A DNA stretch of 60,558 nucleotides from Thiomargarita sp. (GTDB lineage Bacteria > Pseudomonadota > Gammaproteobacteria > Beggiatoales > Beggiatoaceae): the NCBI GenBank assembly GCA_020718845.1, contig DYRG01000011.1, positions 1 through 60,558 on the forward strand, written 5' to 3'. Of the stretch, positions 1-60,558 are shown in pieces. Both the position numbers and the translations under genes were made by a program. Every line of letters begins with the position of its first letter. Within the stretch, counting starts at the first letter, position 1. The notes under the pieces were generated by a model. It did not search any database. It had not been told where the DNA came from and worked only from the letters and a program-made list of their open reading frames with translations.

Positions 1-112
1 AAACGCGATATTGAGGAAATTCGGCGAATAAACGGCTATAAAAACGTTGAGCAATTGGTTCGCGGGATTGCAAAACATGATCCCACACTCTGCTCGCAAC
101 TAAAGTGTTCAT
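1..112 (-). CDS. Single-domain globin, N-terminal part (cut by left edge)
   Basis: Reading the minus strand from an ATG at 112-110 gives 37 residues (MNTLVASRVWDHV..., then FYSRLFAEFPQYR) before the window ends. They align without gaps to the neighbouring globin (MQLIGKTWDHV..., FYGRLFELYPEYR), so this is the A-C helix region of a second bacterial globin. A GAGGAG ribosome site lies 7 nt upstream of the ATG. The heme-binding helices are outside the window. Globins bind heme and O2 or NO in the cytoplasm; the actual ligand or role here is not shown. It lies directly downstream of the other globin in the same direction, with a terminator between them, so it is probably transcribed from its own promoter. 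Confidence 0.8.
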   Translation of the reverse strand, partial: MNTLVASRVWDHVLQSREPIAQRFYSRLFAEFPQYRV

Positions 113-225
113 AATAAAACTCCTCACATGAAATAAATGAATTTTAAGCTAGTATTCATGATTTTTTTAATAAAATCAACTCGTTAATTAACAGATTCTA
201 ATTTACTAATATATTGAATTTGCAT

Positions 226-256
226 AAAAAAACCACTTTACCAAACGATAAAGTGG
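226..256 (-). terminator. Intrinsic terminator of the 272-679 globin
   Basis: On the minus strand an 8-bp stem (CCACTTTA/TAAAGTGG, loop of 8) is followed directly by seven T. It starts 16 bp past the globin stop codon and separates the two tandem globin genes. Confidence 0.8.
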
Positions 257-271
257 AAGCAAAAGAGAATC

Positions 272-679
272 TTAATGCTTTATCAAACCATGGTGCATAT
301 AAGGAATAATATGTTGTTCAAACACGTTATTCCACGCTTTCTCGCATTCTTCCGTCCAATGTTCTTCACAACACTCTGATAATACATTGACAAATACCAT
401 TTGAAAGCGTTTCAAATCCTCGGCTTTCAATTGAAAAGAAGTATGTTTATGTCCTAATCTAATCATTTGAGGGTGCATAATTTCTGTTTCGTCCGCAACC
501 CGCGCCACAAGCGCCAATGTATCAACCATTTTCTTCATATGATGATCTAAAGAGGGAGGAAATAAATCGCGGTATTCGGGGTATAATTCAAATAAACGAC
601 CATAGAAATTTTGAATCACTTCCTCATGTCGTTCTTTACCCACATGATCCCACGTTTTTCCAATCAATTGCATATCCAT
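272..679 (-). CDS. Single-domain bacterial globin
   Basis: A 135-residue all-helical globin. I start it at the ATG at 679-677 because AAGGAG lies 8-10 nt upstream; the frame is open for 24 further residues that look unlike a globin. The proximal heme ligand is probably His79 in LGHKH (75-79), and Phe40 in YRDLF fits the CD1 position. Length and sequence resemble Vitreoscilla haemoglobin and the globin domain of flavohaemoproteins, but there is no reductase domain. Expected role: O2 binding or delivery, or NO detoxification, in the cytoplasm. A second globin begins just downstream at 112. The family assignment is strong; the physiological role is inference. Confidence 0.88.
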   Translation of the reverse strand: MDMQLIGKTWDHVGKERHEEVIQNFYGRLFELYPEYRDLFPPSLDHHMKKMVDTLALVARVADETEIMHPQMIRLGHKHTSFQLKAEDLKRFQMVFVNVLSECCEEHWTEECEKAWNNVFEQHIIPYMHHGLIKH

Positions 680-760
680 AGTTACTACTCCTTGTAAATA
701 AAATTCGTAATTCAATTGTTCTAAGTATGCACTTATTTCCATAAATTTCAAGAGGGCTTG

Positions 761-784
761 ATTAGCACATTATGAAATGCTAAT
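761..784. promoter_or_regulatory. Candidate operator upstream of the globin gene
   Basis: A 7-bp inverted repeat, ATTAGCA-N10-TGCTAAT, lies about 80 bp upstream of the globin start in an otherwise AT-rich, gene-free stretch (680-945). Its spacing fits a dimeric repressor or activator site, but I cannot tie it to a known regulator. Confidence 0.3.
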
Positions 785-945
785 ACAATGATTTTTCTAA
801 ATTATATTTAACATCAATACTTTGTATTAGTTTTTTCAATTCACAAAATAAAATAATCAATCATTTGATTTGCTAATCATTTTTTTTGCAGATGCACAAA
901 ATTACCTAGTTTTTTATTAAATTAAAAATAACCTATTGATTTTAT

Positions 946-2835
946 TCAAAAAGATGGCGTAACTAACAAAGATGGTTTAGACTTTTCGGTTTTTTCCAGT
1001 GAAATGGGCGGCGGCGGATCGATGGGAGCAATCACGGGCGGGGTGATTTCAACTTCTTTGATAATTTCTTTAATGATTTCTTTAGGTTGATTTAAACGTT
1101 GCAGAATTGTTTCTTGTAATGCTAAAAAAGCAGTTTGATTGGGTTGCAATTGCAATGCTTTAGTAATCCATACCAATCCATCAGCGGGTGATTTACTTTG
1201 CTCGGCACGTTTTGCAAATTGTTGAGCAATTTGTTTTAAATGTTGTTGCGCTATTTTATTCTCAGCTTGATATATTAAAACACCTTGATATTTTTCGGCG
1301 GCTTCTTCTAATTGTCCATTATTTTGCAAACGCTGTGCTTCATTTAAGAGTATTTCAATTTCTGAAGGTTTTTGGGTTTGTTTTTCTAAAGCTAATTGTA
1401 ATCCTTTCAAACCAGAATGTTGTGGTAAAATTTCCAAGCCTTTTTCAATAAATTGACGTTTCTTTTCAACTTGAGTTTGTTGTTGCGCTAATTCTAAATA
1501 CGCATTCGCAATTTTCTCTAAAATTTCCTCAACCCGTTGATCGTTCGGTGCTTGCTTTTTTAGAATTAAATAACTTTGGTACGCATTATCTTGCGGCGGA
1601 TTGGTTAATTTTAGTTCTGCAATTTGTTTATGCGCCGTTTTTAAAAGCGTTTCAACTGGATTTAAAATTTTAATTTTATCTTCTAAAATATTAATAATTT
1701 CAAGAGGTTGTGATTCTAAAGATATGTCAATACTTGTTAAATCTTCACTGTTTAACATGGGTAATTCAGCAATGTAGTTTTTTTTATTAATTTGAGCATA
1801 ACTAAAGAGAAAAATAGAAATCAACAACAGAATTAAAAAAGAAGTTTTTTTATAAGTTGGTTTTAAGAATAAAGCACGACGAAATGCTCCAATTGTTTGA
1901 AAGCGTTGTTCGATTTTTAAATGTAAGGCTTGTTTAATCGCTTTATTGATAAAAGGTTCAACCTCAAGATTTGGTAACTGATTGTTTTGCCAACGATCTG
2001 TTGCCGCTGGTGGTAACTTTCCACTCAATAAAAAATAGAACAACGCACCACACGCATAAATATCCGTCCACGCGCCGATATTTCCTTTTCCAGAATATTG
2101 TTCGGGCGGAGAATAACCAGCTTTCAAAACTAAGGTTAAAGTGCGCGTATGTTCATCTAATAAATTCATACTTCTTGCCGCCCCAAAATCAATTAAAATC
2201 GGTATATTTTGACGATCAATTAAAATATTGTGTGCAGAAATATCTAAATGATAAATATTTTGTGCATGAATGGTTTCTAGCGCATCTAAAATTGGCAATA
2301 GAATCTTAAAGGTTTGTTCGACGCTTAAACAACCATTATTTTGTTTTAAGAGAAACGCTGGACTTTCTCCATCAATGAACTCCATTACCATATAGCCCGT
2401 TTGATGTTCTTCAAAGTAATTTAAAACCCGAACAATATGCGGATGATCAAAGCGTGCTAAATGACGCGCTTCTTCTAAAAATGAATGCAATCCTTTCTCA
2501 AAATGAGCGGTTTGGTTCTTTAAAGGAATAACGTTATTTTCTTCACGCGTTGCTAAGGTTGTGGGAAGATATTCTTTAATTGCTACTAATTTGTTCAAAT
2601 GAATATCCAAACCCAAATAAGTAATCCCAAAACCGCCTTGTCCTAAGACTTTTCCAATCAAATATTGATCTTTTAAAATGGTTTTGGGTTTTAAATACAA
2701 AGGGTGTGGATAAAAAGCATTTTCATCTTGTTTGCAATGCGGGCAGGGGGTTTGAAATTGCTTTAATTTTAAGCAGTAAAAACATAAATCATTTGAAGAA
2801 AACATAGAGGAAAGTTTCAAATTTCTCATTCTCAC
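946..2835 (-). CDS. Zinc-ribbon Ser/Thr protein kinase with a TM helix and a TPR-like tail
   Basis: 629 residues. Cys18-x2-Cys21 and Cys31-x2-Cys34 form a short zinc ribbon. The kinase domain spans about 58-320, with glycine loop GQGGFG (65-70), VAIKE (Lys87), catalytic loop HLDISAHN (196-203), DFG (216-218) and SPPEQY (242-247). The usual HRDxKxxN motif is altered: Arg is Leu and the catalytic-loop Lys is Ser, although the Asp and Asn remain. One hydrophobic helix (about 332-347) is followed by a C-terminal region of helical repeats rich in Gln and Leu, ending in a Pro-rich tail. The kinase is therefore cytoplasmic and the repeats lie on the far side of the membrane. The listed start is GTG; an ATG two codons later is equally possible. 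It lies just downstream of bamB. Confidence 0.85.
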   Translation of the reverse strand: MRMRNLKLSSMFSSNDLCFYCLKLKQFQTPCPHCKQDENAFYPHPLYLKPKTILKDQYLIGKVLGQGGFGITYLGLDIHLNKLVAIKEYLPTTLATREENNVIPLKNQTAHFEKGLHSFLEEARHLARFDHPHIVRVLNYFEEHQTGYMVMEFIDGESPAFLLKQNNGCLSVEQTFKILLPILDALETIHAQNIYHLDISAHNILIDRQNIPILIDFGAARSMNLLDEHTRTLTLVLKAGYSPPEQYSGKGNIGAWTDIYACGALFYFLLSGKLPPAATDRWQNNQLPNLEVEPFINKAIKQALHLKIEQRFQTIGAFRRALFLKPTYKKTSFLILLLISIFLFSYAQINKKNYIAELPMLNSEDLTSIDISLESQPLEIINILEDKIKILNPVETLLKTAHKQIAELKLTNPPQDNAYQSYLILKKQAPNDQRVEEILEKIANAYLELAQQQTQVEKKRQFIEKGLEILPQHSGLKGLQLALEKQTQKPSEIEILLNEAQRLQNNGQLEEAAEKYQGVLIYQAENKIAQQHLKQIAQQFAKRAEQSKSPADGLVWITKALQLQPNQTAFLALQETILQRLNQPKEIIKEIIKEVEITPPVIAPIDPPPPISLEKTEKSKPSLLVTPSF

Positions 2836-2853
2836 ATCGCGGATGAGAATGAG
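2825..2853. other. Hairpin covering the kinase start, between bamB and the kinase
   Basis: A perfect 10-bp inverted repeat (CTCATTCTCA/TGAGAATGAG, 9-nt loop) includes both possible kinase start codons and the space where a ribosome site would lie. There is no T-run on either side, so it is not a typical terminator. It may limit kinase translation or stabilise the bamB transcript end. Confidence 0.45.
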
Positions 2854-2868
2854 AGAGCTAAAAGAAAA

Positions 2869-3999
2869 TTATTTAGGCGGATCAAGGAGATACAAATATC
2901 CAGAATTACCCAATACTAAGATTTGGCGATTTACAACCATTGGCGGCGTGCGAATACCATTTGAATCAGTAGGGGTTCGACCGATAATTTTGCCGTCCTC
3001 TTTACGAATCCAATGCACATAACCTTCAAAATCACCGACCGCTAAATATGCACCAATATCAACAGGTTGCGTCAAACTGCGTGCGCGTAATTTGTCTTGT
3101 TTCCACAACGATCCACCGTTAAAACGATCATAAGCGTGAAGTTGACTATACATATCAGTGATATATAAGTGCTTGTGATCTAAGGTAAATCCCGCATACG
3201 ACGATAAATCGCGTTCCCAGATGATTTGCCCAGTGGTTGCGACGATCGCCGATAATTTTCCTTGATAAGCAACGACATAGATTGCACCGTCAGATAATTG
3301 TAAATCGGCATCGATGTCGACCATTCGTTCGAGTTCGGTTTTGCCGTGCGGTTGTGATAATTGTCCTTCCCACAACGGTTTTCCCGAATTTACGTCCAAC
3401 GCCGCGACTTTGCCGTTGTCCATTCCGACAAAAATTAACGGACCTTCGATCAACGGCGCGCTCGTGCCGCGCAAACTTAATGCGGGGACGGGGCGTTCGT
3501 AACTCCATAAACGGTGTCCGTCGTGGCTGTCGAGGGCGGTGAGTTTGCCGTTGCCGCTTCGAACCGCGACGATGCCGCTGCCAATTTGTGGGGCGACTAA
3601 CACTTCTCCGCCGACGTTTGCGCGCCAGATTTCTTTGCCATCTTCTTGATTTAAAAGGAGAACTTCGCCTTTATTTCCACCGACTGCGAGAGATTTTCCA
3701 CCCGCGCCCACGCCGCTTGAAATCGTAATGTCGTAGGATTTATCCCACAGAGATTTTCCGTTATCTAATTGAAATGCTTGGATATTTCCGCGTTGTGAAG
3801 CGACAAAGATTTTATCATCACTAACGGCGGGCGTGAGTTTGAGATATTGTTTGCGAATATCGACGCGGGTCGATGCCGACCATTTAGGGCTAAGTTGTTG
3901 AATTGACGGCGATTCGATCAACGGTGCGGGCGGTTCAGAATTATCTTTCGCGCCGCAACCCGCCAATAAAATCGCTAACCACAAAAAATGCTTATTCAT
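2869..3999 (-). CDS. bamB: Outer membrane assembly lipoprotein BamB
   Basis: 376 residues. A lipoprotein signal with lipobox LLAGC gives a mature N-terminal Cys, followed by a PQQ-like beta-propeller of repeated blades (for example GKSLWDK, GKEIWRA, GHRLWSY, GKPLWEG). BamB is the propeller lipoprotein of the BAM complex that inserts beta-barrel proteins into the outer membrane. The ATG at 3999 overlaps the last base of the yfgM stop (TGATG), so translation is probably coupled; a TTG one codon upstream is less likely. The yfgM-bamB order is the usual gammaproteobacterial one, but der does not follow here. Its middle part is noticeably richer in CG steps than its neighbours. Confidence 0.93.
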   Translation of the reverse strand: MNKHFLWLAILLAGCGAKDNSEPPAPLIESPSIQQLSPKWSASTRVDIRKQYLKLTPAVSDDKIFVASQRGNIQAFQLDNGKSLWDKSYDITISSGVGAGGKSLAVGGNKGEVLLLNQEDGKEIWRANVGGEVLVAPQIGSGIVAVRSGNGKLTALDSHDGHRLWSYERPVPALSLRGTSAPLIEGPLIFVGMDNGKVAALDVNSGKPLWEGQLSQPHGKTELERMVDIDADLQLSDGAIYVVAYQGKLSAIVATTGQIIWERDLSSYAGFTLDHKHLYITDMYSQLHAYDRFNGGSLWKQDKLRARSLTQPVDIGAYLAVGDFEGYVHWIRKEDGKIIGRTPTDSNGIRTPPMVVNRQILVLGNSGYLYLLDPPK

Positions 4000-4736
4000 C
4001 AAGGAGTAACCGTCGTAGGTTGTGCTAAAGCGGGCATCATCGTTTGGGGAGTCGCCGCCGCAACGTCGGGAATTAAAGTCGCCGATGCCGACACAACTTG
4101 CGTTTGCATCCCCAAATTATCACGTTTTAATTGCAACCATTGACGATGTTGTTGCGCAAGTGATTCATCTTTAAGGGCTTTTTCATACGCTGCAATGGCT
4201 TCGGCAGGTTTTTGTTGTGCTAAAAACAAATCACCGCGTAATTCTTCGACCGCCCCTTGAAATGCAGCAATTGTAATGGAATTAAGTTGTTTGTTTGCGC
4301 CATCAAAGTCATTGTTATTAATCAATAATTTTGCGATTCTCAATTGAGCAATGGTTTTCAATTCGGGCAAACTTGCATTATCGATCACCCATTGCAAACT
4401 GGCTTGCGCTGGTTGAGTTTGACCAGCTTCGATTTGACGGCTCGCGTTGAGCAACGACGTTAAAGACGCATAACCAGTATTTGTATAATCAGTAAGAATT
4501 TTTTGAATCTGATCATCAGCTTGCGCGGCGTTTGGTTGTTGAGAAGCGGATAACACCACGTCATACAAACTGGAAGCAACTTGCGATTGTTCGAATTGAT
4601 AATTTTGCCAACTCCGCCAGCCAAACAGCATCGCAAACCCGACTGCAATCCCCCAAATCACCGCATTTCCGTTTTCTTTCCACCACGCTTCTAGGGCTTC
4701 AATCTGTTCTTCTTCTTCGTGATCGTAATCTGCCAC
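3999..4736 (-). CDS. yfgM: YfgM-family TPR membrane protein
   Basis: 245 residues. An acidic N-terminus (DHEEEEQIEALEAWW) is followed by a single TM helix (about 25-42) and a periplasmic TPR region (about 45-210). YfgM is an ancillary partner of the SecYEG translocon and of periplasmic chaperones. The start is GTG with GGAG 6-7 nt upstream. It overlaps bamB by one base and forms an operon with it. The last 40 residues, rich in Ala, Pro and Thr, extend past the TPR core. Confidence 0.88.
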   Translation of the reverse strand: MADYDHEEEEQIEALEAWWKENGNAVIWGIAVGFAMLFGWRSWQNYQFEQSQVASSLYDVVLSASQQPNAAQADDQIQKILTDYTNTGYASLTSLLNASRQIEAGQTQPAQASLQWVIDNASLPELKTIAQLRIAKLLINNNDFDGANKQLNSITIAAFQGAVEELRGDLFLAQQKPAEAIAAYEKALKDESLAQQHRQWLQLKRDNLGMQTQVVSASATLIPDVAAATPQTMMPALAQPTTVTP

Positions 4737-4865
4737 AACGACTCCTTAAAAAATAGCTAAAAAATCATTATAGTATGCCAAACCTTTCCCTTTCTGTCGA
4801 CGCTATTTATAAAACGTGCAAATTCACGCATAATCTCAAAAACAACCCACGAAATGGAGAAAAAC

Positions 4866-5450
4866 ATGAACGCCGCACTTAAATATCCTGATTATTTCAC
4901 TTATGGAGATTACTCGCAGTGGTCTGAAGATGAACGTTGGGAATTAATCGATGGTCAAGCCTATGCAATGAGTGCCCCTTCGCGTCGTCACCAAGAAATT
5001 GTTTTAGAATTGGGAAGACAAATTGCTAATTATTTGAAAGGAAAATCTTGCAAACCTTACATCGCTCCTTTTGATGTGCGTTTGCCAAAAAATAATGAAC
5101 AAGACAATAAAGTTGATACGGTTGTTCAACCTGATATTTCTGTGATTTGCGATAAAAACAAATTAGATGATAAAGGGTGTCGAGGCGCGCCAGATTGGAT
5201 TATTGAAATCTTATCGCCATCGACCGCAACCCGAGATATGGATATAAAACGTCAATTATATCAACAATATGGCGTAAAAGAATATTGGATTATTAGCTCA
5301 ACTGAGAAATGGGGAATGAAATATATTTTAAATGAACATCAAATTTATGATCAACCAACAATATTTTCTCTTTCTGAAACAACTCCAATTTATCTCTTTC
5401 CTGATTTATTAATTGAATGGGATTTTCTTTCAAATGAATATCCCAATTAA
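4866..5450 (+). CDS. Uma2-family PD-(D/E)XK endonuclease-like protein
   Basis: 194 residues. I start at the second ATG (4866) because GGAG lies 6 nt upstream and overlaps the first ATG at 4854. The Uma2/DUF820 fold is shown by ELIDGQAYAMSAPS near the N-terminus, then VQPDISVI and APDWIIEILSPST, which supply the acidic residues of a PD-(D/E)XK site, and KEYWII. Uma2 proteins are numerous in filamentous sulfur bacteria and cyanobacteria; their substrate is not known. Its 3' end overlaps the NAD kinase start by 17 bp. A second Uma2 gene lies at 34304. Confidence 0.85.
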   Translation: MNAALKYPDYFTYGDYSQWSEDERWELIDGQAYAMSAPSRRHQEIVLELGRQIANYLKGKSCKPYIAPFDVRLPKNNEQDNKVDTVVQPDISVICDKNKLDDKGCRGAPDWIIEILSPSTATRDMDIKRQLYQQYGVKEYWIISSTEKWGMKYILNEHQIYDQPTIFSLSETTPIYLFPDLLIEWDFLSNEYPN

Positions 5451-6315
5451 GAAAATAGGATTAGTGGCGAAATTGCAATCGCCCGCAGCAACTGACGCAT
5501 TACAAACTTTGATTTATCACTTACAACGGCGTGATTTGACGTTTATGTTACATCAAGGTAGCGTCGATGCGTTACCACAATTAGCAGATTTACCGATTGT
5601 TGATACGGTAACTCTCGGAAAACAAAGCGATTTAATTATCGTGATCGGGGGCGACGGAACATTGTTGCACACCGCTCGATTATTAGCGCGTTATGAATCG
5701 AGAATGGTAGGAATTAATTTAGGAAGATTGGGATTTCTCGCCGATATCAAACCTACTGATATGACTAATGATTTAGACGCAATTTTAGATGGTCATTTTA
5801 TTGAGGAAAAACGCTTTTTAATGAGAGCAACTGCCTTTCGTGGAAAAACCATTTTAACGCGTTGCAACGCAGTGAATGATATAGTAATTCACAAATGGAA
5901 TACCACGCATTTATTTGGTTTCACAACGCATATCAACAAATGTTTATTAGGCAATCAACGGGCGGATGGAGTTTTGATTTCAACTCCAACTGGATCAACG
6001 GCTTACTGTTTATCGGGCGGCGGACCAATTGTTCATCCTTCACTTAACGCATTGATTTTAATGCTTTTATTTCCACATACCTTAAGTCACGCACCAATTG
6101 TTCTCGATAATGACAGTGAAATTGAAGTCACTTTGCAATTAAATCAAGATATTGAAGCGCAATTAACTTGCGATGGCGTGGCTTCACAAACGTTATTACC
6201 CGGGGATCGCGTCACCATTAAAAAACACCGCCAAATTTATTTGGTTCATCCTCCCAATCACGACCATTACGCCACGCTCCGCGACAAACTCCGCTGGGGT
6301 TATCAATCTACTTAA
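5434..6315 (+). CDS. nadK: NAD kinase
   Basis: 293 residues from the ATG at 5434 (an ATG at 5413 is also in frame, deeper inside the Uma2 gene). It phosphorylates NAD to NADP using ATP or polyphosphate. The diagnostic GGDGTLL motif, the GRLGFLAD block and the TGSTAYCLSGGGPI block are all present in the expected order, and length is normal. The start lies inside the upstream Uma2 gene, an unusual pairing that probably shares a transcript. Confidence 0.95.
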   Translation: MNIPIKKIGLVAKLQSPAATDALQTLIYHLQRRDLTFMLHQGSVDALPQLADLPIVDTVTLGKQSDLIIVIGGDGTLLHTARLLARYESRMVGINLGRLGFLADIKPTDMTNDLDAILDGHFIEEKRFLMRATAFRGKTILTRCNAVNDIVIHKWNTTHLFGFTTHINKCLLGNQRADGVLISTPTGSTAYCLSGGGPIVHPSLNALILMLLFPHTLSHAPIVLDNDSEIEVTLQLNQDIEAQLTCDGVASQTLLPGDRVTIKKHRQIYLVHPPNHDHYATLRDKLRWGYQST

Positions 6316-6603
6316 AAGGAAGTTTTTTAACATTTGAGCAATTGCTGAGAAAGATGTTAGAAGTTGCCGATTTTTTGCGAAGAAAAAGAAAGGAAAAGAA
6401 CTAGAGAAATTAACGGTTAAAATAAGTTATTAATAAGTTTAGTGGTAGGCGCATTTGAAATATCAAATCAAAGTGAACTAAAAATGGTAGCAGTGGAATC
6501 CTCAGTAAAACAAATCAAAACCAGAACAAATATTGGGGTGCAAGGTGGAGCAAAAAGCATTTATCAAATGTTATCCATGAAAACCGCCTATTTGAACAAA
6601 TAA
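6316..6603 (+). pseudogene. Possible decayed coding remnant
   Basis: The first part of the 383-bp gap after nadK (6316-6698) carries short protein-like stretches broken by stops. One reads TFEQLLRKMLEVADFLRRKRKE just after nadK. A second, in a different frame at 6421-6603, reads LVVGAFEISNQSELKMVAVES and ends at TAA. Neither has a good start or ribosome site. I do not recognise the ancestor; the remainder of the gap holds a hairpin repeat and nothing else that I can identify. Confidence 0.3.
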
Positions 6604-6660
6604 TTCTTCTTTTCCTCACGGAATTCTTAGAACGGAAATCTTGAGATGTTCCCCTTTAAT

Positions 6661-6686
6661 GTTGGGGCATTTATACCCCAACTTAC
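6661..6686. repeat. Short hairpin repeat, copy 1
   Basis: A 7-bp stem GTTGGGG/CCCCAAC with an 8-nt loop, followed by TTAC. A related copy lies at 44061-44084; both end in TACCCCAAYTTAC. It sits 12 bp past the serA stop codon and could end that transcript, though no T-run follows. Confidence 0.45.
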
Positions 6687-6698
6687 AAATCTATTTCT

Positions 6699-7865
6699 TT
6701 ATAATAAACGCAATCTCAAAACGCCTTCGATTTGGCTTAATTCATCGAGAACCGATTGAGGAACAGGTTGTTCAACATCCACTAAGGTATAAGCCAAATT
6801 TCCTCGAGATTGATTTAACATATCGACGATGTTCAAACCCGCTTTTGCAATCGCAGTGCTGATTTGACCGAGCATATTTGGAACATTCGCATTTGAAATC
6901 GCTAAACGCGGACGACCATTCACGCGAGGCATTTGAGCTTCGGGGAAATTCACCGAATTACGAATTGTGCCATTTTCCAAATATTCACGAACTTGTTCAG
7001 CGACCATAATTGCGCAATTGTCTTCGGCTTCGACGGTCGACGCGCCTAAATGCGGCAACGTGATGACTTTTGAATGGTTTTTCAATAAATTACTAGGAAA
7101 ATCACATACATAGCCGTGAATTAATTTTTGATCGAGGGCTTCGACAATCGCCGCATCATCGACAATGCCGTCGCGCGCAAAATTCAAAATCACCGCATTT
7201 TTGCGCATCATTTTTAAACGTTCAGCATTCAACATATTGCGCGTCGCGGCGATTAAAGGAACGTGAAAACTCACAAAATCCACGCGACTAAACAAATCAT
7301 CTAAGCTAAGTGCTTGTTTTACTTCAGAAGACATTTGCCAAGCGTTTTTGACGGTGATTTGTGGATCGTAACCAATCACGTCCATGCCCAACGCGACGGC
7401 GGCGTTTGCAACTTTGACCCCAATCGCACCTAAGCCGATGACTCCTAAGGTTTTATTGGGTAATTCGAAACCGACAAAATTCTTTTTGCCTGATTCGACG
7501 GCTTTGTTGATTTCTTCGTCCGTGCCGCTCAAATTACGAGCAAAATCCCACGCTGCCCCTAAGTTTCTCGCCGCAATGAGCATTCCAGCTAATACTAACT
7601 CTTTGACTGCATTAGCATTTGCACCCGGCGCGTTGAAAACGGGGATACCTTTGTCGCTCATTTTGTCGACGGGAATATTATTCACGCCCGCGCCCGCACG
7701 TCCAACTGCTTGTAAAGATTGAGGAATTTGCCACTCGTGCATTTTAAATGAACGCACCAAAACGGCATCGGGATGTTGAATTTCAGAGGCAATCTCATAT
7801 TGATCACGCGGCAAACATTCCAAACCACGCACTGAAATATTGTTTAAAGTCAAAATCTTATACAT
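6699..7865 (-). CDS. serA: D-3-phosphoglycerate dehydrogenase, short ACT-domain form
   Basis: 388 residues. It oxidises 3-phosphoglycerate to 3-phosphohydroxypyruvate with NAD, the first step of serine synthesis. The Rossmann motif GVIGLGAIG, the NFARDGIVDD block and the catalytic HLGAST are visible, and about 75 C-terminal residues form an ACT domain (ANVPNMLGQISTAIAKAGLNI), the usual serine-feedback module. It is of the short class that lacks the intervening domain. A GGAG lies about 10 nt upstream of the ATG. It is downstream of, and co-directional with, the choice-of-anchor gene's opposite neighbour region, with no clear operon partner. Confidence 0.92.
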   Translation of the reverse strand: MYKILTLNNISVRGLECLPRDQYEIASEIQHPDAVLVRSFKMHEWQIPQSLQAVGRAGAGVNNIPVDKMSDKGIPVFNAPGANANAVKELVLAGMLIAARNLGAAWDFARNLSGTDEEINKAVESGKKNFVGFELPNKTLGVIGLGAIGVKVANAAVALGMDVIGYDPQITVKNAWQMSSEVKQALSLDDLFSRVDFVSFHVPLIAATRNMLNAERLKMMRKNAVILNFARDGIVDDAAIVEALDQKLIHGYVCDFPSNLLKNHSKVITLPHLGASTVEAEDNCAIMVAEQVREYLENGTIRNSVNFPEAQMPRVNGRPRLAISNANVPNMLGQISTAIAKAGLNIVDMLNQSRGNLAYTLVDVEQPVPQSVLDELSQIEGVLRLRLL

Positions 7866-7930
7866 CGTTGCTCGCTCCCTTAGCTATGATTAATTCAAAT
7901 AGAAAAAGGAGCATTTTAGCACTGAAAGCC

Positions 7931-10900
7931 TTAACCTTGAACGCGGAATTTTTGAAATGGCATTAAAATTTGGAATGAACCATCTTTCAATTTGTAACCT
8001 ATTGAAACTTCATAAGTTCCGAGTTGATCTAATGAAAAATCTTTCGCCATTTCAATATCAACCGCGCTGGTGAGTGTTTTATCTTTCTCCCAAATTCCTT
8101 CAAAAATTTGCATTTCACCAGAAATCGGTGTGAATACAATTTTGTAAAGAATATCTGCCACTTTGCTCACATGAATCGACGGTGGTTGAATCCACGAATT
8201 AACCGTGAAAAGTTGATCTTTTGTTAATGTCGCTAATTGATCTTTTGTTCCACGAATTGCATAATCGTTGCTCCGAATTTCTCCACCAATATGAGGAACA
8301 TCATTTTCAATCACTTTAATCGTAAATGTTTTATCAAAAAATCCACCCGCTCCATCAATCACTCTTACCCCAATATTTAAGGTTGAATTTTCTTTAAAAG
8401 TAAGCGGAAAACTTTCGGTCATTTGTAATTCATCACCAACAACTCTGAAATACCCAAATGGCGTTCCAGGATTTTTAGTAATGACATAACGGAAGAAATC
8501 GTCTTTATCGGTATCTTGAGTCACAAATTTTCCAATCACTGTTCCCGCAGAGCTTCTTTCAACTAAGGTATTTCTTGAAAGCTCAAATCCAGACGGTGAG
8601 GCATTTCTACGAACTGAAAATGTGGTTGCTAATCCTTTGTTTTCATTGCCATTTATTCGATAACCTAAAACAATCTCAAATTTACCAGGCAAATAAATCA
8701 AACGTCCAGAATATAAAGCAAGTTCAATATTCGCTTGTAAAGGAATATTTTGTAACAAAGTAATAGGTAAAACTGCTTTGCCATTCGTTAAAGAAGTATA
8801 ATTGTAAATGACAAAAACATCGCCTATTTTTCCTACCTCTTCAGGTAAAGGTTGAACATATCCTTTTGCAGTAATTATTTCCGTTTCATCAACGATAGTT
8901 TTTACCCCTTCTGATGTAACGACCGATGCTTTAAATTGATTCAACGTATTACCGACTATTGTCAAATGGAAATCTTTTTCAATAAATAATCCACCCGCAT
9001 CGGTACTTTTTAATTTAATATCAAAGCCCGTACTTCCAATTGGAATATTTCTCGTTGTCCATAATTGATTACCCTTAATAACAAACAAACCACTGGCATC
9101 TTGCAATGTATAAGTTTGTGGATCATTTACATCTGCATCAAGCGTAGAAATATTAGCAATTAAAGTATTAGCTGAGGTTTCTGATTTGATTTGTTGCGTG
9201 CTCAACATAATATCGGTTGGTGCGTTATTTGTTCCACTACGGCAAGTTAAAGTATAGTGAGCTGGTAAAATAGTTCTACGCGCTGTTTCAGCATTAGTAG
9301 AAATGCTCAAATCTGCTGTGAACAAACCTTCTTGCGTTGGATTACACGCAATATCAATTTGCTTCATTTCTCCAGCGTTAATTGAAAATGGCACGTTAGC
9401 TATTTTGAAAACATCCATAGTGCTATTTGTAATGCTCATATCAGAAATATCAAAAGGAATATCTCCTGCATTAAAGACAAATATACTGCGCATTTCTGGG
9501 TGACCGATGATTACATCATTGAAATAGATAGTTTCATTAACTCTTGGTAAAGAAACATAAATTGCACCTGTTCCACGTTTCAAACACGCTAATCCGTAGG
9601 TAACATTTTGATTAGCTGGATCATTAGTAGTTAAATGTAAGAAACCGCCTTGTAATAATTCAGTTTCTGGCTTACACAGCAATGATAAAGAAGAAGAACT
9701 TTGTGGAGCAATATTCATCGGGAATACACTAAACTGACTAAAGCTATTTGCGTAAGCACCACCTTGAATTTCAAACGAATTAATACTTAAATTTTGATTA
9801 CTGCGATTAGTGATTTGAATCCGTTGAGAAACAGGCGTTCCTTGCGCATCGCTATTAAAGAAAATCAAACTATTTGGCAATGGATCAGAATTAAACATCG
9901 TGATCGGTGTTCCTTCGCATTCTAACGGATAGGAAACTAGAGTTTGGGCATTAGTTAAAAGGGGAGCAACTACCCCACCAGTTGCTATATTAAAAACTAA
10001 TTCCAACGTTGCAATGCGAATGCCTTCTGCTTGCGGTTTGCATTCAATATTAAAGATTTGTGGCGGGCTTCCGTCTGGCAAAGTCATTGAATTTGGAGAG
10101 ATTTTGAAATCGCTCGCATTTGCACCTTTGATAGTTGGCGTAATATTTAATGTATTAGTTCCCGTTTCAGTGATTTCCAACATATGGGTAATCGATTGAT
10201 TTATAGGAGTTTTTCCTAATTGAATCGTTTGATTCGGCGGCGGCACAGAGGAAAAATGTGCAGTATTATCAACACTTTCGCATTCTAAGGGATAAGAAAT
10301 AGTTGGCATTTCTGGATCATTGGTCAATAGTTCTAATGTTGCTGTGCGAAGACCAAGTTCTGATGGCGTGCATTCAATTATTAATTCTTTTGGTGGTGCA
10401 CCATCTGGTAAAATTATCGATATTAAAGGAATTCTGAAATCAATTGAATGAAGACCGCTCAAAGTTGGCGTGATTTGTAATTCCATATCACCCGTTTCAA
10501 TAATTTGTAAAGATTTACTCACCATATTATTGAGCAATGTTCTTCCAAATTTCATCACTTGATTAGGTGGAGGATTTGAAGAGAAACTTGCTCCCGTTAA
10601 ACCTTCACATTGCAAAGGATAAGTAAAGGTTGTTGGGCTGCTTGCAGAATTAGTAGAAAGTTGTAATTGTGCAGAACGAATTCCTTTTGCTGATGGTGTG
10701 CATTCAATGGTAAAGAACTGAGAGGAACTTCCATCTCCTAAAACCATTGCATTGGGAGAAACTTTGAAATCTGTTGCATTTGTGCCAGTAATATTTGCTG
10801 AAACATTTAACTCCATATCACCTGTTTCAATAATTTCTAATTGCCCAGTATTTGTTTGACCTAATGTGGGGGTTAGAACAAGTGTTTTACCTAAATTAAT

Positions 10901-11974
10901 TAATTGGTTTGGTGGAGGATTAGATTGAAAACGCGCTCCAACTTTCGCTATCACATTGATATTAAATATTTTTCTGGTTATCAAACCACCATTATCCGTG
11001 CTTATAATAGTGACACTATAAGAACCCCCATTTACCACCAATGGCATCGTTTGTGAAGTAAATAACTGATTGTTTTTAATAGTAAATATACTAATACCTG
11101 ATATGCTGTAAGTATGCGTATCGGCGGCATCGGGATCAATCGTTGAGAGATTACCAATAAAGGTATCGGCGGGCGATCCACCATCAACCGATTGATTATC
11201 AAGGATAATATCAGTGGGTGAACTATTTCCAACCCCATTACAAGTTAATCCATAAGTAATCGATGTAACATTTGAAGCATTGGTATTCACAACTAAATTA
11301 GCTTCCAAAATCCCCACTTTTGTAGGTGAGCAATTGATTACAAAATAAGTATTTAATCCGCCGCTTAATGGTGAGGTAGGATTTAGAGCAACACTGAAAC
11401 TTGACGCATCTGTTCCACTAAAAGAAAGTGAGGAAATAGTCATTGCAGTATCACCCGCATTAAATATTACTCCGCTACGAGTTTTACTTGAACCAATATT
11501 CACATCACCAAAACTATTAATATCCGTGTTTTTTGGAGGATAGGATTCATATAGAACACCTGTTGAATTTCTAGTGCACGCAAGCGTATAAGAAACGCCT
11601 AATTTAAGAGGATCGTTAGTGGTTAAACCTAAATTTGCATAGGTAAGATAACTCGTTAAATCGGGTGTGCAAGTTATTACAAAAGATGAAGAACCACCCG
11701 CTGGAATGGAGAGAGGAAAAGTTGTTGTGGCTGGAAAAGAAAAATTACTTGGATTAGTTAAACCAAACACTGCTGATGTGATTTCTAAAGGATCAACGCC
11801 ACCATTGGTAATTCTAATGGTTTGAGAAACCGATTCACCGCTTTCAGTGCTATTAAATTTAATTAAAGAACCCGCCGCAGGTAATGAGCTAAAAGAGGCG
11901 GCAGCAATTACATTAGTTGTTATAAACGATAATGCCCATAAAACTAATAAAATAAAAAAACGTTGCAGAAACAT
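7931..11974 (-). CDS. Giant secreted choice-of-anchor / cadherin-like repeat protein
   Basis: 1347 residues. A Sec signal peptide (about 1-25, ending NVIAAA) is followed by many immunoglobulin-like repeats of the ASPM-SPD-2-Hydin (choice-of-anchor D) type. Three near-identical modules begin FSSNPPPNQ or QSNPPPNQ and contain IETGDMELN and an IECTP core; others contain LTTNDP and TCTP or NCSP. Two cadherin-like modules (NSSPTDIILD..., NNAPTDIMLS...) and a third near the C-terminus are interleaved. No LPXTG, PEP-CTERM or autotransporter end is visible, so the anchoring mode is unknown. Such proteins are usually exported adhesins or sheath components; that role is inference. Cysteines recur once or twice per module and may form disulfides. 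Confidence 0.8.
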   Translation of the reverse strand: MFLQRFFILLVLWALSFITTNVIAAASFSSLPAAGSLIKFNSTESGESVSQTIRITNGGVDPLEITSAVFGLTNPSNFSFPATTTFPLSIPAGGSSSFVITCTPDLTSYLTYANLGLTTNDPLKLGVSYTLACTRNSTGVLYESYPPKNTDINSFGDVNIGSSKTRSGVIFNAGDTAMTISSLSFSGTDASSFSVALNPTSPLSGGLNTYFVINCSPTKVGILEANLVVNTNASNVTSITYGLTCNGVGNSSPTDIILDNQSVDGGSPADTFIGNLSTIDPDAADTHTYSISGISIFTIKNNQLFTSQTMPLVVNGGSYSVTIISTDNGGLITRKIFNINVIAKVGARFQSNPPPNQLINLGKTLVLTPTLGQTNTGQLEIIETGDMELNVSANITGTNATDFKVSPNAMVLGDGSSSQFFTIECTPSAKGIRSAQLQLSTNSASSPTTFTYPLQCEGLTGASFSSNPPPNQVMKFGRTLLNNMVSKSLQIIETGDMELQITPTLSGLHSIDFRIPLISIILPDGAPPKELIIECTPSELGLRTATLELLTNDPEMPTISYPLECESVDNTAHFSSVPPPNQTIQLGKTPINQSITHMLEITETGTNTLNITPTIKGANASDFKISPNSMTLPDGSPPQIFNIECKPQAEGIRIATLELVFNIATGGVVAPLLTNAQTLVSYPLECEGTPITMFNSDPLPNSLIFFNSDAQGTPVSQRIQITNRSNQNLSINSFEIQGGAYANSFSQFSVFPMNIAPQSSSSLSLLCKPETELLQGGFLHLTTNDPANQNVTYGLACLKRGTGAIYVSLPRVNETIYFNDVIIGHPEMRSIFVFNAGDIPFDISDMSITNSTMDVFKIANVPFSINAGEMKQIDIACNPTQEGLFTADLSISTNAETARRTILPAHYTLTCRSGTNNAPTDIMLSTQQIKSETSANTLIANISTLDADVNDPQTYTLQDASGLFVIKGNQLWTTRNIPIGSTGFDIKLKSTDAGGLFIEKDFHLTIVGNTLNQFKASVVTSEGVKTIVDETEIITAKGYVQPLPEEVGKIGDVFVIYNYTSLTNGKAVLPITLLQNIPLQANIELALYSGRLIYLPGKFEIVLGYRINGNENKGLATTFSVRRNASPSGFELSRNTLVERSSAGTVIGKFVTQDTDKDDFFRYVITKNPGTPFGYFRVVGDELQMTESFPLTFKENSTLNIGVRVIDGAGGFFDKTFTIKVIENDVPHIGGEIRSNDYAIRGTKDQLATLTKDQLFTVNSWIQPPSIHVSKVADILYKIVFTPISGEMQIFEGIWEKDKTLTSAVDIEMAKDFSLDQLGTYEVSIGYKLKDGSFQILMPFQKFRVQG

Positions 11975-12054
11975 GATTAATCTCCTTCTAGTTTCAAATT
12001 ACATTTTATATTAAAATACACTCAATTTCTTTTCAAGGGCGGTTTAACAGACAA

Positions 12055-12789
12055 ATGGCACTCAAATTACGACAAATGGCAGGACGTTTTGCTTTCTTAG
12101 ATGCTGCACGAGGATTTGCCGTGTGGTTAATGATTATTTACCATTTTTGTTATGATTTAGTTTTCTTTAAACTTGCACATTTTAATTTAACGCAAGATAT
12201 ATTTTGGTTAAGTTTTCGTGCAATGATCGTAAGTTTGTTTTTAATCATCGTGGGGATTTCTTTATCTTTTGCTTTTCAAATCAAAAAAGATTGGTCAACT
12301 TATTATCGACGTTTAATGATTTTAGGATTTGCAGCCGCTTTAGTAAGTATTGGAAGTTATTGGTTATTTGGACAACGTTTTATTTATTTTGGGATTTTGC
12401 ATTTTATTTTAATTGCAAGCGTTTTAGCATTACCTTTTTTGAAGTTTAATTATTTGAATTTAGGATTAGGTTTGATTTTAATTGCTTTAGGTTTTACTGT
12501 CCAGCATTCTTTCTTTAATCAACCTCATTTGCATTGGTTAGGAATGATGACTTTCAAACCACCGACTGAAGACTTTGTTCCTCTCGTTCCTTGGTTTGGT
12601 TTTGTTTTAATTGGGATATTTGTAGCGAAACATCTACCCATTTCAAAATTATCAACATGGAAAAACGATCATTGGTTGAAGAAAATTTTAATTTTTTTAG
12701 GACGATATAGTTTAATTATCTATTTAATTCATCAGCCGATTTTGATTGGTATTTTTTATGCCATGTTATGGATCATTACAAACTTGTGA
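12055..12789 (+). CDS. DUF1624 (heparan-alpha-glucosaminide N-acetyltransferase-like) membrane protein
   Basis: 244 residues with about seven hydrophobic helices. The N-terminal signature FLDAARGFAVWLMIIYHFCYDL matches the DUF1624/HGSNAT catalytic family, whose members are inner-membrane acyltransferase-like proteins of mostly unknown substrate. Either the ATG at 12055 or that at 12076 could be the start; neither has a strong ribosome site. The 3' end overlaps the convergent phosphoesterase gene by 14 bp. Confidence 0.75.
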   Translation: MALKLRQMAGRFAFLDAARGFAVWLMIIYHFCYDLVFFKLAHFNLTQDIFWLSFRAMIVSLFLIIVGISLSFAFQIKKDWSTYYRRLMILGFAAALVSIGSYWLFGQRFIYFGILHFILIASVLALPFLKFNYLNLGLGLILIALGFTVQHSFFNQPHLHWLGMMTFKPPTEDFVPLVPWFGFVLIGIFVAKHLPISKLSTWKNDHWLKKILIFLGRYSLIIYLIHQPILIGIFYAMLWIITNL

Positions 12790-13537
12790 ATAAAAAGAAA
12801 TATTCAACTGAAGTGCGCAATGTTTCTCCATCCCATTCAATAATTCGCCAACTCGGGTTTCTATGTAAGATTGTAATCTCTGACGTTTGATTATCAAATT
12901 GTGCCATTGTTGAAGGTGTGAGAAATACGTTCTTTCCATCTTTTATAATGGTTCTTTCAGTATGATAATGACCGCAAAAGATATAATTTACGTTCTTTAA
13001 TTCTTTAATCACCGACCACACATCAGAAATGTTTTTTAAAGGATATTTTTCATCCATAAATGTACACCCACAATACAAAGGTGGATGGTGCATAAATAAT
13101 AAAATTTCTTCTTTATTTTCAATGCTTTGTTGTTTCAACCATTCCATTTGTTGATTTGATAAGAAATAAGGACTGGTATCTAAAAACAAACACAAATGCT
13201 CTTTAATTTTAGTTTTAAAATAATAATCATCTTCATGACAATTTTCAAGATTTAAATTAAAAACTTGCTTTAAATTTTCTAATCGATCATGATTTCCTAA
13301 ACAAATATAAATTGGACAGGTGAGTTCTTTTAATTGTTCTTTAATCCACACATAAGAGTTATACTCTCCCGCATTTGCAGCTAAATCACCTGATAAAATC
13401 AGCGCATCTAAGTTTTGTTTTTTTAATTTATTTAACGCCGAAAGAAATTGCATTCTTACTGGCGATCCATATACATCTTCATCGGTTTCACCAATGTGCA
13501 TATCGGTTAATTGAGCAATTCTAATTAGCTGTTTCAT
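12776..13537 (-). CDS. Calcineurin-like metallophosphoesterase, CpdA-like
   Basis: 253 residues. The binuclear-metal motifs appear in order: TDMH (11-14), SGDLAAN, LGNHD, MHHPP and GHYHTE. They define a class III cyclic-nucleotide phosphodiesterase type (CpdA family), which often hydrolyses cAMP, but substrate cannot be read from sequence. Its 5' end overlaps the nitrilase-family gene by 17 bp, so the two are co-transcribed and translationally linked. Confidence 0.82.
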   Translation of the reverse strand: MKQLIRIAQLTDMHIGETDEDVYGSPVRMQFLSALNKLKKQNLDALILSGDLAANAGEYNSYVWIKEQLKELTCPIYICLGNHDRLENLKQVFNLNLENCHEDDYYFKTKIKEHLCLFLDTSPYFLSNQQMEWLKQQSIENKEEILLFMHHPPLYCGCTFMDEKYPLKNISDVWSVIKELKNVNYIFCGHYHTERTIIKDGKNVFLTPSTMAQFDNQTSEITILHRNPSWRIIEWDGETLRTSVEYFFLFTSL

Positions 13538-14333
13538 AAATGTGTCGATGCTCTAAAACTGGAAAGGTTTTTCTCAAATTATGTAAATAGTTAAAATCAC
13601 AGTCTGCAATTGCAATTCCTTGACCTTTTTCTATGCGTGAAAGCACTTTTCCCCAAGGATCAATAATCATACTATTTCCAAAAGTTTCTCTACCATTTTG
13701 ATGTTTTCCTCCTTGGTTTGCTGCAATGATATAAGTTTGATTTTCTATCGCTCTTGCTTTCAATAAAATTTCCCAATGTGCTTCACCTGTTGTTTGAGTA
13801 AAAGCCGCTGGAATTGCAATCATTGTTATATCTCTCATTGCTCTAAATAATTCAGGAAATCTCAAATCATAACAAATCCCGATTCCTATTTTTCCAAACG
13901 CGGTGTCGCATATAACAACTTCTTTGCCATATTCATAAGTTGCTGACTCTTTATAGGATTCATTTTGTTCTGGGATTTGAACGTCAAACAAATGAATTTT
14001 ATTATATCTAGCAATTTGTTTGCCGTTTGGATCAAAAACTAAACAACTTGAATAAACTTTATTTGAATTTTCAGAAAACAACGGAATTGATCCGCCGATC
14101 AAATAAATTTTATTTTTAAGCGATTGATTTTTAAGGAATTTTTGTAAATTACCCTTTTCGGCTGGTTCAGCGATGTTTAAAATTTCAGTGGTTTCACCCA
14201 TTAATGCAAAATTTTCAGGTAAAACAATGAGTTGTGCACCTTGTGTGGCGGCTTGTTTGATAAGTTGTTCTGCTTGCGCGAGGTTTTCCTCAACATTTGC
14301 ATTTGAAATCATTTGAATGGCAGCAACTTTCAT
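13521..14333 (-). CDS. Nitrilase-superfamily amidase (Nit1/deaminated glutathione amidase type)
   Basis: 270 residues of the carbon-nitrogen hydrolase fold. The Glu-Lys-Cys triad is visible as Glu40 (LPENF), Lys112 (YNKIHLFD) and Cys154 (GICYDLRFPE). The FDV after the catalytic Lys and the RFPELFR block match the Nit1/YbeM group, which removes deaminated glutathione. Cytoplasmic. Gammaproteobacterial Nit1 often lies near TldD or exonuclease genes; here it overlaps a phosphoesterase. Family is confident, exact substrate less so. Confidence 0.85.
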   Translation of the reverse strand: MKVAAIQMISNANVEENLAQAEQLIKQAATQGAQLIVLPENFALMGETTEILNIAEPAEKGNLQKFLKNQSLKNKIYLIGGSIPLFSENSNKVYSSCLVFDPNGKQIARYNKIHLFDVQIPEQNESYKESATYEYGKEVVICDTAFGKIGIGICYDLRFPELFRAMRDITMIAIPAAFTQTTGEAHWEILLKARAIENQTYIIAANQGGKHQNGRETFGNSMIIDPWGKVLSRIEKGQGIAIADCDFNYLHNLRKTFPVLEHRHIYETAN

Positions 14334-14378
14334 TTTTCTAACCTCATAAAAAGGGAATTTTTGAAATCCCCAAATTAA

Positions 14379-15671
14379 TTAAATTTTAGTTGGTTTCCAA
14401 GGCTTAGCTTCTAAGGAAATGTTTTCGTATTTCTTCCAATCATGGCGTTGAAGTTGCTCTGGTTTAATTGGGTTTGGAAAACCCGCTAAACGATTAGAAG
14501 TCCACAAACCTTCAGCTTCTAATTCTTTCATGGCTAATTGTAAGATTCTATCATCTGCCCATTCATCGACATATTTCTCGGGGTCTTGGCTGCGAGGATT
14601 TTTCAAGAAACCTTCTTCTTTCCACATTTTTGCACAGGCTTTCAAATGTTTTTTCATTTCACCATTAATGCGTCCATCCCAAATGATCATATCCAGAGTT
14701 GCTCTAATGACTTCGGGTGGAATTTCAGAAATATCTGTCCAAATGAAATAAGCCGCTAAATCTGGATCATGAATTAACATATCACGACATTCTTCTTCTG
14801 CTTTCAAATACGCACGGATAATATCTGGACGTTCTCTCAACCAATCATGAATTGCTAAAGTTGCTCCCACATCATGAAATCGGTTTGTTTGCAATTCTGG
14901 GAAATAAAATTTGCTGGTATTTGGCATATCATTTCCAACAATCCAACGTTGAGCAACGCCTTTCTGTTCTAACCACGAAGGATAAGGCTCCCAAAGCGCC
15001 GCGGCGTGAATATTTCCAGCCATTAATCCTGTCATTTGTTGATCAATAGTTTGGTTTTCTAAAAGCGGTTTGATGTTATGTTCTTTTATAAACGTTAAAA
15101 TCTGACGATGTGCAAAAGAACCAAACACTGTTCCAACCTTTTTACCATCTAAATCTTTTGGTGTTTTGATTTCACCGTTCTCTAAAAATTTGTTTGAAAC
15201 ACAAATACTGCCAAATTCACCGACATCATAACCACTTGCTGCCACTAAATCACAAGAAACTTTATCACTGACTGTTAATGCGGGGGTTTCTGACATATAA
15301 CCAAATTGGTTTTTACCCGCATCCATATTTTTACTAATTGCGGGTCCAGATAAAGATCGAAACCAAACAACTTTGCTCCCTTTTGGCAAATATTTTTCTA
15401 ATAATTGGGCTTGTTTATTGACGGTTGCTGTCCAATGAATTGTTCCATAAGGTTGATAGCCAATTGTTAAAGTCACAGGATCACCAATTTTTCCAAATTT
15501 TCCCGTTGGTTCTCCATATTTTCTTACAATAGACAACCAGTTATCAGAAATACTTTTTTCAGATGCAGCATAAGCATTTCCTCTCACTGGATTAGGTAAC
15601 AAACTTAATACCACGCTTGCGCCCGCATAATTTAAGAAAGTTCGACGTGATTGATCGATGGTATTTTTCAT
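14379..15671 (-). CDS. Tat-exported ABC transporter solute-binding protein (nitrate/sulfonate type)
   Basis: 430 residues. A twin-arginine signal (SRRTFLNYAG at 8-17) is followed by a periplasmic binding protein fold of the NMT1/SsuA class (VTLTIGYQPYGTIHW, then KKVGTVFGSFAHRQI and GLMAGNIHAAALWEPYP). Relatives bind nitrate, taurine, alkanesulfonates or thiamine precursors. No permease or ATPase gene is adjacent, so it is an orphan component or acts with a distant transporter. Export in folded form via Tat is unusual for this class and hints at a bound cofactor or rapid folding; that is inference. Confidence 0.8.
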   Translation of the reverse strand: MKNTIDQSRRTFLNYAGASVVLSLLPNPVRGNAYAASEKSISDNWLSIVRKYGEPTGKFGKIGDPVTLTIGYQPYGTIHWTATVNKQAQLLEKYLPKGSKVVWFRSLSGPAISKNMDAGKNQFGYMSETPALTVSDKVSCDLVAASGYDVGEFGSICVSNKFLENGEIKTPKDLDGKKVGTVFGSFAHRQILTFIKEHNIKPLLENQTIDQQMTGLMAGNIHAAALWEPYPSWLEQKGVAQRWIVGNDMPNTSKFYFPELQTNRFHDVGATLAIHDWLRERPDIIRAYLKAEEECRDMLIHDPDLAAYFIWTDISEIPPEVIRATLDMIIWDGRINGEMKKHLKACAKMWKEEGFLKNPRSQDPEKYVDEWADDRILQLAMKELEAEGLWTSNRLAGFPNPIKPEQLQRHDWKKYENISLEAKPWKPTKI

Positions 15672-15736
15672 AATGTTTCTCCCATTTCCAAAGATAGTGC
15701 ACTAATCATAATCTATTTTAAGATGATTTGCCAACA

Positions 15737-17689
15737 TTATGCGGCAAGTGTTTTTACGCAATCTTTATTCAAATGAGATTCAACGTCGATAAGAAAAACT
15801 AAAATACCTAAAATATTTCCAGCAGCATCGTGATAAGGTATTTTATCAATATGATAGAAATGATCATGATATTTCTCGATTAAACCTAGCATTGGTTCTC
15901 CCGTTTTTAAAATCTCCATATCGGCTTGATAATAACTCTCTGAGAAACCCATATTCAAATCTTTTTCTAATAAACCTATTAACTGTTCAGGTCGTCTATT
16001 AAGTAATCTTCCTGTGTAACGATTTGCTCGAGTAATTTTACCCTTTCGATCTTTGCACAAAATCATTAAAGGTGCATTATGAAAAGCTGTGCCATATTGC
16101 TGGCGTTCCTCACGAATAACTTGTTCAACATTACGGCGGGATGTAATATCTCTGACCACCACTGCAATTAATATTTGTCCTTGCCATTCATAACTGCCAC
16201 CGCTGATTTCTGCAACAAAAGTTTCTCCGGTTTTTTTCTTTTGAAAACTGGCTGGAATATGATAGATTTTATCTTTAAGCATTAAACGCCATTCTCGATT
16301 AAATTGTAATTGATCGGGATATAACTGTTGAAAAGATAATTTGTTCCATTCTTCTGCGTTATATTTATAGATTTGAAAACTCGCAGCATTTGTGTTTATG
16401 ATTTTATAAGTTTTTGTATTAACACAAAAAACTGCTTCTGGCAACACATTTAAAAGGTCAGCTTTAATTTTCAAATCGCTTTGTGTAGAAATGTTTTCAA
16501 CAATTGCTCTGCGCTCAGTTATATCAGTAAAAGCACCAATGAAACGATAAGCCCGTCCACTACGATCTCGTAAGGCACGTCCTCTCACTAAAACCCAACA
16601 ATAAGAACCATCTTTATGTGAGAGTCGATGCTCATTTTCAAATTTAGAACAATGACCATCTAAATAACATTTTAATGATTCAACAATTTGATAATATTCA
16701 GTGGGATAAATGCGTGAATACCATGTTTCAATTCGTTTGCCCAATAAATTATCATCCTCATGATAACCTAAAAGAACTTTCCAACTTCCAGAATAAGTGA
16801 CTTCATTGCTTAACAAATCCCAAGTTAAAATGCCTTCATTACGGGTTTGGGTAATTAAAGTGGTTTGATCTTGCAATGAATCTACTTTATTTTGTAAAGC
16901 ATATTGTTCTGTCATATCAGAGAAACTAATTGCTCGTCCAAAGATTTGTTTATTTGTATCAAAAAGCGTTTTTGCGCACAGTTGTAAATGAGCAATTTTT
17001 CCACTCTTTTTTAAAACTAAAAACTTAGTCGGAATTTCTGGATGTGGATTATCTTTTGCTGCATCCCATAACAGTGAAAATTGATCTAAATTAGGAAGGT
17101 CGCCTAAAATGCGTTTCACTTGCGGTTCATTAATCGCATGAACTTTACCATTACGATGCTGAAAAACAATCCCTTCTTGCATTAATTCAAATAACGGTGT
17201 AATAGGAATTGCTTCTTCTGCAATGGTAGGAACTTTTTGTTGTAAATCTTCTAAAAGTAATTGCATATCTGCGTATTTTTCTTGAAAGATCGTGAGTTGT
17301 TCTTGGGCTTCTTCATCTGCTTCGTGCAATATGTGATGTTTATACGCGCCGATTTCAATTCCAACCAAATAGAAAGCAAATTCCTTTAAAGAGGGGGTTG
17401 CCTGCCAAACAAAATCTCGATATTTTCCTTTGCCATCTAAAATTTGACAATTAAAGGTTTTTGCTTCAGTTGATTCACTAAGCTCATCTAAATATTTTTC
17501 AACATTTTTCTTATCAGAAGAATGAATTAGTTCAATAAATTCTTTTTTAAGCAAAGTTGATCGATTATAACCAAGCAATTCTTCGGTTGCAGCGTTAATT
17601 TGACGAAAACTTCCTTCAAATCCAACCACACAAAAAACCGTTTGGGTATTTGAGAAAAAAGAGGCGTGTTGTAATGAATCGGTTGCCAC
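15737..17689 (-). CDS. Multi-PAS sensor protein without an output domain
   Basis: 650 residues comprising about five PAS/PAC modules (roughly 8-118, 165-260, 280-395, 405-515 and 525-640), separated by short coiled-coil linkers such as EEAQEQLTIFQEKYADMQ. Typical PAC endings are seen (FIGAFTDITERRA, VVVRDITSRRN). There is no histidine kinase, GGDEF, EAL, HTH or TM segment, so it is a cytoplasmic sensor that must act through a partner. A G10 homopolymer lies about 100 bp upstream. Confidence 0.82.
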   Translation of the reverse strand: MATDSLQHASFFSNTQTVFCVVGFEGSFRQINAATEELLGYNRSTLLKKEFIELIHSSDKKNVEKYLDELSESTEAKTFNCQILDGKGKYRDFVWQATPSLKEFAFYLVGIEIGAYKHHILHEADEEAQEQLTIFQEKYADMQLLLEDLQQKVPTIAEEAIPITPLFELMQEGIVFQHRNGKVHAINEPQVKRILGDLPNLDQFSLLWDAAKDNPHPEIPTKFLVLKKSGKIAHLQLCAKTLFDTNKQIFGRAISFSDMTEQYALQNKVDSLQDQTTLITQTRNEGILTWDLLSNEVTYSGSWKVLLGYHEDDNLLGKRIETWYSRIYPTEYYQIVESLKCYLDGHCSKFENEHRLSHKDGSYCWVLVRGRALRDRSGRAYRFIGAFTDITERRAIVENISTQSDLKIKADLLNVLPEAVFCVNTKTYKIINTNAASFQIYKYNAEEWNKLSFQQLYPDQLQFNREWRLMLKDKIYHIPASFQKKKTGETFVAEISGGSYEWQGQILIAVVVRDITSRRNVEQVIREERQQYGTAFHNAPLMILCKDRKGKITRANRYTGRLLNRRPEQLIGLLEKDLNMGFSESYYQADMEILKTGEPMLGLIEKYHDHFYHIDKIPYHDAAGNILGILVFLIDVESHLNKDCVKTLAA

Positions 17690-17788
17690 GGCGGTTCTCC
17701 TATTTTTTTGGAATAATCAGCATCTCGCATTCTTAATGCCAAAATGCTAGGATTCTTCGTTATAGAAATTAGCGGGCACGGAATTTGT

Positions 17789-17798
17789 GGGGGGGGGG
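17789..17798. repeat. G10 homopolymer upstream of the PAS gene
   Basis: Ten consecutive G on the plus strand, about 100 bp upstream of the PAS protein start on the minus strand, in a 214-bp gene-free gap. Long G tracts are rare in AT-rich DNA and are prone to slippage and to sequencing error. Confidence 0.6.
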
Positions 17799-17903
17799 TA
17801 ACTTATTGATTTAATTAAAGAAATTGTTTGCATGATATTAAAAATCCTGAAAAATCAAGAGATTACATATAATGATTTTGTTTTGGAAATTAAAACGGAT
17901 AAC

Positions 17904-18251
17904 TCATTGAATTAAAAGAAGTAATTCTTCGAGTTCTAATCGAAGTTGTTTAATGAGGAGGGGATCGACAGCGGAAGAATCATCGGTATCGTTCAGTTGT
18001 TGTTTCGCGCCGCCGATGGTGAAACCATGATCATATAACAAACCACGAATTTGACGGACTAATAACACGTCGTGGCGTTGATAATAGCGGCGATTGCCTC
18101 GCCGCTTGAGAGGTTTTAATTGGGGAAATTCTTGTTCCCAATAACGCAATACGTGCGGCTTAACCGCACATAAATCGCTCACTTCCCCGATGGTAAAATA
18201 CCGTTTGGCGGGGATGACGGGCAGTTCGTTATTGTTCGATATGTCCAGCAT
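17904..18251 (-). CDS. MerR-family regulator of the pheT-ihfA operon
   Basis: 115 residues. I start at the ATG at 18251 ([24 protein letters not shown]), because the orthologous proteins of gammaproteobacteria begin there; upstream codons are only read-through of ihfA in another frame. The winged-helix MerR DNA-binding domain is clear ([35 protein letters not shown]), followed by a short dimerisation helix and no metal-binding Cys. The start overlaps the ihfA stop by 23 bp. Its regulon is unknown. Confidence 0.88.
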
Positions 18252-18531
18252 ATGCTTCGACGCGAGCGCGTAGTTTTTGACCGGGGCGGAACGTGACGAC
18301 ACGGCGAGCACTAATGGGGATTTCTTCACCTGTTTTAGGATTACGACCCGGGCGCTGGTTTTTCTTACGCAATCCGAAATTGCCAAATCCAGATAATTTG
18401 ACTTGTTCACCTTTTTCTAATGCCAAACGAACTTCCTCAAAAAAAGAATCAACAATTTCTTTAGCTTCACGTTTGTTCAAACCCAGCTCTTCAAATAATC
18501 TATCTGCCATGACAGCTTTGGTCAGTGCCAT
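18229..18531 (-). CDS. ihfA: Integration host factor subunit alpha
   Basis: 100 residues. It forms the IHF heterodimer that bends DNA sharply at specific sites, acting in recombination, replication and sigma54 transcription. The beta-arm signature [20 protein letters not shown] and the [12 protein letters not shown] end are intact, and length is normal. It follows pheT in the standard pheS-pheT-ihfA-merR arrangement, 26 bp after the pheT stop codon. Confidence 0.96.
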
Positions 18532-18557
18532 TGTTTGTATTCCTCTAAAAGTTTCTT

Positions 18558-20906
18558 TTAAGTTCTTAATACGGCTTGAGCATCTTGTTCAAGCGCAACC
18601 AGCACCTGAGCAAGTGCCGCATCGATATCAGCGTCTGTAAGATTGCGGGAAAATGCTTGAAAAGTCAATCCCATAGCTAAACTTTTTTTACCGTCGGGAA
18701 TGCCTTTGCCCTGATAAACGTCGAATAAGCCCAAATCAACCAACCATTCCCCCGCATTTTGACGCACAATTGCCAAAATATCAGCCGCAGCAACCGCTTG
18801 CGATACCACCACCGCCACATCTCGTCGTAACGAAGGAAATTTTGATAAGGGTGCAAAGATTGGTGTGCTTTTATTTAACAACGTGTTCAAGTTTAATTCA
18901 AAAAGATAAATATGTCCAGTTAAATCAAGTGCCTGCGCAACTTTAGGATGTAATGCACCCATTACACCAATCTTTTCTTTTCCTCGCATTAAAATCGCAG
19001 TTTGTCCCGAATGCAATGCCGAATGCGTTCCTTTCACAAACGTTACATTTGAAATCAAACTTTCAAGCTCACCTTTCACATCAAAGAAATCAATTGCTCG
19101 ATTTTTTGTATCTCCCCATTGCTCTGGTAATGCTCGACCGATTGCAATCCCTGCTAAGGTAGGAATTTGTTCTAGTTTCTCGCCATTTTCAAATCGCAAA
19201 CCCGTTTCAAATAATTTAACATCGCTTTGTTGACGATTCACATTATGTTTTAATGCCATCAACAAACCCGCCCACAAACTCGTTCGCATTACTGCTAAAT
19301 CGCTTGAAATTGGATTTGCCAAAGCTAGCGGATTGCTTTCTGGATGTAATAATTTTTCTAAACTCGGATCAACAAAACTATAAGTAATCGCTTCTTGATA
19401 GCCTTGTTGCACTAATTTCATTTGTAATTGTTGTAAAGAATGATGCTGATTTTTGATTTGTAACGGAGATTGCGCAATTTCACCATTAATCCGTTCATAA
19501 CCATAAATTCGAGCCGCTTCTTCAATTAAATCTGCTTCAACATGAATATCAAATCTAAATGGCGGCGGCACAACTTGCCAACCCTCTGTTTTTATTTGAA
19601 TTTCCATTTCTAAGCGTTTTAAAATATTGCTCACTTCAGTATTAGGAATATCAACCCCTAATAAGCGTTTCAAACGTTCGCGTCGCAAATATAAAGTGGG
19701 GCGTTCTGGCAAATACTCTGGTTCAATCGCTTGAATTAAAGGTGCAACTTCTCCCCCACAAATCTCAATAATTAACGCAGTTGCTCGCTCCATTGCTTTA
19801 ATTTGTAACGAAGGATCAACGCCTCTTTCAAATCGTTGTGATGAATCACTTTGCAATCCATATCGACGTGCCGTTCCAGCAAATAAACTGGGTAAGAAAA
19901 ACGCACTTTCTAAAAAGATATGCTTTGTTTCATTGCTCACCGCTGAATCCGATCCGCCCATCACACCCGCTAAGGCTTGTGCTTGTTGATGATCAGCAAT
20001 CACTAAGGTTTTATCATCTAATTCAATGGTTTGCCCATTTAAAAGCGCAATTTTTTCGCCTTTTGTTGCATTTCTCACCCGAATACCGCCGCTGAGTTTC
20101 TCTAAATCAAATGCGTGCATCGGTTGCCCTAATTCAAGCAACACATAATTCGTAATATCAACCACCGGATGCAATGTTCTCAAACCACTTCGACGTAACT
20201 TTTCTTGCATCCATAATGGCGTAGTTGCTTGTGGATTGATATTTCTAATAATTCTTCCCACATAATGCGGACAAGCATTTGAATTAATTAGTTCAACTTG
20301 AAATGTATCAGAAATCGTTGTTTGAATAATATTTATTTCTGGTGCTATCAAATTACTTTGTGTTAAAACGGCAATTTCTCGCGCAATTCCTTGAATACTA
20401 AGGCAATCTCCACGATTCGGAGTAATGTTAATTTCAAACATCGAATCGTCTAGTTTCAAATATTCACGAATACTTTGTCCAATCGGTGCGTTTTGAGGAA
20501 GTTCTAATAAACCATTTGAGGTTTCTGCTAATCCTAATTCTTGTGCAGAACAAAGCATTCCAAATGATTCAACGCCGCGTAATTTTGCTTGTTTTATTTT
20601 AATATCACCAATTTGCGCACCAATCAAAGCAACGGGGGCTTTCATACCCGCTTTAACATTTGAAGCACCACACACAATTTGTAATAGTTCAGTTTCACCG
20701 ACATTTACTTTACAAACATTGAGTTTCTCTGCATTGGGATGGCGTTCAACTTCTAACACTTCACCAATCACCACTTGATTAAAATTTGCCGCAACAGGTT
20801 CAATAGCTTCGATTTCTAATCCAGCCATTGTGAGTTGTTCTGCAATTGTTTTAACGTCAAATGGATTTTTCACCCATTCTTGCAACCATGCAACACTACA
20901 TTTCAT
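18558..20906 (-). CDS. pheT: Phenylalanyl-tRNA synthetase beta subunit
   Basis: 782 residues, close to the usual length. Domains in order: tRNA-binding EMAP-like domain (about 40-150, [21 protein letters not shown]), B3/B4 editing domain (about 210-380, with MHAFDLEKL), B5 domain (about 400-475), catalytic-like core, and a C-terminal FDX-ACB anticodon-binding domain ([12 protein letters not shown]). It pairs with PheS as an alpha2beta2 enzyme that charges tRNA-Phe and edits Tyr. The gene lies 29 bp after pheS. Confidence 0.96.
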
Positions 20907-20935
20907 TTTTTTAGCACCAAATAATTTTTAGCATT

Positions 20936-21973
<1,038 letters not shown>

Positions 21974-22025
21974 TTAGTTGATTGAATTATACTAGATTTT
22001 TTCTCTTAATAACAAGAAAAAAATA

Positions 22026-22448
22026 CTATAAATCAAAATCTGCAAGAGAAATGATATTACCCAACGGTTTTGCTTTGTGTAAATACTTTTGATCGGCGGT
22101 AATTAAATAAGCGTTAGGTATTTCTAAAGCAACCGCATGATATAAAGTATCAAACAAATGGTGATTCAAACTTATTGCTAAATCACAAGCACGATGATAA
22201 ATCATATTGGAATTAGCAATCGGTAATTCTAAAGCAAACAATTCTTGCATATCTGCAATAACTGTTCGAGAACTTAAACGACTTAGCACTGCTCCTACTT
22301 CTGCTAACCAATGTACGGGTTGAAAAACTTGTAATTTGTTTTCAATAACGCTGAGCATAATTTTTTGTGCTTTATCGGTATGTTCTTCTTTTTCTGGATC
22401 AGCAAGCAACCATTTTATAATAACGCTTGCATCCAAAACAACTATCAC
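22026..22448 (-). CDS. PIN-domain toxin, VapC-like
   Basis: 140 residues. PIN fold with the acidic metal-binding residues visible in VVLDASVIIKW (Asp6), WLAEVGAVL (Glu), and the C-terminal LFDTLYHAVA and LITADQKYL. PIN toxins are Mg-dependent RNases, often cutting tRNA or rRNA. Its ATG overlaps the stop of the upstream antitoxin by 4 bp, the usual arrangement for type II toxin-antitoxin pairs. It is the last gene of the pair and faces pheS. Confidence 0.88.
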   Translation of the reverse strand: MIVVLDASVIIKWLLADPEKEEHTDKAQKIMLSVIENKLQVFQPVHWLAEVGAVLSRLSSRTVIADMQELFALELPIANSNMIYHRACDLAISLNHHLFDTLYHAVALEIPNAYLITADQKYLHKAKPLGNIISLADFDL

Positions 22449-22678
22449 AAACGAACCTCATCACGAATTTGCTCTATTTCACTTTGGGAAACAGTCGGAC
22501 GTAAAATCCTTCTATTTGTTAGTGAATGAAATGCTTGTTGTCGCTTACCTTGTTGTTTTATATCGGAAATTATTTGGCGCATTAACTCTTCAATCACCGC
22601 ACTTTGTTTATCTTTATGAAACAGTTGGTTGAAATCGTTAATTACATCATCTGCTATGGCAAATTGTGCAATACTCAT
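22445..22678 (-). CDS. Antitoxin partner of the PIN toxin
   Basis: 77 residues. The N-terminus (MSIAQFAIADDVINDFNQLF) resembles a short ribbon-helix-helix or AbrB-like DNA-binding module, and the C-terminus is charged and helical (SEIEQIRDEVRL), fitting a toxin-binding tail. Identification rests mainly on the 4-bp overlap with the PIN gene. It starts 10 bp after the hisA stop codon, so the pair may be co-transcribed with hisA. Confidence 0.72.
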   Translation of the reverse strand: MSIAQFAIADDVINDFNQLFHKDKQSAVIEELMRQIISDIKQQGKRQQAFHSLTNRRILRPTVSQSEIEQIRDEVRL

Positions 22679-22687
22679 CTCTATTTC

Positions 22688-23422
22688 CTAAGAAGATTGA
22701 GATGCAATGCGTTGGGCTTCGGCAAAATCAAGCGTTCCTTCGTAAATTGCTCGACCGGTAATTGCGCCCATAATACCTTCGTCTGCAACCGCACATAATG
22801 CTCGAATATCATCTAAATTTGTAATGCCGCCAGAAGCAATAATTGGGATATTAACGGCTTGTGCCATTCTCACAGTTGCTTCAATATTTACACCTTGCAA
22901 CATTCCATCTCGACTAATGTCGGTATAAACAATCGCAGCAACACCGTGTTCTTCAAAATGTTTCGCCATATCAATGGCATCGTGATGAGAAAGTTTTGAC
23001 CAACCATCAATTGCAACTTTACCATTTTTTGCATCTAATCCAACAATGATTCGATTAGGAAATTCTACACAAATATCAGCCACAAAATGAGGAGCAGTAA
23101 CGGCTTTTGTTCCAATGATCACGAAATCGACACCTGTTTCTAAATAAGTTTGGACAGTTTCTTCATCACGAATACCGCCGCCGACTTGGATCGACAAATC
23201 TGGAAATGCTTTAACAATTTCACGAATAATTTTAATGTTGACGGGTTTTCCTTGAAATGCCCCGTTCAAATCAACGATATGCAAGCGTTTTGCACCCGCA
23301 TTAACCCAACGTTCTGCCGTTGCAATGGGATCATCAGAAAAGACGGTGTTATCTTCCATGCGACCTTGTTTTAAGCGCACACATTGCCCGTCTTTCAAAT
23401 CAATGGCGGGAATCACCAACAT
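22688..23422 (-). CDS. hisA: Histidine biosynthesis isomerase HisA
   Basis: 244 residues. It isomerises the ribose of ProFAR to PRFAR in histidine synthesis. The TIM-barrel signatures [15 protein letters not shown] (catalytic Asp8), [11 protein letters not shown], and [13 protein letters not shown] (catalytic Asp) are present, plus IIASGGI and a phosphate-binding [18 protein letters not shown] precedes the ATG. It is separated from the other his genes, none of which are in this window. Confidence 0.95.
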
Positions 23423-23440
23423 AATAAAATCACCTCTTTT

Positions 23441-24397
23441 TTAGTTCAGTTGTTGCAAATACCATGCGTAGGTATTTCTAATGCCTTCTTCTAAAGAAAT
23501 TTTAGCTTGCCAGCCTAAGTTTTTTAAACGCGAAACATCTAATAATTTACGCGGTGTGCCGTCGGGTTTTGAAATATCAAAAACTAATTCACCTTCAAAT
23601 CCAACCACGCGAGCAATTAGTTCTGCTAATTCACGAATTGAAATGTCTTCACCCATCCCAATATTCAAATGCGATAACATCGGCTGTGTTTGAGTTTGAT
23701 AGATTTCATTTGATAAATTCATCACAAATAAACACGCATCGGCTAAATCATCTACATTGAGAAACTCTCGACGCGGCGTGCCAGTTCCCCATACTTCTAA
23801 TGTCTTTTTGTTTTGACATTTTGCTTCGTGACATTTACGCAATAAAGCGGGTAAAACGTGACTATTATTTAAATCAAAATTATCGCCAATTCCATATAAA
23901 TTGGTAGGCATCACCGAACGGTAATTTGTTCCAAATTGGCGATTGTAAGATTCACACAATTTAATGCCCGCGATTTTAGCAATTGCATACGGTTCATTGG
24001 TATTTTCTAATACACCCGTTAAAAGGCTTTCTTCTTTCATGGGTTGTTCTGCAAATTTAGGATAAATGCAGGAACTTCCTAGAAATAATAAATTTTTAAT
24101 TTTATTTTGGAATGCCGAGTGGATAATATTGGCTTCCATCATTAAATTTTGATAAATAAAATCAGCGGGATAGCTATTATTCGCTAAAATTCCACCCACT
24201 TTCGCGGCAGCTAAGATAACATAATCAGGTTTTTCAGTTTGGAAAAAAGTTTGAACGGCAGATTGTTGAGTTAAATCAAGGACTTGGTGAGATTTAAAAA
24301 TAAGGTTTTCGTAGCCATCGGCTTGCAAACGGCGCACGATTGCCGACCCAACGAGTCCGCGATGTCCAGCGATATAAATGCGTTTTTGACGATCCAT
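23441..24397 (-). CDS. fcl: GDP-L-fucose synthase
   Basis: 318 residues of the extended short-chain dehydrogenase fold. NADP-binding [11 protein letters not shown] (12-22), the [12 protein letters not shown] block and the catalytic YAIAKIAG (Tyr-x3-Lys) match Fcl/WcaG, which epimerises and reduces GDP-4-keto-6-deoxymannose to GDP-fucose for surface polysaccharide. GMD is not in the window. It lies 19 bp upstream of hisA, so the two may share a transcript. Confidence 0.92.
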
Positions 24398-24469
24398 TCT
24401 GTAAAACTACCTTAGCTTTGTTCAAAAAACAAGATATTATAGAGGTTTTTCTCAAAATCAGGTGAACAA

Positions 24470-26608
24470 ATGAACTTTTTTGCGACTGCGCCCAAGGGCA
24501 TTGCCGATTTATTAGCCGATGAATTGCGGAGTTTTGGCTTGGATGACCTCAAACTGAGTCCGGCGGGCGTGGCGTTTGAGGGCAGCCTTGCGCAAGCGTA
24601 TCGGGTTTGTTTGTGGTCACGACTGGCGAATCGCGTGCTGCTGATTTTACAGGAATTTCCGTCGCCTGACGCGGAGGCTTTATATGATGGCGTACAACGT
24701 GTTGATTGGACTGAACATTTTTTATCACATCAAACCTTTGCGGTGGATTTTTCTGGGACGTCAAAAAATATTCAACACACGCATTTTGGGGCTTTGAAGG
24801 TAAAAGACGCGATTGTCGACGATTTTCGTTCAAAAACCGGCGAACGTCCGAGTATTCGCCTCGATTCGCCCGACATTCGGATCAATCTGCATTTGCAACG
24901 CGACATTGCAACGTTAAGCCTTGATTTATCTGGAGAAAGTTTGCATCGTCGGGGTTATCGACCGTTTGCAGGAATTGCGCCGTTAAAAGAAAATCTCGCC
25001 GCCGCGCTGTTAATTCGAGCAAATTGGGCGGAGATCGCGGCAAATGGTGGGGCGTTGCTTGATCCCATGTGTGGATCAGGGACTTTGCCGATTGAAGCGG
25101 CGTTAATTGCGGGAAATATTGCGCCCGGGCTTTTAAGAGAAAAATTTGGCTTTTTAGGTTGGCAAGGGCATAAACCCCATATTTGGCAAAATTTACGTCA
25201 AGAAGCCACTGAATTAAAAGAACTTGGTGTGCAAAAAATACCCAAAATTGTTGGTTGGGATGCCGATAGTTCAATCATTAAACAATCGTGGGAAAATGTC
25301 GGAAAAGCGGGTTTAGTCAGATACTTACATTTTGAAAAGCGTGCACTCACCGATTTAGAGAAAATTGCCGAAACAGGGCTTGTTATTGCAAATCCACCCT
25401 ATGGTGAACGTTTAGGAGAGTTATCATCGTTAAAATCCCTGTACAAGCGGCTTGGCGAGAGTTTAAAAGAAAATTTTGTGAATTGGAACGCGGCGATTTT
25501 AACCAGCAATCAAGAATTAGGTCATGCTTTAGGGTTGCGTGCTCAAAAGATTTACAGTTTTTATAATGGCGCACTTCCTTGCAAGTTGCTCTGTTTTGAA
25601 ATTAAGCCAGATCATTTCAAAATTCCACGTTCAGAAATGCCAATTGAAAAGTCTATTGTTCCAGTTTTGAATGAAAAATCAACGATGTTTGCCAATCGGT
25701 TACGCAAAAACCACCAACATTTATCGCGCTGGGCACAACGAGAAAACATTAGTTGTTATCGAGTTTATGATGCAGATATTCCAGAATACGCCGTTGCAAT
25801 CGATATTTATGAGCAATGGGTTCATGTTCAAGAATATGCTCCTCCCAAAGAAATCGAGCCAGACAAAGCGCAATTACGATTAAAAGAAATCATGCAAATT
25901 GTTCCCGATATTTTGCAAGTTTCTCCCGATAAAGTATTTCTAAAAGTTCGGCAAAAACAAAAGGGTACGCAACAATATCAAAAATTATCTGAAGATGAAA
26001 AATTCTATGAAATTCAAGAAGATAATGCAATTTTGTTAGTAAATTTTACTAACTATTTAGATACGGGATTATTCTTAGATCATCGTATCACCAGATTAAA
26101 AATAAAAAGCCTTTCAAAAGGCAAACGGTTTCTCAATTTATTTTGTTATACGGGAACGGCGACGGTTCAAGCAGCGTTAGGCGGTGCAACTTTCACAACC
26201 AGTGTGGATATGTCGTACACTTATTTGAAATGGGCAAAACGTAATTTGGCGAGAAATGGTTTGAGTGAGCATCGACATCATTTTATTCAAGATGATTGCT
26301 TACCTTGGTTGAAAGAAAATACTCAAACATTTGATTTAATTTTTCTCGATCCGCCGACCTTTTCAAATTCTAAAAGAATGGAAGGCGTTTTAGATATTCA
26401 ACGCGACCATGTTGAACTTATCGAACTTGCTCTGGAAAGTTTAGATAAATACGGGATTTTAATTTTCTCAACGAATCATCGTAAGTTTAAGTTAGATATA
26501 GAAAGTTTGCGCGATGTGGTGATTGAAAACTGGAGTGAAAAAACTTTACCAGAGGATTTCAAGCGTAATCCCAAAATTCATCAATGTTGGAAACTAACCA
26601 AGCGTTGA
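24470..26608 (+). CDS. rlmL: 23S rRNA (guanine-N2/N7) methyltransferase RlmKL fusion
   Basis: 712 residues. An N-terminal THUMP domain (about 45-155) is followed by two Rossmann methyltransferase domains. The first carries LDPMCGSGTLPIEAAL and NPPYGERLG (N2-methylation of G2445), the second FLNLFCYTGTATVQAALGG and FLDPPTFSNS (N7-methylation of G2069). This bifunctional fusion is typical of gammaproteobacteria. The start is supported by CAGGTGA just upstream. The first half of the gene is richer in G+C than the second. Confidence 0.95.
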   Translation: MNFFATAPKGIADLLADELRSFGLDDLKLSPAGVAFEGSLAQAYRVCLWSRLANRVLLILQEFPSPDAEALYDGVQRVDWTEHFLSHQTFAVDFSGTSKNIQHTHFGALKVKDAIVDDFRSKTGERPSIRLDSPDIRINLHLQRDIATLSLDLSGESLHRRGYRPFAGIAPLKENLAAALLIRANWAEIAANGGALLDPMCGSGTLPIEAALIAGNIAPGLLREKFGFLGWQGHKPHIWQNLRQEATELKELGVQKIPKIVGWDADSSIIKQSWENVGKAGLVRYLHFEKRALTDLEKIAETGLVIANPPYGERLGELSSLKSLYKRLGESLKENFVNWNAAILTSNQELGHALGLRAQKIYSFYNGALPCKLLCFEIKPDHFKIPRSEMPIEKSIVPVLNEKSTMFANRLRKNHQHLSRWAQRENISCYRVYDADIPEYAVAIDIYEQWVHVQEYAPPKEIEPDKAQLRLKEIMQIVPDILQVSPDKVFLKVRQKQKGTQQYQKLSEDEKFYEIQEDNAILLVNFTNYLDTGLFLDHRITRLKIKSLSKGKRFLNLFCYTGTATVQAALGGATFTTSVDMSYTYLKWAKRNLARNGLSEHRHHFIQDDCLPWLKENTQTFDLIFLDPPTFSNSKRMEGVLDIQRDHVELIELALESLDKYGILIFSTNHRKFKLDIESLRDVVIENWSEKTLPEDFKRNPKIHQCWKLTKR

Positions 26609-26670
26609 AAAATTTTGCGCAATTCAAATAATCTCGGTATAATTCAACGAATTTTATTAAGGAGTGAACC

Positions 26671-27171
26671 ATGAAACAATTTGACTTATTATATTCCGCA
26701 CCATTTGCGCTGCTTGGTGTCACTTTAACGAGAGGAAAAGTGAGCGGAATTGATTTTTTAGATAACGAAAAATCTCTCGCAGAAGCCTCAGAAATCCCTG
26801 AGAAATCAAAATCTGCTCAAAAAGTAAAAGAAGAATTAGACTGTTATTTTAAAGATGGTCTTTACCCTTTAGATTTGTCTGTTGAATTAGTTGGTTCTCC
26901 CTTTCAAATCAAAGTTTGGCAAACATTGCGTAAAATAAAACCTGGTAATACAGTAAGTTATGGAATGTTAGCCCGTCAATTAAATAGCAGTGCAAGAGCG
27001 ATTGGTGGTGCGTGCCGAACTAATCCAGTTCCTATCATTATTCCTTGCCATCGAGTAGTGAGTCGTCAAGGTTTAGGTGGTTATTGTGGTGATGATGAAC
27101 AACGTATTGATTACAAACGTTGCTTGCTATTACACGAGAAATTCCAGCTAGTACTAGGTTTTGAGGAATAA
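26671..27171 (+). CDS. ogt: Methylated-DNA--protein cysteine methyltransferase
   Basis: 166 residues. A suicide repair protein that takes the alkyl group from O6-alkylguanine onto Cys126 in IIIPCHRVV. The helix-turn-helix SARAIGGACRTNP and the SPFQIKVWQTL block fit Ogt/MGMT, and there is no Ada regulatory domain. GGAG lies 8 nt upstream of the ATG. It is followed by surA, whose start overlaps or directly follows its stop codon. Confidence 0.93.
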   Translation: MKQFDLLYSAPFALLGVTLTRGKVSGIDFLDNEKSLAEASEIPEKSKSAQKVKEELDCYFKDGLYPLDLSVELVGSPFQIKVWQTLRKIKPGNTVSYGMLARQLNSSARAIGGACRTNPVPIIIPCHRVVSRQGLGGYCGDDEQRIDYKRCLLLHEKFQLVLGFEE

Positions 27172-27175
27172 ACGA

Positions 27176-28459
27176 GTGAGAAAATCTTTAATTTGGTTAA
27201 TTGTGTTTTTTATTTCTAGTGCCGCAATTGCTGAAACCTATTTAGTAGATTGGATTGTTGCAGTTGCTAATGAAGAAGCTATTACTTATAGTGAATTACA
27301 GAAAGAAATTAACACGTTGGAAGTTGAGTTGAAACAACGTAAAACCCAAATGCCACCGCGTAAAGAATTTGAAAAGCAAGTTTTAGAACATCTCATTTTA
27401 AATCGTTTGCAATTACAATTAGCGGATAAAACGGGTATCAAAGTTACTGATAATGATCTCAATTCTGCCGTTAATAAAATTGCTGAACAAAATGGAATGA
27501 AACTAGAAACCTTGCAACAAACTTTAGAAAAAGATGGTTTGAAGTTTGAAGACTTTCGATCAAGAGTGCGTGATGAAGTTGCAATTCAACGGTTGCAACA
27601 ACGTCAAATTTCAAATAGTGTAACTATTACAGATCGGGAAGTGGATAACTTTCTTGTTAGTCAAGCAAAACAAAGCAACTCTGAAAATGAATACCATTTG
27701 TTGCACATTTTAATTGCTGTGCCTGAAGGTTCATCGCCAGAAATCATCGATCAAAAGAAAACCAAAGCTGAAAAACTCTTAAAAAGTTTGCAAGAAGGCG
27801 CAGATTTCAAGCAGGCTGCGATTTCTAATTCCGATGGTCGACAAGCCTTTGAAGGGGGCGATTTAGGTTGGAAGAAAATGGGTGAAATTCCCGCTTTATT
27901 TGCTGAAATTGTGCCAACCATGCAAGCTGATGAAATAAAAGGACTTTTGCGTAACAGCAGTGGTTTTCATATTATTAAAATTCAAGAAATTCGGGGTGGA
28001 AAACAATTAGTGGTTTCTCAAACTAAAGCCCGTCATATTTTGATCAAAACCAATGATGTGGTATCGGATTCTGAGGCGGAAAGTCGTTTATTACAACTTA
28101 AAGAACGCATTGAAGCGGGACAATCTTTTAATGAATTAGCCTCAGCCCGTTCTGAAGATACCGCTTCTGCAAAAGACGGTGGTGATTTGGGTTGGTTAAG
28201 CCCCGGACAAGCCGTCCCAGAGTTTGAAGAGGCAATTCAAAATTTACCGATTGGTAAATTAAGTCCGCCTTTCAAAACTCGTTACGGCTGGCATTTGGTG
28301 AAAGTAGAAGAACGTCGTAACTATGATAATACCCAAGAAGCCGAACGTAGCCAAGCAACTCGCCAACTTCGTCAACGTAAAATTGAAGAAGAACTGCAAA
28401 GCTGGACACGTCAATTACGCGATGAAGCATACATAGAAAATCGAATTGAGAAACAATGA
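27176..28459 (+). CDS. surA: Periplasmic chaperone / peptidyl-prolyl isomerase SurA
   Basis: 427 residues from the GTG at 27176, chosen because GAGG lies 8 nt upstream; a TTG at 27161 is the alternative. A signal peptide (ending AAIA) is followed by the SurA N-terminal domain and two parvulin PPIase domains (about 165-265 and 280-380; EYHLLHILIAV..., KARHILIKTN...), then a C-terminal helix. It escorts outer membrane proteins to BAM. The gene is followed 2 bp later by ygfZ. Confidence 0.94.
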   Translation: MRKSLIWLIVFFISSAAIAETYLVDWIVAVANEEAITYSELQKEINTLEVELKQRKTQMPPRKEFEKQVLEHLILNRLQLQLADKTGIKVTDNDLNSAVNKIAEQNGMKLETLQQTLEKDGLKFEDFRSRVRDEVAIQRLQQRQISNSVTITDREVDNFLVSQAKQSNSENEYHLLHILIAVPEGSSPEIIDQKKTKAEKLLKSLQEGADFKQAAISNSDGRQAFEGGDLGWKKMGEIPALFAEIVPTMQADEIKGLLRNSSGFHIIKIQEIRGGKQLVVSQTKARHILIKTNDVVSDSEAESRLLQLKERIEAGQSFNELASARSEDTASAKDGGDLGWLSPGQAVPEFEEAIQNLPIGKLSPPFKTRYGWHLVKVEERRNYDNTQEAERSQATRQLRQRKIEEELQSWTRQLRDEAYIENRIEKQ

Positions 28460-28460
28460 T

Positions 28461-29456
28461 ATGAAAACCCAATGGAAAAACTACTTACAAACGCTTAATG
28501 CGCAATTTGATGATCAAGGTTTTGTGACGCATTTTGAAGGTGTAAATTTTGAAATCGGACAACCTTTCTGGAGTGATTTGTCGCATTTAGGAATCATTGA
28601 AGTATCGGGTGAAGATGCTCAAACCTTTTTGCAAGGACAATTTACTAATGATGTGCGGCAAGTTTCTTCTGAAAAAAGTCAATTCACCGCGTGGTGCAAT
28701 GCGAAAGGACGGGTGTTAGCAACTTTTTATTTGTACAAACGAGAAAATGTATTTTATTTGATTTTGCCGCAAGATAACATTGCGGCGATATTGCGTCGGT
28801 TGGCGATGTATGTGTTGCGTTCGAAAGTAAAATTGCGCGAAATCACCGATGAAGTTCAAATTGTCGGTTTAAGTGGTGATTTTGGTAAGAAATTAGGTTT
28901 TTCAGAACAAAAAAATAGCGTTATATATCAAGATGATACAACGATTTTATGTCTATCTGGAAACACCCCAAAATGGATAGTTATTGCATCGACCGAAAAG
29001 TTGCAAAATTTCACTCAACACCTTGATAAATCTATTATTCCTGCTGGAAAGCCAGTTTGGGAATTATTGGAAATTTTAGACGGTGTTCCGCAAATTACGT
29101 TATCCACTGCTGACGCTTTTACGCCCCATATGTTAAATCTTCAATTAATTGAAGGAGTTAATTTCAAAAAAGGCTGTTATTCGGGTCAAGAAATTGTCAG
29201 TCGCACGCAGTATTTAGGTAAAGTTAAGCGTCGGATTTATCTAGCAAAAATGGCAGGAAAATGTCCTAAAATGGGAGAAATTTTAGCGGTTGAAGGTGAG
29301 GAAAATACCGCACAAATTGTGAATGTTGCACCACATCCTGATGGTTTTTGTTATGTGTTGGCGGTGGTTTCAAATGCGGCAGTTGAAACCAATAACGTGC
29401 GTTCACAAGATAATATCCCCTTGATTTTTTTAGATTTACCTTACGTTGTGGAATGA
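28461..29456 (+). CDS. ygfZ: YgfZ/GcvT-domain folate-binding protein
   Basis: 331 residues from the ATG at 28461. The conserved KGCYSGQEIVSRTQYLG block with the key Cys identifies YgfZ, which acts with folate in maturing or repairing certain iron-sulfur enzymes such as MiaB. It is tightly packed between surA and maf, and the stop codon overlaps maf's start by 4 bp (ATGA). Confidence 0.93.
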   Translation: MKTQWKNYLQTLNAQFDDQGFVTHFEGVNFEIGQPFWSDLSHLGIIEVSGEDAQTFLQGQFTNDVRQVSSEKSQFTAWCNAKGRVLATFYLYKRENVFYLILPQDNIAAILRRLAMYVLRSKVKLREITDEVQIVGLSGDFGKKLGFSEQKNSVIYQDDTTILCLSGNTPKWIVIASTEKLQNFTQHLDKSIIPAGKPVWELLEILDGVPQITLSTADAFTPHMLNLQLIEGVNFKKGCYSGQEIVSRTQYLGKVKRRIYLAKMAGKCPKMGEILAVEGEENTAQIVNVAPHPDGFCYVLAVVSNAAVETNNVRSQDNIPLIFLDLPYVVE

Positions 29457-30016
29457 AAATTTATTTAGCATCGGCATCTCCTCGCCGTCGTCAATTGTTA
29501 GAACAAATCGGCATCGAATGTGAACAAATTCATGCAGATATTGATGAAACCCCGTTAGAAAACGAAAGCGCTGCTGATTATGTGCAGCGTTTGGCATTAG
29601 AGAAAACCCGCACAGTTGCTCTAAAATTAGAAACGTCCACTTTACCGATTTTAGGGGCAGATACTGCCGTTATTTGTGCAGAGCAAATTTTAGGAAAACC
29701 TCAAGATGTTTCTCACGCTTTTGAAATGCTTAAAACCCTTTCAAATAAAACTCATCAAGTAATGACTGCAATTGCTCTTTATTCTCCGACTAAAAACACT
29801 TTTCAAACGGCTTTACAAATTACGGAAGTTTCTTTTGATCAGCTTTCAGATCAACAAATCAATGCTTACATCGCAACAAATGAACCTTTTGATAAAGCAG
29901 GTGGTTATGGCATTCAAGGTTTTGCGGCGACTTTTATTAAAGAAATTAGAGGAAGTTATTCGGGTGTAATGGGTTTGCCATTATTTGAAACATCGGAGTT
30001 ATTAAAAAAGCTATGA
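29453..30016 (+). CDS. Maf-family nucleoside triphosphate pyrophosphatase
   Basis: 187 residues. The Maf signature ASASPRRRQLLEQIG and the ADTAVICAEQILGKP block are intact, followed by KAGGYGIQG. Maf enzymes hydrolyse non-canonical or pyrimidine nucleotides; the KAGGYGIQG region favours the dTTP/UTP type (YhdE). The start overlaps ygfZ and the stop overlaps dtd, both by 4 bp, so translation through the operon is coupled. Confidence 0.92.
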   Translation: MKIYLASASPRRRQLLEQIGIECEQIHADIDETPLENESAADYVQRLALEKTRTVALKLETSTLPILGADTAVICAEQILGKPQDVSHAFEMLKTLSNKTHQVMTAIALYSPTKNTFQTALQITEVSFDQLSDQQINAYIATNEPFDKAGGYGIQGFAATFIKEIRGSYSGVMGLPLFETSELLKKL

Positions 30017-30459
30017 TTGCTTTAATTCAAAGGGTGAAACACGCTAAAATAGTCGTTGAAAATAAAACGATTGGAGAAATAGATCAAGGGATTTTAGCGT
30101 TCATTGGTGTAGAAAAGAACGATGCTCAACCTCAAGCTGATCGTTTATTAGAACGGTTGCTCAATTATCGGATGTTTGCAGATCATGAAGATAAAATGAA
30201 TTTGAGCATTCAAGATATTCAAGGTGGTTTGTTATTAGTTCCTCAATTTACCTTAGCCGCAGATACGCAAAAAGGAAACCGTCCAAGTTTTACAACTGCC
30301 GCGCCGCCAGAAATCGGAGAACAATGGTTTAATTATTTTAAAAATCAAGCAAAATCAAAGTATTATAAAGTCGAAACTGGAAAATTTGGCGCAGATATGC
30401 AAGTACATCTAATTAATGATGGTCCCGTTACATTTTGGTTACAAGTGAAACCCTCATGA
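30013..30459 (+). CDS. dtd: D-aminoacyl-tRNA deacylase
   Basis: 148 residues. It removes D-amino acids (and Gly from tRNA-Ala) from tRNA. The active-site blocks are visible as VPQFTLAAD (the family usually has SQFTL, so the Ser is Pro here) and the cross-subunit Gly-Pro in LINDGPVTFWLQ. It overlaps both neighbours by 4 bp. Confidence 0.92.
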   Translation: MIALIQRVKHAKIVVENKTIGEIDQGILAFIGVEKNDAQPQADRLLERLLNYRMFADHEDKMNLSIQDIQGGLLLVPQFTLAADTQKGNRPSFTTAAPPEIGEQWFNYFKNQAKSKYYKVETGKFGADMQVHLINDGPVTFWLQVKPS

Positions 30460-30911
30460 ATGATAATTTTGAACCTGTTGGTTTATTTCGTCGATTTGCG
30501 GCGATTTTTTATGATTTTTTGATGCTAATTGCAGTTTTGATTATGGCTGGTTTTTTAGCAAAAATCATTGGATTTATTCCGCCAGTTTTAACCGATGATC
30601 AACCAAAAGATTTAATGTTTTGGATATTAAAAATGAGCTTTAATTTCTATATTTATGTGATTTGTTATTTTTTCTTTGTATATCCTTGGATGAGAAATGG
30701 TCAAACCTTAGGAATGCAAGCGTGGAAAATTAAAGTTGTGAATGTAGACGGTTCAAATCTCTCTTATAAAACAGCGAGTATTCGTTTTTTTGTAGCTATT
30801 CTTTCGTGGCTAACACTAGGATTTGGTTTCTGGCGAGCAATATTTGATAAAGAAAAGCGTACTTGGCATGACGCACTTTCTCAAACCTGTTTGATTAAAA
30901 TGATTAAATAG
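30456..30911 (+). CDS. RDD-family membrane protein
   Basis: 151 residues from the ATG at 30456, inside the dtd stop codon. Three hydrophobic helices and the motif LFRRFAAIFYDFLML, which places the RDD-type Arg and Asp in the first helix, define the family. These are inner-membrane proteins of unclear role, sometimes linked to ion or osmotic control. It is the last gene of the surA-ygfZ-maf-dtd operon. Confidence 0.85.
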   Translation: MNDNFEPVGLFRRFAAIFYDFLMLIAVLIMAGFLAKIIGFIPPVLTDDQPKDLMFWILKMSFNFYIYVICYFFFVYPWMRNGQTLGMQAWKIKVVNVDGSNLSYKTASIRFFVAILSWLTLGFGFWRAIFDKEKRTWHDALSQTCLIKMIK

Positions 30912-30925
30912 ATACTGAGAAAATA

Positions 30926-30969
30926 AAGAAACCCACTTTTATTAATAAAATATAAAGCGGGTTTCTTTG
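30926..30969. terminator. Bidirectional terminator between the RDD gene and sat
   Basis: A 10-bp inverted repeat (AAAGAAACCC/GGGTTTCTTT) with a 24-nt AT-rich spacer lies between two convergent genes. On the minus strand it is followed by ATTTTCTC; on the plus strand the stem itself ends in a T-rich arm. Confidence 0.65.
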
Positions 30970-30987
30970 GTGTTAAGATTAAAATAC

Positions 30988-32187
30988 TTAGGCTTGACCA
31001 GCGACTTCTTTTTGGTAGTAATCCATTAAAATCTGCGCGACTTCAGGGCGAGAAAATTCAGGTGGTGGTGCAATGCCTTTGCTCAAAATTTCTCTGACTT
31101 TTGTTCCCGACAATAAAACAAAATCTTCTTTGGTATGATCTGGCACATCGCGCATCATGACCACTTTGTTTAATTTCTTCGACCAAGCGGTGTGATCAGC
31201 GTTAAAGATTTCAATTTGTAATGCACCTTTAGGGACTTCTTCCTCAAAAATAGTTTGAGCGTCAAATGCCCCGTAATAATCGCCCACGCCCGCATGATCA
31301 CGTCCAATAATGAAATGAGTTGCTCCCATATTTTGACGGAAAACTGCGTGCAAAACGGCTTCTCTCGGACCTGCGTACAACATATCAAATCCGTAACCCG
31401 TAATCATTGCGCTATTGGGAGGAAAATACACTTCAACCATTTTACGAATGGCAGCATCACGAACGGGGGCGGGAATATCGCCTTTTTTCAATTGACCCAA
31501 CAACATATGGATGACTACGCCATCGCCATTAACGGCTTTCATTGCCATTTTGCAGAGTTCTTCATGCGCTAAGTGCATGGGGTTGCGGGTTTGAAATGCA
31601 ACAACTGTTTTCCAACCGCGTTCTTGAATTTCATTACGGATTTCCACTGCGGTTCTAAAAGTATCTGGGAAATCGGTTTGGAAATAGCTGAAATTAAGAA
31701 CTTGAATTGATCCAGAAATCGCAAACTTACCGCCTGCTTTAAATGTTGAAACACCAGGATGTTCATTATCAGTTGTTCTATAGACTTTCTCTGATATGAA
31801 ATTAATATCTTCGTCGCTAAGTTCTTCAATTGCATCAACATCCATTACAGCCAAAACGGGATTGCCTTCGACATTTGGATCACGCAAAGCGATGCGTTTG
31901 TGGTCTTTAATGCTAGAAATATCGTGGGTTAAATTCAAAATCGGGACGGGCCAAAATAACCCATTGATAGTATGTAATTTTTCCGCAACGCTCATGGCAT
32001 CCGCACGATTCATGTAACCCGTAAAAGGGGTAAAATAACCCGCGCCCAACATCACAGCATTTGCAGCGGCTGCGGAATTCACCAATAGGGAAGGAAGGCT
32101 CTCTGCTTCGTGTTGTAACGCATGATGTTGCGTGGGATCATAAACAAAAAGCGGCATTAATTGTTCTGCGCCGTGTGGTTTAATCAT
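30988..32187 (-). CDS. sat: Sulfate adenylyltransferase, dissimilatory type
   Basis: 399 residues. It interconverts ATP plus sulfate with APS plus pyrophosphate; in sulfur oxidisers it runs toward ATP. The single-polypeptide Sat fold has QTRNPMHLAHEE and the GRDHAG block; there is no CysD/CysN split and no APS-kinase domain. GGAG lies 7 nt upstream of the ATG. aprAB and cys genes are not adjacent. Together with the other genes it points to a sulfur-oxidising lifestyle, though an assimilatory role is not excluded. Confidence 0.92.
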   Translation of the reverse strand: MIKPHGAEQLMPLFVYDPTQHHALQHEAESLPSLLVNSAAAANAVMLGAGYFTPFTGYMNRADAMSVAEKLHTINGLFWPVPILNLTHDISSIKDHKRIALRDPNVEGNPVLAVMDVDAIEELSDEDINFISEKVYRTTDNEHPGVSTFKAGGKFAISGSIQVLNFSYFQTDFPDTFRTAVEIRNEIQERGWKTVVAFQTRNPMHLAHEELCKMAMKAVNGDGVVIHMLLGQLKKGDIPAPVRDAAIRKMVEVYFPPNSAMITGYGFDMLYAGPREAVLHAVFRQNMGATHFIIGRDHAGVGDYYGAFDAQTIFEEEVPKGALQIEIFNADHTAWSKKLNKVVMMRDVPDHTKEDFVLLSGTKVREILSKGIAPPPEFSRPEVAQILMDYYQKEVAGQA

Positions 32188-32363
32188 GGTCTGCTCCTTA
32201 ATTTAGTTTTTTAAAAATCGTTAAATTATAATACATATTCATTTAAACTACAACCTCAAAATAATGATTTTCCTCAAAATTAATTTTACAACCTCCTCTT
32301 AAAATGAGAGAATAAGAAGTTTAGATATAAGTATTTTTAATAATTTTTCTAAGGAGAGCATTT

Positions 32364-34292
32364 GTGTTAGTGACATTGTTGAGAAAACTAAGCATTGCCC
32401 ATCGTTTAATATTCGGATTTGGCAGCCTTGTTTTAATTGGAACTATTTCAATAGGAATTATTTCTATTTTTAAAATGTTTAAATTATCAAATTTTACAGA
32501 GAAACTCTATCGCCATCCTTTTACCGTGAACACATCCGTATTGCGTATCGATTCAAATGCAGTGCGCTTAGAAGACACGCTTAAAGATGTACCCGAATCT
32601 AAAGCAGATGAAAAATCTGAATTACTTGAGCAAGTTTCTCAATATCAACAAAGCATTTTGGATGATTTTGAGATTGTTCAAGAACAATTTCTAGGCGATA
32701 AACAACAAATTAAAAAATCTCTTGATCTATTTAAACAATGGCGTGCAAGCCTCGATAGATATATCCAATTATTACAAGATGATAGCTATCAACAACAGGT
32801 AAATTTAATTGAAGAAAATTTGGATCAACAGCGTGCTTCTTTTCTAAAAAATATGGAAGAACTTATTCATGTTAAAAACAATGAAGTGGACACTCAATTA
32901 GCTGATAACAATTATTTCGCCACACAAACCATGTTACACATTGAAAATTATATCTATAAAACCCGATTAATTATCCGCGAAATTATTGAAGAAAAGTTCT
33001 ATCATAAAAAAAATATTACGATTGAAACTTTCTTTAAACAAATTGAACAAAATCATAAAGAAATAGAAGCGGATTTTATCTTGGTAAAAGAACAATTTTT
33101 GATTAATAAAGCGGTTTTAGATCACGCTTTTGAGCAATATCAACAATGGAAAAATGCAGTGAACAAAATGGTTACAGTTATTTCAGATAACAGCTATGAA
33201 TATACGCTCCAACAATTTAAATTAGAAACCGATCATCTTTTCCAATCTTTTAGTACGCAATTAAGTGAAATAAAAACTTTTTCTCTGAATGAAGCACTTT
33301 CCTTTTATGAAAATGCTGAAATCGTTAGAGATAACATCTTACATTTCACGATCATAATGATTATTATAAGTTTTATTTTAAGTGTAGGCTTGGCTTATTT
33401 CATTTCTCAAAGCATTATTGAACCCATTCGTAAAGCAACGTTGTTATCGCGTCAATTAGCAGATGGTGATTTGGCAAGTGGTTCAGAAATATCTATTTCT
33501 CATTTCAACGATGAAGCGGGACAAATGCTCACTGCAATGACTAAAATGGCGCAAAAGTTATTAACTATTACCAATGAAGTGATTACTTCTACGATTCAAT
33601 TATCTTATGTTTCTCAACAAGTTAGCCAAACTTCTCAACAATTATCCTCGGGCAATAATGAGCAAGCAGCAAGTTTAGAAGAAATCTCTGCTTCTATAGA
33701 ACAAGTGAGTTCTGGAATTAGCCAAAATACAACCAACGCATTACACACTAATGAAATCGCAGAACGTACCGCAATTATGTCCACAACAGGCGGGCAAGCT
33801 GTTGATAATACTGTAAAAGCAATGCGTGAAATTGCGGGTAAATTAAACATTATTGAAGACATTGCTTATCAAACAAATCTTTTAGCTTTAAATGCTGCCA
33901 TTGAAGCCGCCCGCGCGGGTGAACAAGGAAAAGGGTTTGCGGTGGTTGCAACTGAAGTGAGAAAATTAGCTGAACGTAGTCGGCTTGCGGCAAAAGAAAT
34001 TAGAAATGTTGCTTCAAATAGCATTGAAATCGCAGAACAAGCGGGTTCTTTATTGGTAGAAATGTTACCTGCTATTCAATCAACCGCAAATTTAATTGAA
34101 GAAATTGCTTCTTCTAGTCAACAACAAAAACAAAACGTTTTAGAAATCAATTCTTCCATGTTAGAAATCGGAAAAATGACCGAACGAAATGCCGCTGCTT
34201 CAGAAGAACTTGCTTCAATCAGTGAAGAAATGACTGCGCAAGCTAATTCTTTACAACAACTCATGAGTTTCTTTAAAATTAAAACAGCTTAA
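32364..34292 (+). CDS. Methyl-accepting chemotaxis protein
   Basis: 642 residues from a GTG with AAGGAG 7 nt upstream. TM1 (about 15-37), a long helical periplasmic sensor region of roughly 280 residues containing two related helical-bundle segments (both include a D-F-x-x-V-x-E-Q-F motif), TM2 (about 322-345), a HAMP segment and a signalling hairpin with [16 protein letters not shown] at its tip. It relays ligand sensing to CheA/CheW. The ligand is unknown. It ends 11 bp before a Uma2 gene and opens a signalling cluster. Confidence 0.92.
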
Positions 34293-34303
34293 AGGAGTAT
34301 TTT

Positions 34304-34870
34304 ATGAATACCGCACTTAAACTTTCTACTATTTCACCAGAAGACTATTTGAAAGGCGAAGAAACTAGCCCCATTCGTTATGAATATATCGACGGCGAAG
34401 TGTATGCAATGGCGGGAGAAAGCGAACCTCATAATATTGTTGCTCTAAATTTCGCACTATTATTAAAAACCCATTTACGCGGTTCAGGTTGCCGAGCTTT
34501 TATGGAGGGAATAAAAACGCATATTAAAACATTAACTACTGAGCGTTTTTATTATCCAGATATTCAGGTAGGTTGTAGAGAAGTTTCTCCAAAAAGTCAT
34601 GTTGAAAATCAACCTAAATTAGTTGTTGAAATCCTTTCTCCAAGCACCGAACGTTATGATCGGTCAAATAAATTTTATGCGTATCGACACATTGAAAGTT
34701 TAGAAGAATATGTGTTAGTTGCTCAAGATGAAAAACGCATAGAAATTTATCGTCGTGAAACCAATTGGGAATGGGAGTTATATCAAGAAGATTCCTCAAT
34801 TAAACCTTATTTAAAAAGCGTTGATTTAGAGATTTCTTTTGATGAAATATATGAGGATATTACATTTTAA
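34304..34870 (+). CDS. Uma2-family PD-(D/E)XK endonuclease-like protein (second copy)
   Basis: 188 residues with GGAG 6-8 nt before the ATG. Uma2 motifs: YEYIDGEVYAMAGES, YYPDIQVGC, KLVVEILSPSTERYD and LEEYVLV, giving the D...E-x-L nuclease core. It differs clearly from the copy at 4866, so it is a diverged paralogue, not a recent duplicate. The last base of its stop codon is the first base of the CHASE2 kinase start codon, so it is in the same operon as the kinase-phosphatase pair. Confidence 0.87.
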   Translation: MNTALKLSTISPEDYLKGEETSPIRYEYIDGEVYAMAGESEPHNIVALNFALLLKTHLRGSGCRAFMEGIKTHIKTLTTERFYYPDIQVGCREVSPKSHVENQPKLVVEILSPSTERYDRSNKFYAYRHIESLEEYVLVAQDEKRIEIYRRETNWEWELYQEDSSIKPYLKSVDLEISFDEIYEDITF

Positions 34871-37356
34871 TGATGATTTCAAAAACGTGGTTTAGCAAAA
34901 ACAAATTACTAATCATTTTTAGCGGTTTTTTATTAATTTTACAAATCAGCGGATCATTACAATTTTTAGAAGAACGTTTCTATGTTGGAATGATGTCGTT
35001 TTCTAATAAAAAAGCCAGCGAAGCCATTGAAATTATTAGCATTGATGATGAAAGTGTCAAACGTTTAGGCGGCTGGTCATTATCAAGATCGGTTTATGCT
35101 CGAGTTTTAGAACAATTAAAAGACGCAAAACTTATTGTATTAACTTTGTTTTTAGATAAAATGCAACATATTGAATTTAATAAATATATTCGTGATATTT
35201 TACAATTTTATGATGCAAGTGCCTTAGTTAATGAATTTTCGCCAAAATTTGTAAATGATACAAGCACCTTGAGCGAACAATTGCGTCAATTAAGTCAATC
35301 AATTCAAACAGATCAACAATTATCAGAGGCAATTCGTAATTCAGGAAAAGTGATTTTAAATATGCCATTATGGCTTAATAATCAACCAGATACTAATTCA
35401 TTTTTGCTTGCGCCGAGCCAATTACCTGCAGGCGCATTAAATGATTGGAATTTTAATATTTTTCCACCTGCTGCAAGTGTTGCTTTGCCGCCGCTTAACA
35501 CTTTGAGTAGTGGGGCTTTGGCGATTGGTGCAAGCGCTTTTGGAACATTTAATCCGAATTCACAAACCACCATTGAACCCCTGTTGTTTCATTATCGAGA
35601 TCACGTTTATCCTTCACTTATTTTACAAATTTTAAAATCAATTGTTCCTCGCTTAAATGTTTTACCAAATGGTATTCAATGGGGTGATTATTTTATTTCT
35701 ACAGATACGCAATGGCAAATGCGTTCTTTTATTTATCCTCCTAAAAATAATCAACTTTCTGCTTTTAATTTAACACCGCTTTATCACGTCCATGATCATA
35801 AAGTTGCTTCTGGGCTTTTTAAAGATAAAATTGTTTTAATTGGTTTAACCGCTTCCTCTCGTTTAGTGCCTTCGATTGAAACTGCGTCTTCTATTTCTCC
35901 GCCAGTGATTTCTTTAGCGCATAGTTTAAGCAGTATTTTAAATCATGATGTTATTCGTGTTCCTCAAGGAAATGTTTATTGGCAAAGTTTCTTTTTAGCT
36001 ATTAGTTTTGTTTTATTAAGTTGGCGTTTTTCAAAACCGCTCATTAGCTTTATTTTCTTACTTTTTTTAATCAGTACAGAATATATCTTATTGATTTATT
36101 TCAAGATTTATTTATCGTTGTTTTTATCTATATTATTGATTTTATTGGGAATTTTAATATGGGGATTTCAAACTTACATTCCGAAAATAATATTTAAAAA
36201 ACAAGATGGTGAAGCAAATCGATTGTTAGGATTGGTTTATCAAGGGCAAGGAAAATTAGAGCTTGCATACGAGAAATTTACCCAATGTCCCATCGAGGAA
36301 AATATTTTAGCATCACTGTATAATTTAGCGTTAGATTTTGAGAGAAAATACCAATTAGAAGAGGCTTTAAAAACCTATTATTTTATTTATGAACACGATC
36401 CCGATTATCGAGATTGCAATTATGCGATTCAACGTTTAGAAACTCGCTTAGGAAATGTTAATCAAACCCAACACCATAATTTAAGTGATTGGTTAGAAGA
36501 ATATACTGAAAATCGTAAACCAATGATTGGAGGACGTTTTCAAATCGAAAAGAAAATTGCGAAAGGTGCAATGGGTGTGGTGTATTTAGGTCGAGAATTA
36601 AAATTAGATCGAATGGTGGCGATTAAAACTTTAACACTTTCAAAGGAGTTCGAAGGATCAACATTACAAGAAGTTTTAGAACGTTTCTTTCGTGAAGCCT
36701 CAGCAGCTGGGCGTTTGACGCATGAGCATATTATTTCAATTTACGATGCGGGTGAAGATGATGATATTGCTTATTTGGCAATGGAATATTTCAAAGGTGG
36801 TAATTTAGTTCCTTACACAAGAATTGAAAATTTATTGCCTTTAAAGGATTTCTTTAATGTTGCAGTTAAAATCGCCGACGCATTACATTATGCGCATTTG
36901 CAAGGTGTCATTCATCGAGATATAAAACCCGCGAATATTCTTTATAATCACGGTAATCAAAATCTTAAAATAACTGATTTCGGAATTGCGAGAATCACTG
37001 ATCATAAACAAACTAAAACAGGCGTAGTTTTAGGAACACCATCTTATATGTCGCCAGAACAAATAGCGGGTAAAACTATCGATGGAAGAAGTGATTTGTT
37101 TTCGTTAGGAATTACCTTTTATCATTTGTTAAGTGGAGAATTACCTTTTCAAAGCGATTCGATGGCGAGTTTAATGTACAAAATTGCGACAGAGCAACCG
37201 CGTCATTTATTAAAAATTCGACCTGATTTGCCTAGTGATTTGTGTGATATGATTGCGGTTTTATTAGAAAAGAACCCCGAACAGCGTTATTCTGACGGTT
37301 CGACGTTGGCGCAGGCGTTGCGGGATTTGAAAAAAACAGAGGAAAGTTCGCCATGA
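34870..37356 (+). CDS. CHASE2-TPR-Ser/Thr protein kinase
   Basis: 828 residues. An N-terminal TM helix leads into an extracytoplasmic CHASE2 sensor (about 30-340; IEIISIDDESVKRLGGW), then three TM helices (about 372-435), TPR-like repeats (about 445-535) and a full kinase domain (about 553-815). The kinase has GAMGVVYLG, MVAIKT, HRDIKPAN (about 682-689), DFGIAR and SYMSPEQIAG, so it looks active. The sensor-plus-kinase order suggests a membrane receptor kinase. Its stop codon overlaps the start of the PP2C phosphatase by 4 bp, the usual writer-eraser pairing. Confidence 0.92.
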   Translation: MMISKTWFSKNKLLIIFSGFLLILQISGSLQFLEERFYVGMMSFSNKKASEAIEIISIDDESVKRLGGWSLSRSVYARVLEQLKDAKLIVLTLFLDKMQHIEFNKYIRDILQFYDASALVNEFSPKFVNDTSTLSEQLRQLSQSIQTDQQLSEAIRNSGKVILNMPLWLNNQPDTNSFLLAPSQLPAGALNDWNFNIFPPAASVALPPLNTLSSGALAIGASAFGTFNPNSQTTIEPLLFHYRDHVYPSLILQILKSIVPRLNVLPNGIQWGDYFISTDTQWQMRSFIYPPKNNQLSAFNLTPLYHVHDHKVASGLFKDKIVLIGLTASSRLVPSIETASSISPPVISLAHSLSSILNHDVIRVPQGNVYWQSFFLAISFVLLSWRFSKPLISFIFLLFLISTEYILLIYFKIYLSLFLSILLILLGILIWGFQTYIPKIIFKKQDGEANRLLGLVYQGQGKLELAYEKFTQCPIEENILASLYNLALDFERKYQLEEALKTYYFIYEHDPDYRDCNYAIQRLETRLGNVNQTQHHNLSDWLEEYTENRKPMIGGRFQIEKKIAKGAMGVVYLGRELKLDRMVAIKTLTLSKEFEGSTLQEVLERFFREASAAGRLTHEHIISIYDAGEDDDIAYLAMEYFKGGNLVPYTRIENLLPLKDFFNVAVKIADALHYAHLQGVIHRDIKPANILYNHGNQNLKITDFGIARITDHKQTKTGVVLGTPSYMSPEQIAGKTIDGRSDLFSLGITFYHLLSGELPFQSDSMASLMYKIATEQPRHLLKIRPDLPSDLCDMIAVLLEKNPEQRYSDGSTLAQALRDLKKTEESSP

Positions 37357-38162
37357 TGGCGTTAGAAATTGCCTGCGATACCGATGTTGGGATGGTTCGC
37401 CACGAAAATGAAGATTATTTGGCGATAAATCAAGGACTTGGCGTTGCAGTATTAGCCGACGGCATGGGCGGTTATCAAGCGGGCGAAGTGGCGAGCCGTT
37501 TGGCAGTCGATACGATTCTCTCTGAATTACAAAGCCGTGCTCCTCAAGTTGCTCTCGCAGATATTCACTCTTCCTCTGGCTTATGTTACGCTAGCCTATT
37601 GTTACAACAAGCAATTTTGCACGCCAACCAAGCCATTTGGCAAGCCGCTTGTTCTCAAAATCATTATCACGGAATGGGAACAACGGTGGTTGCCGTGTGG
37701 TTTTATGGCGAACAATTAAGCATAGCTCATGTAGGGGATTCTCGTTTGTATCGTTTGCGCGATAACGAATTGAAATCCTTGACAAAAGATCATTCAGTAT
37801 TGCAACAATTAATCGATGTTGGGTTGATCGCAGAAAAGCAAGCGTGGCACGCACCAAATAGAAATTTGATTACCAGAGCATTAGGTGTGAAAGAGCAAGT
37901 TGAAGTAGATTTGCAAGAGCATAAAGTGCATTCAAATGATTTGTATTTATTATGTTCGGATGGTTTAAATGATATGCTTCAAGATATTGATATACTTAAT
38001 ATTTTAAACAAAAAATATTCAGCTTTAGAAATCGCAAATCAATTAGTTGCACTAGCAAATCAACACGGCGGAAAAGATAACATTTCAGTTATTGTTATTA
38101 AGTTACAACAAACCACTCGACAAACATGGTGGAAAAGGTTTTTAACATGGCTATCACAGTAA
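37353..38162 (+). CDS. PP2C-family Ser/Thr phosphatase
   Basis: 269 residues. Metal-binding motifs VRHENEDYL, VLADGMGGYQAGE, HVGDSRLYRL, LLCSDGLNDML and GGKDNISVIV are all in place, so it should be an active Mg/Mn phosphatase of the Stp1 type. It overlaps the kinase gene by 4 bp and is expected to reverse that kinase's phosphorylations. A short C-terminal basic tail (TTRQTWWKRF) is present, without a TM helix. Its end overlaps moaD by 16 bp. Confidence 0.93.
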   Translation: MMALEIACDTDVGMVRHENEDYLAINQGLGVAVLADGMGGYQAGEVASRLAVDTILSELQSRAPQVALADIHSSSGLCYASLLLQQAILHANQAIWQAACSQNHYHGMGTTVVAVWFYGEQLSIAHVGDSRLYRLRDNELKSLTKDHSVLQQLIDVGLIAEKQAWHAPNRNLITRALGVKEQVEVDLQEHKVHSNDLYLLCSDGLNDMLQDIDILNILNKKYSALEIANQLVALANQHGGKDNISVIVIKLQQTTRQTWWKRFLTWLSQ

Positions 38163-38380
38163 AATTCTTTGCACAATTGCGTGAACAACTCGGCAAAAAT
38201 TCTCTTTCAATTCCTTTTGAATCCTCAATGACAATTGAAACACTTTGGGCGCAAGTTTCTCCAAATATTTTAATGCCGAGCAATACTTTGTGCGCTATAA
38301 ATTTGGAATATGTCAGCAAAGAAACTGAAATCAAAGACGGCGATGAAGTTGCTTTCTTTCCACCTGTTACGGGTGGTTAA
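38147..38380 (+). CDS. moaD: MoaD/ThiS-like sulfur carrier protein
   Basis: 77 residues from the ATG at 38147, with AAGG 8 nt upstream. It has the ubiquitin-like fold and ends in the required Gly-Gly (FPPVTGG), which is adenylated and thiocarboxylated to carry sulfur into molybdopterin. MoaE is not adjacent, and it is odd to find it overlapping a phosphatase gene. MoaD is the best call; a ThiS-like carrier is the alternative. Confidence 0.85.
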   Translation: MAITVKFFAQLREQLGKNSLSIPFESSMTIETLWAQVSPNILMPSNTLCAINLEYVSKETEIKDGDEVAFFPPVTGG

Positions 38381-38476
38381 TAATCGTGGATTGTAAAACA
38401 AATGCGGCTGTTCAAAAAACAATAATAATCAAAATGTTGAAACGGCAAACATATTCCAACATTAGATTAGAAAATA

Positions 38477-38707
38477 TTATTTTTTGATTTGAATGATGTA
38501 CTTGGCGGTGTTTTCACAAGAACCAACAATTTTGCTGCCATTTGGTTTTTTTTCTCCGCGTGTAATAATTTTAAGTTCAAAATTCCTACCCCCATTTGCC
38601 GCTATTCTGGCGGCGACTTCGCTTTTCAGTTCGTCGCATGATTTTATTTTTCCAGCAAAAGATGACGTGCTCATCATCATCGCAATAACAAAAAACGCAT
38701 ATTTCAT
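38477..38707 (-). CDS. Small periplasmic DUF1161-type protein
   Basis: 76 residues with a signal peptide (about 1-18, ending SSFA) and GGAG 8 nt upstream of the ATG. The two Cys in KSCDELKSEVAARI and VGSCENTAKYII, and their spacing, match DUF1161 (E. coli YnfD-like) proteins, of unknown function. The mature protein has about 58 residues, probably with one disulfide. Confidence 0.75.
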   Translation of the reverse strand: MKYAFFVIAMMMSTSSFAGKIKSCDELKSEVAARIAANGGRNFELKIITRGEKKPNGSKIVGSCENTAKYIIQIKK

Positions 38708-38852
38708 TTTAAAACTCCAATTACTTGATTTTTAAGAAACTTCTCAAAATTCCTTTTTTAAAAAAAGGCACAAACAATGCTGAGTTTATATCAACTTTCG
38801 CAAAACTTAAAGCGTTATCAACCAGAAAGCCATGCCTTTTGCGATTCAAACC

Positions 38853-39935
38853 TTAATCAGCAAGTGAAGCAAGTTGCTCTGCTTGATATTCACGAATTAA
38901 TGGATCAATTACCGCGTCTAAATTTCCTTCCAAAATTTCGCTTAATTTGTACAACGTTAAATTAATCCGATGCTCTGTTAAACGACCTTGTGGATAATTG
39001 TACGTTCTAATGCGTTCAGAACGGTCGCCACTTCCCACTAATGATTTGCGAGTTGCTGCTTGTTCTACACGCTGTGCTTCACGTTGAGTTGAGAGCAAAC
39101 GCGCTTGCAATAATGACATGGCTCTCGCACGGTTCTTATGTTGAGAGCGCTCATCTTGACATTCCACCACAATCCCCGTCGGCAAATGGGTAATTCTAAT
39201 CGCAGAATCGGTTTTATTAACGTGTTGTCCACCCGCACCAGATGCTCGAAAAGTATCGGTTTTTAAATCCGCTGGATTAATATCAATTTCCTCCACTTCT
39301 GCAACTTCTGGCATGATTGCAACTGTACAGGCTGACGTATGTACTCTTCCTTGCGCTTCGGTTTCTGGAACGCGTTGAACTCGATGTCCACCAGATTCAA
39401 ATTTTAAACGTGAATAAACGTTGTTTCCACTCATCCGTAAAATGATTTCTTTGTATCCACCATGCTCACCGTGATTTGCACTAATAATTTCAGTTGTCCA
39501 ACGTTTATTTTCTGCATAACGCATATACATTCTAGTTAAATCGCCTGCAAAGATTGCTGCTTCATCGCCACCCGTGCCAGCGCGTATTTCTAAAAAGGTA
39601 TTGTGATTATCATCGGGGTCTTTTGGTAATAAGAGAATTTGTAATGCTTCTTCTAATTCAAGCACTTTTGCTTTTGCAATGTCGATTTCTTCAGCGGCTA
39701 AAGCACGCATTTCTTCATCGGGTTCATTGAGCATCTCTTCGGCTTGTTTAACAGAATTTTGAGCATTTTTATAGGCTTGGAAACCTTCTGCTAATTCTTT
39801 GAGTTCCGCATATTCAATGGATAATTGACGATATTTATCGCTATTTCCTAACGTTTCACTGTCGGATAATAAAATACCGACTTCTTCAAAACGTTCAGCG
39901 AGGTTTTCTAATTTGTTGCGAATCGATGCTTTCAT
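38853..39935 (-). CDS. prfA: Peptide chain release factor 1
   Basis: 360 residues. The GGQ motif that triggers peptide release is in [17 protein letters not shown], and the [13 protein letters not shown] segment lies before it. Normal length for RF1, which reads UAA and UAG. In many gammaproteobacteria prfA follows hemA; here hemA is 7 kb away and prfA lies downstream of dsbA, after a terminator. Confidence 0.96.
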
Positions 39936-39954
39936 AGTTTTTAAAACAGGTCTT

Positions 39955-39995
39955 CAAAAAGAAATTCTCGTTTCAATATCTGTAGAAACGAGAAT
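39955..39995 (-). terminator. Intrinsic terminator of dsbA
   Basis: On the minus strand a perfect 10-bp stem (ATTCTCGTTT/AAACGAGAAT, 12-nt loop) is followed by TTCTTTTT. It lies just past the dsbA stop codon and upstream of prfA. Confidence 0.8.
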
Positions 39996-40002
39996 AAAAG
40001 AA

Positions 40003-40629
40003 TTATTTAGCGTTACGCGCTTCATTTAAGAGTTCGTCAATGGCTTTGAAAAGGTTTTTCATACCTTCTGTTTGACCGCTATCAATACGATATTTGCCGT
40101 TCACAATTAACACGGGTACAGAAGAAATTCCATACGCTTGTGTTAAACGTAACGCGTTGCGTATTTTCATATCAACGGCAAATGAATTAAACGCTTTGGT
40201 GAAATCTTCTTTGCTCACGCCCGCGACTTCGTTAAAAAATTGAGCAAATTCTTGTTCGGTGCTTAAATTACGTTTCTTTTCATGGATTGCTTGAAAAAGG
40301 GCGATATGGATTTTATCAAAAACATTTAATGCTTCTGCAACATAAAAGATTTTAGCGGTTTCAGTCCATTTGTGTTTCAAATCCAACACGGCAGGCATTT
40401 TTACAAAGGTAACATCTTTAGGTTTTGTTTTAAGCCATTCATTTAAAGCGGGTTCTAAATGATAACAATGCGGACAACCATACCAAAAGATTTCTAATAC
40501 TTCCAATTTGTTCTTCTCATCAAAACGTTGCGGAGAAGGAACTTCTTCATAAAGATTTTCTCCCGCCAACGCAATGTTGTTCAAATTTAAACCGATTAAT
40601 AAAACAAATAAAAAACGTGCGATTTTCAT
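40003..40629 (-). CDS. dsbA: Thiol:disulfide interchange protein DsbA
   Basis: 208 residues from the ATG at 40629, chosen for the GAGG 5 nt upstream and the signal peptide that follows (ending IALA). The CPHC active site in WYGCPHCYHLEP and the cis-Pro in SSVPVLIVNGKY mark DsbA, the periplasmic oxidant that forms disulfides. It faces away from glk and has its own terminator. Confidence 0.93.
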   Translation of the reverse strand: MKIARFLFVLLIGLNLNNIALAGENLYEEVPSPQRFDEKNKLEVLEIFWYGCPHCYHLEPALNEWLKTKPKDVTFVKMPAVLDLKHKWTETAKIFYVAEALNVFDKIHIALFQAIHEKKRNLSTEQEFAQFFNEVAGVSKEDFTKAFNSFAVDMKIRNALRLTQAYGISSVPVLIVNGKYRIDSGQTEGMKNLFKAIDELLNEARNAK

Positions 40630-40721
40630 AAATGCCTCGTAATAAAGTAAAATGGTATTTAAGGATTTTGTCAAAACCTCAATTTTTTGGGTTAATCATT
40701 GATTTTTCAAGAGGACACACC

Positions 40722-41663
40722 ATGAGCAATTATCTCATAGCTGGCGACATTGGCGGCACGAAAACTTTTTTAGCGTTAGCAAATTTAAACGGAAGCATCA
40801 TCAAAGAACAACGCTTTGAAAGCCTAAATTTTTCTAATTTAATCAAGATGTTAGATGTGTTTTTACCCGACAAACCCACGATTGTCGGCGCGTGTTTTGG
40901 CGTGGCGGGACCCGTTATAAATCAACAAGTTAAAATTACCAATTTGCCTTGGGAAATTAAAACCAGTGAATTGCAAGACTATTTTAACTGCAAAAATGTT
41001 AGTTTAATCAATGATTTCGCCGCGATTGGACATGGCGTAACGGCATTACATCCGCATGATGTCGCGTATTTGCAAAATGTGCCTGCTCAACATGGCTCGC
41101 CGCTGTTGGTTTTAGGGGCTGGAACGGATTTAGGCATGGCGACGGTTTCCAATGGGCAAATTCTCCCCAGCGAAACCAGTCACGCCACCTTCGCGCCTGA
41201 CGATGCCTTGCAACGCCAATTGGTCGATTGGGCGCTCACCAAAACAAATCGCGTCACGAATGGGTATTTTTTATCGGGAATTGGTTTGACGCGGCTTTAT
41301 CAATTTATTTGCGAAACTCAAGGTTTTTCAAATACTTACCAAACTGCGGCGGAGATCAGTCATGCTGCAATGTTAAATGCGGATTTAGCGGCAATTTCTG
41401 CGTTGCATTTATTTGTCAGAATTTATGGAAGTGTGGCTGGAAACTTAGCATTAAGTTGTTTGCCATTTGGAGGAATTTTTATTGCTGGCGGCATTGCACC
41501 AAAGATTTTACCCGCCTTACAAAATGGTGATTTTATCAAAGCATTTTCAAACAAACCACCGATGTCACATTTATTAGAAAAAATGCCTGTTTCAGTGGTT
41601 TTAACTGAGAAAGTTGGCTTATTAGGTGCATTACAACAAGCCATTTTGTTAGCAATAGATTAA
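40722..41663 (+). CDS. glk: Glucokinase
   Basis: 313 residues from the ATG at 40722, preceded by GAGGA. It phosphorylates glucose with ATP. The ATP-binding GDIGGTKTFLALA, the LINDFAAIGHGV block and the GGIAPKIL segment match the bacterial Glk family (not ROK). The frame is open for 30 residues upstream but they show no family match. Confidence 0.93.
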   Translation: MSNYLIAGDIGGTKTFLALANLNGSIIKEQRFESLNFSNLIKMLDVFLPDKPTIVGACFGVAGPVINQQVKITNLPWEIKTSELQDYFNCKNVSLINDFAAIGHGVTALHPHDVAYLQNVPAQHGSPLLVLGAGTDLGMATVSNGQILPSETSHATFAPDDALQRQLVDWALTKTNRVTNGYFLSGIGLTRLYQFICETQGFSNTYQTAAEISHAAMLNADLAAISALHLFVRIYGSVAGNLALSCLPFGGIFIAGGIAPKILPALQNGDFIKAFSNKPPMSHLLEKMPVSVVLTEKVGLLGALQQAILLAID

Positions 41664-41670
41664 AAACAAA

Positions 41671-41702
41671 AAACCTGCGAAGTTTTCAACCCCCGCAGGT
41701 TT
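41671..41702. repeat. Palindromic repeat with AAACCT...AGGTTT ends after glk
   Basis: A 9-bp perfect stem AAACCTGCG/CGCAGGTTT around a 14-nt loop, 32 bp in total. It shares its ends and length with the three 33-bp elements at 51525, 54628 and 56444, and could also end glk transcripts. Confidence 0.6.
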
Positions 41703-41741
41703 ACTTTAATGATTTACGGTTAAATATCATTAATAACAAAT

Positions 41742-41768
41742 AAATGGCGAAGTGTTTCCCCGCCATTT
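41742..41768 (-). terminator. Probable terminator of tkt
   Basis: An 8-bp stem AAATGGCG/CGCCATTT starts 12 bp past the tkt stop codon and is followed on the minus strand by the moderately T-rich ATTTGTTATT. Confidence 0.55.
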
Positions 41769-41780
41769 TTATTTCAAAAA

Positions 41781-43832
41781 TTACAGACTTTCTGCGAGAG
41801 CAACCACGTTTTCAACGGTGAAACCAAATTCTTTGAATAAAGTGCCCGCTGGTGCAGATTCACCAAAACGGTTTAATCCAAGAATTTTACCATTTGTTCC
41901 TACATATTTGTACCAACCATCCGTTACGCCTGCTTCAATTGCCAACCGTTTAGTGGTTTTTGAAGGTAAAACGCTTTCTTTGTAATCCGCATCTTGTGCA
42001 TCAAATTCATTGGTTGAAGGCATAGAAACCACGCGAACGTTCTTACCTTTTCCTTGAAGAATTTTTGCTGCGTCCATTGCTAAAGCGACTTCTGATCCGG
42101 TTGCAATTAAAAGAATATCTGAGGATTCTTCTCCGCCGCAACATCCTCCGCAACAATTAGAGCCAGTTTCACAACAATCAAATAACACATAACCACCTTT
42201 TGAAATGTTTGCTAATTGCTCAGCAGAACGGGTTTGGTGATTTAAGTTTTGACGTGAGAAAATTAAAGAACTTGGACCCGTTTTTTTATCAACGGCTGCT
42301 TTCCATGCAACCGCAGATTCTACTGCATCACAAGGTCTCCAAACGGACATATTGGGAATTAAGCGTAAAGTAGCAGTTTGTTCTACGGGTTGATGAGTGG
42401 GACCATCTTCGCCTAATCCAATAGAATCATGGGTATACACAAAGATGCTTTGAACTTTCATTAACGCTGCCATTCTCAACGCATTACGCGCATATTCTGA
42501 GAACATTAAGAAAGTTGCTCCATAAGGTACAAATCCACCGTGTAAGGTAATTCCATTCATGATGGCTGACATTCCAAATTCACGCACGCCGTAATACATA
42601 TAATTACCTGCGCCGTCGTTTTTAGAAACCCCTTTGCAACCTTTCCAAATGGTTAAATTTGAACCTGCTAAATCGGCTGATCCACCTAATAATTCAGGTA
42701 ATAAAGGTCCAAATCCGTTTAAAGTATTTTGAGAGGCTTTGCGAGTTGCAATGGTTTCAGCTTTTTCATTGACACTAGCAATAAATTCATTTGCTTTTTC
42801 ATTCCAATCGATGGGCAAATCACCTTTCATGCGGCGTTCAAATTCAGCGGCACAATTTGGGAAAGCAGCTCGATAAGCGGCAAATTTTTCTTCCCATTTT
42901 TGTTCGGCAGTTGCACCCTTTTCTTTGGCACTCCATGCACTGTAGATTTCTTGAGGAATTTCAAATGCGCCGTGTGTCCAACCTAAAGCCTCACGAGTTT
43001 TCGCAATTTCATCTGCACCTAAAGGAGCACCATGACAATCTTCTTTGCCTTGTTTGTTTGGCGAACCAAAGCCAATAATCGTTTGACAACAAATCAAACT
43101 GGGTTTGTCAGAAACCGCTCTTGCTTCTTCGATGGCGGCTTTGATTTGCTCTGCATTATGACCGTCGACTTTGGGAACAACGTGCCAACCGTATGCTTCA
43201 AAACGTTGCGGCGTATTATCAGTGAACCAAGCGGGTGTATTTCCATGTCCACGCACTTCGCCATCAATAGAAATATTGTTATCGTCGTAGAAACAAATTA
43301 ATTTGCCTAAACCTAATGTTCCCGCTAAAGAACAGGCTTCGTGAGAAATCCCTTCCATTAAACAACCATCACCGAGAAACACATAGGTGTAATGATTAAC
43401 GATGTCGAGTTCTGGATCATTGAAATGAGCGGCTAAAATCTTTTCTGCGATTGCCATTCCGACCGCATTGGTAATGCCTTGACCTAAAGGACCAGTGGTG
43501 GTTTCAACGCCTTCGGTGTAACCATATTCTGGATGCCCGGGGGTTTTGGAATGTAACTGTCTGAATTTTTTGAGTTCTTCGATGGGTAAATTATAGCCCG
43601 ACAAATGTAACAACGAATAAATCAACATAGAACCGTGCCCATTTGAAAGAACAAAGCGGTCGCGGTCTGCCCATTTGGGATTTGAAGGGTTGTGTTTCAA
43701 ATAATCGTTCCATAACACCTCTGCAATGTCCGCCATGCCCATCGGCGCGCCGGGGTGACCTGAATTGGCTTGTTGGACGGCATCCATGCTTAAAGCGCGA
43801 ATGGCATTGGCTAATTCTCTACGGTTTGACAT
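41781..43832 (-). CDS. tkt: Transketolase with a Cys-rich insertion
   Basis: 683 residues from the ATG at 43832 (another ATG at 43847 overlaps the GGAG used as ribosome site). It moves two-carbon units in the pentose phosphate and Calvin cycles using thiamine diphosphate. Conserved blocks: [19 protein letters not shown] (ThDP motif), [25 protein letters not shown]. Near residues 551-570 there is an unusual insertion, [15 protein letters not shown], where relatives continue from GGYVL straight to the [10 protein letters not shown] block. The frame is intact. Downstream hairpins separate it from glk. Confidence 0.93.
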
Positions 43833-43847
43833 AGTCCTGTTCTCCAT

Positions 43848-44146
43848 TGTTTAGATTTGCAAAAATAGATCGATTGTGGCGAAAATCCACGTTTTGGGCA
43901 AGCATTCTCTGTTGATAACCAGATAAAGGTTTTTGATTTCTTTTTATTTTTAGTAAAATCAAATAGTTAAAAATAAACCCATAAACAGGCTATAACTTTG
44001 ACAAGCTATAGCGATATGACATAAAACATTTCGTAAGTAAGACTGTAAGTCCAACATTTTATTGAGGTTTGTACCCCAATTTACGATAAATGGTGTACTT
44101 TATATCAAACAAAGCAAAGTTTCTCACGGCTAAAACATTTAATAAT
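43848..44146. other. Gene-free stretch upstream of tkt
   Basis: About 300 bp with no convincing ORF. It should hold the tkt promoter and the end of the lolB transcript. It contains an imperfect inverted repeat GCTATA/TATAGC at 43990-44013 and a short hairpin repeat at 44061-44084; I see nothing else. Confidence 0.5.
44061..44084. repeat. Short hairpin repeat, copy 2
   Basis: ATTGAGG-N6-ACCCCAAT-TTAC, related to the copy at 6661-6686 by stem, loop position and the TTAC flank. Confidence 0.4.
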
Positions 44147-44740
44147 TTAAGGAGAGAGTTGCCAGTTTGAAATAAAGACTTTGGCGGAATAAATGTCATT
44201 TTGGATATGGATTTTCTTTGGAAGAACCAAGCCATTTTCTAGTTCTTGATAGGATTGATAATTAACTTTCCAACCCGCTTGTTCTAAATAATCCAAATAG
44301 CCATCATCCGTAACATAAAAATCATTAATTGAATGATCTGGCAATGGCATTCCTACCAACCAATAACGCAAATAACTTACGGGTAATTTCAAACTGGTAT
44401 GTTTCTCTAAAAGTAATTCAGGCGTGGCGGCTTGATAAGTATTGTGTTCAAGCGTGGTCAAAGTTACGCCTTCGGGGGTGCTGGTTAATTTCAGCGCGCC
44501 TTGACCCAAAGGTCCATGTAAATCAAGAGTATAGTGCGTATTTTGATATTGCCAAAAAACGCGAGCATTCCAACCATCGTCGGCGGTATTAGCAGCGACG
44601 CTTCCAGATAAAGTCCAAGTATTTATTTTCCCTAGTTTTTTATGATGTTCTTGCCATTTTGCTTCAAGTTCGGGATCGAGCGGTAAATGTGCGCAACCGT
44701 GCAGAAATAAAATCATCGTTAAAACAAATAACTTCTTCAT
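44147..44740 (-). CDS. lolB: Outer membrane lipoprotein insertion protein LolB
   Basis: 197 residues. Lipobox LFLHGC gives an N-terminal lipid-modified Cys at 16. The family pattern follows: WTLSGSVAAN, ARVFWQYQN, LDLHGPLGQGALKL, and LRYWLVGMPLPD. LolB receives lipoproteins from LolA and places them in the outer membrane. It overlaps the TPR gene upstream by 4 bp, as is common in gammaproteobacteria; ispE does not follow here. Confidence 0.93.
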   Translation of the reverse strand: MKKLFVLTMILFLHGCAHLPLDPELEAKWQEHHKKLGKINTWTLSGSVAANTADDGWNARVFWQYQNTHYTLDLHGPLGQGALKLTSTPEGVTLTTLEHNTYQAATPELLLEKHTSLKLPVSYLRYWLVGMPLPDHSINDFYVTDDGYLDYLEQAGWKVNYQSYQELENGLVLPKKIHIQNDIYSAKVFISNWQLSP

Positions 44741-46548
44741 AATCCTAACCTTTTAATTAAATTGTTCAAAACTTCGCTGTCGGGGAATTGTTGCTGGACT
44801 TCTTTCAAAAACTGTTGAGATTCCTCACGTTTGCCCATTGTCCAGAGGGTTTCAATCAAATGACTTGCGATTTCTGGATCGGCGTGTAATTTATAAGATT
44901 CTTTCAAATAATTGACGGCTTCTTCAAAGCGTTGCAAACGAAATAAAACCCAGCCCATGCTATCTAAAATGTGAGGTGCGTCTGATTTCAAATTGAGGGC
45001 TTTTTGAACTAAAGCAAGCGCTTCTTCAAAACGTTGCGTTTTATCGGCAAGTGTATAACCCAACGCATTTAAAACTTCAATATTATCAGGGTCTAACGCT
45101 AACACGCGCCGCAAATCTCGTTCACACCAATCGATGCGATCAATTTTTTCTGCTGCCAAACCTCTCAAATAGAGCAAATCCAAATTATCGGGGTCATTTT
45201 CTAATGCACGATCATAGACTTGATAAGCCTCTTGAAATCGTTTTTGTTTGGTGTACAAATCGCCTTCGATTTTAACAATGATTTCCTCATCTTCAGGACC
45301 ATTTGCTTGAATAGATTTGATTTTCTCTAAGGCTTCTTTTAACTTATTTTGAGAAGCTAAGATTGCTGCGTAATGGGTTTTTGCTTCAAAATAATATTTT
45401 CCCCCATTGATTTGATCATACCATTTGATAGCAGCATCGTTATTTTTAGCAAGTTCTTCTGATTGCCCTAAAAAGAATCGAGCAACATTACGTTGTTCAT
45501 CTAAGGTTGCTGCACTGAGCATTTTTTGCAAATATTCTTGTGCGTCGGCGATGTTTTTTTCTTGCAAATATAACAAACTCAACGCATACAATAATTCATG
45601 ATCATTGGGATTATTTGATAAAAGTAATTTAAACTGATCTGCCGCGTCGTAATGTTTTTTATTATTTATCAAGACCTTAGCATATAATTTTCGCCATTCT
45701 ATATTTTTAGGCTGATCTCTCAAACGATCATATAAAAAATCTTCTGCAATTTGTCCTTGTTTCAAATCTTGTAATAATTCAACATACAAAGTTAAGGCTT
45801 GAGAGTAATTTGGATCAACGGTGACGAGTTTCTTTAAAATTTCAACGGCTTTTTCGTTTTGTTTTGCACCAAGCAAGATTCTCGCATACATATAGAGAAA
45901 ACCCACGTCATTTGAACGTTGAGTGGCGAGTTTTTCCATGACTTGCAGTGCAATGCTTTGATCGCCACCTTTCTTTAACATATTTAAGAGCAAATCCAAT
46001 TGTTTCTCTGTCATTTTGGAAGTGTCTTGTAAAACGGTTTCAATGTATTGCGAAGCGTGTTCGGTATTTCCTTTGCGCAATGAAGCTGTGACCATTGCTT
46101 GTTGGGCTTCGGGATCGGTTGGCGCGAGATAAATCCATAATTGTGCGGCTAAAAGCGTTAAATTTGGCAATTTTGCAAACAACGCGACTTGAAATGCCCG
46201 TTCGGCTAAACGCGGATCGAAAGAAAGTTGCGCGGCTTCGTAAAAATTTTGCGCTGCTTCGGGATAATTGCCTCGAAAGCCCGCCAATTCTGCGACAACG
46301 GTTTTGTAAAAACTCTCTTGAAACAACGCGGCTTGTTGGGGCGACGTGAAAGCGGGCGCGTTTGAAGGCGTTTTTTTCGCTTCTTTTTCAGTTTTTTTCG
46401 CGGCTTCTTCAGCTTGATCGACGGGAGGAGGATTTTTTTGAACAGTCGGCAGCGCAAGCGACTTATCGGCGGGATTCACCGCACAACTCGCCAGCACACT
46501 CACCAGACAAACGACTAACAGACCACGATAAAACACGATAATTCTCAC
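44737..46548 (-). CDS. TPR-repeat lipoprotein upstream of lolB
   Basis: 603 residues. A signal peptide with lipobox VLASC is followed by a charged low-complexity linker (about 30-70, many Lys, Glu and Pro) and about 14 TPR-like helical repeats to the C-terminus. Homologues sit next to lolB and hemA in many gammaproteobacteria, but their function is unknown. It is divergent from hemA, with a 92-bp shared promoter gap. Confidence 0.85.
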   Translation of the reverse strand: MRIIVFYRGLLVVCLVSVLASCAVNPADKSLALPTVQKNPPPVDQAEEAAKKTEKEAKKTPSNAPAFTSPQQAALFQESFYKTVVAELAGFRGNYPEAAQNFYEAAQLSFDPRLAERAFQVALFAKLPNLTLLAAQLWIYLAPTDPEAQQAMVTASLRKGNTEHASQYIETVLQDTSKMTEKQLDLLLNMLKKGGDQSIALQVMEKLATQRSNDVGFLYMYARILLGAKQNEKAVEILKKLVTVDPNYSQALTLYVELLQDLKQGQIAEDFLYDRLRDQPKNIEWRKLYAKVLINNKKHYDAADQFKLLLSNNPNDHELLYALSLLYLQEKNIADAQEYLQKMLSAATLDEQRNVARFFLGQSEELAKNNDAAIKWYDQINGGKYYFEAKTHYAAILASQNKLKEALEKIKSIQANGPEDEEIIVKIEGDLYTKQKRFQEAYQVYDRALENDPDNLDLLYLRGLAAEKIDRIDWCERDLRRVLALDPDNIEVLNALGYTLADKTQRFEEALALVQKALNLKSDAPHILDSMGWVLFRLQRFEEAVNYLKESYKLHADPEIASHLIETLWTMGKREESQQFLKEVQQQFPDSEVLNNLIKRLGL

Positions 46549-46640
46549 CTTAAAATAACACCAGCGGGGGATTTTTATATTGGGGAAACCGTTATAATAA
46601 TCTATTGCAGCCCTTTTGAGATGTCAGACCGTCAATTTTT

Positions 46641-47891
46641 ATGGAATTATTTGCTTTTGGCGTTAATCATACCACTGCGTCGGTGGATATTCGGGAGAAA
46701 CTGAGCTTTCCAGAAGCCCAAATTCCCCAAGCATTACAATCTCTTAAACACGATGCCCACGTTCAAGAAGCCGTCATCATTTCAACTTGTAATCGCACCG
46801 AATTATATTGCAGCGTTCGTGATAATTATAAATATGTCATTGATTGGTTTGGAGAATATCACTCGATGCCACGCGATAAATTAACGCCTTTTTTATACCA
46901 ACATCCTTCCACTTCTGCCGTTCGACATTTGTTGCGGGTCGCGTGCGGATTAGATTCTCTTGTTTTAGGCGAACCACAAATCCTTGGTCAAATCAAAAAA
47001 GCCTATAAAATCGCCCAAGAAAATGGAACATCTGGCAAATTATTAGGCAAACTTTTTCAACACAGTTTTAACGTTGCAAAACAGGTAAGAACTGATACGG
47101 CAATTGGTTCAAGTCCAGTTTCTGTGGCATTTGCAGCGGTGCGTTTGGCACAACAAATCTTTGGGGATTTGAAACCGCACACGGCTCTTTTAATTGGCGC
47201 GGGAGAAACCATTGAATTAGCGGCTCGACATTTACACGCTTCTCAATTGGGTAGAATGATCATTGCAAATCGAACCTTAGAACGCGCTCGACATTTAGCA
47301 TTACAATTCGGGGGTTATGCGATTACTTTGCCAGAAATCACTGAGCATTTAGCAGAAGCTGATGTAGTGATTTCTTCGACGGGAAGTCCTGATTACATTT
47401 TGCACGCCCCACAAATCAAAGATGCTTTAAAAACTCGCAAACGTCGACCAATGTTTATGGTCGATATTGCCGTTCCTCGAGATATTGATCCAGCGATTTC
47501 AAAATTTGATGATGTGTATTTGTACACGGTTGATGATTTGCAAGGCGTAATTGAGGAAAATCGTCGTTCTCGAGCAGAAGCAGCGAAACAAGCAGAAGAA
47601 ATCATCGATACGCAAGTTGATCATTTCATTAGTTGGATGCAATCGTTAGGAAGTGTTGAAACCATTCGAGCAATTAGAAACCAAGCTCAAACCATTCAAA
47701 GCCAAGTTTTAGAAAAAGCCCATCAAATGCTCAAAAACGGCAAATCACCCGAAGAAACTTTGCAATTTCTTTCAAATCGTCTAATGAATACACTTTTACA
47801 CGAACCTTTAGTGCAGCTCCGTCAAGCAGGATCAAATAACGATATAGAATTTATTTCAATTGCCCGTCAACTTTTCAATATTTCTGAATAA
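46641..47891 (+). CDS. hemA: Glutamyl-tRNA reductase
   Basis: 416 residues. It reduces Glu-tRNA to glutamate-1-semialdehyde, the committing step of C5 heme synthesis. Catalytic Cys50 lies in STCNRTE, the NADPH-binding region includes LLIGAGETIELAARHL, and a C-terminal dimerisation domain is present. In relatives prfA follows; here the DGR cassette starts 24 bp after the stop codon. Confidence 0.95.
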   Translation: MELFAFGVNHTTASVDIREKLSFPEAQIPQALQSLKHDAHVQEAVIISTCNRTELYCSVRDNYKYVIDWFGEYHSMPRDKLTPFLYQHPSTSAVRHLLRVACGLDSLVLGEPQILGQIKKAYKIAQENGTSGKLLGKLFQHSFNVAKQVRTDTAIGSSPVSVAFAAVRLAQQIFGDLKPHTALLIGAGETIELAARHLHASQLGRMIIANRTLERARHLALQFGGYAITLPEITEHLAEADVVISSTGSPDYILHAPQIKDALKTRKRRPMFMVDIAVPRDIDPAISKFDDVYLYTVDDLQGVIEENRRSRAEAAKQAEEIIDTQVDHFISWMQSLGSVETIRAIRNQAQTIQSQVLEKAHQMLKNGKSPEETLQFLSNRLMNTLLHEPLVQLRQAGSNNDIEFISIARQLFNISE

Positions 47892-47915
47892 ATAAATTTC
47901 ATGGAGGTAAAAAAA

Positions 47916-49742
47916 ATGTTCACAGAAATAGTCACAGTAATGCAAGGCGTTAAAGGGGTTTATGATCTCAAACAAATTGCGACCACGCTTTGGAAAGGCG
48001 ATAAAAAAGAACAATTGTTAGAATCTTTAGTGCAAATGATGGAAGATCAAATCCGTCAGAATAAAGATGGCACGGACGAATTAAAACAATTGCTTTCTAG
48101 CATTAAACAAGGAAATGTTGAGAAACTAGATGAGCGGATGTTGTATTTGCCAGAAGTGCAAGTGTTACGCGATACCAGTCGTCAAGCGCAGCAATTAATT
48201 GATGATTTGAGAACCGTTAAAGAATCCTTATTGCCATTTCAACGTGCATTGGGTGAGGATTTGTTATCGTCGGCATTAATGATTACGCCTGAGAAAATGC
48301 AGCAGGCTTTTAATAAAAGTCCTTGGGAAGTTTTAATTGATGTGCGTCCGTTAGGATTGGCTTCTCGCCCGAGCAATCCTGATTTGATTCCGATTGCATT
48401 TGAACACCAAAACATGAAATATTTGGGTTGGCAAATGCGAGGAATGTTGCCAATGATGTTTAATTGTGAATTGGAGCAATTATGGATTTCACGACCAGAG
48501 ATTATTTTACCGCGTCCTCCGATTCCAACTCCTCCAATTCCAATTGATGATCCGATTTCTTCAAATGAACCGATTCAAATGCCCACGCAATCATCGGTGA
48601 CGGATTATCCTAAACAACCCGATTTTGAAGCGATTTTTAATGCCGAGCGTGATCCATTTGAATATCCAGAGGAATTTGTTCATCGTTATCAAATGGATAT
48701 TGCGCGATTTAATTTGGCAGTTTCACAACATGAAGCGGCTTATCAAGCGGGGATTGCTCGATTAGATCGCAAAAAATATGATATTCATTCGGGGGAATTT
48801 CCCGTTGAAATTGTTTTGAAAGAATCATTTAAAAAATCATTTCATTTGCCTTTACAAAACAGTATTCAAGCGTCGAGAGCAGATGCGAGAGGATTATGGG
48901 ATGAAGGACAAGAAAAACCGTTGTTTTTAACCTTGCAAGCAACCGAGCCAAATAAAATTAAAATACAACAAGTGTTTGTGGTGGGTTTGCAAAAACGTTG
49001 GGGTTTGAAAGTACAAATACCAAAAGTCGGTGAAGAATTTCGTGATCAACTTAAATCAGGCGGTCAAGCACCACCCATGATCATTTTACCCACAGGTAGT
49101 TTTAAGATGGGAAGTAATGATTATGGTGATGAAAAACCGATCCATGAGGTTAAAATTGATCATGAATTTGCGATAGGAAAATATCAAGTTACTTTTGAGG
49201 ATTATGATTTGTATTGTGAAAGAACAGGTCAAAGCAAACCGAGTGATCAAGGTTGGGGACGTGGTAAAAGACCAGTGATTAATGTTTCTTGGGATGAAGC
49301 CGTTAAATATTGTGAATGGTTAAGCAAAGAAACGGATAAAAAATATCGGTTGCCAACCGAAGCCGAATGGGAATATGCTTGTCGAGCAACTAGTCAAACA
49401 AAATGGTGTTTTGGTGATAACGAAAATGATTTGAAAGAGTATGCTTGGTATAGTGCAAATTCAGATAGCAAAACTCAGGAGGTTAGAGAGAAAAAACCGA
49501 ACAAATTTGGTTTATTTGATATGCACGGAAACGTTTGGGAATGGACGTGTAGTGATTATGGAAACTACAGTGAAAACAATCACTTAGAATGTTCTAGCAA
49601 TAATTATGCCAGTAATCCCCGCTCGATTCGGGGCGGTTCTTGGAACTTCGGTCCGAGGGGCGTGCGCTCGGCTAATCGTTACTACCTCTCGCCAGACTAC
49701 CGTAGCAGCTACTTGGGTTTCCGTCTCTCCAGGATTTTTTAA
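47916..49742 (+). CDS. DGR target protein with C-terminal FGE/C-type-lectin-fold domain
   Basis: 608 residues from the ATG at 47916, with GGAGG 8 nt upstream. No signal peptide or TM helix, so it is probably cytoplasmic. Residues about 1-130 form a helical region of unknown family (MFTEIVTVMQGVKG..., then a coiled coil). A Pro-rich linker (about 200-235) leads to an unassigned domain (about 240-375). Residues about 385-608 form a formylglycine-generating-enzyme-like (FGE) domain: LPTGSFKMGS, YQVTFEDYDLYCE, RLPTEAEWEYACR, GLFDMHGNVWEW. Its last 40 residues are the variable repeat. The Cys pair of true FGE enzymes after RGGSW is absent, so it should bind and not catalyse. It is the first gene of the DGR cassette. 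Confidence 0.93.
   Translation: MFTEIVTVMQGVKGVYDLKQIATTLWKGDKKEQLLESLVQMMEDQIRQNKDGTDELKQLLSSIKQGNVEKLDERMLYLPEVQVLRDTSRQAQQLIDDLRTVKESLLPFQRALGEDLLSSALMITPEKMQQAFNKSPWEVLIDVRPLGLASRPSNPDLIPIAFEHQNMKYLGWQMRGMLPMMFNCELEQLWISRPEIILPRPPIPTPPIPIDDPISSNEPIQMPTQSSVTDYPKQPDFEAIFNAERDPFEYPEEFVHRYQMDIARFNLAVSQHEAAYQAGIARLDRKKYDIHSGEFPVEIVLKESFKKSFHLPLQNSIQASRADARGLWDEGQEKPLFLTLQATEPNKIKIQQVFVVGLQKRWGLKVQIPKVGEEFRDQLKSGGQAPPMIILPTGSFKMGSNDYGDEKPIHEVKIDHEFAIGKYQVTFEDYDLYCERTGQSKPSDQGWGRGKRPVINVSWDEAVKYCEWLSKETDKKYRLPTEAEWEYACRATSQTKWCFGDNENDLKEYAWYSANSDSKTQEVREKKPNKFGLFDMHGNVWEWTCSDYGNYSENNHLECSSNNYASNPRSIRGGSWNFGPRGVRSANRYYLSPDYRSSYLGFRLSRIF
49618..49732 (+). repeat. DGR variable repeat (VR)
   Basis: 115 bp at the 3' end of the target gene, ending three codons before the stop codon. 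It aligns without gaps to the template repeat at 51240-51354 (offset 1622). There are 15 differences and all lie at adenines of the template; the 85 non-A positions are identical. Eleven codons differ, including AAC to TTC, AAT to GGT, AAC to TAC, AAC to CTC and ATG to GTG. The last 20 bp, TTGGGTTTCCGTCTCTCCAG, are unchanged and fit the initiation-of-mutagenic-homology end. Confidence 0.97.
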
Positions 49743-49768
49743 TCTTTTTTCTTTGTTCTTTTACCCTT

Positions 49769-49795
49769 TTCCGCGCAGCGCGCGGAATTTTTTTT
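49769..49795 (+). terminator. GC hairpin after VR: terminator and/or DGR recognition hairpin
   Basis: An 8-bp stem TTCCGCGC/GCGCGGAA with a 3-nt loop is followed by eight T. It lies 36 bp after VR. Its form fits an intrinsic terminator for the target gene; in the Bordetella phage DGR a hairpin close after VR is needed for efficient target recognition, so it may serve both uses. Confidence 0.75.
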
Positions 49796-49818
49796 CACCG
49801 CATATCCTTTAATTTTAT

Positions 49819-50160
49819 ATGGAAATAAAAGCTGTTCCTCAAGCGGTACAAAGTTGTCATGATTTACTACTGTGGATAATTCCACATTTAAATAAGTTTC
49901 CACGAATCCACCGTTTTACGTTAGGAGAACGTCTTGAAACAAGATTACTAAGTGTCTTAGAAGATTTAGTGGAAGCAGCCTATAGCAAACAGAAAGCAAC
50001 AGCATTGCAACGGGCTAATCGCACACTTGAAATCATCAGACATTTATGGAGATTATCTCATGAATTGAAAATTATTTCAACTAATCAATATGAATATGGA
50101 GCAAAATTAGTGAATGAAGTGGGAAGACAAATTGGAGGTTGGTTGAAAAGCCAAAGCTGA
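49819..50160 (+). CDS. avd: DGR accessory variability determinant (Avd)
   Basis: 113 residues, all helical and basic, with the bAvd/four-helix-bundle signature FPRIHRFTLGERLE near residues 27-40. Avd forms a pentameric ring that binds the reverse transcriptase and the template RNA and is needed for cDNA synthesis. It lies between the target gene and the RT gene and ends 6 bp before the RT start. Confidence 0.93.
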   Translation: MEIKAVPQAVQSCHDLLLWIIPHLNKFPRIHRFTLGERLETRLLSVLEDLVEAAYSKQKATALQRANRTLEIIRHLWRLSHELKIISTNQYEYGAKLVNEVGRQIGGWLKSQS

Positions 50161-50166
50161 GAAACA

Positions 50167-51297
50167 ATGAAAAGAGTTGGTTATTTGTGGGAAGAGATGA
50201 CTAGTTTTGAGAATTTATTGTTAGCTTACTATAAAGCTCGACGAGGAAAACGCTATCGACCTGCGGTAGCAAGTTTCTCATTAGAATTAGAGAAAGAATT
50301 ATTAAATTTGCAAGAAGAACTTATTAATAAAACTTATCAACCGAGTGAGTATCGATTATTCACAATTTATGAGCGAGAAAAACCTCGTTTAATTGCGGCT
50401 GCGCCATTTCGAGATCGGGTTGTGCATCATGCTGTTATGAATATTATCGAACCGATATTTGACAAACGTTTTATTTTTGACTCGTATGCTTGTCGGATTG
50501 GTAAAGGCGTACATCGAGCAGTTGATCGGTATCAGGGCTGGGCGCAACGCTATCGTTATGTTTTAAAAATGGATATTCAAAAATATTTTCCTTCGATTGA
50601 CCATCTTTTATTGAAAGAAAAACTACATCATGTTTTGAAAGATCAAGCGGTTTTAAATTTATTAGAAGTTATTATTGATGCAGCTCCTCGATCACCCATT
50701 CCTCCCATGTTTTTCCCCAATGATGATTTGCTTACTTCTGTGGAGAGAAAAAAAAGCATTCCGATTGGTAATTTAACCAGCCAATTTTTAGCTAATTTAT
50801 ATTTAAACGATTTTGATCATTTTGTTAAACATCAATTACGCATTCAGCCTTATTTAAGATATGTTGATGATTTTGTTATTTTAGCAAATGACAAGGTTTA
50901 TTTGCGTGAGGTGCGTGAGCAAATTAGTGTTTTTTTACAGAAAGAACGCTTAGTTCCTCATCCCAACAAAGCACAGATTACACCAACGGCTTGTGGACTT
51001 AATTTATTAGGTTATCGAGTCTTTCCCCATTTACGCCGATTACGCAAAGCAAATGTCTTTCGTTTCATTCGTAAATTAAAAACATTTAAACGAGAATATG
51101 CGCAAGGAAAGATGACTTGGCAAGATTTCAACCCTTGCGTACAAAGTTGGTTAGGTCACGCTAAACACGCTCAAACACAAGCCTTGAGAGAAAAGATATT
51201 TTCTGATATTCTATTCCACAGGGAGTTCACCAGTGGAAACCCGCTCGATTCGGGGCGGTTCTTGGAACAACAATCCGAGGAACATGCGCTCGGCTAA
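50167..51297 (+). CDS. DGR-type reverse transcriptase
   Basis: 376 residues. RT motifs in order: [12 protein letters not shown] (134-145, first catalytic Asp136), the DGR-typical IGNLTSQ (200-206, where most RTs have QG), and YVDD (232-235), then [15 protein letters not shown]. There is no maturase or endonuclease domain, fitting DGR RTs, which copy TR RNA with errors opposite adenine. The last 19 codons (from about 51240) are encoded inside the template repeat, in a different frame from the one that matches VR. Confidence 0.95.
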
Positions 51298-51354
51298 TCG
51301 TAACAACAACTCGCCAGACAACCGTAACAACAACTTGGGTTTCCGTCTCTCCAG
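51240..51354 (+). repeat. DGR template repeat (TR)
   Basis: 115 bp that match VR apart from 15 adenine positions. It contains 30 adenines, 24 of them in 12 AAC/AAT codons (in the VR frame). Read in that frame it gives RGGSWNNN..., [21 protein letters not shown] codons can mutate to NNY but never to a stop. It starts within the RT gene and runs 57 bp past its stop codon. Confidence 0.97.
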
Positions 51355-51524
51355 TCTTGCTTGCTCTCAGAGTGCAGCTATTACAAAATAATTGCAGCGT
51401 GGCGTAAGCAATCCATGTGTGAATTTCCTTGCTTAACTCGCAAAATAATTATGACCACTCTAATTAAGTAACCTATTGAAAAATTAGAGTTTTATTTAGT
51501 TTGTAACCCTTTACACTTTCTTTT

Positions 51525-51557
51525 AAACCTTCTAGGTTTTGAAAACCTAGAAGGTTT
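51525..51557. repeat. 33-bp palindromic repeat, copy A
   Basis: Perfect 16-bp arms (AAACCTTCTAGGTTTT and its reverse complement) around one central base. Same length and ends as the elements at 54628 and 56444. Located 170 bp past the DGR template repeat. Confidence 0.85.
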
Positions 51558-51680
51558 GGCTTGAAACTCGCTCGATTTTCGTAAGCGTAAAGAGGGTTTG
51601 AGAGATTGCTAAGAATAGATAATCAATCGGAAGAAATCAGGGAACACTCACGGGTTTTATGATGTTTAGCCTATTGTTCT

Positions 51681-51731
51681 AAAAAAAAGGGCGACTTTAA
51701 ATAAGCCGCCCAAAGCTACTGACGATGTAGC
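51681..51731 (-). ncRNA. Two hairpins plus T8: candidate sRNA 3' end or second amtB terminator
   Basis: On the minus strand a small stem-loop (GCTAC/GTAGC, 51715-51731) is followed by a 9-bp stem with one mismatch (51689-51711) and then eight T (51688-51681). This is a strong intrinsic terminator, 150-200 bp past the amtB stop codon and behind another terminator. It may end an independent small RNA whose promoter would lie between 51740 and 51840, or be a back-up for amtB. Confidence 0.4.
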
Positions 51732-51840
51732 CAGGAGAACACAAGGAAAAAACAGGATAAATAAAAAAATTTAATTGATTTAACAAAAATAGCTAAAGAT
51801 AAGATTTGAAATATATATTTAATTTTAAAAGATGTTTTAA

Positions 51841-51870
51841 AAGAAAACTCTCTCCATTGCTGAAGAGAGT
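51841..51870 (-). terminator. Intrinsic terminator of amtB
   Basis: On the minus strand a 7-bp stem (ACTCTCT/AGAGAGT, 10-nt loop) is followed by TTTCTTTT, starting 13 bp past the amtB stop codon. Confidence 0.8.
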
Positions 51871-51882
51871 ACTGAAAGAAAA

Positions 51883-53244
51883 TTAGAGGATGTAACCGCG
51901 TTCGTCGTGGAGAGCCATGTCTAAACCTTCGGTTTCTTGTTCTTCGGTGACGCGCAACCCGATGATCATATCAATCACTTTCAACAAGATAAAGCTCACT
52001 ACAGCGGTGTACACCAAAGTCACCACAACACCAATGGTTTGTTTAACGACTTGCGCACCTACTGTCACGCCTTCTGCTAAACCTACGCCGCCAAACGCTG
52101 CATCGGCAAACACGCCCGTTAAAATCGCGCCCAAAATACCGCCGACCGCGTGAACACCAAACACATCTAAGGCATCATCATAACCAAACATCCGTTTCAA
52201 TCTGGTTGCAGCGAAGAAACAAATCACACCCGCCACTAAACCAATCACTAATGCGCCCATCGGTCCAGCAGTGCCAGATGCGGGAGTGATCGCCACTAAA
52301 CCCGCAACCGCGCCAGATGCAATCCCTAATGCGCTGGGTTTGCCATGAGAAATCCATTCACTGAACATCCAAGCAATGGCTGCTGCTGCGGTGGCGATTT
52401 GAGTGACTGCCATTGCTAAACCCGCTGTGCCGTTTGCTGCGACTGCGCTGCCTGCGTTAAATCCAAACCAACCCACCCACAACATCGATGCGCCGATTAC
52501 GGTGTACGTTAAGTTATGCGGAGGCATTGCAACGTTCGGGAAACCTTTACGTTTGCCGATCACAATCGCGGCGATTAAACCAGCGATCCCAGCGTTAATG
52601 TGAACGACTGTGCCGCCAGCGAAGTCTAAAACGCCCATCGTTTGCAACCAACCGCCGCCCCACACCCAATGCGCAATTGGCACATAAACCAAAGAAAACC
52701 ATAACGCCATGAACCATAACATCGCAGAGAATTTCATGCGTTCAGCAAATGCCCCAACGATTAATGCGGGGGTAATGATTGCAAAAGTCATTTGAAAGGT
52801 CATAAAAACCAATTCAGGAATAGCATTTGGATCGGTAGCAACAGGTTGTTGCAAACTAGTTGCGGTTACGCCTGCGAGAAACACTTTAGTTAAGCCGCCG
52901 AGCCAATCGTTAATTGCGTCGCCGCTGGTGAACACCAAACTGTATCCATACAACATCCACAAAATAGTCATTAATGATGTGATTGCAAAACATTGCATGA
53001 GAATTGAAAGAACGTTTTTGGCGCGAACCATCCCAGCATAAAACAACGACAAACCAGGAATCGTCATGAACAAAACTAAAGCGGTTGCGGTGAGCATCCA
53101 CGCGGTGTCGCCAGTGTTTAAAACGGCTGCAACGGGAACAGGCGCGGCAGGAACTTGTTGAGCAACTTCTTCAGCAAATGTAGCTAAAGATAAACTAACG
53201 CCTCCCACAGCAGTGACTAATTTAGATAACATCAGCGGTTTCAT
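51883..53244 (-). CDS. amtB: Ammonium transporter AmtB
   Basis: 453 residues. A cleavable signal peptide (about 1-24, ending TFAEE) precedes 11 TM helices. The pore twin-His pair is visible as His in FAGGTVVHINAG and His in LDVFGVHAVGG, and the conserved AFAERMKF is present. It conducts ammonium/ammonia and is gated by GlnK, encoded 23 bp upstream. Expression is expected under nitrogen limitation from the sigma54 promoter upstream of torF. Confidence 0.96.
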   Translation of the reverse strand: MKPLMLSKLVTAVGGVSLSLATFAEEVAQQVPAAPVPVAAVLNTGDTAWMLTATALVLFMTIPGLSLFYAGMVRAKNVLSILMQCFAITSLMTILWMLYGYSLVFTSGDAINDWLGGLTKVFLAGVTATSLQQPVATDPNAIPELVFMTFQMTFAIITPALIVGAFAERMKFSAMLWFMALWFSLVYVPIAHWVWGGGWLQTMGVLDFAGGTVVHINAGIAGLIAAIVIGKRKGFPNVAMPPHNLTYTVIGASMLWVGWFGFNAGSAVAANGTAGLAMAVTQIATAAAAIAWMFSEWISHGKPSALGIASGAVAGLVAITPASGTAGPMGALVIGLVAGVICFFAATRLKRMFGYDDALDVFGVHAVGGILGAILTGVFADAAFGGVGLAEGVTVGAQVVKQTIGVVVTLVYTAVVSFILLKVIDMIIGLRVTEEQETEGLDMALHDERGYIL

Positions 53245-53267
53245 AAAGCATTTCTCCGAATTAAAAA

Positions 53268-53621
<354 letters not shown>

Positions 53622-54335
53622 TTAAAATTTCTTAGAAATACCTAATAGGATTTTTGATTTCGCAAGTTTATCTGGGTCTTTAGCGGAATCAACATTTGTA
53701 TCGGTGTAAGTTAATGCGAAACTTAAACCTGCAAAGTCTTTTGATAAAGCAACGCTCCAATCCGTGTAATTACTGCTTTTGTTATCCGTAAATTGAGAAC
53801 GCCCCACATTACCACTTAAAGTAATATCAAGAGGTAAAGGATAACTTGCACCTAAGGTGAAATAATGTGCTTTACCCATTTCATTGAAATATTCATTGGT
53901 GTAATAATAACCAGCGGTTAAGAAATCGTAATTGGCTTTCGCATAGAATTCGGTGAAATCGTATGGTGTGATTGCACCAGGATAGCTATAATGAAGCACG
54001 CCGACATCAACGACATTTCCTTTCATGTATTCATAACGAATACCGCCGTAATAATCGGCTTCTAAACTCGCCCCATCAGAAACCGCACCTTTAGGAACAA
54101 ATCTCACATTTGATAAAGAAGTACCGAGATAAAGACCAATCGCGTGAGAGATTTCAAATCCGCCTTGAATCGCGGGTTTTTTATATGTTTGAGAGTAACC
54201 CCGCCAAACATAATCAGAAACCACCGCGACATTACCTGATAATTCAAAATCGCCAAGTTTTTCACCAGCAAATGCACTGCCGCTCATTAAACCGATCATC
54301 GCCGTAGAAAGAATCGTTTTTGAGACAAATTTCAT
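53622..54335 (-). CDS. TorF-family putative porin
   Basis: 237 residues with a signal peptide (ending SAFA) and a beta-strand-rich body: SDYVWRGYSQTYKKPAIQGG near the N-terminus, alternating aromatic strands, and a C-terminal Phe (GISKKF) typical of outer membrane barrels. TorF-like proteins regularly precede glnK-amtB in gammaproteobacteria, so a role in nitrogen-compound uptake is plausible. GAGGA lies 7 nt before the ATG. First gene of the operon. Confidence 0.88.
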   Translation of the reverse strand: MKFVSKTILSTAMIGLMSGSAFAGEKLGDFELSGNVAVVSDYVWRGYSQTYKKPAIQGGFEISHAIGLYLGTSLSNVRFVPKGAVSDGASLEADYYGGIRYEYMKGNVVDVGVLHYSYPGAITPYDFTEFYAKANYDFLTAGYYYTNEYFNEMGKAHYFTLGASYPLPLDITLSGNVGRSQFTDNKSSNYTDWSVALSKDFAGLSFALTYTDTNVDSAKDPDKLAKSKILLGISKKF

Positions 54336-54393
54336 AAGAGTGTCCTCGTTAGATAATTAAATCAATCTAAAAAAAGTGATTTGCCCGTATTTT

Positions 54394-54409
54394 ATCAATA
54401 AGTATGCCA
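54394..54409 (-). promoter_or_regulatory. Candidate sigma54 promoter of torF-glnK-amtB
   Basis: On the minus strand TGGCAT-N5-TTGAT matches the -24/-12 consensus TGGCAC-N5-TTGCA except at the C of the -12 GC pair. It puts the transcription start near 54383, about 48 nt upstream of torF. Confidence 0.55.
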
Positions 54410-54502
54410 TTGGTTTTTTATCAATAAAATCAAGCTGTTATTTATGAACGCCCGCAAATAATCCCTGTTTTATGCGCACAGAATGCCCATTTGGAACGCC
54501 CA

Positions 54503-54519
54503 TGCGCCATTCTAGTGCA
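54503..54519. promoter_or_regulatory. Candidate NtrC binding site
   Basis: TGCGCCATTCTAGTGCA is a near-perfect match to the NtrC dyad (TGCACC-N5-GGTGCA). It lies about 95 bp upstream of the sigma54 element, a normal enhancer distance. A weaker half-match is at 54473-54489. Confidence 0.6.
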
Positions 54520-54627
54520 GATCGCCCACTTCGTCATAATTAATTGATAAACATAAAGGTGAATTTGAAAAAAACGACCTCTTCAAAACTCAGATTAAAT
54601 GCACCTTACAAACGATAAAAAAACAAA

Positions 54628-54660
54628 AAACCTTCTAGGTTTTTTAAACTTAAAAGGTTT
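54628..54660. repeat. 33-bp palindromic repeat, copy B (degenerate)
   Basis: AAACCT...AGGTTT ends, 33 bp, 13 of 16 arm positions paired. A decayed member of the family at 51525 and 56444. Confidence 0.7.
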
Positions 54661-54706
54661 GAAGGTTATTTATCTGTGTTAAAAAAATCGAGCGACTATT
54701 TCATTT

Positions 54707-54733
54707 GTAGGGTGCAATGTAATTGCATCCTAC
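54707..54733. repeat. REP-like hairpin repeat
   Basis: 12-bp arms (GTAGGGTGCAAT and ATTGCATCCTAC) with one G:T-type mismatch and a 3-nt loop. It begins 10 bp past the end of the coiled-coil nuclease gene and can act as its terminator. Confidence 0.65.
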
Positions 54734-54742
54734 GGGCTAAAT

Positions 54743-55408
54743 TTACCAAGCGGTGGGTTGGAATTTTTGATCATTTAAAATTCTAACCGAATCGTCGGCT
54801 TGTCCAATCACGAAGAAACCTTTACGATACGCATATTTTGCAACATTTTCAGAAATCACCATTCCAGCGACTGCACCAAAGGTTTTTTTATTCGCATATT
54901 CGGGAAAAAGTAATTTAAATTTTTCCATACGTTCCAAATGCTCATTTACATCATCGATGCTCAAATTGCTCTTCACTTCAATTAGTACGCAAGCCTCTTG
55001 ATTAGTAACAAACAAATCAATTTCCATACTTAACTTTAATTGCTCATCAGTGGCTTCTAAATGTCGGACAATTCTATGCACGTCAATCCCCCGTTCACGA
55101 AATAATCGCACAGCGGCTGGTTTAACCATTTCTTCGACAAACTCTCCTAAACGTCTTGTCAAATCTCCTACTTGTTGTCTAAGCAATCTTTCAGTTTGTT
55201 TTAACTGTGCTGCATTCTCTTGGATTTTACGATCTGTTTCCTGAAACTTACGGTCGGTTTCCTTCATTTGTTCAGCGTTCTCTTTGATAATGCGGTCGGT
55301 TTCTTTCATTTGGCGGTCGGTTTCCTTCATTTGTTCAGCAGTTTCTCGAAATAAACGCCAAATATCTTCTAAAGTGGGTGCTGGATCGGTAGGGATTAAT
55401 GTGTTCAT
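54743..55408 (-). CDS. Coiled-coil PD-(D/E)XK nuclease-like protein
   Basis: 221 residues. The N-terminus (about 20-80) is a heptad-repeat coiled coil with near-identical units such as QMKETDR and KIQENAA, encoded by 21-bp repeats. The C-terminal domain contains MEIDLFVTNQEACVLIEVKSN, the D...E-x-K core of the PD-(D/E)XK fold, as in DUF3782-type proteins of filamentous sulfur bacteria and cyanobacteria. Substrate unknown. Start at 55408 preceded by AGGAG. Confidence 0.82.
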   Translation of the reverse strand: MNTLIPTDPAPTLEDIWRLFRETAEQMKETDRQMKETDRIIKENAEQMKETDRKFQETDRKIQENAAQLKQTERLLRQQVGDLTRRLGEFVEEMVKPAAVRLFRERGIDVHRIVRHLEATDEQLKLSMEIDLFVTNQEACVLIEVKSNLSIDDVNEHLERMEKFKLLFPEYANKKTFGAVAGMVISENVAKYAYRKGFFVIGQADDSVRILNDQKFQPTAW

Positions 55409-55493
55409 ATATAAAACTCCTAAAAATTAACTAAAGCATTATAGCTGCTACTTCAAGTGCATGAAAATTCTGCTATTTGCGCAAATCGAGCGA

Positions 55494-55510
55494 TCCCCGA
55501 CAAGCGGGGA
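55494..55510. other. GC hairpin after the FGE-like gene
   Basis: A 6-bp stem TCCCCG/CGGGGA with a 5-nt loop lies about 65 bp past the FGE-like stop codon on the minus strand. No T-run follows. Its position resembles the hairpin after the DGR variable repeat. Confidence 0.45.
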
Positions 55511-55575
55511 CTTCCAGAGGGTAAAGGTCAAAAGAATAAAGGATAAAAGCGTTAAAATTCAAATGGTTACGAGTC

Positions 55576-56418
55576 CTAGGGAAAAAGAAACAACGCCAAC
55601 CGAAAACCGAAGTTGCTGCCCCTAACTGCTGAGTTGAAGCCACGACAAGAAGAACGACAACCCTCCGCATGATTGAACCAAGAACCGCCGCGCAACAGCT
55701 TATTTATATTAAAGATATGGTTTTTATGTGCTGCTTGGGTGCGGGGCGTATTAAAATGTTCTTTCCAAGAATCTTCGCACCATTCCCAGACATTCCCGTG
55801 CATTTGATACAATCCAAAATTGTTCGCGTGTTTGAAATAATCTACCTCTACCGTTTGCTTACGATAATCTCCTTTTGGAGTATTTCCATACGGGTAATTA
55901 TCATTGTAATTTACCAAATCAGTTGTAATGGTTTCTCCAAAGTGATAAGGCGTAGTAGTTCCTCCACGACACGCATATTCCCATTCCGCTTCAGTTGGCA
56001 AACGAAATTCCATTTCTAACTTTTGAGAAAGTTTCTCACAAAATGTTTTTGCTTCTGACCAATAAACGGTTTCTACGGGACGTTTCTCTCCTTTGAAATA
56101 TGAAGGATTAGTTCCCATAATTTGTTGATATTGTGCTTGCGTTACAGGATATTTCCCCATCCAAAACGCTTTTTTTATTTCAACTTGATGGGCAGGTTTC
56201 TCATCTGAGTTGCCATTTTCACTCCCCATTTGAAAAGAACCTTTAGGAATAGACACCATTTCAAGTTTTATCCCATTTCCCAAATCAAAAACAACTCGTT
56301 TTGCTTGTGATTGACTTGTTTCTAAAATAGGTTCTTTGATAATTTTTTGACGTGTTGTTAAACCAAACCAAGCAGATTCCTCAATCATTTTTTCACGAGA
56401 ACCTTTTATCGTCACCAC
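55576..56418 (-). CDS. FGE-like protein, candidate second DGR target
   Basis: 280 residues from a GTG; an internal ATG (MIEESAWFG) is an alternative. The FGE/C-type-lectin domain has IPKGSFQMGSE, YPVTQAQYQQIMG, RLPTEAEWEYACRGG and MHGNVWEW. The C-terminus (RGGSWFNHAEGCRSSCRG..., FGFRLALFLFP) lacks the first catalytic Cys of FGE enzymes. All 12 codons that align with AAY codons of the DGR template are NNY. The frame is open upstream to the kinase stop codon, with which it is in phase, so it may once have been the C-terminal part of the kinase. Confidence 0.85.
   Translation of the reverse strand: MVTIKGSREKMIEESAWFGLTTRQKIIKEPILETSQSQAKRVVFDLGNGIKLEMVSIPKGSFQMGSENGNSDEKPAHQVEIKKAFWMGKYPVTQAQYQQIMGTNPSYFKGEKRPVETVYWSEAKTFCEKLSQKLEMEFRLPTEAEWEYACRGGTTTPYHFGETITTDLVNYNDNYPYGNTPKGDYRKQTVEVDYFKHANNFGLYQMHGNVWEWCEDSWKEHFNTPRTQAAHKNHIFNINKLLRGGSWFNHAEGCRSSCRGFNSAVRGSNFGFRLALFLFP
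55594..55692 (-). repeat. Candidate orphan DGR variable repeat
   Basis: C-terminal coding region from RGGSW to the LGFRL-equivalent. It is aligned with TR of the nearby DGR at the protein level, one residue shorter, but differs at non-A positions (for example CGG to CGC, CCG to GCG), so that TR did not write it. The NNY pattern at all 12 variable positions suggests a different template. Confidence 0.5.
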
Positions 56419-56443
56419 ATCAAAGTTAAAACTTTCCTCTTTT

Positions 56444-56476
56444 AAACCTGAAAGGTTTTAAAAACCTTTCAGGTTT
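56444..56476. repeat. 33-bp palindromic repeat, copy C (splits kinase and FGE ORFs)
   Basis: Perfect 16-bp arms (AAACCTGAAAGGTTTT and its reverse complement) around one base. It is 11 codons long. Its centre supplies the TAA that ends the kinase gene; its other half is in frame with the FGE-like gene. Confidence 0.85.
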
Positions 56477-58629
56477 GATGTTTGGCGTTTTTTTAGTTCT
56501 TCTTGTTCGCGCTTCAAACGGTCAGCTTCTTGTTGAAGTTCAAGAAGTTTTTGACGTTGTTTTTCATCGGTTTCGTGTTTCAAATTAGCGATTTGTTTTT
56601 GCAACGCTTCCAATGCGGTTTGTTGTTTGCGCTGTTCTTCAACCGTTAAATTGCGTTGTTTAAGTTCTTCTTCACGTTTTTTTGCCAAATCCAACGCATC
56701 CGCTAATTGTTTTTGTAATTCAGCTAAACGTCGTTGTTCTTCTTCACGCTTCTCTTTTTCAATTCTCTCTTGTTCCTCTTGTTGAAGACGGCGTTTCTCT
56801 TCTTCTAATAATTGCTGTTGTTTTAAGGTTGGCAAAGCCTGAAGTTTTTCAATCACTTCTTTCAAAGTCGGACGTTCATTTGGATCATCTTCCACACAAT
56901 CACATAACAAATTAAAAAGCTCAAGCGAGTTCTTAAATTCTTTTGGATTCAATACTCTAGGCGTTTTATTGCTTAAAAGCACATACAAGGTTTTTCCCAA
57001 CGCATAAATGTCACTTTTAACCGACGGTTTGCCGTATTGTGTATGACCCAGTTGTTCAGGCGGCGCGTAATCGTATGTTCCCGCAATGCTTTGCCCCAAC
57101 ATCGTTAAATGCGTAGCATGACGAGTCATTGCGGTTTGAGAAACCGTATCACTTAATTGACTTAATCCAAAATCAATGATTTTTACGGCAATCTTTTGAT
57201 CTACTTCTTGAAATAAAAGATTCGCAGGTTTCAAATCCAAATGCAATAAGTTTTTACTATGCGCTAATTGCAATCCTTGCGTAATCGACAATGCAACGGG
57301 CAAACCTTGTTCTAAACTCAATTTACCTTTGCATTTCAACCAACTTTCACCATCTAAGGCATTTTCAATATATTCAGTCACAAAATATGCACGACTTTGT
57401 TTCTGATTATCCACATAACCATAATGTAAAGGTTGCGGAACAAATTCTCCTGCAATTTCACTCATTAAAAAGGCTTCTTTGAAAATTTCATCGGCTTTGC
57501 CAGCGCGTGATTTCCAGAAACATTTAACCACCACTTTTTTGCGTTGAAATTTGAAATAACACAAAAACACCACGCCCATCCCACCTGCACCCAAAATTTT
57601 CTCAATCGGATATATATCAACTTCATGCAACGCATAACGGTTTTTTTCTAAAGAAAGCGCGGTTTGATATTCAGTTAAAGCTAACTCAAATTGCTTGTTT
57701 TTTAAATGCAGTTGAAATAAATTAAACGCAATCAACGCCAATTCACTTTGATTAGAAGTTGCTTGACGCGCTTGTTTCAATAAATCCATCGCCATTGAAA
57801 CATTTCCCGTCGACGCAACCAATGTCCCGCCATGAATTGCCAACGCGGTAAATTGCGGATTATTAACGGGTAATTGTTTGATTTGATCGACGGCTTGTCG
57901 AATTAATTGCAAACTATCGCTGGAGTGTTGGGTAAATTCATCGTGCGGTTGAATTTGAGGTTGTAATGCCTGACGTTGTAAGATTTCTGAAAGCTGATCT
58001 TGTAATTTTTTAACATCTTGTCGAAAGCCGCGTTGTTCTAAATGTTTCAAAGTTTCTGCAAAACGTTGATTTTGCCGCAGTTCCTCTTCTAAGAAAAATA
58101 ACACCGCTTTACCCAATAAATCATTACTTTTGAAAAACTTTTTAACGTTTTCAGAAAGCGTCATTTGTTGAGCAATGTCATTTAAAACCAAATCGGTAAT
58201 TGCTAAAGATTCCTCATCTCTCAATAATCCCGCAAGTTCTTTTTCAGAAATCACCGATTGATCACCCCCAAATAAGGCTTCTTTATTTTTTAATAAAAGC
58301 CCATTTGCAATCTGTAATTCTTTGATCAATTCATTCAAATCTAAGTTTTCTATTTGAAGGAAATTTGATACATAAGTTTCATTGACTTGATCCGCAAATT
58401 CTTTGAGCAAGTTGCTCTGTAAAATAGAAAACTTTCCTGTCACACCCGCTTCAATAGATTTTAAGGCTTGCTCAAAACTCCGTTGATAGGCAATCGCAAT
58501 TTCTTGCGCGGTTAAAGTGAAATGCTGTTCCAAGGTTTCAAGCGCGTTTTTAAAATCAACCGGCGTTAACGCTTTTAAAGTGCGAAAAATCCCACTTAAT
58601 CCCTTTTGCATGAATTTTGGTAATGCCAT
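56458..58629 (-). CDS. Ser/Thr protein kinase with a C-terminal coiled coil
   Basis: 723 residues from the ATG at 58629, with GGAG 7 nt upstream. A helical N-terminal half (about 1-340, with a TPR-like segment) is followed by a kinase domain (about 340-610): ILGAGGMGVVFL, VVVKCFW, HLDLKPANLL (Leu replaces Arg of HRD), IDFGLSQ, YAPPEQLG. A long charged coiled coil rich in Glu, Lys and Gln (about 610-715) ends abruptly at SNLKGF, encoded by the palindromic repeat. No TM helix. The FGE-like gene continues in the same frame after one stop codon. Confidence 0.9.
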   Translation of the reverse strand: MALPKFMQKGLSGIFRTLKALTPVDFKNALETLEQHFTLTAQEIAIAYQRSFEQALKSIEAGVTGKFSILQSNLLKEFADQVNETYVSNFLQIENLDLNELIKELQIANGLLLKNKEALFGGDQSVISEKELAGLLRDEESLAITDLVLNDIAQQMTLSENVKKFFKSNDLLGKAVLFFLEEELRQNQRFAETLKHLEQRGFRQDVKKLQDQLSEILQRQALQPQIQPHDEFTQHSSDSLQLIRQAVDQIKQLPVNNPQFTALAIHGGTLVASTGNVSMAMDLLKQARQATSNQSELALIAFNLFQLHLKNKQFELALTEYQTALSLEKNRYALHEVDIYPIEKILGAGGMGVVFLCYFKFQRKKVVVKCFWKSRAGKADEIFKEAFLMSEIAGEFVPQPLHYGYVDNQKQSRAYFVTEYIENALDGESWLKCKGKLSLEQGLPVALSITQGLQLAHSKNLLHLDLKPANLLFQEVDQKIAVKIIDFGLSQLSDTVSQTAMTRHATHLTMLGQSIAGTYDYAPPEQLGHTQYGKPSVKSDIYALGKTLYVLLSNKTPRVLNPKEFKNSLELFNLLCDCVEDDPNERPTLKEVIEKLQALPTLKQQQLLEEEKRRLQQEEQERIEKEKREEEQRRLAELQKQLADALDLAKKREEELKQRNLTVEEQRKQQTALEALQKQIANLKHETDEKQRQKLLELQQEADRLKREQEELKKRQTSNLKGF

Positions 58630-58697
58630 TGCCTTCTCCATTTTTTAACATGGGTTTTAATCTGTGTATTATGATTTACTTGCATAAAGATGACAAT

Positions 58698-58728
58698 AAA
58701 AAAGTTCCCACGCAGGCGCGTGAGAACT
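58698..58728 (-). terminator. Intrinsic terminator of aceF
   Basis: On the minus strand an 11-bp stem with one mismatch (AGTTCTCACGC/GCGTGGGAACT, 4-nt loop) is followed by six T. It begins 26 bp past the aceF stop codon. The arm belongs to the same GTTCCCACGC repeat family as the palindrome inside aceF. Confidence 0.8.
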
Positions 58729-58754
58729 AGGAGATTTTGAGAGGAATCAAAAGA

Positions 58755-60335
58755 CTAAATTAATAATCGTCTAACGTCCGCTAAAATGAAACTCAAATAG
58801 GTCGTGAAACGCGCTGCTTGCGCACCATCAATTACTCGATGATCATAAGAAAGTGATAATGGTAAAATCAAACGAGGAACAAATTGATCCTTTTGCCAAA
58901 CAGGTTTCATTTGAGATTTTGAAACCCCTAAAATCGCTACTTCGGGTGCATTGATAATCGGCGTGAAAGCCGTTCCACCAACTCCTCCCAAACTAGAAAT
59001 CGTAAAGCAACCACCTTGCATTTCATTAGGGGTTAATTTACCGTCGCGGGCTTTCTGACTTAATTGTCCTATTTCAGCCGCCAAATCAAACAAGCTCTTT
59101 TGATCGACATTTCTCACAACCGGAACAACTAATCCATTTGGTGTGTCGGCTGCAAACCCTAAATGAAAATATTTCTTTAAAATCAAACTTTCTTTATCGG
59201 GAGAAAGCGACGCATTAAAATCTGGATAGGTTTTTAATGCAGAAACCGATGCTTTCATGAGAAACGCTAATAAGGTTAGTTTTATTTTGCGTTTTTCTCC
59301 CTCAGATTGCAGACTTTTTCTAAAATCTTCCAAATCAGTAATATCCGCATCGTCAAATTGCGTGACGTGAGGAATATGCAACCAACTTCGATGCAATGCG
59401 GGACCTGAAAGTTTCTTAATCCGAGAAAAGGATTTTTGCTCAATTTCTCCAAATTGTGAGAAATCAATGATTGGCATTTCTGGCAGTGAGAAATTTCCTC
59501 CCGTTGCAATCGGCGCAGAAGGTTTAGAAAGTTCGGTTTTGACAAATAACTGAATATCTTCTTTGAGAATCCGATTTCTAATCCCAGTTCCTTTAACTTT
59601 GCTCAAATCAACACCAAATTCACGCGCCATTTTACGAACCGCAGGTCCCGCATGAGGAATTTGACGCGATTGATCAACTTTAACGGGTTGCGGAGGAATT
59701 TTAATTTCAGGTTTTTCAATAACTTGCGTTTTAACAGGTTCGGGCGCACGCGACGGCGGCGGTACTGGCAATGCCGCGTCACTCGATAAAATCATCGCTA
59801 AAACATCACCTTGCGATACTTTATCCCCAATTTTAACGCTAAGTGATTGAATTATCCCGCTTTCTGGACAAGGAATTTCCATCGCCGCTTTGTCACTTTC
59901 CAACGTTACCAACGGCTCGTCTTTTTTAACCGTGTCGCCCGCTTTTACAAAGATTTCAATAAGTTGCACGCCTTTGAAATTCCCAATGTCGGGAACGGTG
60001 ATCGGTTTGATCGCTGGAATGCTAGAAGGCTCGTTCCCACGCTCGAGCGTGGGAACGAGAGATTTTTCTAATGGAGGTGGTGTAGATTTTTCAGCATTTT
60101 CAATGACTTCCAATACTAAAATAGAACTTCCTTTGGAAATTTTGTCGCCGATTTTGACGCTAAGTGATTGAATTACCCCACTTTCTGTCGAAGGAATTTC
60201 CATTGCCGCTTTATCGCTTTCGAGGGTGATCAACGGATCATCTTTTTTGATCGTGTCGCCAACTTTTACAAAGATTTCAATGACTTGTACGTCTTTGAAA
60301 TTCCCGATGTCGGGCACGGTGATTTCTTTACGCAT
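58755..60335 (-). CDS. aceF: Dihydrolipoyl transacetylase (pyruvate dehydrogenase E2) with two lipoyl domains
   Basis: 526 residues. Two nearly identical lipoyl domains (about 1-78 and 111-188) each carry the lipoyl Lys in LESDKAAMEIP (Lys42 and Lys149). A Pro-rich linker, an E1/E3-binding domain (about 230-265, GPAVRKMAREFGVDLSKV) and the catalytic domain with DHRVIDGAQAARF follow. It transfers acetyl groups to CoA in the pyruvate dehydrogenase complex. E. coli has three lipoyl domains. The linker between lipoyl domains contains LVPTLERGNE, encoded by a 30-bp palindrome. It lies 11 bp after aceE. Confidence 0.95.
   Translation of the reverse strand: MRKEITVPDIGNFKDVQVIEIFVKVGDTIKKDDPLITLESDKAAMEIPSTESGVIQSLSVKIGDKISKGSSILVLEVIENAEKSTPPPLEKSLVPTLERGNEPSSIPAIKPITVPDIGNFKGVQLIEIFVKAGDTVKKDEPLVTLESDKAAMEIPCPESGIIQSLSVKIGDKVSQGDVLAMILSSDAALPVPPPSRAPEPVKTQVIEKPEIKIPPQPVKVDQSRQIPHAGPAVRKMAREFGVDLSKVKGTGIRNRILKEDIQLFVKTELSKPSAPIATGGNFSLPEMPIIDFSQFGEIEQKSFSRIKKLSGPALHRSWLHIPHVTQFDDADITDLEDFRKSLQSEGEKRKIKLTLLAFLMKASVSALKTYPDFNASLSPDKESLILKKYFHLGFAADTPNGLVVPVVRNVDQKSLFDLAAEIGQLSQKARDGKLTPNEMQGGCFTISSLGGVGGTAFTPIINAPEVAILGVSKSQMKPVWQKDQFVPRLILPLSLSYDHRVIDGAQAARFTTYLSFILADVRRLLI
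60030..60059. repeat. 30-bp perfect palindrome inside aceF
   Basis: CTCGTTCCCACGCTC followed by its exact reverse complement, with no spacer. It encodes residues 93-102 of the aceF linker without disturbing the frame. A related imperfect copy forms the aceF terminator. Confidence 0.9.
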
Positions 60336-60346
60336 GACCGACTCCT

Positions 60347-60558
60347 TTATACTGTTGTGGGATTGGGTTTTTCGGAAGAAATGCCAAATTTTTCAATGGC
60401 TTGGCTGACTGTCGATGCAGGAATTTCTCCTTTATCGGCAAGGGCTTTTAATGCCGCAACCGTGATATATCGACGGTCGATTTCGAAAAATTCCCGCAAT
60501 TTTTTGCGTCCGTCGCTGCGTCCAAAACCGTCCGTTCCTAACACCATGTATTTATTAG
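60347..60558 (-). CDS. aceE: Pyruvate dehydrogenase E1 component, C-terminal end (cut by right edge)
   Basis: The last 69 residues of homodimeric AceE. The in-frame NKYMVLGTDGFGRSDGRKKL, followed by FFEIDRRYITVAALKALADKGEI, matches the conserved E1 C-terminus. It decarboxylates pyruvate with thiamine diphosphate. The reading frame continues to the window edge, so the ATG inside is not the start. It precedes aceF by 11 bp in the same operon. Confidence 0.92.
   Translation of the reverse strand, partial: NKYMVLGTDGFGRSDGRKKLREFFEIDRRYITVAALKALADKGEIPASTVSQAIEKFGISSEKPNPTTV

Follow-up and report, generated by a model that had tools for sequence, protein, structure and literature searches.

The window (the whole 60,558-nucleotide stretch of Thiomargarita sp. 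DNA analysed here) carries on its forward strand a series of features that together very probably form a complete diversity-generating retroelement (DGR): a target gene ending in a variable repeat (VR), an accessory gene (avd), a reverse transcriptase (RT) and a template repeat (TR), followed by a structured RNA.

47916..49742, + strand: DGR target gene (608 aa), with an FGE-sulfatase match; the frame is open from 47901 (613 aa)
47901..48515, + strand: N-terminal domain of the target (aa 1-205, 613-aa numbering), from alignment consensus
48600..49070, + strand: middle domain of the target (aa 234-390), from sequence relatives
49618..49732, + strand: VR, at the 3' end of the target gene, from the TR/VR alignment
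49769..49787, + strand: GC-rich hairpin TTCCGCGC-AGC-GCGCGGAA, 36 bp past VR, then T8
49819..50160, + strand: avd (113 aa); NF033474 at 110.9 bits (cut-off 80), PF22296 (Pfam bAvd) at 3.4e-20
50167..51297, + strand: DGR reverse transcriptase (376 aa); PF00078 at 2.6e-20, BPP-1 bRT (8ub7) at 1.9e-48
51240..51354, + strand: TR, with 30 adenines, 24 of them within 12 AAY codons
51355..51453, + strand: structured RNA 3' of TR, A-type, from covariation, a match to RNA model R1 and a sub-threshold match to Rfam RT-14

The first-pass annotation had described this arrangement as a complete DGR (target/VR – avd – RT – TR), and the description is supported: the sequence features tested are present, with the exception of one detail of the hairpin 3' of VR. 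Both avd and RT lie between the repeats as open reading frames with the corresponding profile matches. The RT carries the motifs IGNLTSQ (at aa 200) and YVDD (at aa 232), which the first-pass annotation reads as DGR-specific; its best solved relative is BPP-1 bRT (8ub7, phmmer), and its last 58 bases overlap TR in a different frame. The start assigned to the target, 47916, is the better one, having GGAGG 8 bases upstream, while the reading frame itself opens at 47901. The exception concerns the hairpin at 49769..49787, whose 8-bp GC-rich stem, 3-nt AGC loop and distance of 36 bp from VR compare with a 7-10 bp GC-rich stem, a 4-nt GRNA loop and a distance of 4-34 bp reported for phage DGRs (Guo 2011, PMC3240598). 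It is a candidate target-site hairpin, and/or a terminator, as which it can also be read.

That the element lies next to hemA is correct as to position (hemA, 46641-47891, is immediately upstream of the target), but has no apparent significance: no HemA copy was found by tblastn in 17 relative loci (of 3-18 kb each, so that a distant hemA would escape), and the adjacency looks incidental.

Adenine-specific change between the repeats

Recomputation gave exactly the alignment first proposed, 115 bp with 15 mismatches, and a recount placed every mismatch at a TR adenine: 15 of 30 adenines are changed (A>T 7, A>G 7, A>C 1) as against 0 of 85 other bases. The chance of every mismatch falling on A is small (hypergeometric P = 6.5e-11). 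When the whole window was scanned for repeat pairs specific to one base, this pair extended to 118 bp, with each of its 17 mismatches at an A; as a base-swap control, the same scan returned no pair for C, G or T. Towards their ends the repeats are identical, over 29 bp on the 5' side and 22 bp on the 3' side. The 24 adenines do fall in 12 AAY codons, and the figure of 4^24 (2.8e14) variants is arithmetically correct; none of the diversified codons can yield a stop, because NNY codons cannot be stops. In VR, 10 of the 12 AAY codons plus ATG588 are altered, giving F G G V Y Y L Y S S Y.

The genome (99.97% complete) holds a single VR and a single Avd. With TR as query, the matches in the genome are TR itself, VR and one 19-base chance match, which rules out the second FGE gene in the window (55576-56418) as a further target of this TR. 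Across 18 DGR pairs from 15 loci (window included), 301 of 590 adenines but 6 of 1615 other bases are changed, in loci chosen for holding such pairs and with a finder that favours A mismatches; a 19th, non-DGR pair was dropped.

A single VR in the genome would also fit an inactive relic, in which VR was rewritten in the past and is now fixed beside a silent cassette. Relics are known in relatives: one locus (L154) has an RT with an internal deletion, another (L129) retains avd and an RT fragment, and in a third relative (G020) the target is broken at a contig end by what looks like an insertion-sequence insertion. In the window, on the other hand, the target, Avd and RT frames are all open and the RT motifs are present. 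Moreover, there are no changes outside TR adenines, and the last copying was therefore recent relative to ordinary mutation. We consider a relic improbable.

An RNA fold at the template edge supported by covariation

The unit had been closed at 51354, the last base of TR. This is not its end: a conserved structured RNA continues at 51355-51453. Its helix P1, which in the window begins at the end of the TR/VR homology, is formed by 51357-51364 pairing with 51404-51411, and encloses CAGAG and a hairpin, P2 (51373-51396); ATCCATGTGTGAATTTCCTTGC and GCAAAATA lie downstream of P1. Among eight sequences of this A-type RNA, 14 of 17 pairs show two-sided changes and 87.3% of cells are paired. A second type (B-type, 11 sequences) has two-sided changes at 13 of 21 pairs with 97.8% paired, its P1 having been entered by hand where unaided RNAalifold had given another short helix. 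None of 500 shuffles matched either type on any of five measures. Because the window sequence alone folds no better than its own shuffles (z = 0.00), the case for the RNA rests on covariation. In 10 of the 11 elements in which the end of the TR/VR homology is measurable, P1 starts 2-6 nt past it (the exception is L010; 8 further elements without a measured end were left out of the count).

Model R1 matches the window at 51355-51453, the window sequence having been among those used to build it. It has eight matches in 15 other DGR loci, none of them in BPP-1 or the phage loci L120, L122 and L123: four start at the measured TR 3' end, two follow TR-like sequence (L020, L024) and two lie elsewhere. 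Searches with the RNA only gave seven further copies, four directly 3' of a TR and three beside FGE, avd or RT remnants. For the R1 matches at E 0.004-0.09 (6 of 15), tblastn gave no match to RT, avd or FGE, and they were put down to chance. Of 369 genomes sampled from the class, five are RNA-positive, and all five are among the eight that are RT-positive (Fisher 1e-9); three of the five had helped to build the model, and the two new ones alone give ~1.5e-4.

Comparison with Rfam gave no family at its gathering score in the window, including Phage_DGR (RF03022), for which BPP-1 served as positive control (104.7). RT-14 (RF02921) aligns over its full length at 51356-51490, with 29 bits and thus below its gathering score of 48.1. 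Since 0 of 42 family genomes pass the RT-14 cut-off, A-type and B-type stand outside that family as curated; among the loose matches in these genomes the window element is the best (E 0.07, others E 0.2-10), at a limit that 6 of 14 control genomes also reach. When 19 loci were compared with Rfam at a limit of E 0.1, none of their A- or B-type elements came up; the only matches within the limit, three to micro-RNAs, were taken as false. Neither RNA model detects BPP-1, nor does the B-type model detect A-type elements. By title and opening of the abstract, no paper on an RNA 3' of TR in cellular DGRs was found among the matches listed.

The RNA sits at the 3' end of the operon, as would a mere conserved 3' UTR or an operon terminator standing outside the priming machinery. 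Its behaviour elsewhere argues against this. The RNA follows TR and keeps the orientation of TR even at loci in which TR and RT run in opposite directions (L074, L077, L078/L015, L014); it is present after TRs for which the fetched stretch holds no RT match (L149, L151); and P1 keeps its position just past the homology end in 10 of the 11 measurable elements. In addition, BPP-1 has its Rfam Phage_DGR match in the corresponding stretch, for which recruitment of bRT-Avd and priming of cDNA have been reported (PMC12875486). A UTR or terminator is thus improbable, and the folded RNA tail probably sets the point at which the copying enzyme begins.

Taken together, the locus is very probably a complete, single-target DGR, and its mechanism would be as follows. 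The transcript would carry TR and the RNA tail; Avd and RT would bind the P1/P2 fold, and P1 would set the start of cDNA synthesis at the 3' edge of TR. RT would then copy TR, misincorporating at adenines, and the cDNA would replace VR, anchored by the unchanged 22 bp (3') and 29 bp (5'). The predicted outcome is that 12 asparagine codons become randomised, on what is presumed to be the ligand face of the C-type-lectin (FGE-like) domain.

The target and its N-terminal domain

The target comprises an unnamed N-terminal domain, a proline-rich linker, a middle domain and a C-terminal FGE/C-type-lectin domain (FGE-sulfatase, PF03781, aa 390-609 of the 613-aa reading, 7.7e-52). A structure model of the lectin domain (9 sequences) is confident outside VR alone and poor over the VR part; the AlphaFold model of the N-terminal 390 aa, made with no alignment, has a pLDDT of 36. 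Domains related to the middle one, both in relatives and on another contig (C113) of the same genome, come after PEGA-like segments (named by eye).

Alignment of the N-terminal domain gives the consensus SAMILTPEKMQ.AL.KNPWEVL.DIRP and QY.GWQMRGTLP.LFDC. It has no Pfam match at E 0.1 and nothing credible in NCBIfam, PADLOC or a PDB profile search (best 0.031, coiled-coil fibrinogen), and a scan of viral contigs gave no confirmed relative. In related proteins the domain recurs joined to FGE, WD40, beta-helix or membrane partners; the N-FGE proteins of other genomes formed no pair with TRs fetched from the same genomes when the loci were compared. Since these partners include other sensor-like folds (WD40, beta-helix, further FGE domains), the target may be a sensor whose N-terminal domain is a common coupling module, a suggestion that we make with less confidence than those above.

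The diversified protein could instead be an adhesin, a kin-recognition factor or a tuned enzyme. The FGE-fold includes enzymes (the target's matches include PvdO and formylglycine-generating enzyme), kin recognition is raised in PMC10907252, and the six window proteins scanned with Pfam contain no STAND NTPase, vWA, MoxR or VMAP domains, such as would mark a VMAP ternary or STAND conflict system. Against such roles, the same lectin domain is joined, in the closest DGR loci, to caspase domains in four targets (L071, L072, L077) and to a protein kinase in one (L077), as in proposed cell-death systems, and no secretion signal is evident by eye in the target. We regard a role other than immune sensing as possible but less likely than not, and the sensor as the preferred reading.

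A broader hypothesis, to which we give even chances, is that cellular DGRs carry a family of TR-3' RNAs (A-type and B-type, with RT-14 in a phage DGR) of one layout, which would move with TR independently of the RT gene and whose P1, at the homology end, would define the cDNA start; here the RNA would serve a target whose N-terminal domain is a shared hub for interchangeable sensors (DGR lectin, WD40, beta-helix). If so, RT-14 would be explained as a DGR priming RNA, and TRs could be found independently of RT. Targeted hypervariation of proteins by DGRs is already known from prokaryotes; for its RNA side, the literature examined offers one worked-out case, the phage element BPP-1. With a covariation-backed RNA at the edge of TR, priming in cellular DGRs becomes testable beyond BPP-1, and a search tool is gained for TRs without a nearby RT, while the shared N-terminal domain offers a handle on the partners of diversified sensors.

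Comparison with known systems

DGRs have been surveyed in thousands of genomes (PMC6642488), and the one described here belongs to a known kind: the RNA after TR and the recurring N-terminal domain are the additions. With the BPP-1 DGR (mtd/avd/TR/brt) it shares Avd, a homologous RT (36% by tblastn), an annotated TR/VR pair in BPP-1, and a structured RNA just 3' of TR, where Rfam Phage_DGR starts after a 4-nt gap (L119). The two differ in that the RNA lies between TR and RT in BPP-1 but past RT in the window, because the gene order here is target-avd-RT-TR; the RNA sequences are not recognisably related, and the target is a cellular FGE-type protein rather than a tail protein.

The best solved structure for the target is the Treponema denticola DGR variable protein TvpA (2y3c, 2.9e-31). 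The match begins only at target aa 401, and the N-terminal and middle domains are without counterpart in the 294-aa TvpA chain. The clade 5 cellular DGRs of multicellular bacteria (Thiohalocapsa PB-PSB1; PMC10907252) likewise have FGE/CLec targets with VR in the lectin domain, and some clade 5 targets have an N-terminal extension without known domains; FGE/lectin targets have already been proposed as antigen sensors in the same work. The window differs in its single VR and in the lack of STAND NTPase, vWA and MoxR in the six scanned proteins; membership of the window RT in clade 5 is suggested by the kind of target only.

As to the RNA, the window element falls below the RT-14 gathering score, yet shares with that family the layout P1-CAGA-P2 (UAAG-type loop)-P1' and the same position at the TR 3' end. 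In the Bacillus phage BalMu-1, RT-14 is found above threshold at precisely this place (L121 2334-2477, TR to 2336).

The window DGR and its genome setting

Of the 115 positions shared by the template repeat (TR, 51240-51354) and the variable repeat (VR, 49618-49732), 15 differ, every one at a TR adenine, exactly as the first-pass annotation had claimed; its 12 AAY codons, holding 24 of the 30 TR adenines, are also there, and the VR changes fall in 10 of these 12 codons plus one ATG. With C, G or T substituted for A, the base-specific repeat scan found no pair in the window. The reading frames of Avd and the reverse transcriptase (RT) are open, and curated or strong scores identify both; the target C-terminus is an FGE/C-type-lectin domain, with the DGR variable protein TvpA as its nearest solved relative. 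Differences at A alone, open Avd and RT, and an FGE/C-type-lectin target bear out the claim of a complete diversity-generating retroelement (DGR): it is real and complete, and belongs to an already known kind. Two parts deserve follow-up: the RNA bordering the TR and the target's N-terminal domain, a putative hub.

The assembly (2.98 Mb in 123 contigs, 99.97% complete) holds one Avd, one DGR RT (E <= 1e-30) and one VR. At E <= 1e-30, 14 of the 42 family genomes (the window's own counted) have a DGR RT; at E <= 1e-60, 8 of the 369 genomes sampled from the class do. A search for HemA in 17 relative loci, each 3-18 kb long, returned no match. Two further features of the window were recorded:

51525-51557, shortly past the RNA element: perfect 16-bp palindrome, AAACCTTCTAGGTTTT-G-AAAACCTAGAAGGTTT, possibly a terminator or dispersed repeat
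55576-58641 (-): second FGE gene (280 aa) adjoining a 727-aa protein

The 727-aa protein is related to the kinase portion of a DGR target in which kinase and FGE are fused (genome G030, locus L077:4878-7931; 44% identity in the kinase part). The region holds no VR for the window TR, and the two genes may be a split cousin of a DGR target, itself not diversified.

Repeats and targets in relatives

An A-directed TR/VR pair was found in 36 of the first 70 loci (5 from the window's own genome); some of the 34 without one are short loci or are truncated at a contig end. Fifteen loci chosen for holding pairs gave 19 pairs under a stricter score, of which one (L071 4138/4475) was dropped as a non-DGR repeat. 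In the remaining 18, the window's included, 301 of 590 adenines are changed vs 6 of 1615 other bases, a ratio biased because the pair finder rewards A mismatches. Set to C or G, the finder returned no pairs from the same loci; set to T, it returned four, two being inverted A pairs read on the opposite strand and two the L071 repeat. Seven relative targets were scanned: four are caspase-FGE (one in L071, two in L072, one in L077), one is kinase-FGE (L077), and in two (L073, L074) the FGE domain follows an unnamed front.

Pfam finds nothing at E 0.1 in residues 1-390 of the window target, whose N-terminal or middle domain is present in 25 of 42 family genomes, the window's own counted. The fetched loci hold 18 other proteins with the N-terminal domain; in the 13 run against Pfam it is followed by FGE (9), beta-helix (2), WD40 (1) or no Pfam domain (1). 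Two of these proteins belong to the window's own genome: the one with no Pfam domain (L103), which by eye has a membrane region, and one of the beta-helix proteins (L102). A common N-terminal front with exchangeable, sensor-like backs would fit, as read from sequence, a coupling module. A target built of the same three parts was seen in one relative, G020 (49% identity, aa 48-370). Its gene is interrupted at a contig end by what looks like an insertion sequence, and a different contig carries a VR tail, avd, RT and TR. The window's genome also carries two tandem genes joining a PEGA-like front (by eye) to the target's middle domain (L104 4324-5837, -).

A structured RNA directly 3' of the TR

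The stretch directly 3' of the TR (51355-51453 in the window) is conserved among relatives although it lies outside genes, and occurs in two types. The A-type (8 sequences, window included, two from one genome) runs P1, CAGA, P2, GCGT, P1', an invariant CCAT and a conserved tail; the B-type (11 sequences, three cyanobacterial MAGs among them) has the same layout in other sequence, with GGGA as the usual P2 loop and one additional small hairpin. Pairing holds in 87.3% of A-type cells, with two-sided change in 14 of 17 pairs and a covariation score of 0.754 (0.273 in shuffles); the B-type values are 97.8%, 13 of 21, and 0.539 (0.215). For either type none of 500 shuffles reached any of five measures, and sliding the pairing partners by 1-3 columns lowered the covariation score to 0.21 or less. 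RNAalifold itself produced the A-type structure, whereas B-type P1 was written by hand where RNAalifold had put another short helix; in this P1, 94.7% of cells are paired and 3 of 7 pairs show change on both sides. As counter-evidence, folding of the window RNA alone gives a z-score of 0.00; for six other sequences folded singly the values span 0.66 to -2.55.

RNA-only searches served as a blind test. The A-type model R1, built without the TR, gave 9 strong matches (E < 1e-14) in the 42 family genomes, 6 from model building and 3 new, and 6 weak ones (E 0.004-0.09), none with RT, avd or FGE by tblastn within about 3 kb. Among 369 class genomes (10 candidates per genome scored, E <= 0.001) five were positive, two of them new; all five fall among the 8 RT-positive genomes (Fisher 1e-9, three of the five being model builders). 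The B-type model R2 gave 10 matches (E < 1e-12) in the family genomes, two new. Four of the seven new matches lie directly past TR-like, AAC-rich sequence reading GG(S/A)WNN...G(F/L)R (L149, L151, L153, L154), and one adjoins avd and an RT fragment (L129). Two lie directly past an FGE 3' end (L128, degenerate; L137, a diversified VR) and are weaker cases, because FGE domains are not DGR-specific. Sub-significant R1 matches in other DGR loci also tend toward TR 3' ends: four of eight lie at a measured one (L121, L075, L061, L060), two after TR-like sequence (L020, L024) and two elsewhere.

Some of these loci are unusual in themselves. L154 (G272:C25, 639-1609) has avd and a TR/VR pair with 17 of 18 mismatches at A, while its RT has lost the core through internal deletion, leaving two remnants in different frames; contig C261 of that genome carries another RT. 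The L154 cassette may be non-autonomous and driven in trans, or else a recent relic. L153 (G235) retains avd and RT remnants alone. In L137 (G041:C9) the first of two tandem FGE genes bears the diversified VR, and the TR-3' RNA directly after it replaces the normal VR flank, as if the TR flank had been copied into the target. No RT match was found within the sequence fetched for L149 (G017:C11) and L151 (G030:C114), each of which has a TR, a B-type RNA and an FGE gene; TRs of this type could escape an RT-centred DGR finder.

Identity and role of the RNA

Rfam places Phage_DGR at the TR 3' end of the Bordetella phage BPP-1 and RT-14 at that of BalMu-1. At the window's own TR 3' end there is a full-length RT-14 match that scores below threshold (29 vs 48.1 bits); the L071 and L077 elements have no RT-14 match at E 1. 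The end of TR/VR homology was measured in 11 elements (8 further elements lack such a measurement); the first P1 base follows it by 2-6 nt in 10 of them, the exception being L010, where homology extends 7 nt beyond that base. The RNA keeps the orientation of the TR even where the TR is inverted relative to the RT (L074, L077, L078/L015, L014), and there TR and RNA are probably transcribed separately from the RT gene. The BPP-1 spacer, according to one report (PMC12875486), folds, recruits bRT-Avd and primes cDNA. From the Rfam placement, this report, the position of P1 and the kept orientation we therefore infer that the TR-3' RNA is, in function, the cellular counterpart of the BPP-1 spacer; P1 would then set the cDNA start.
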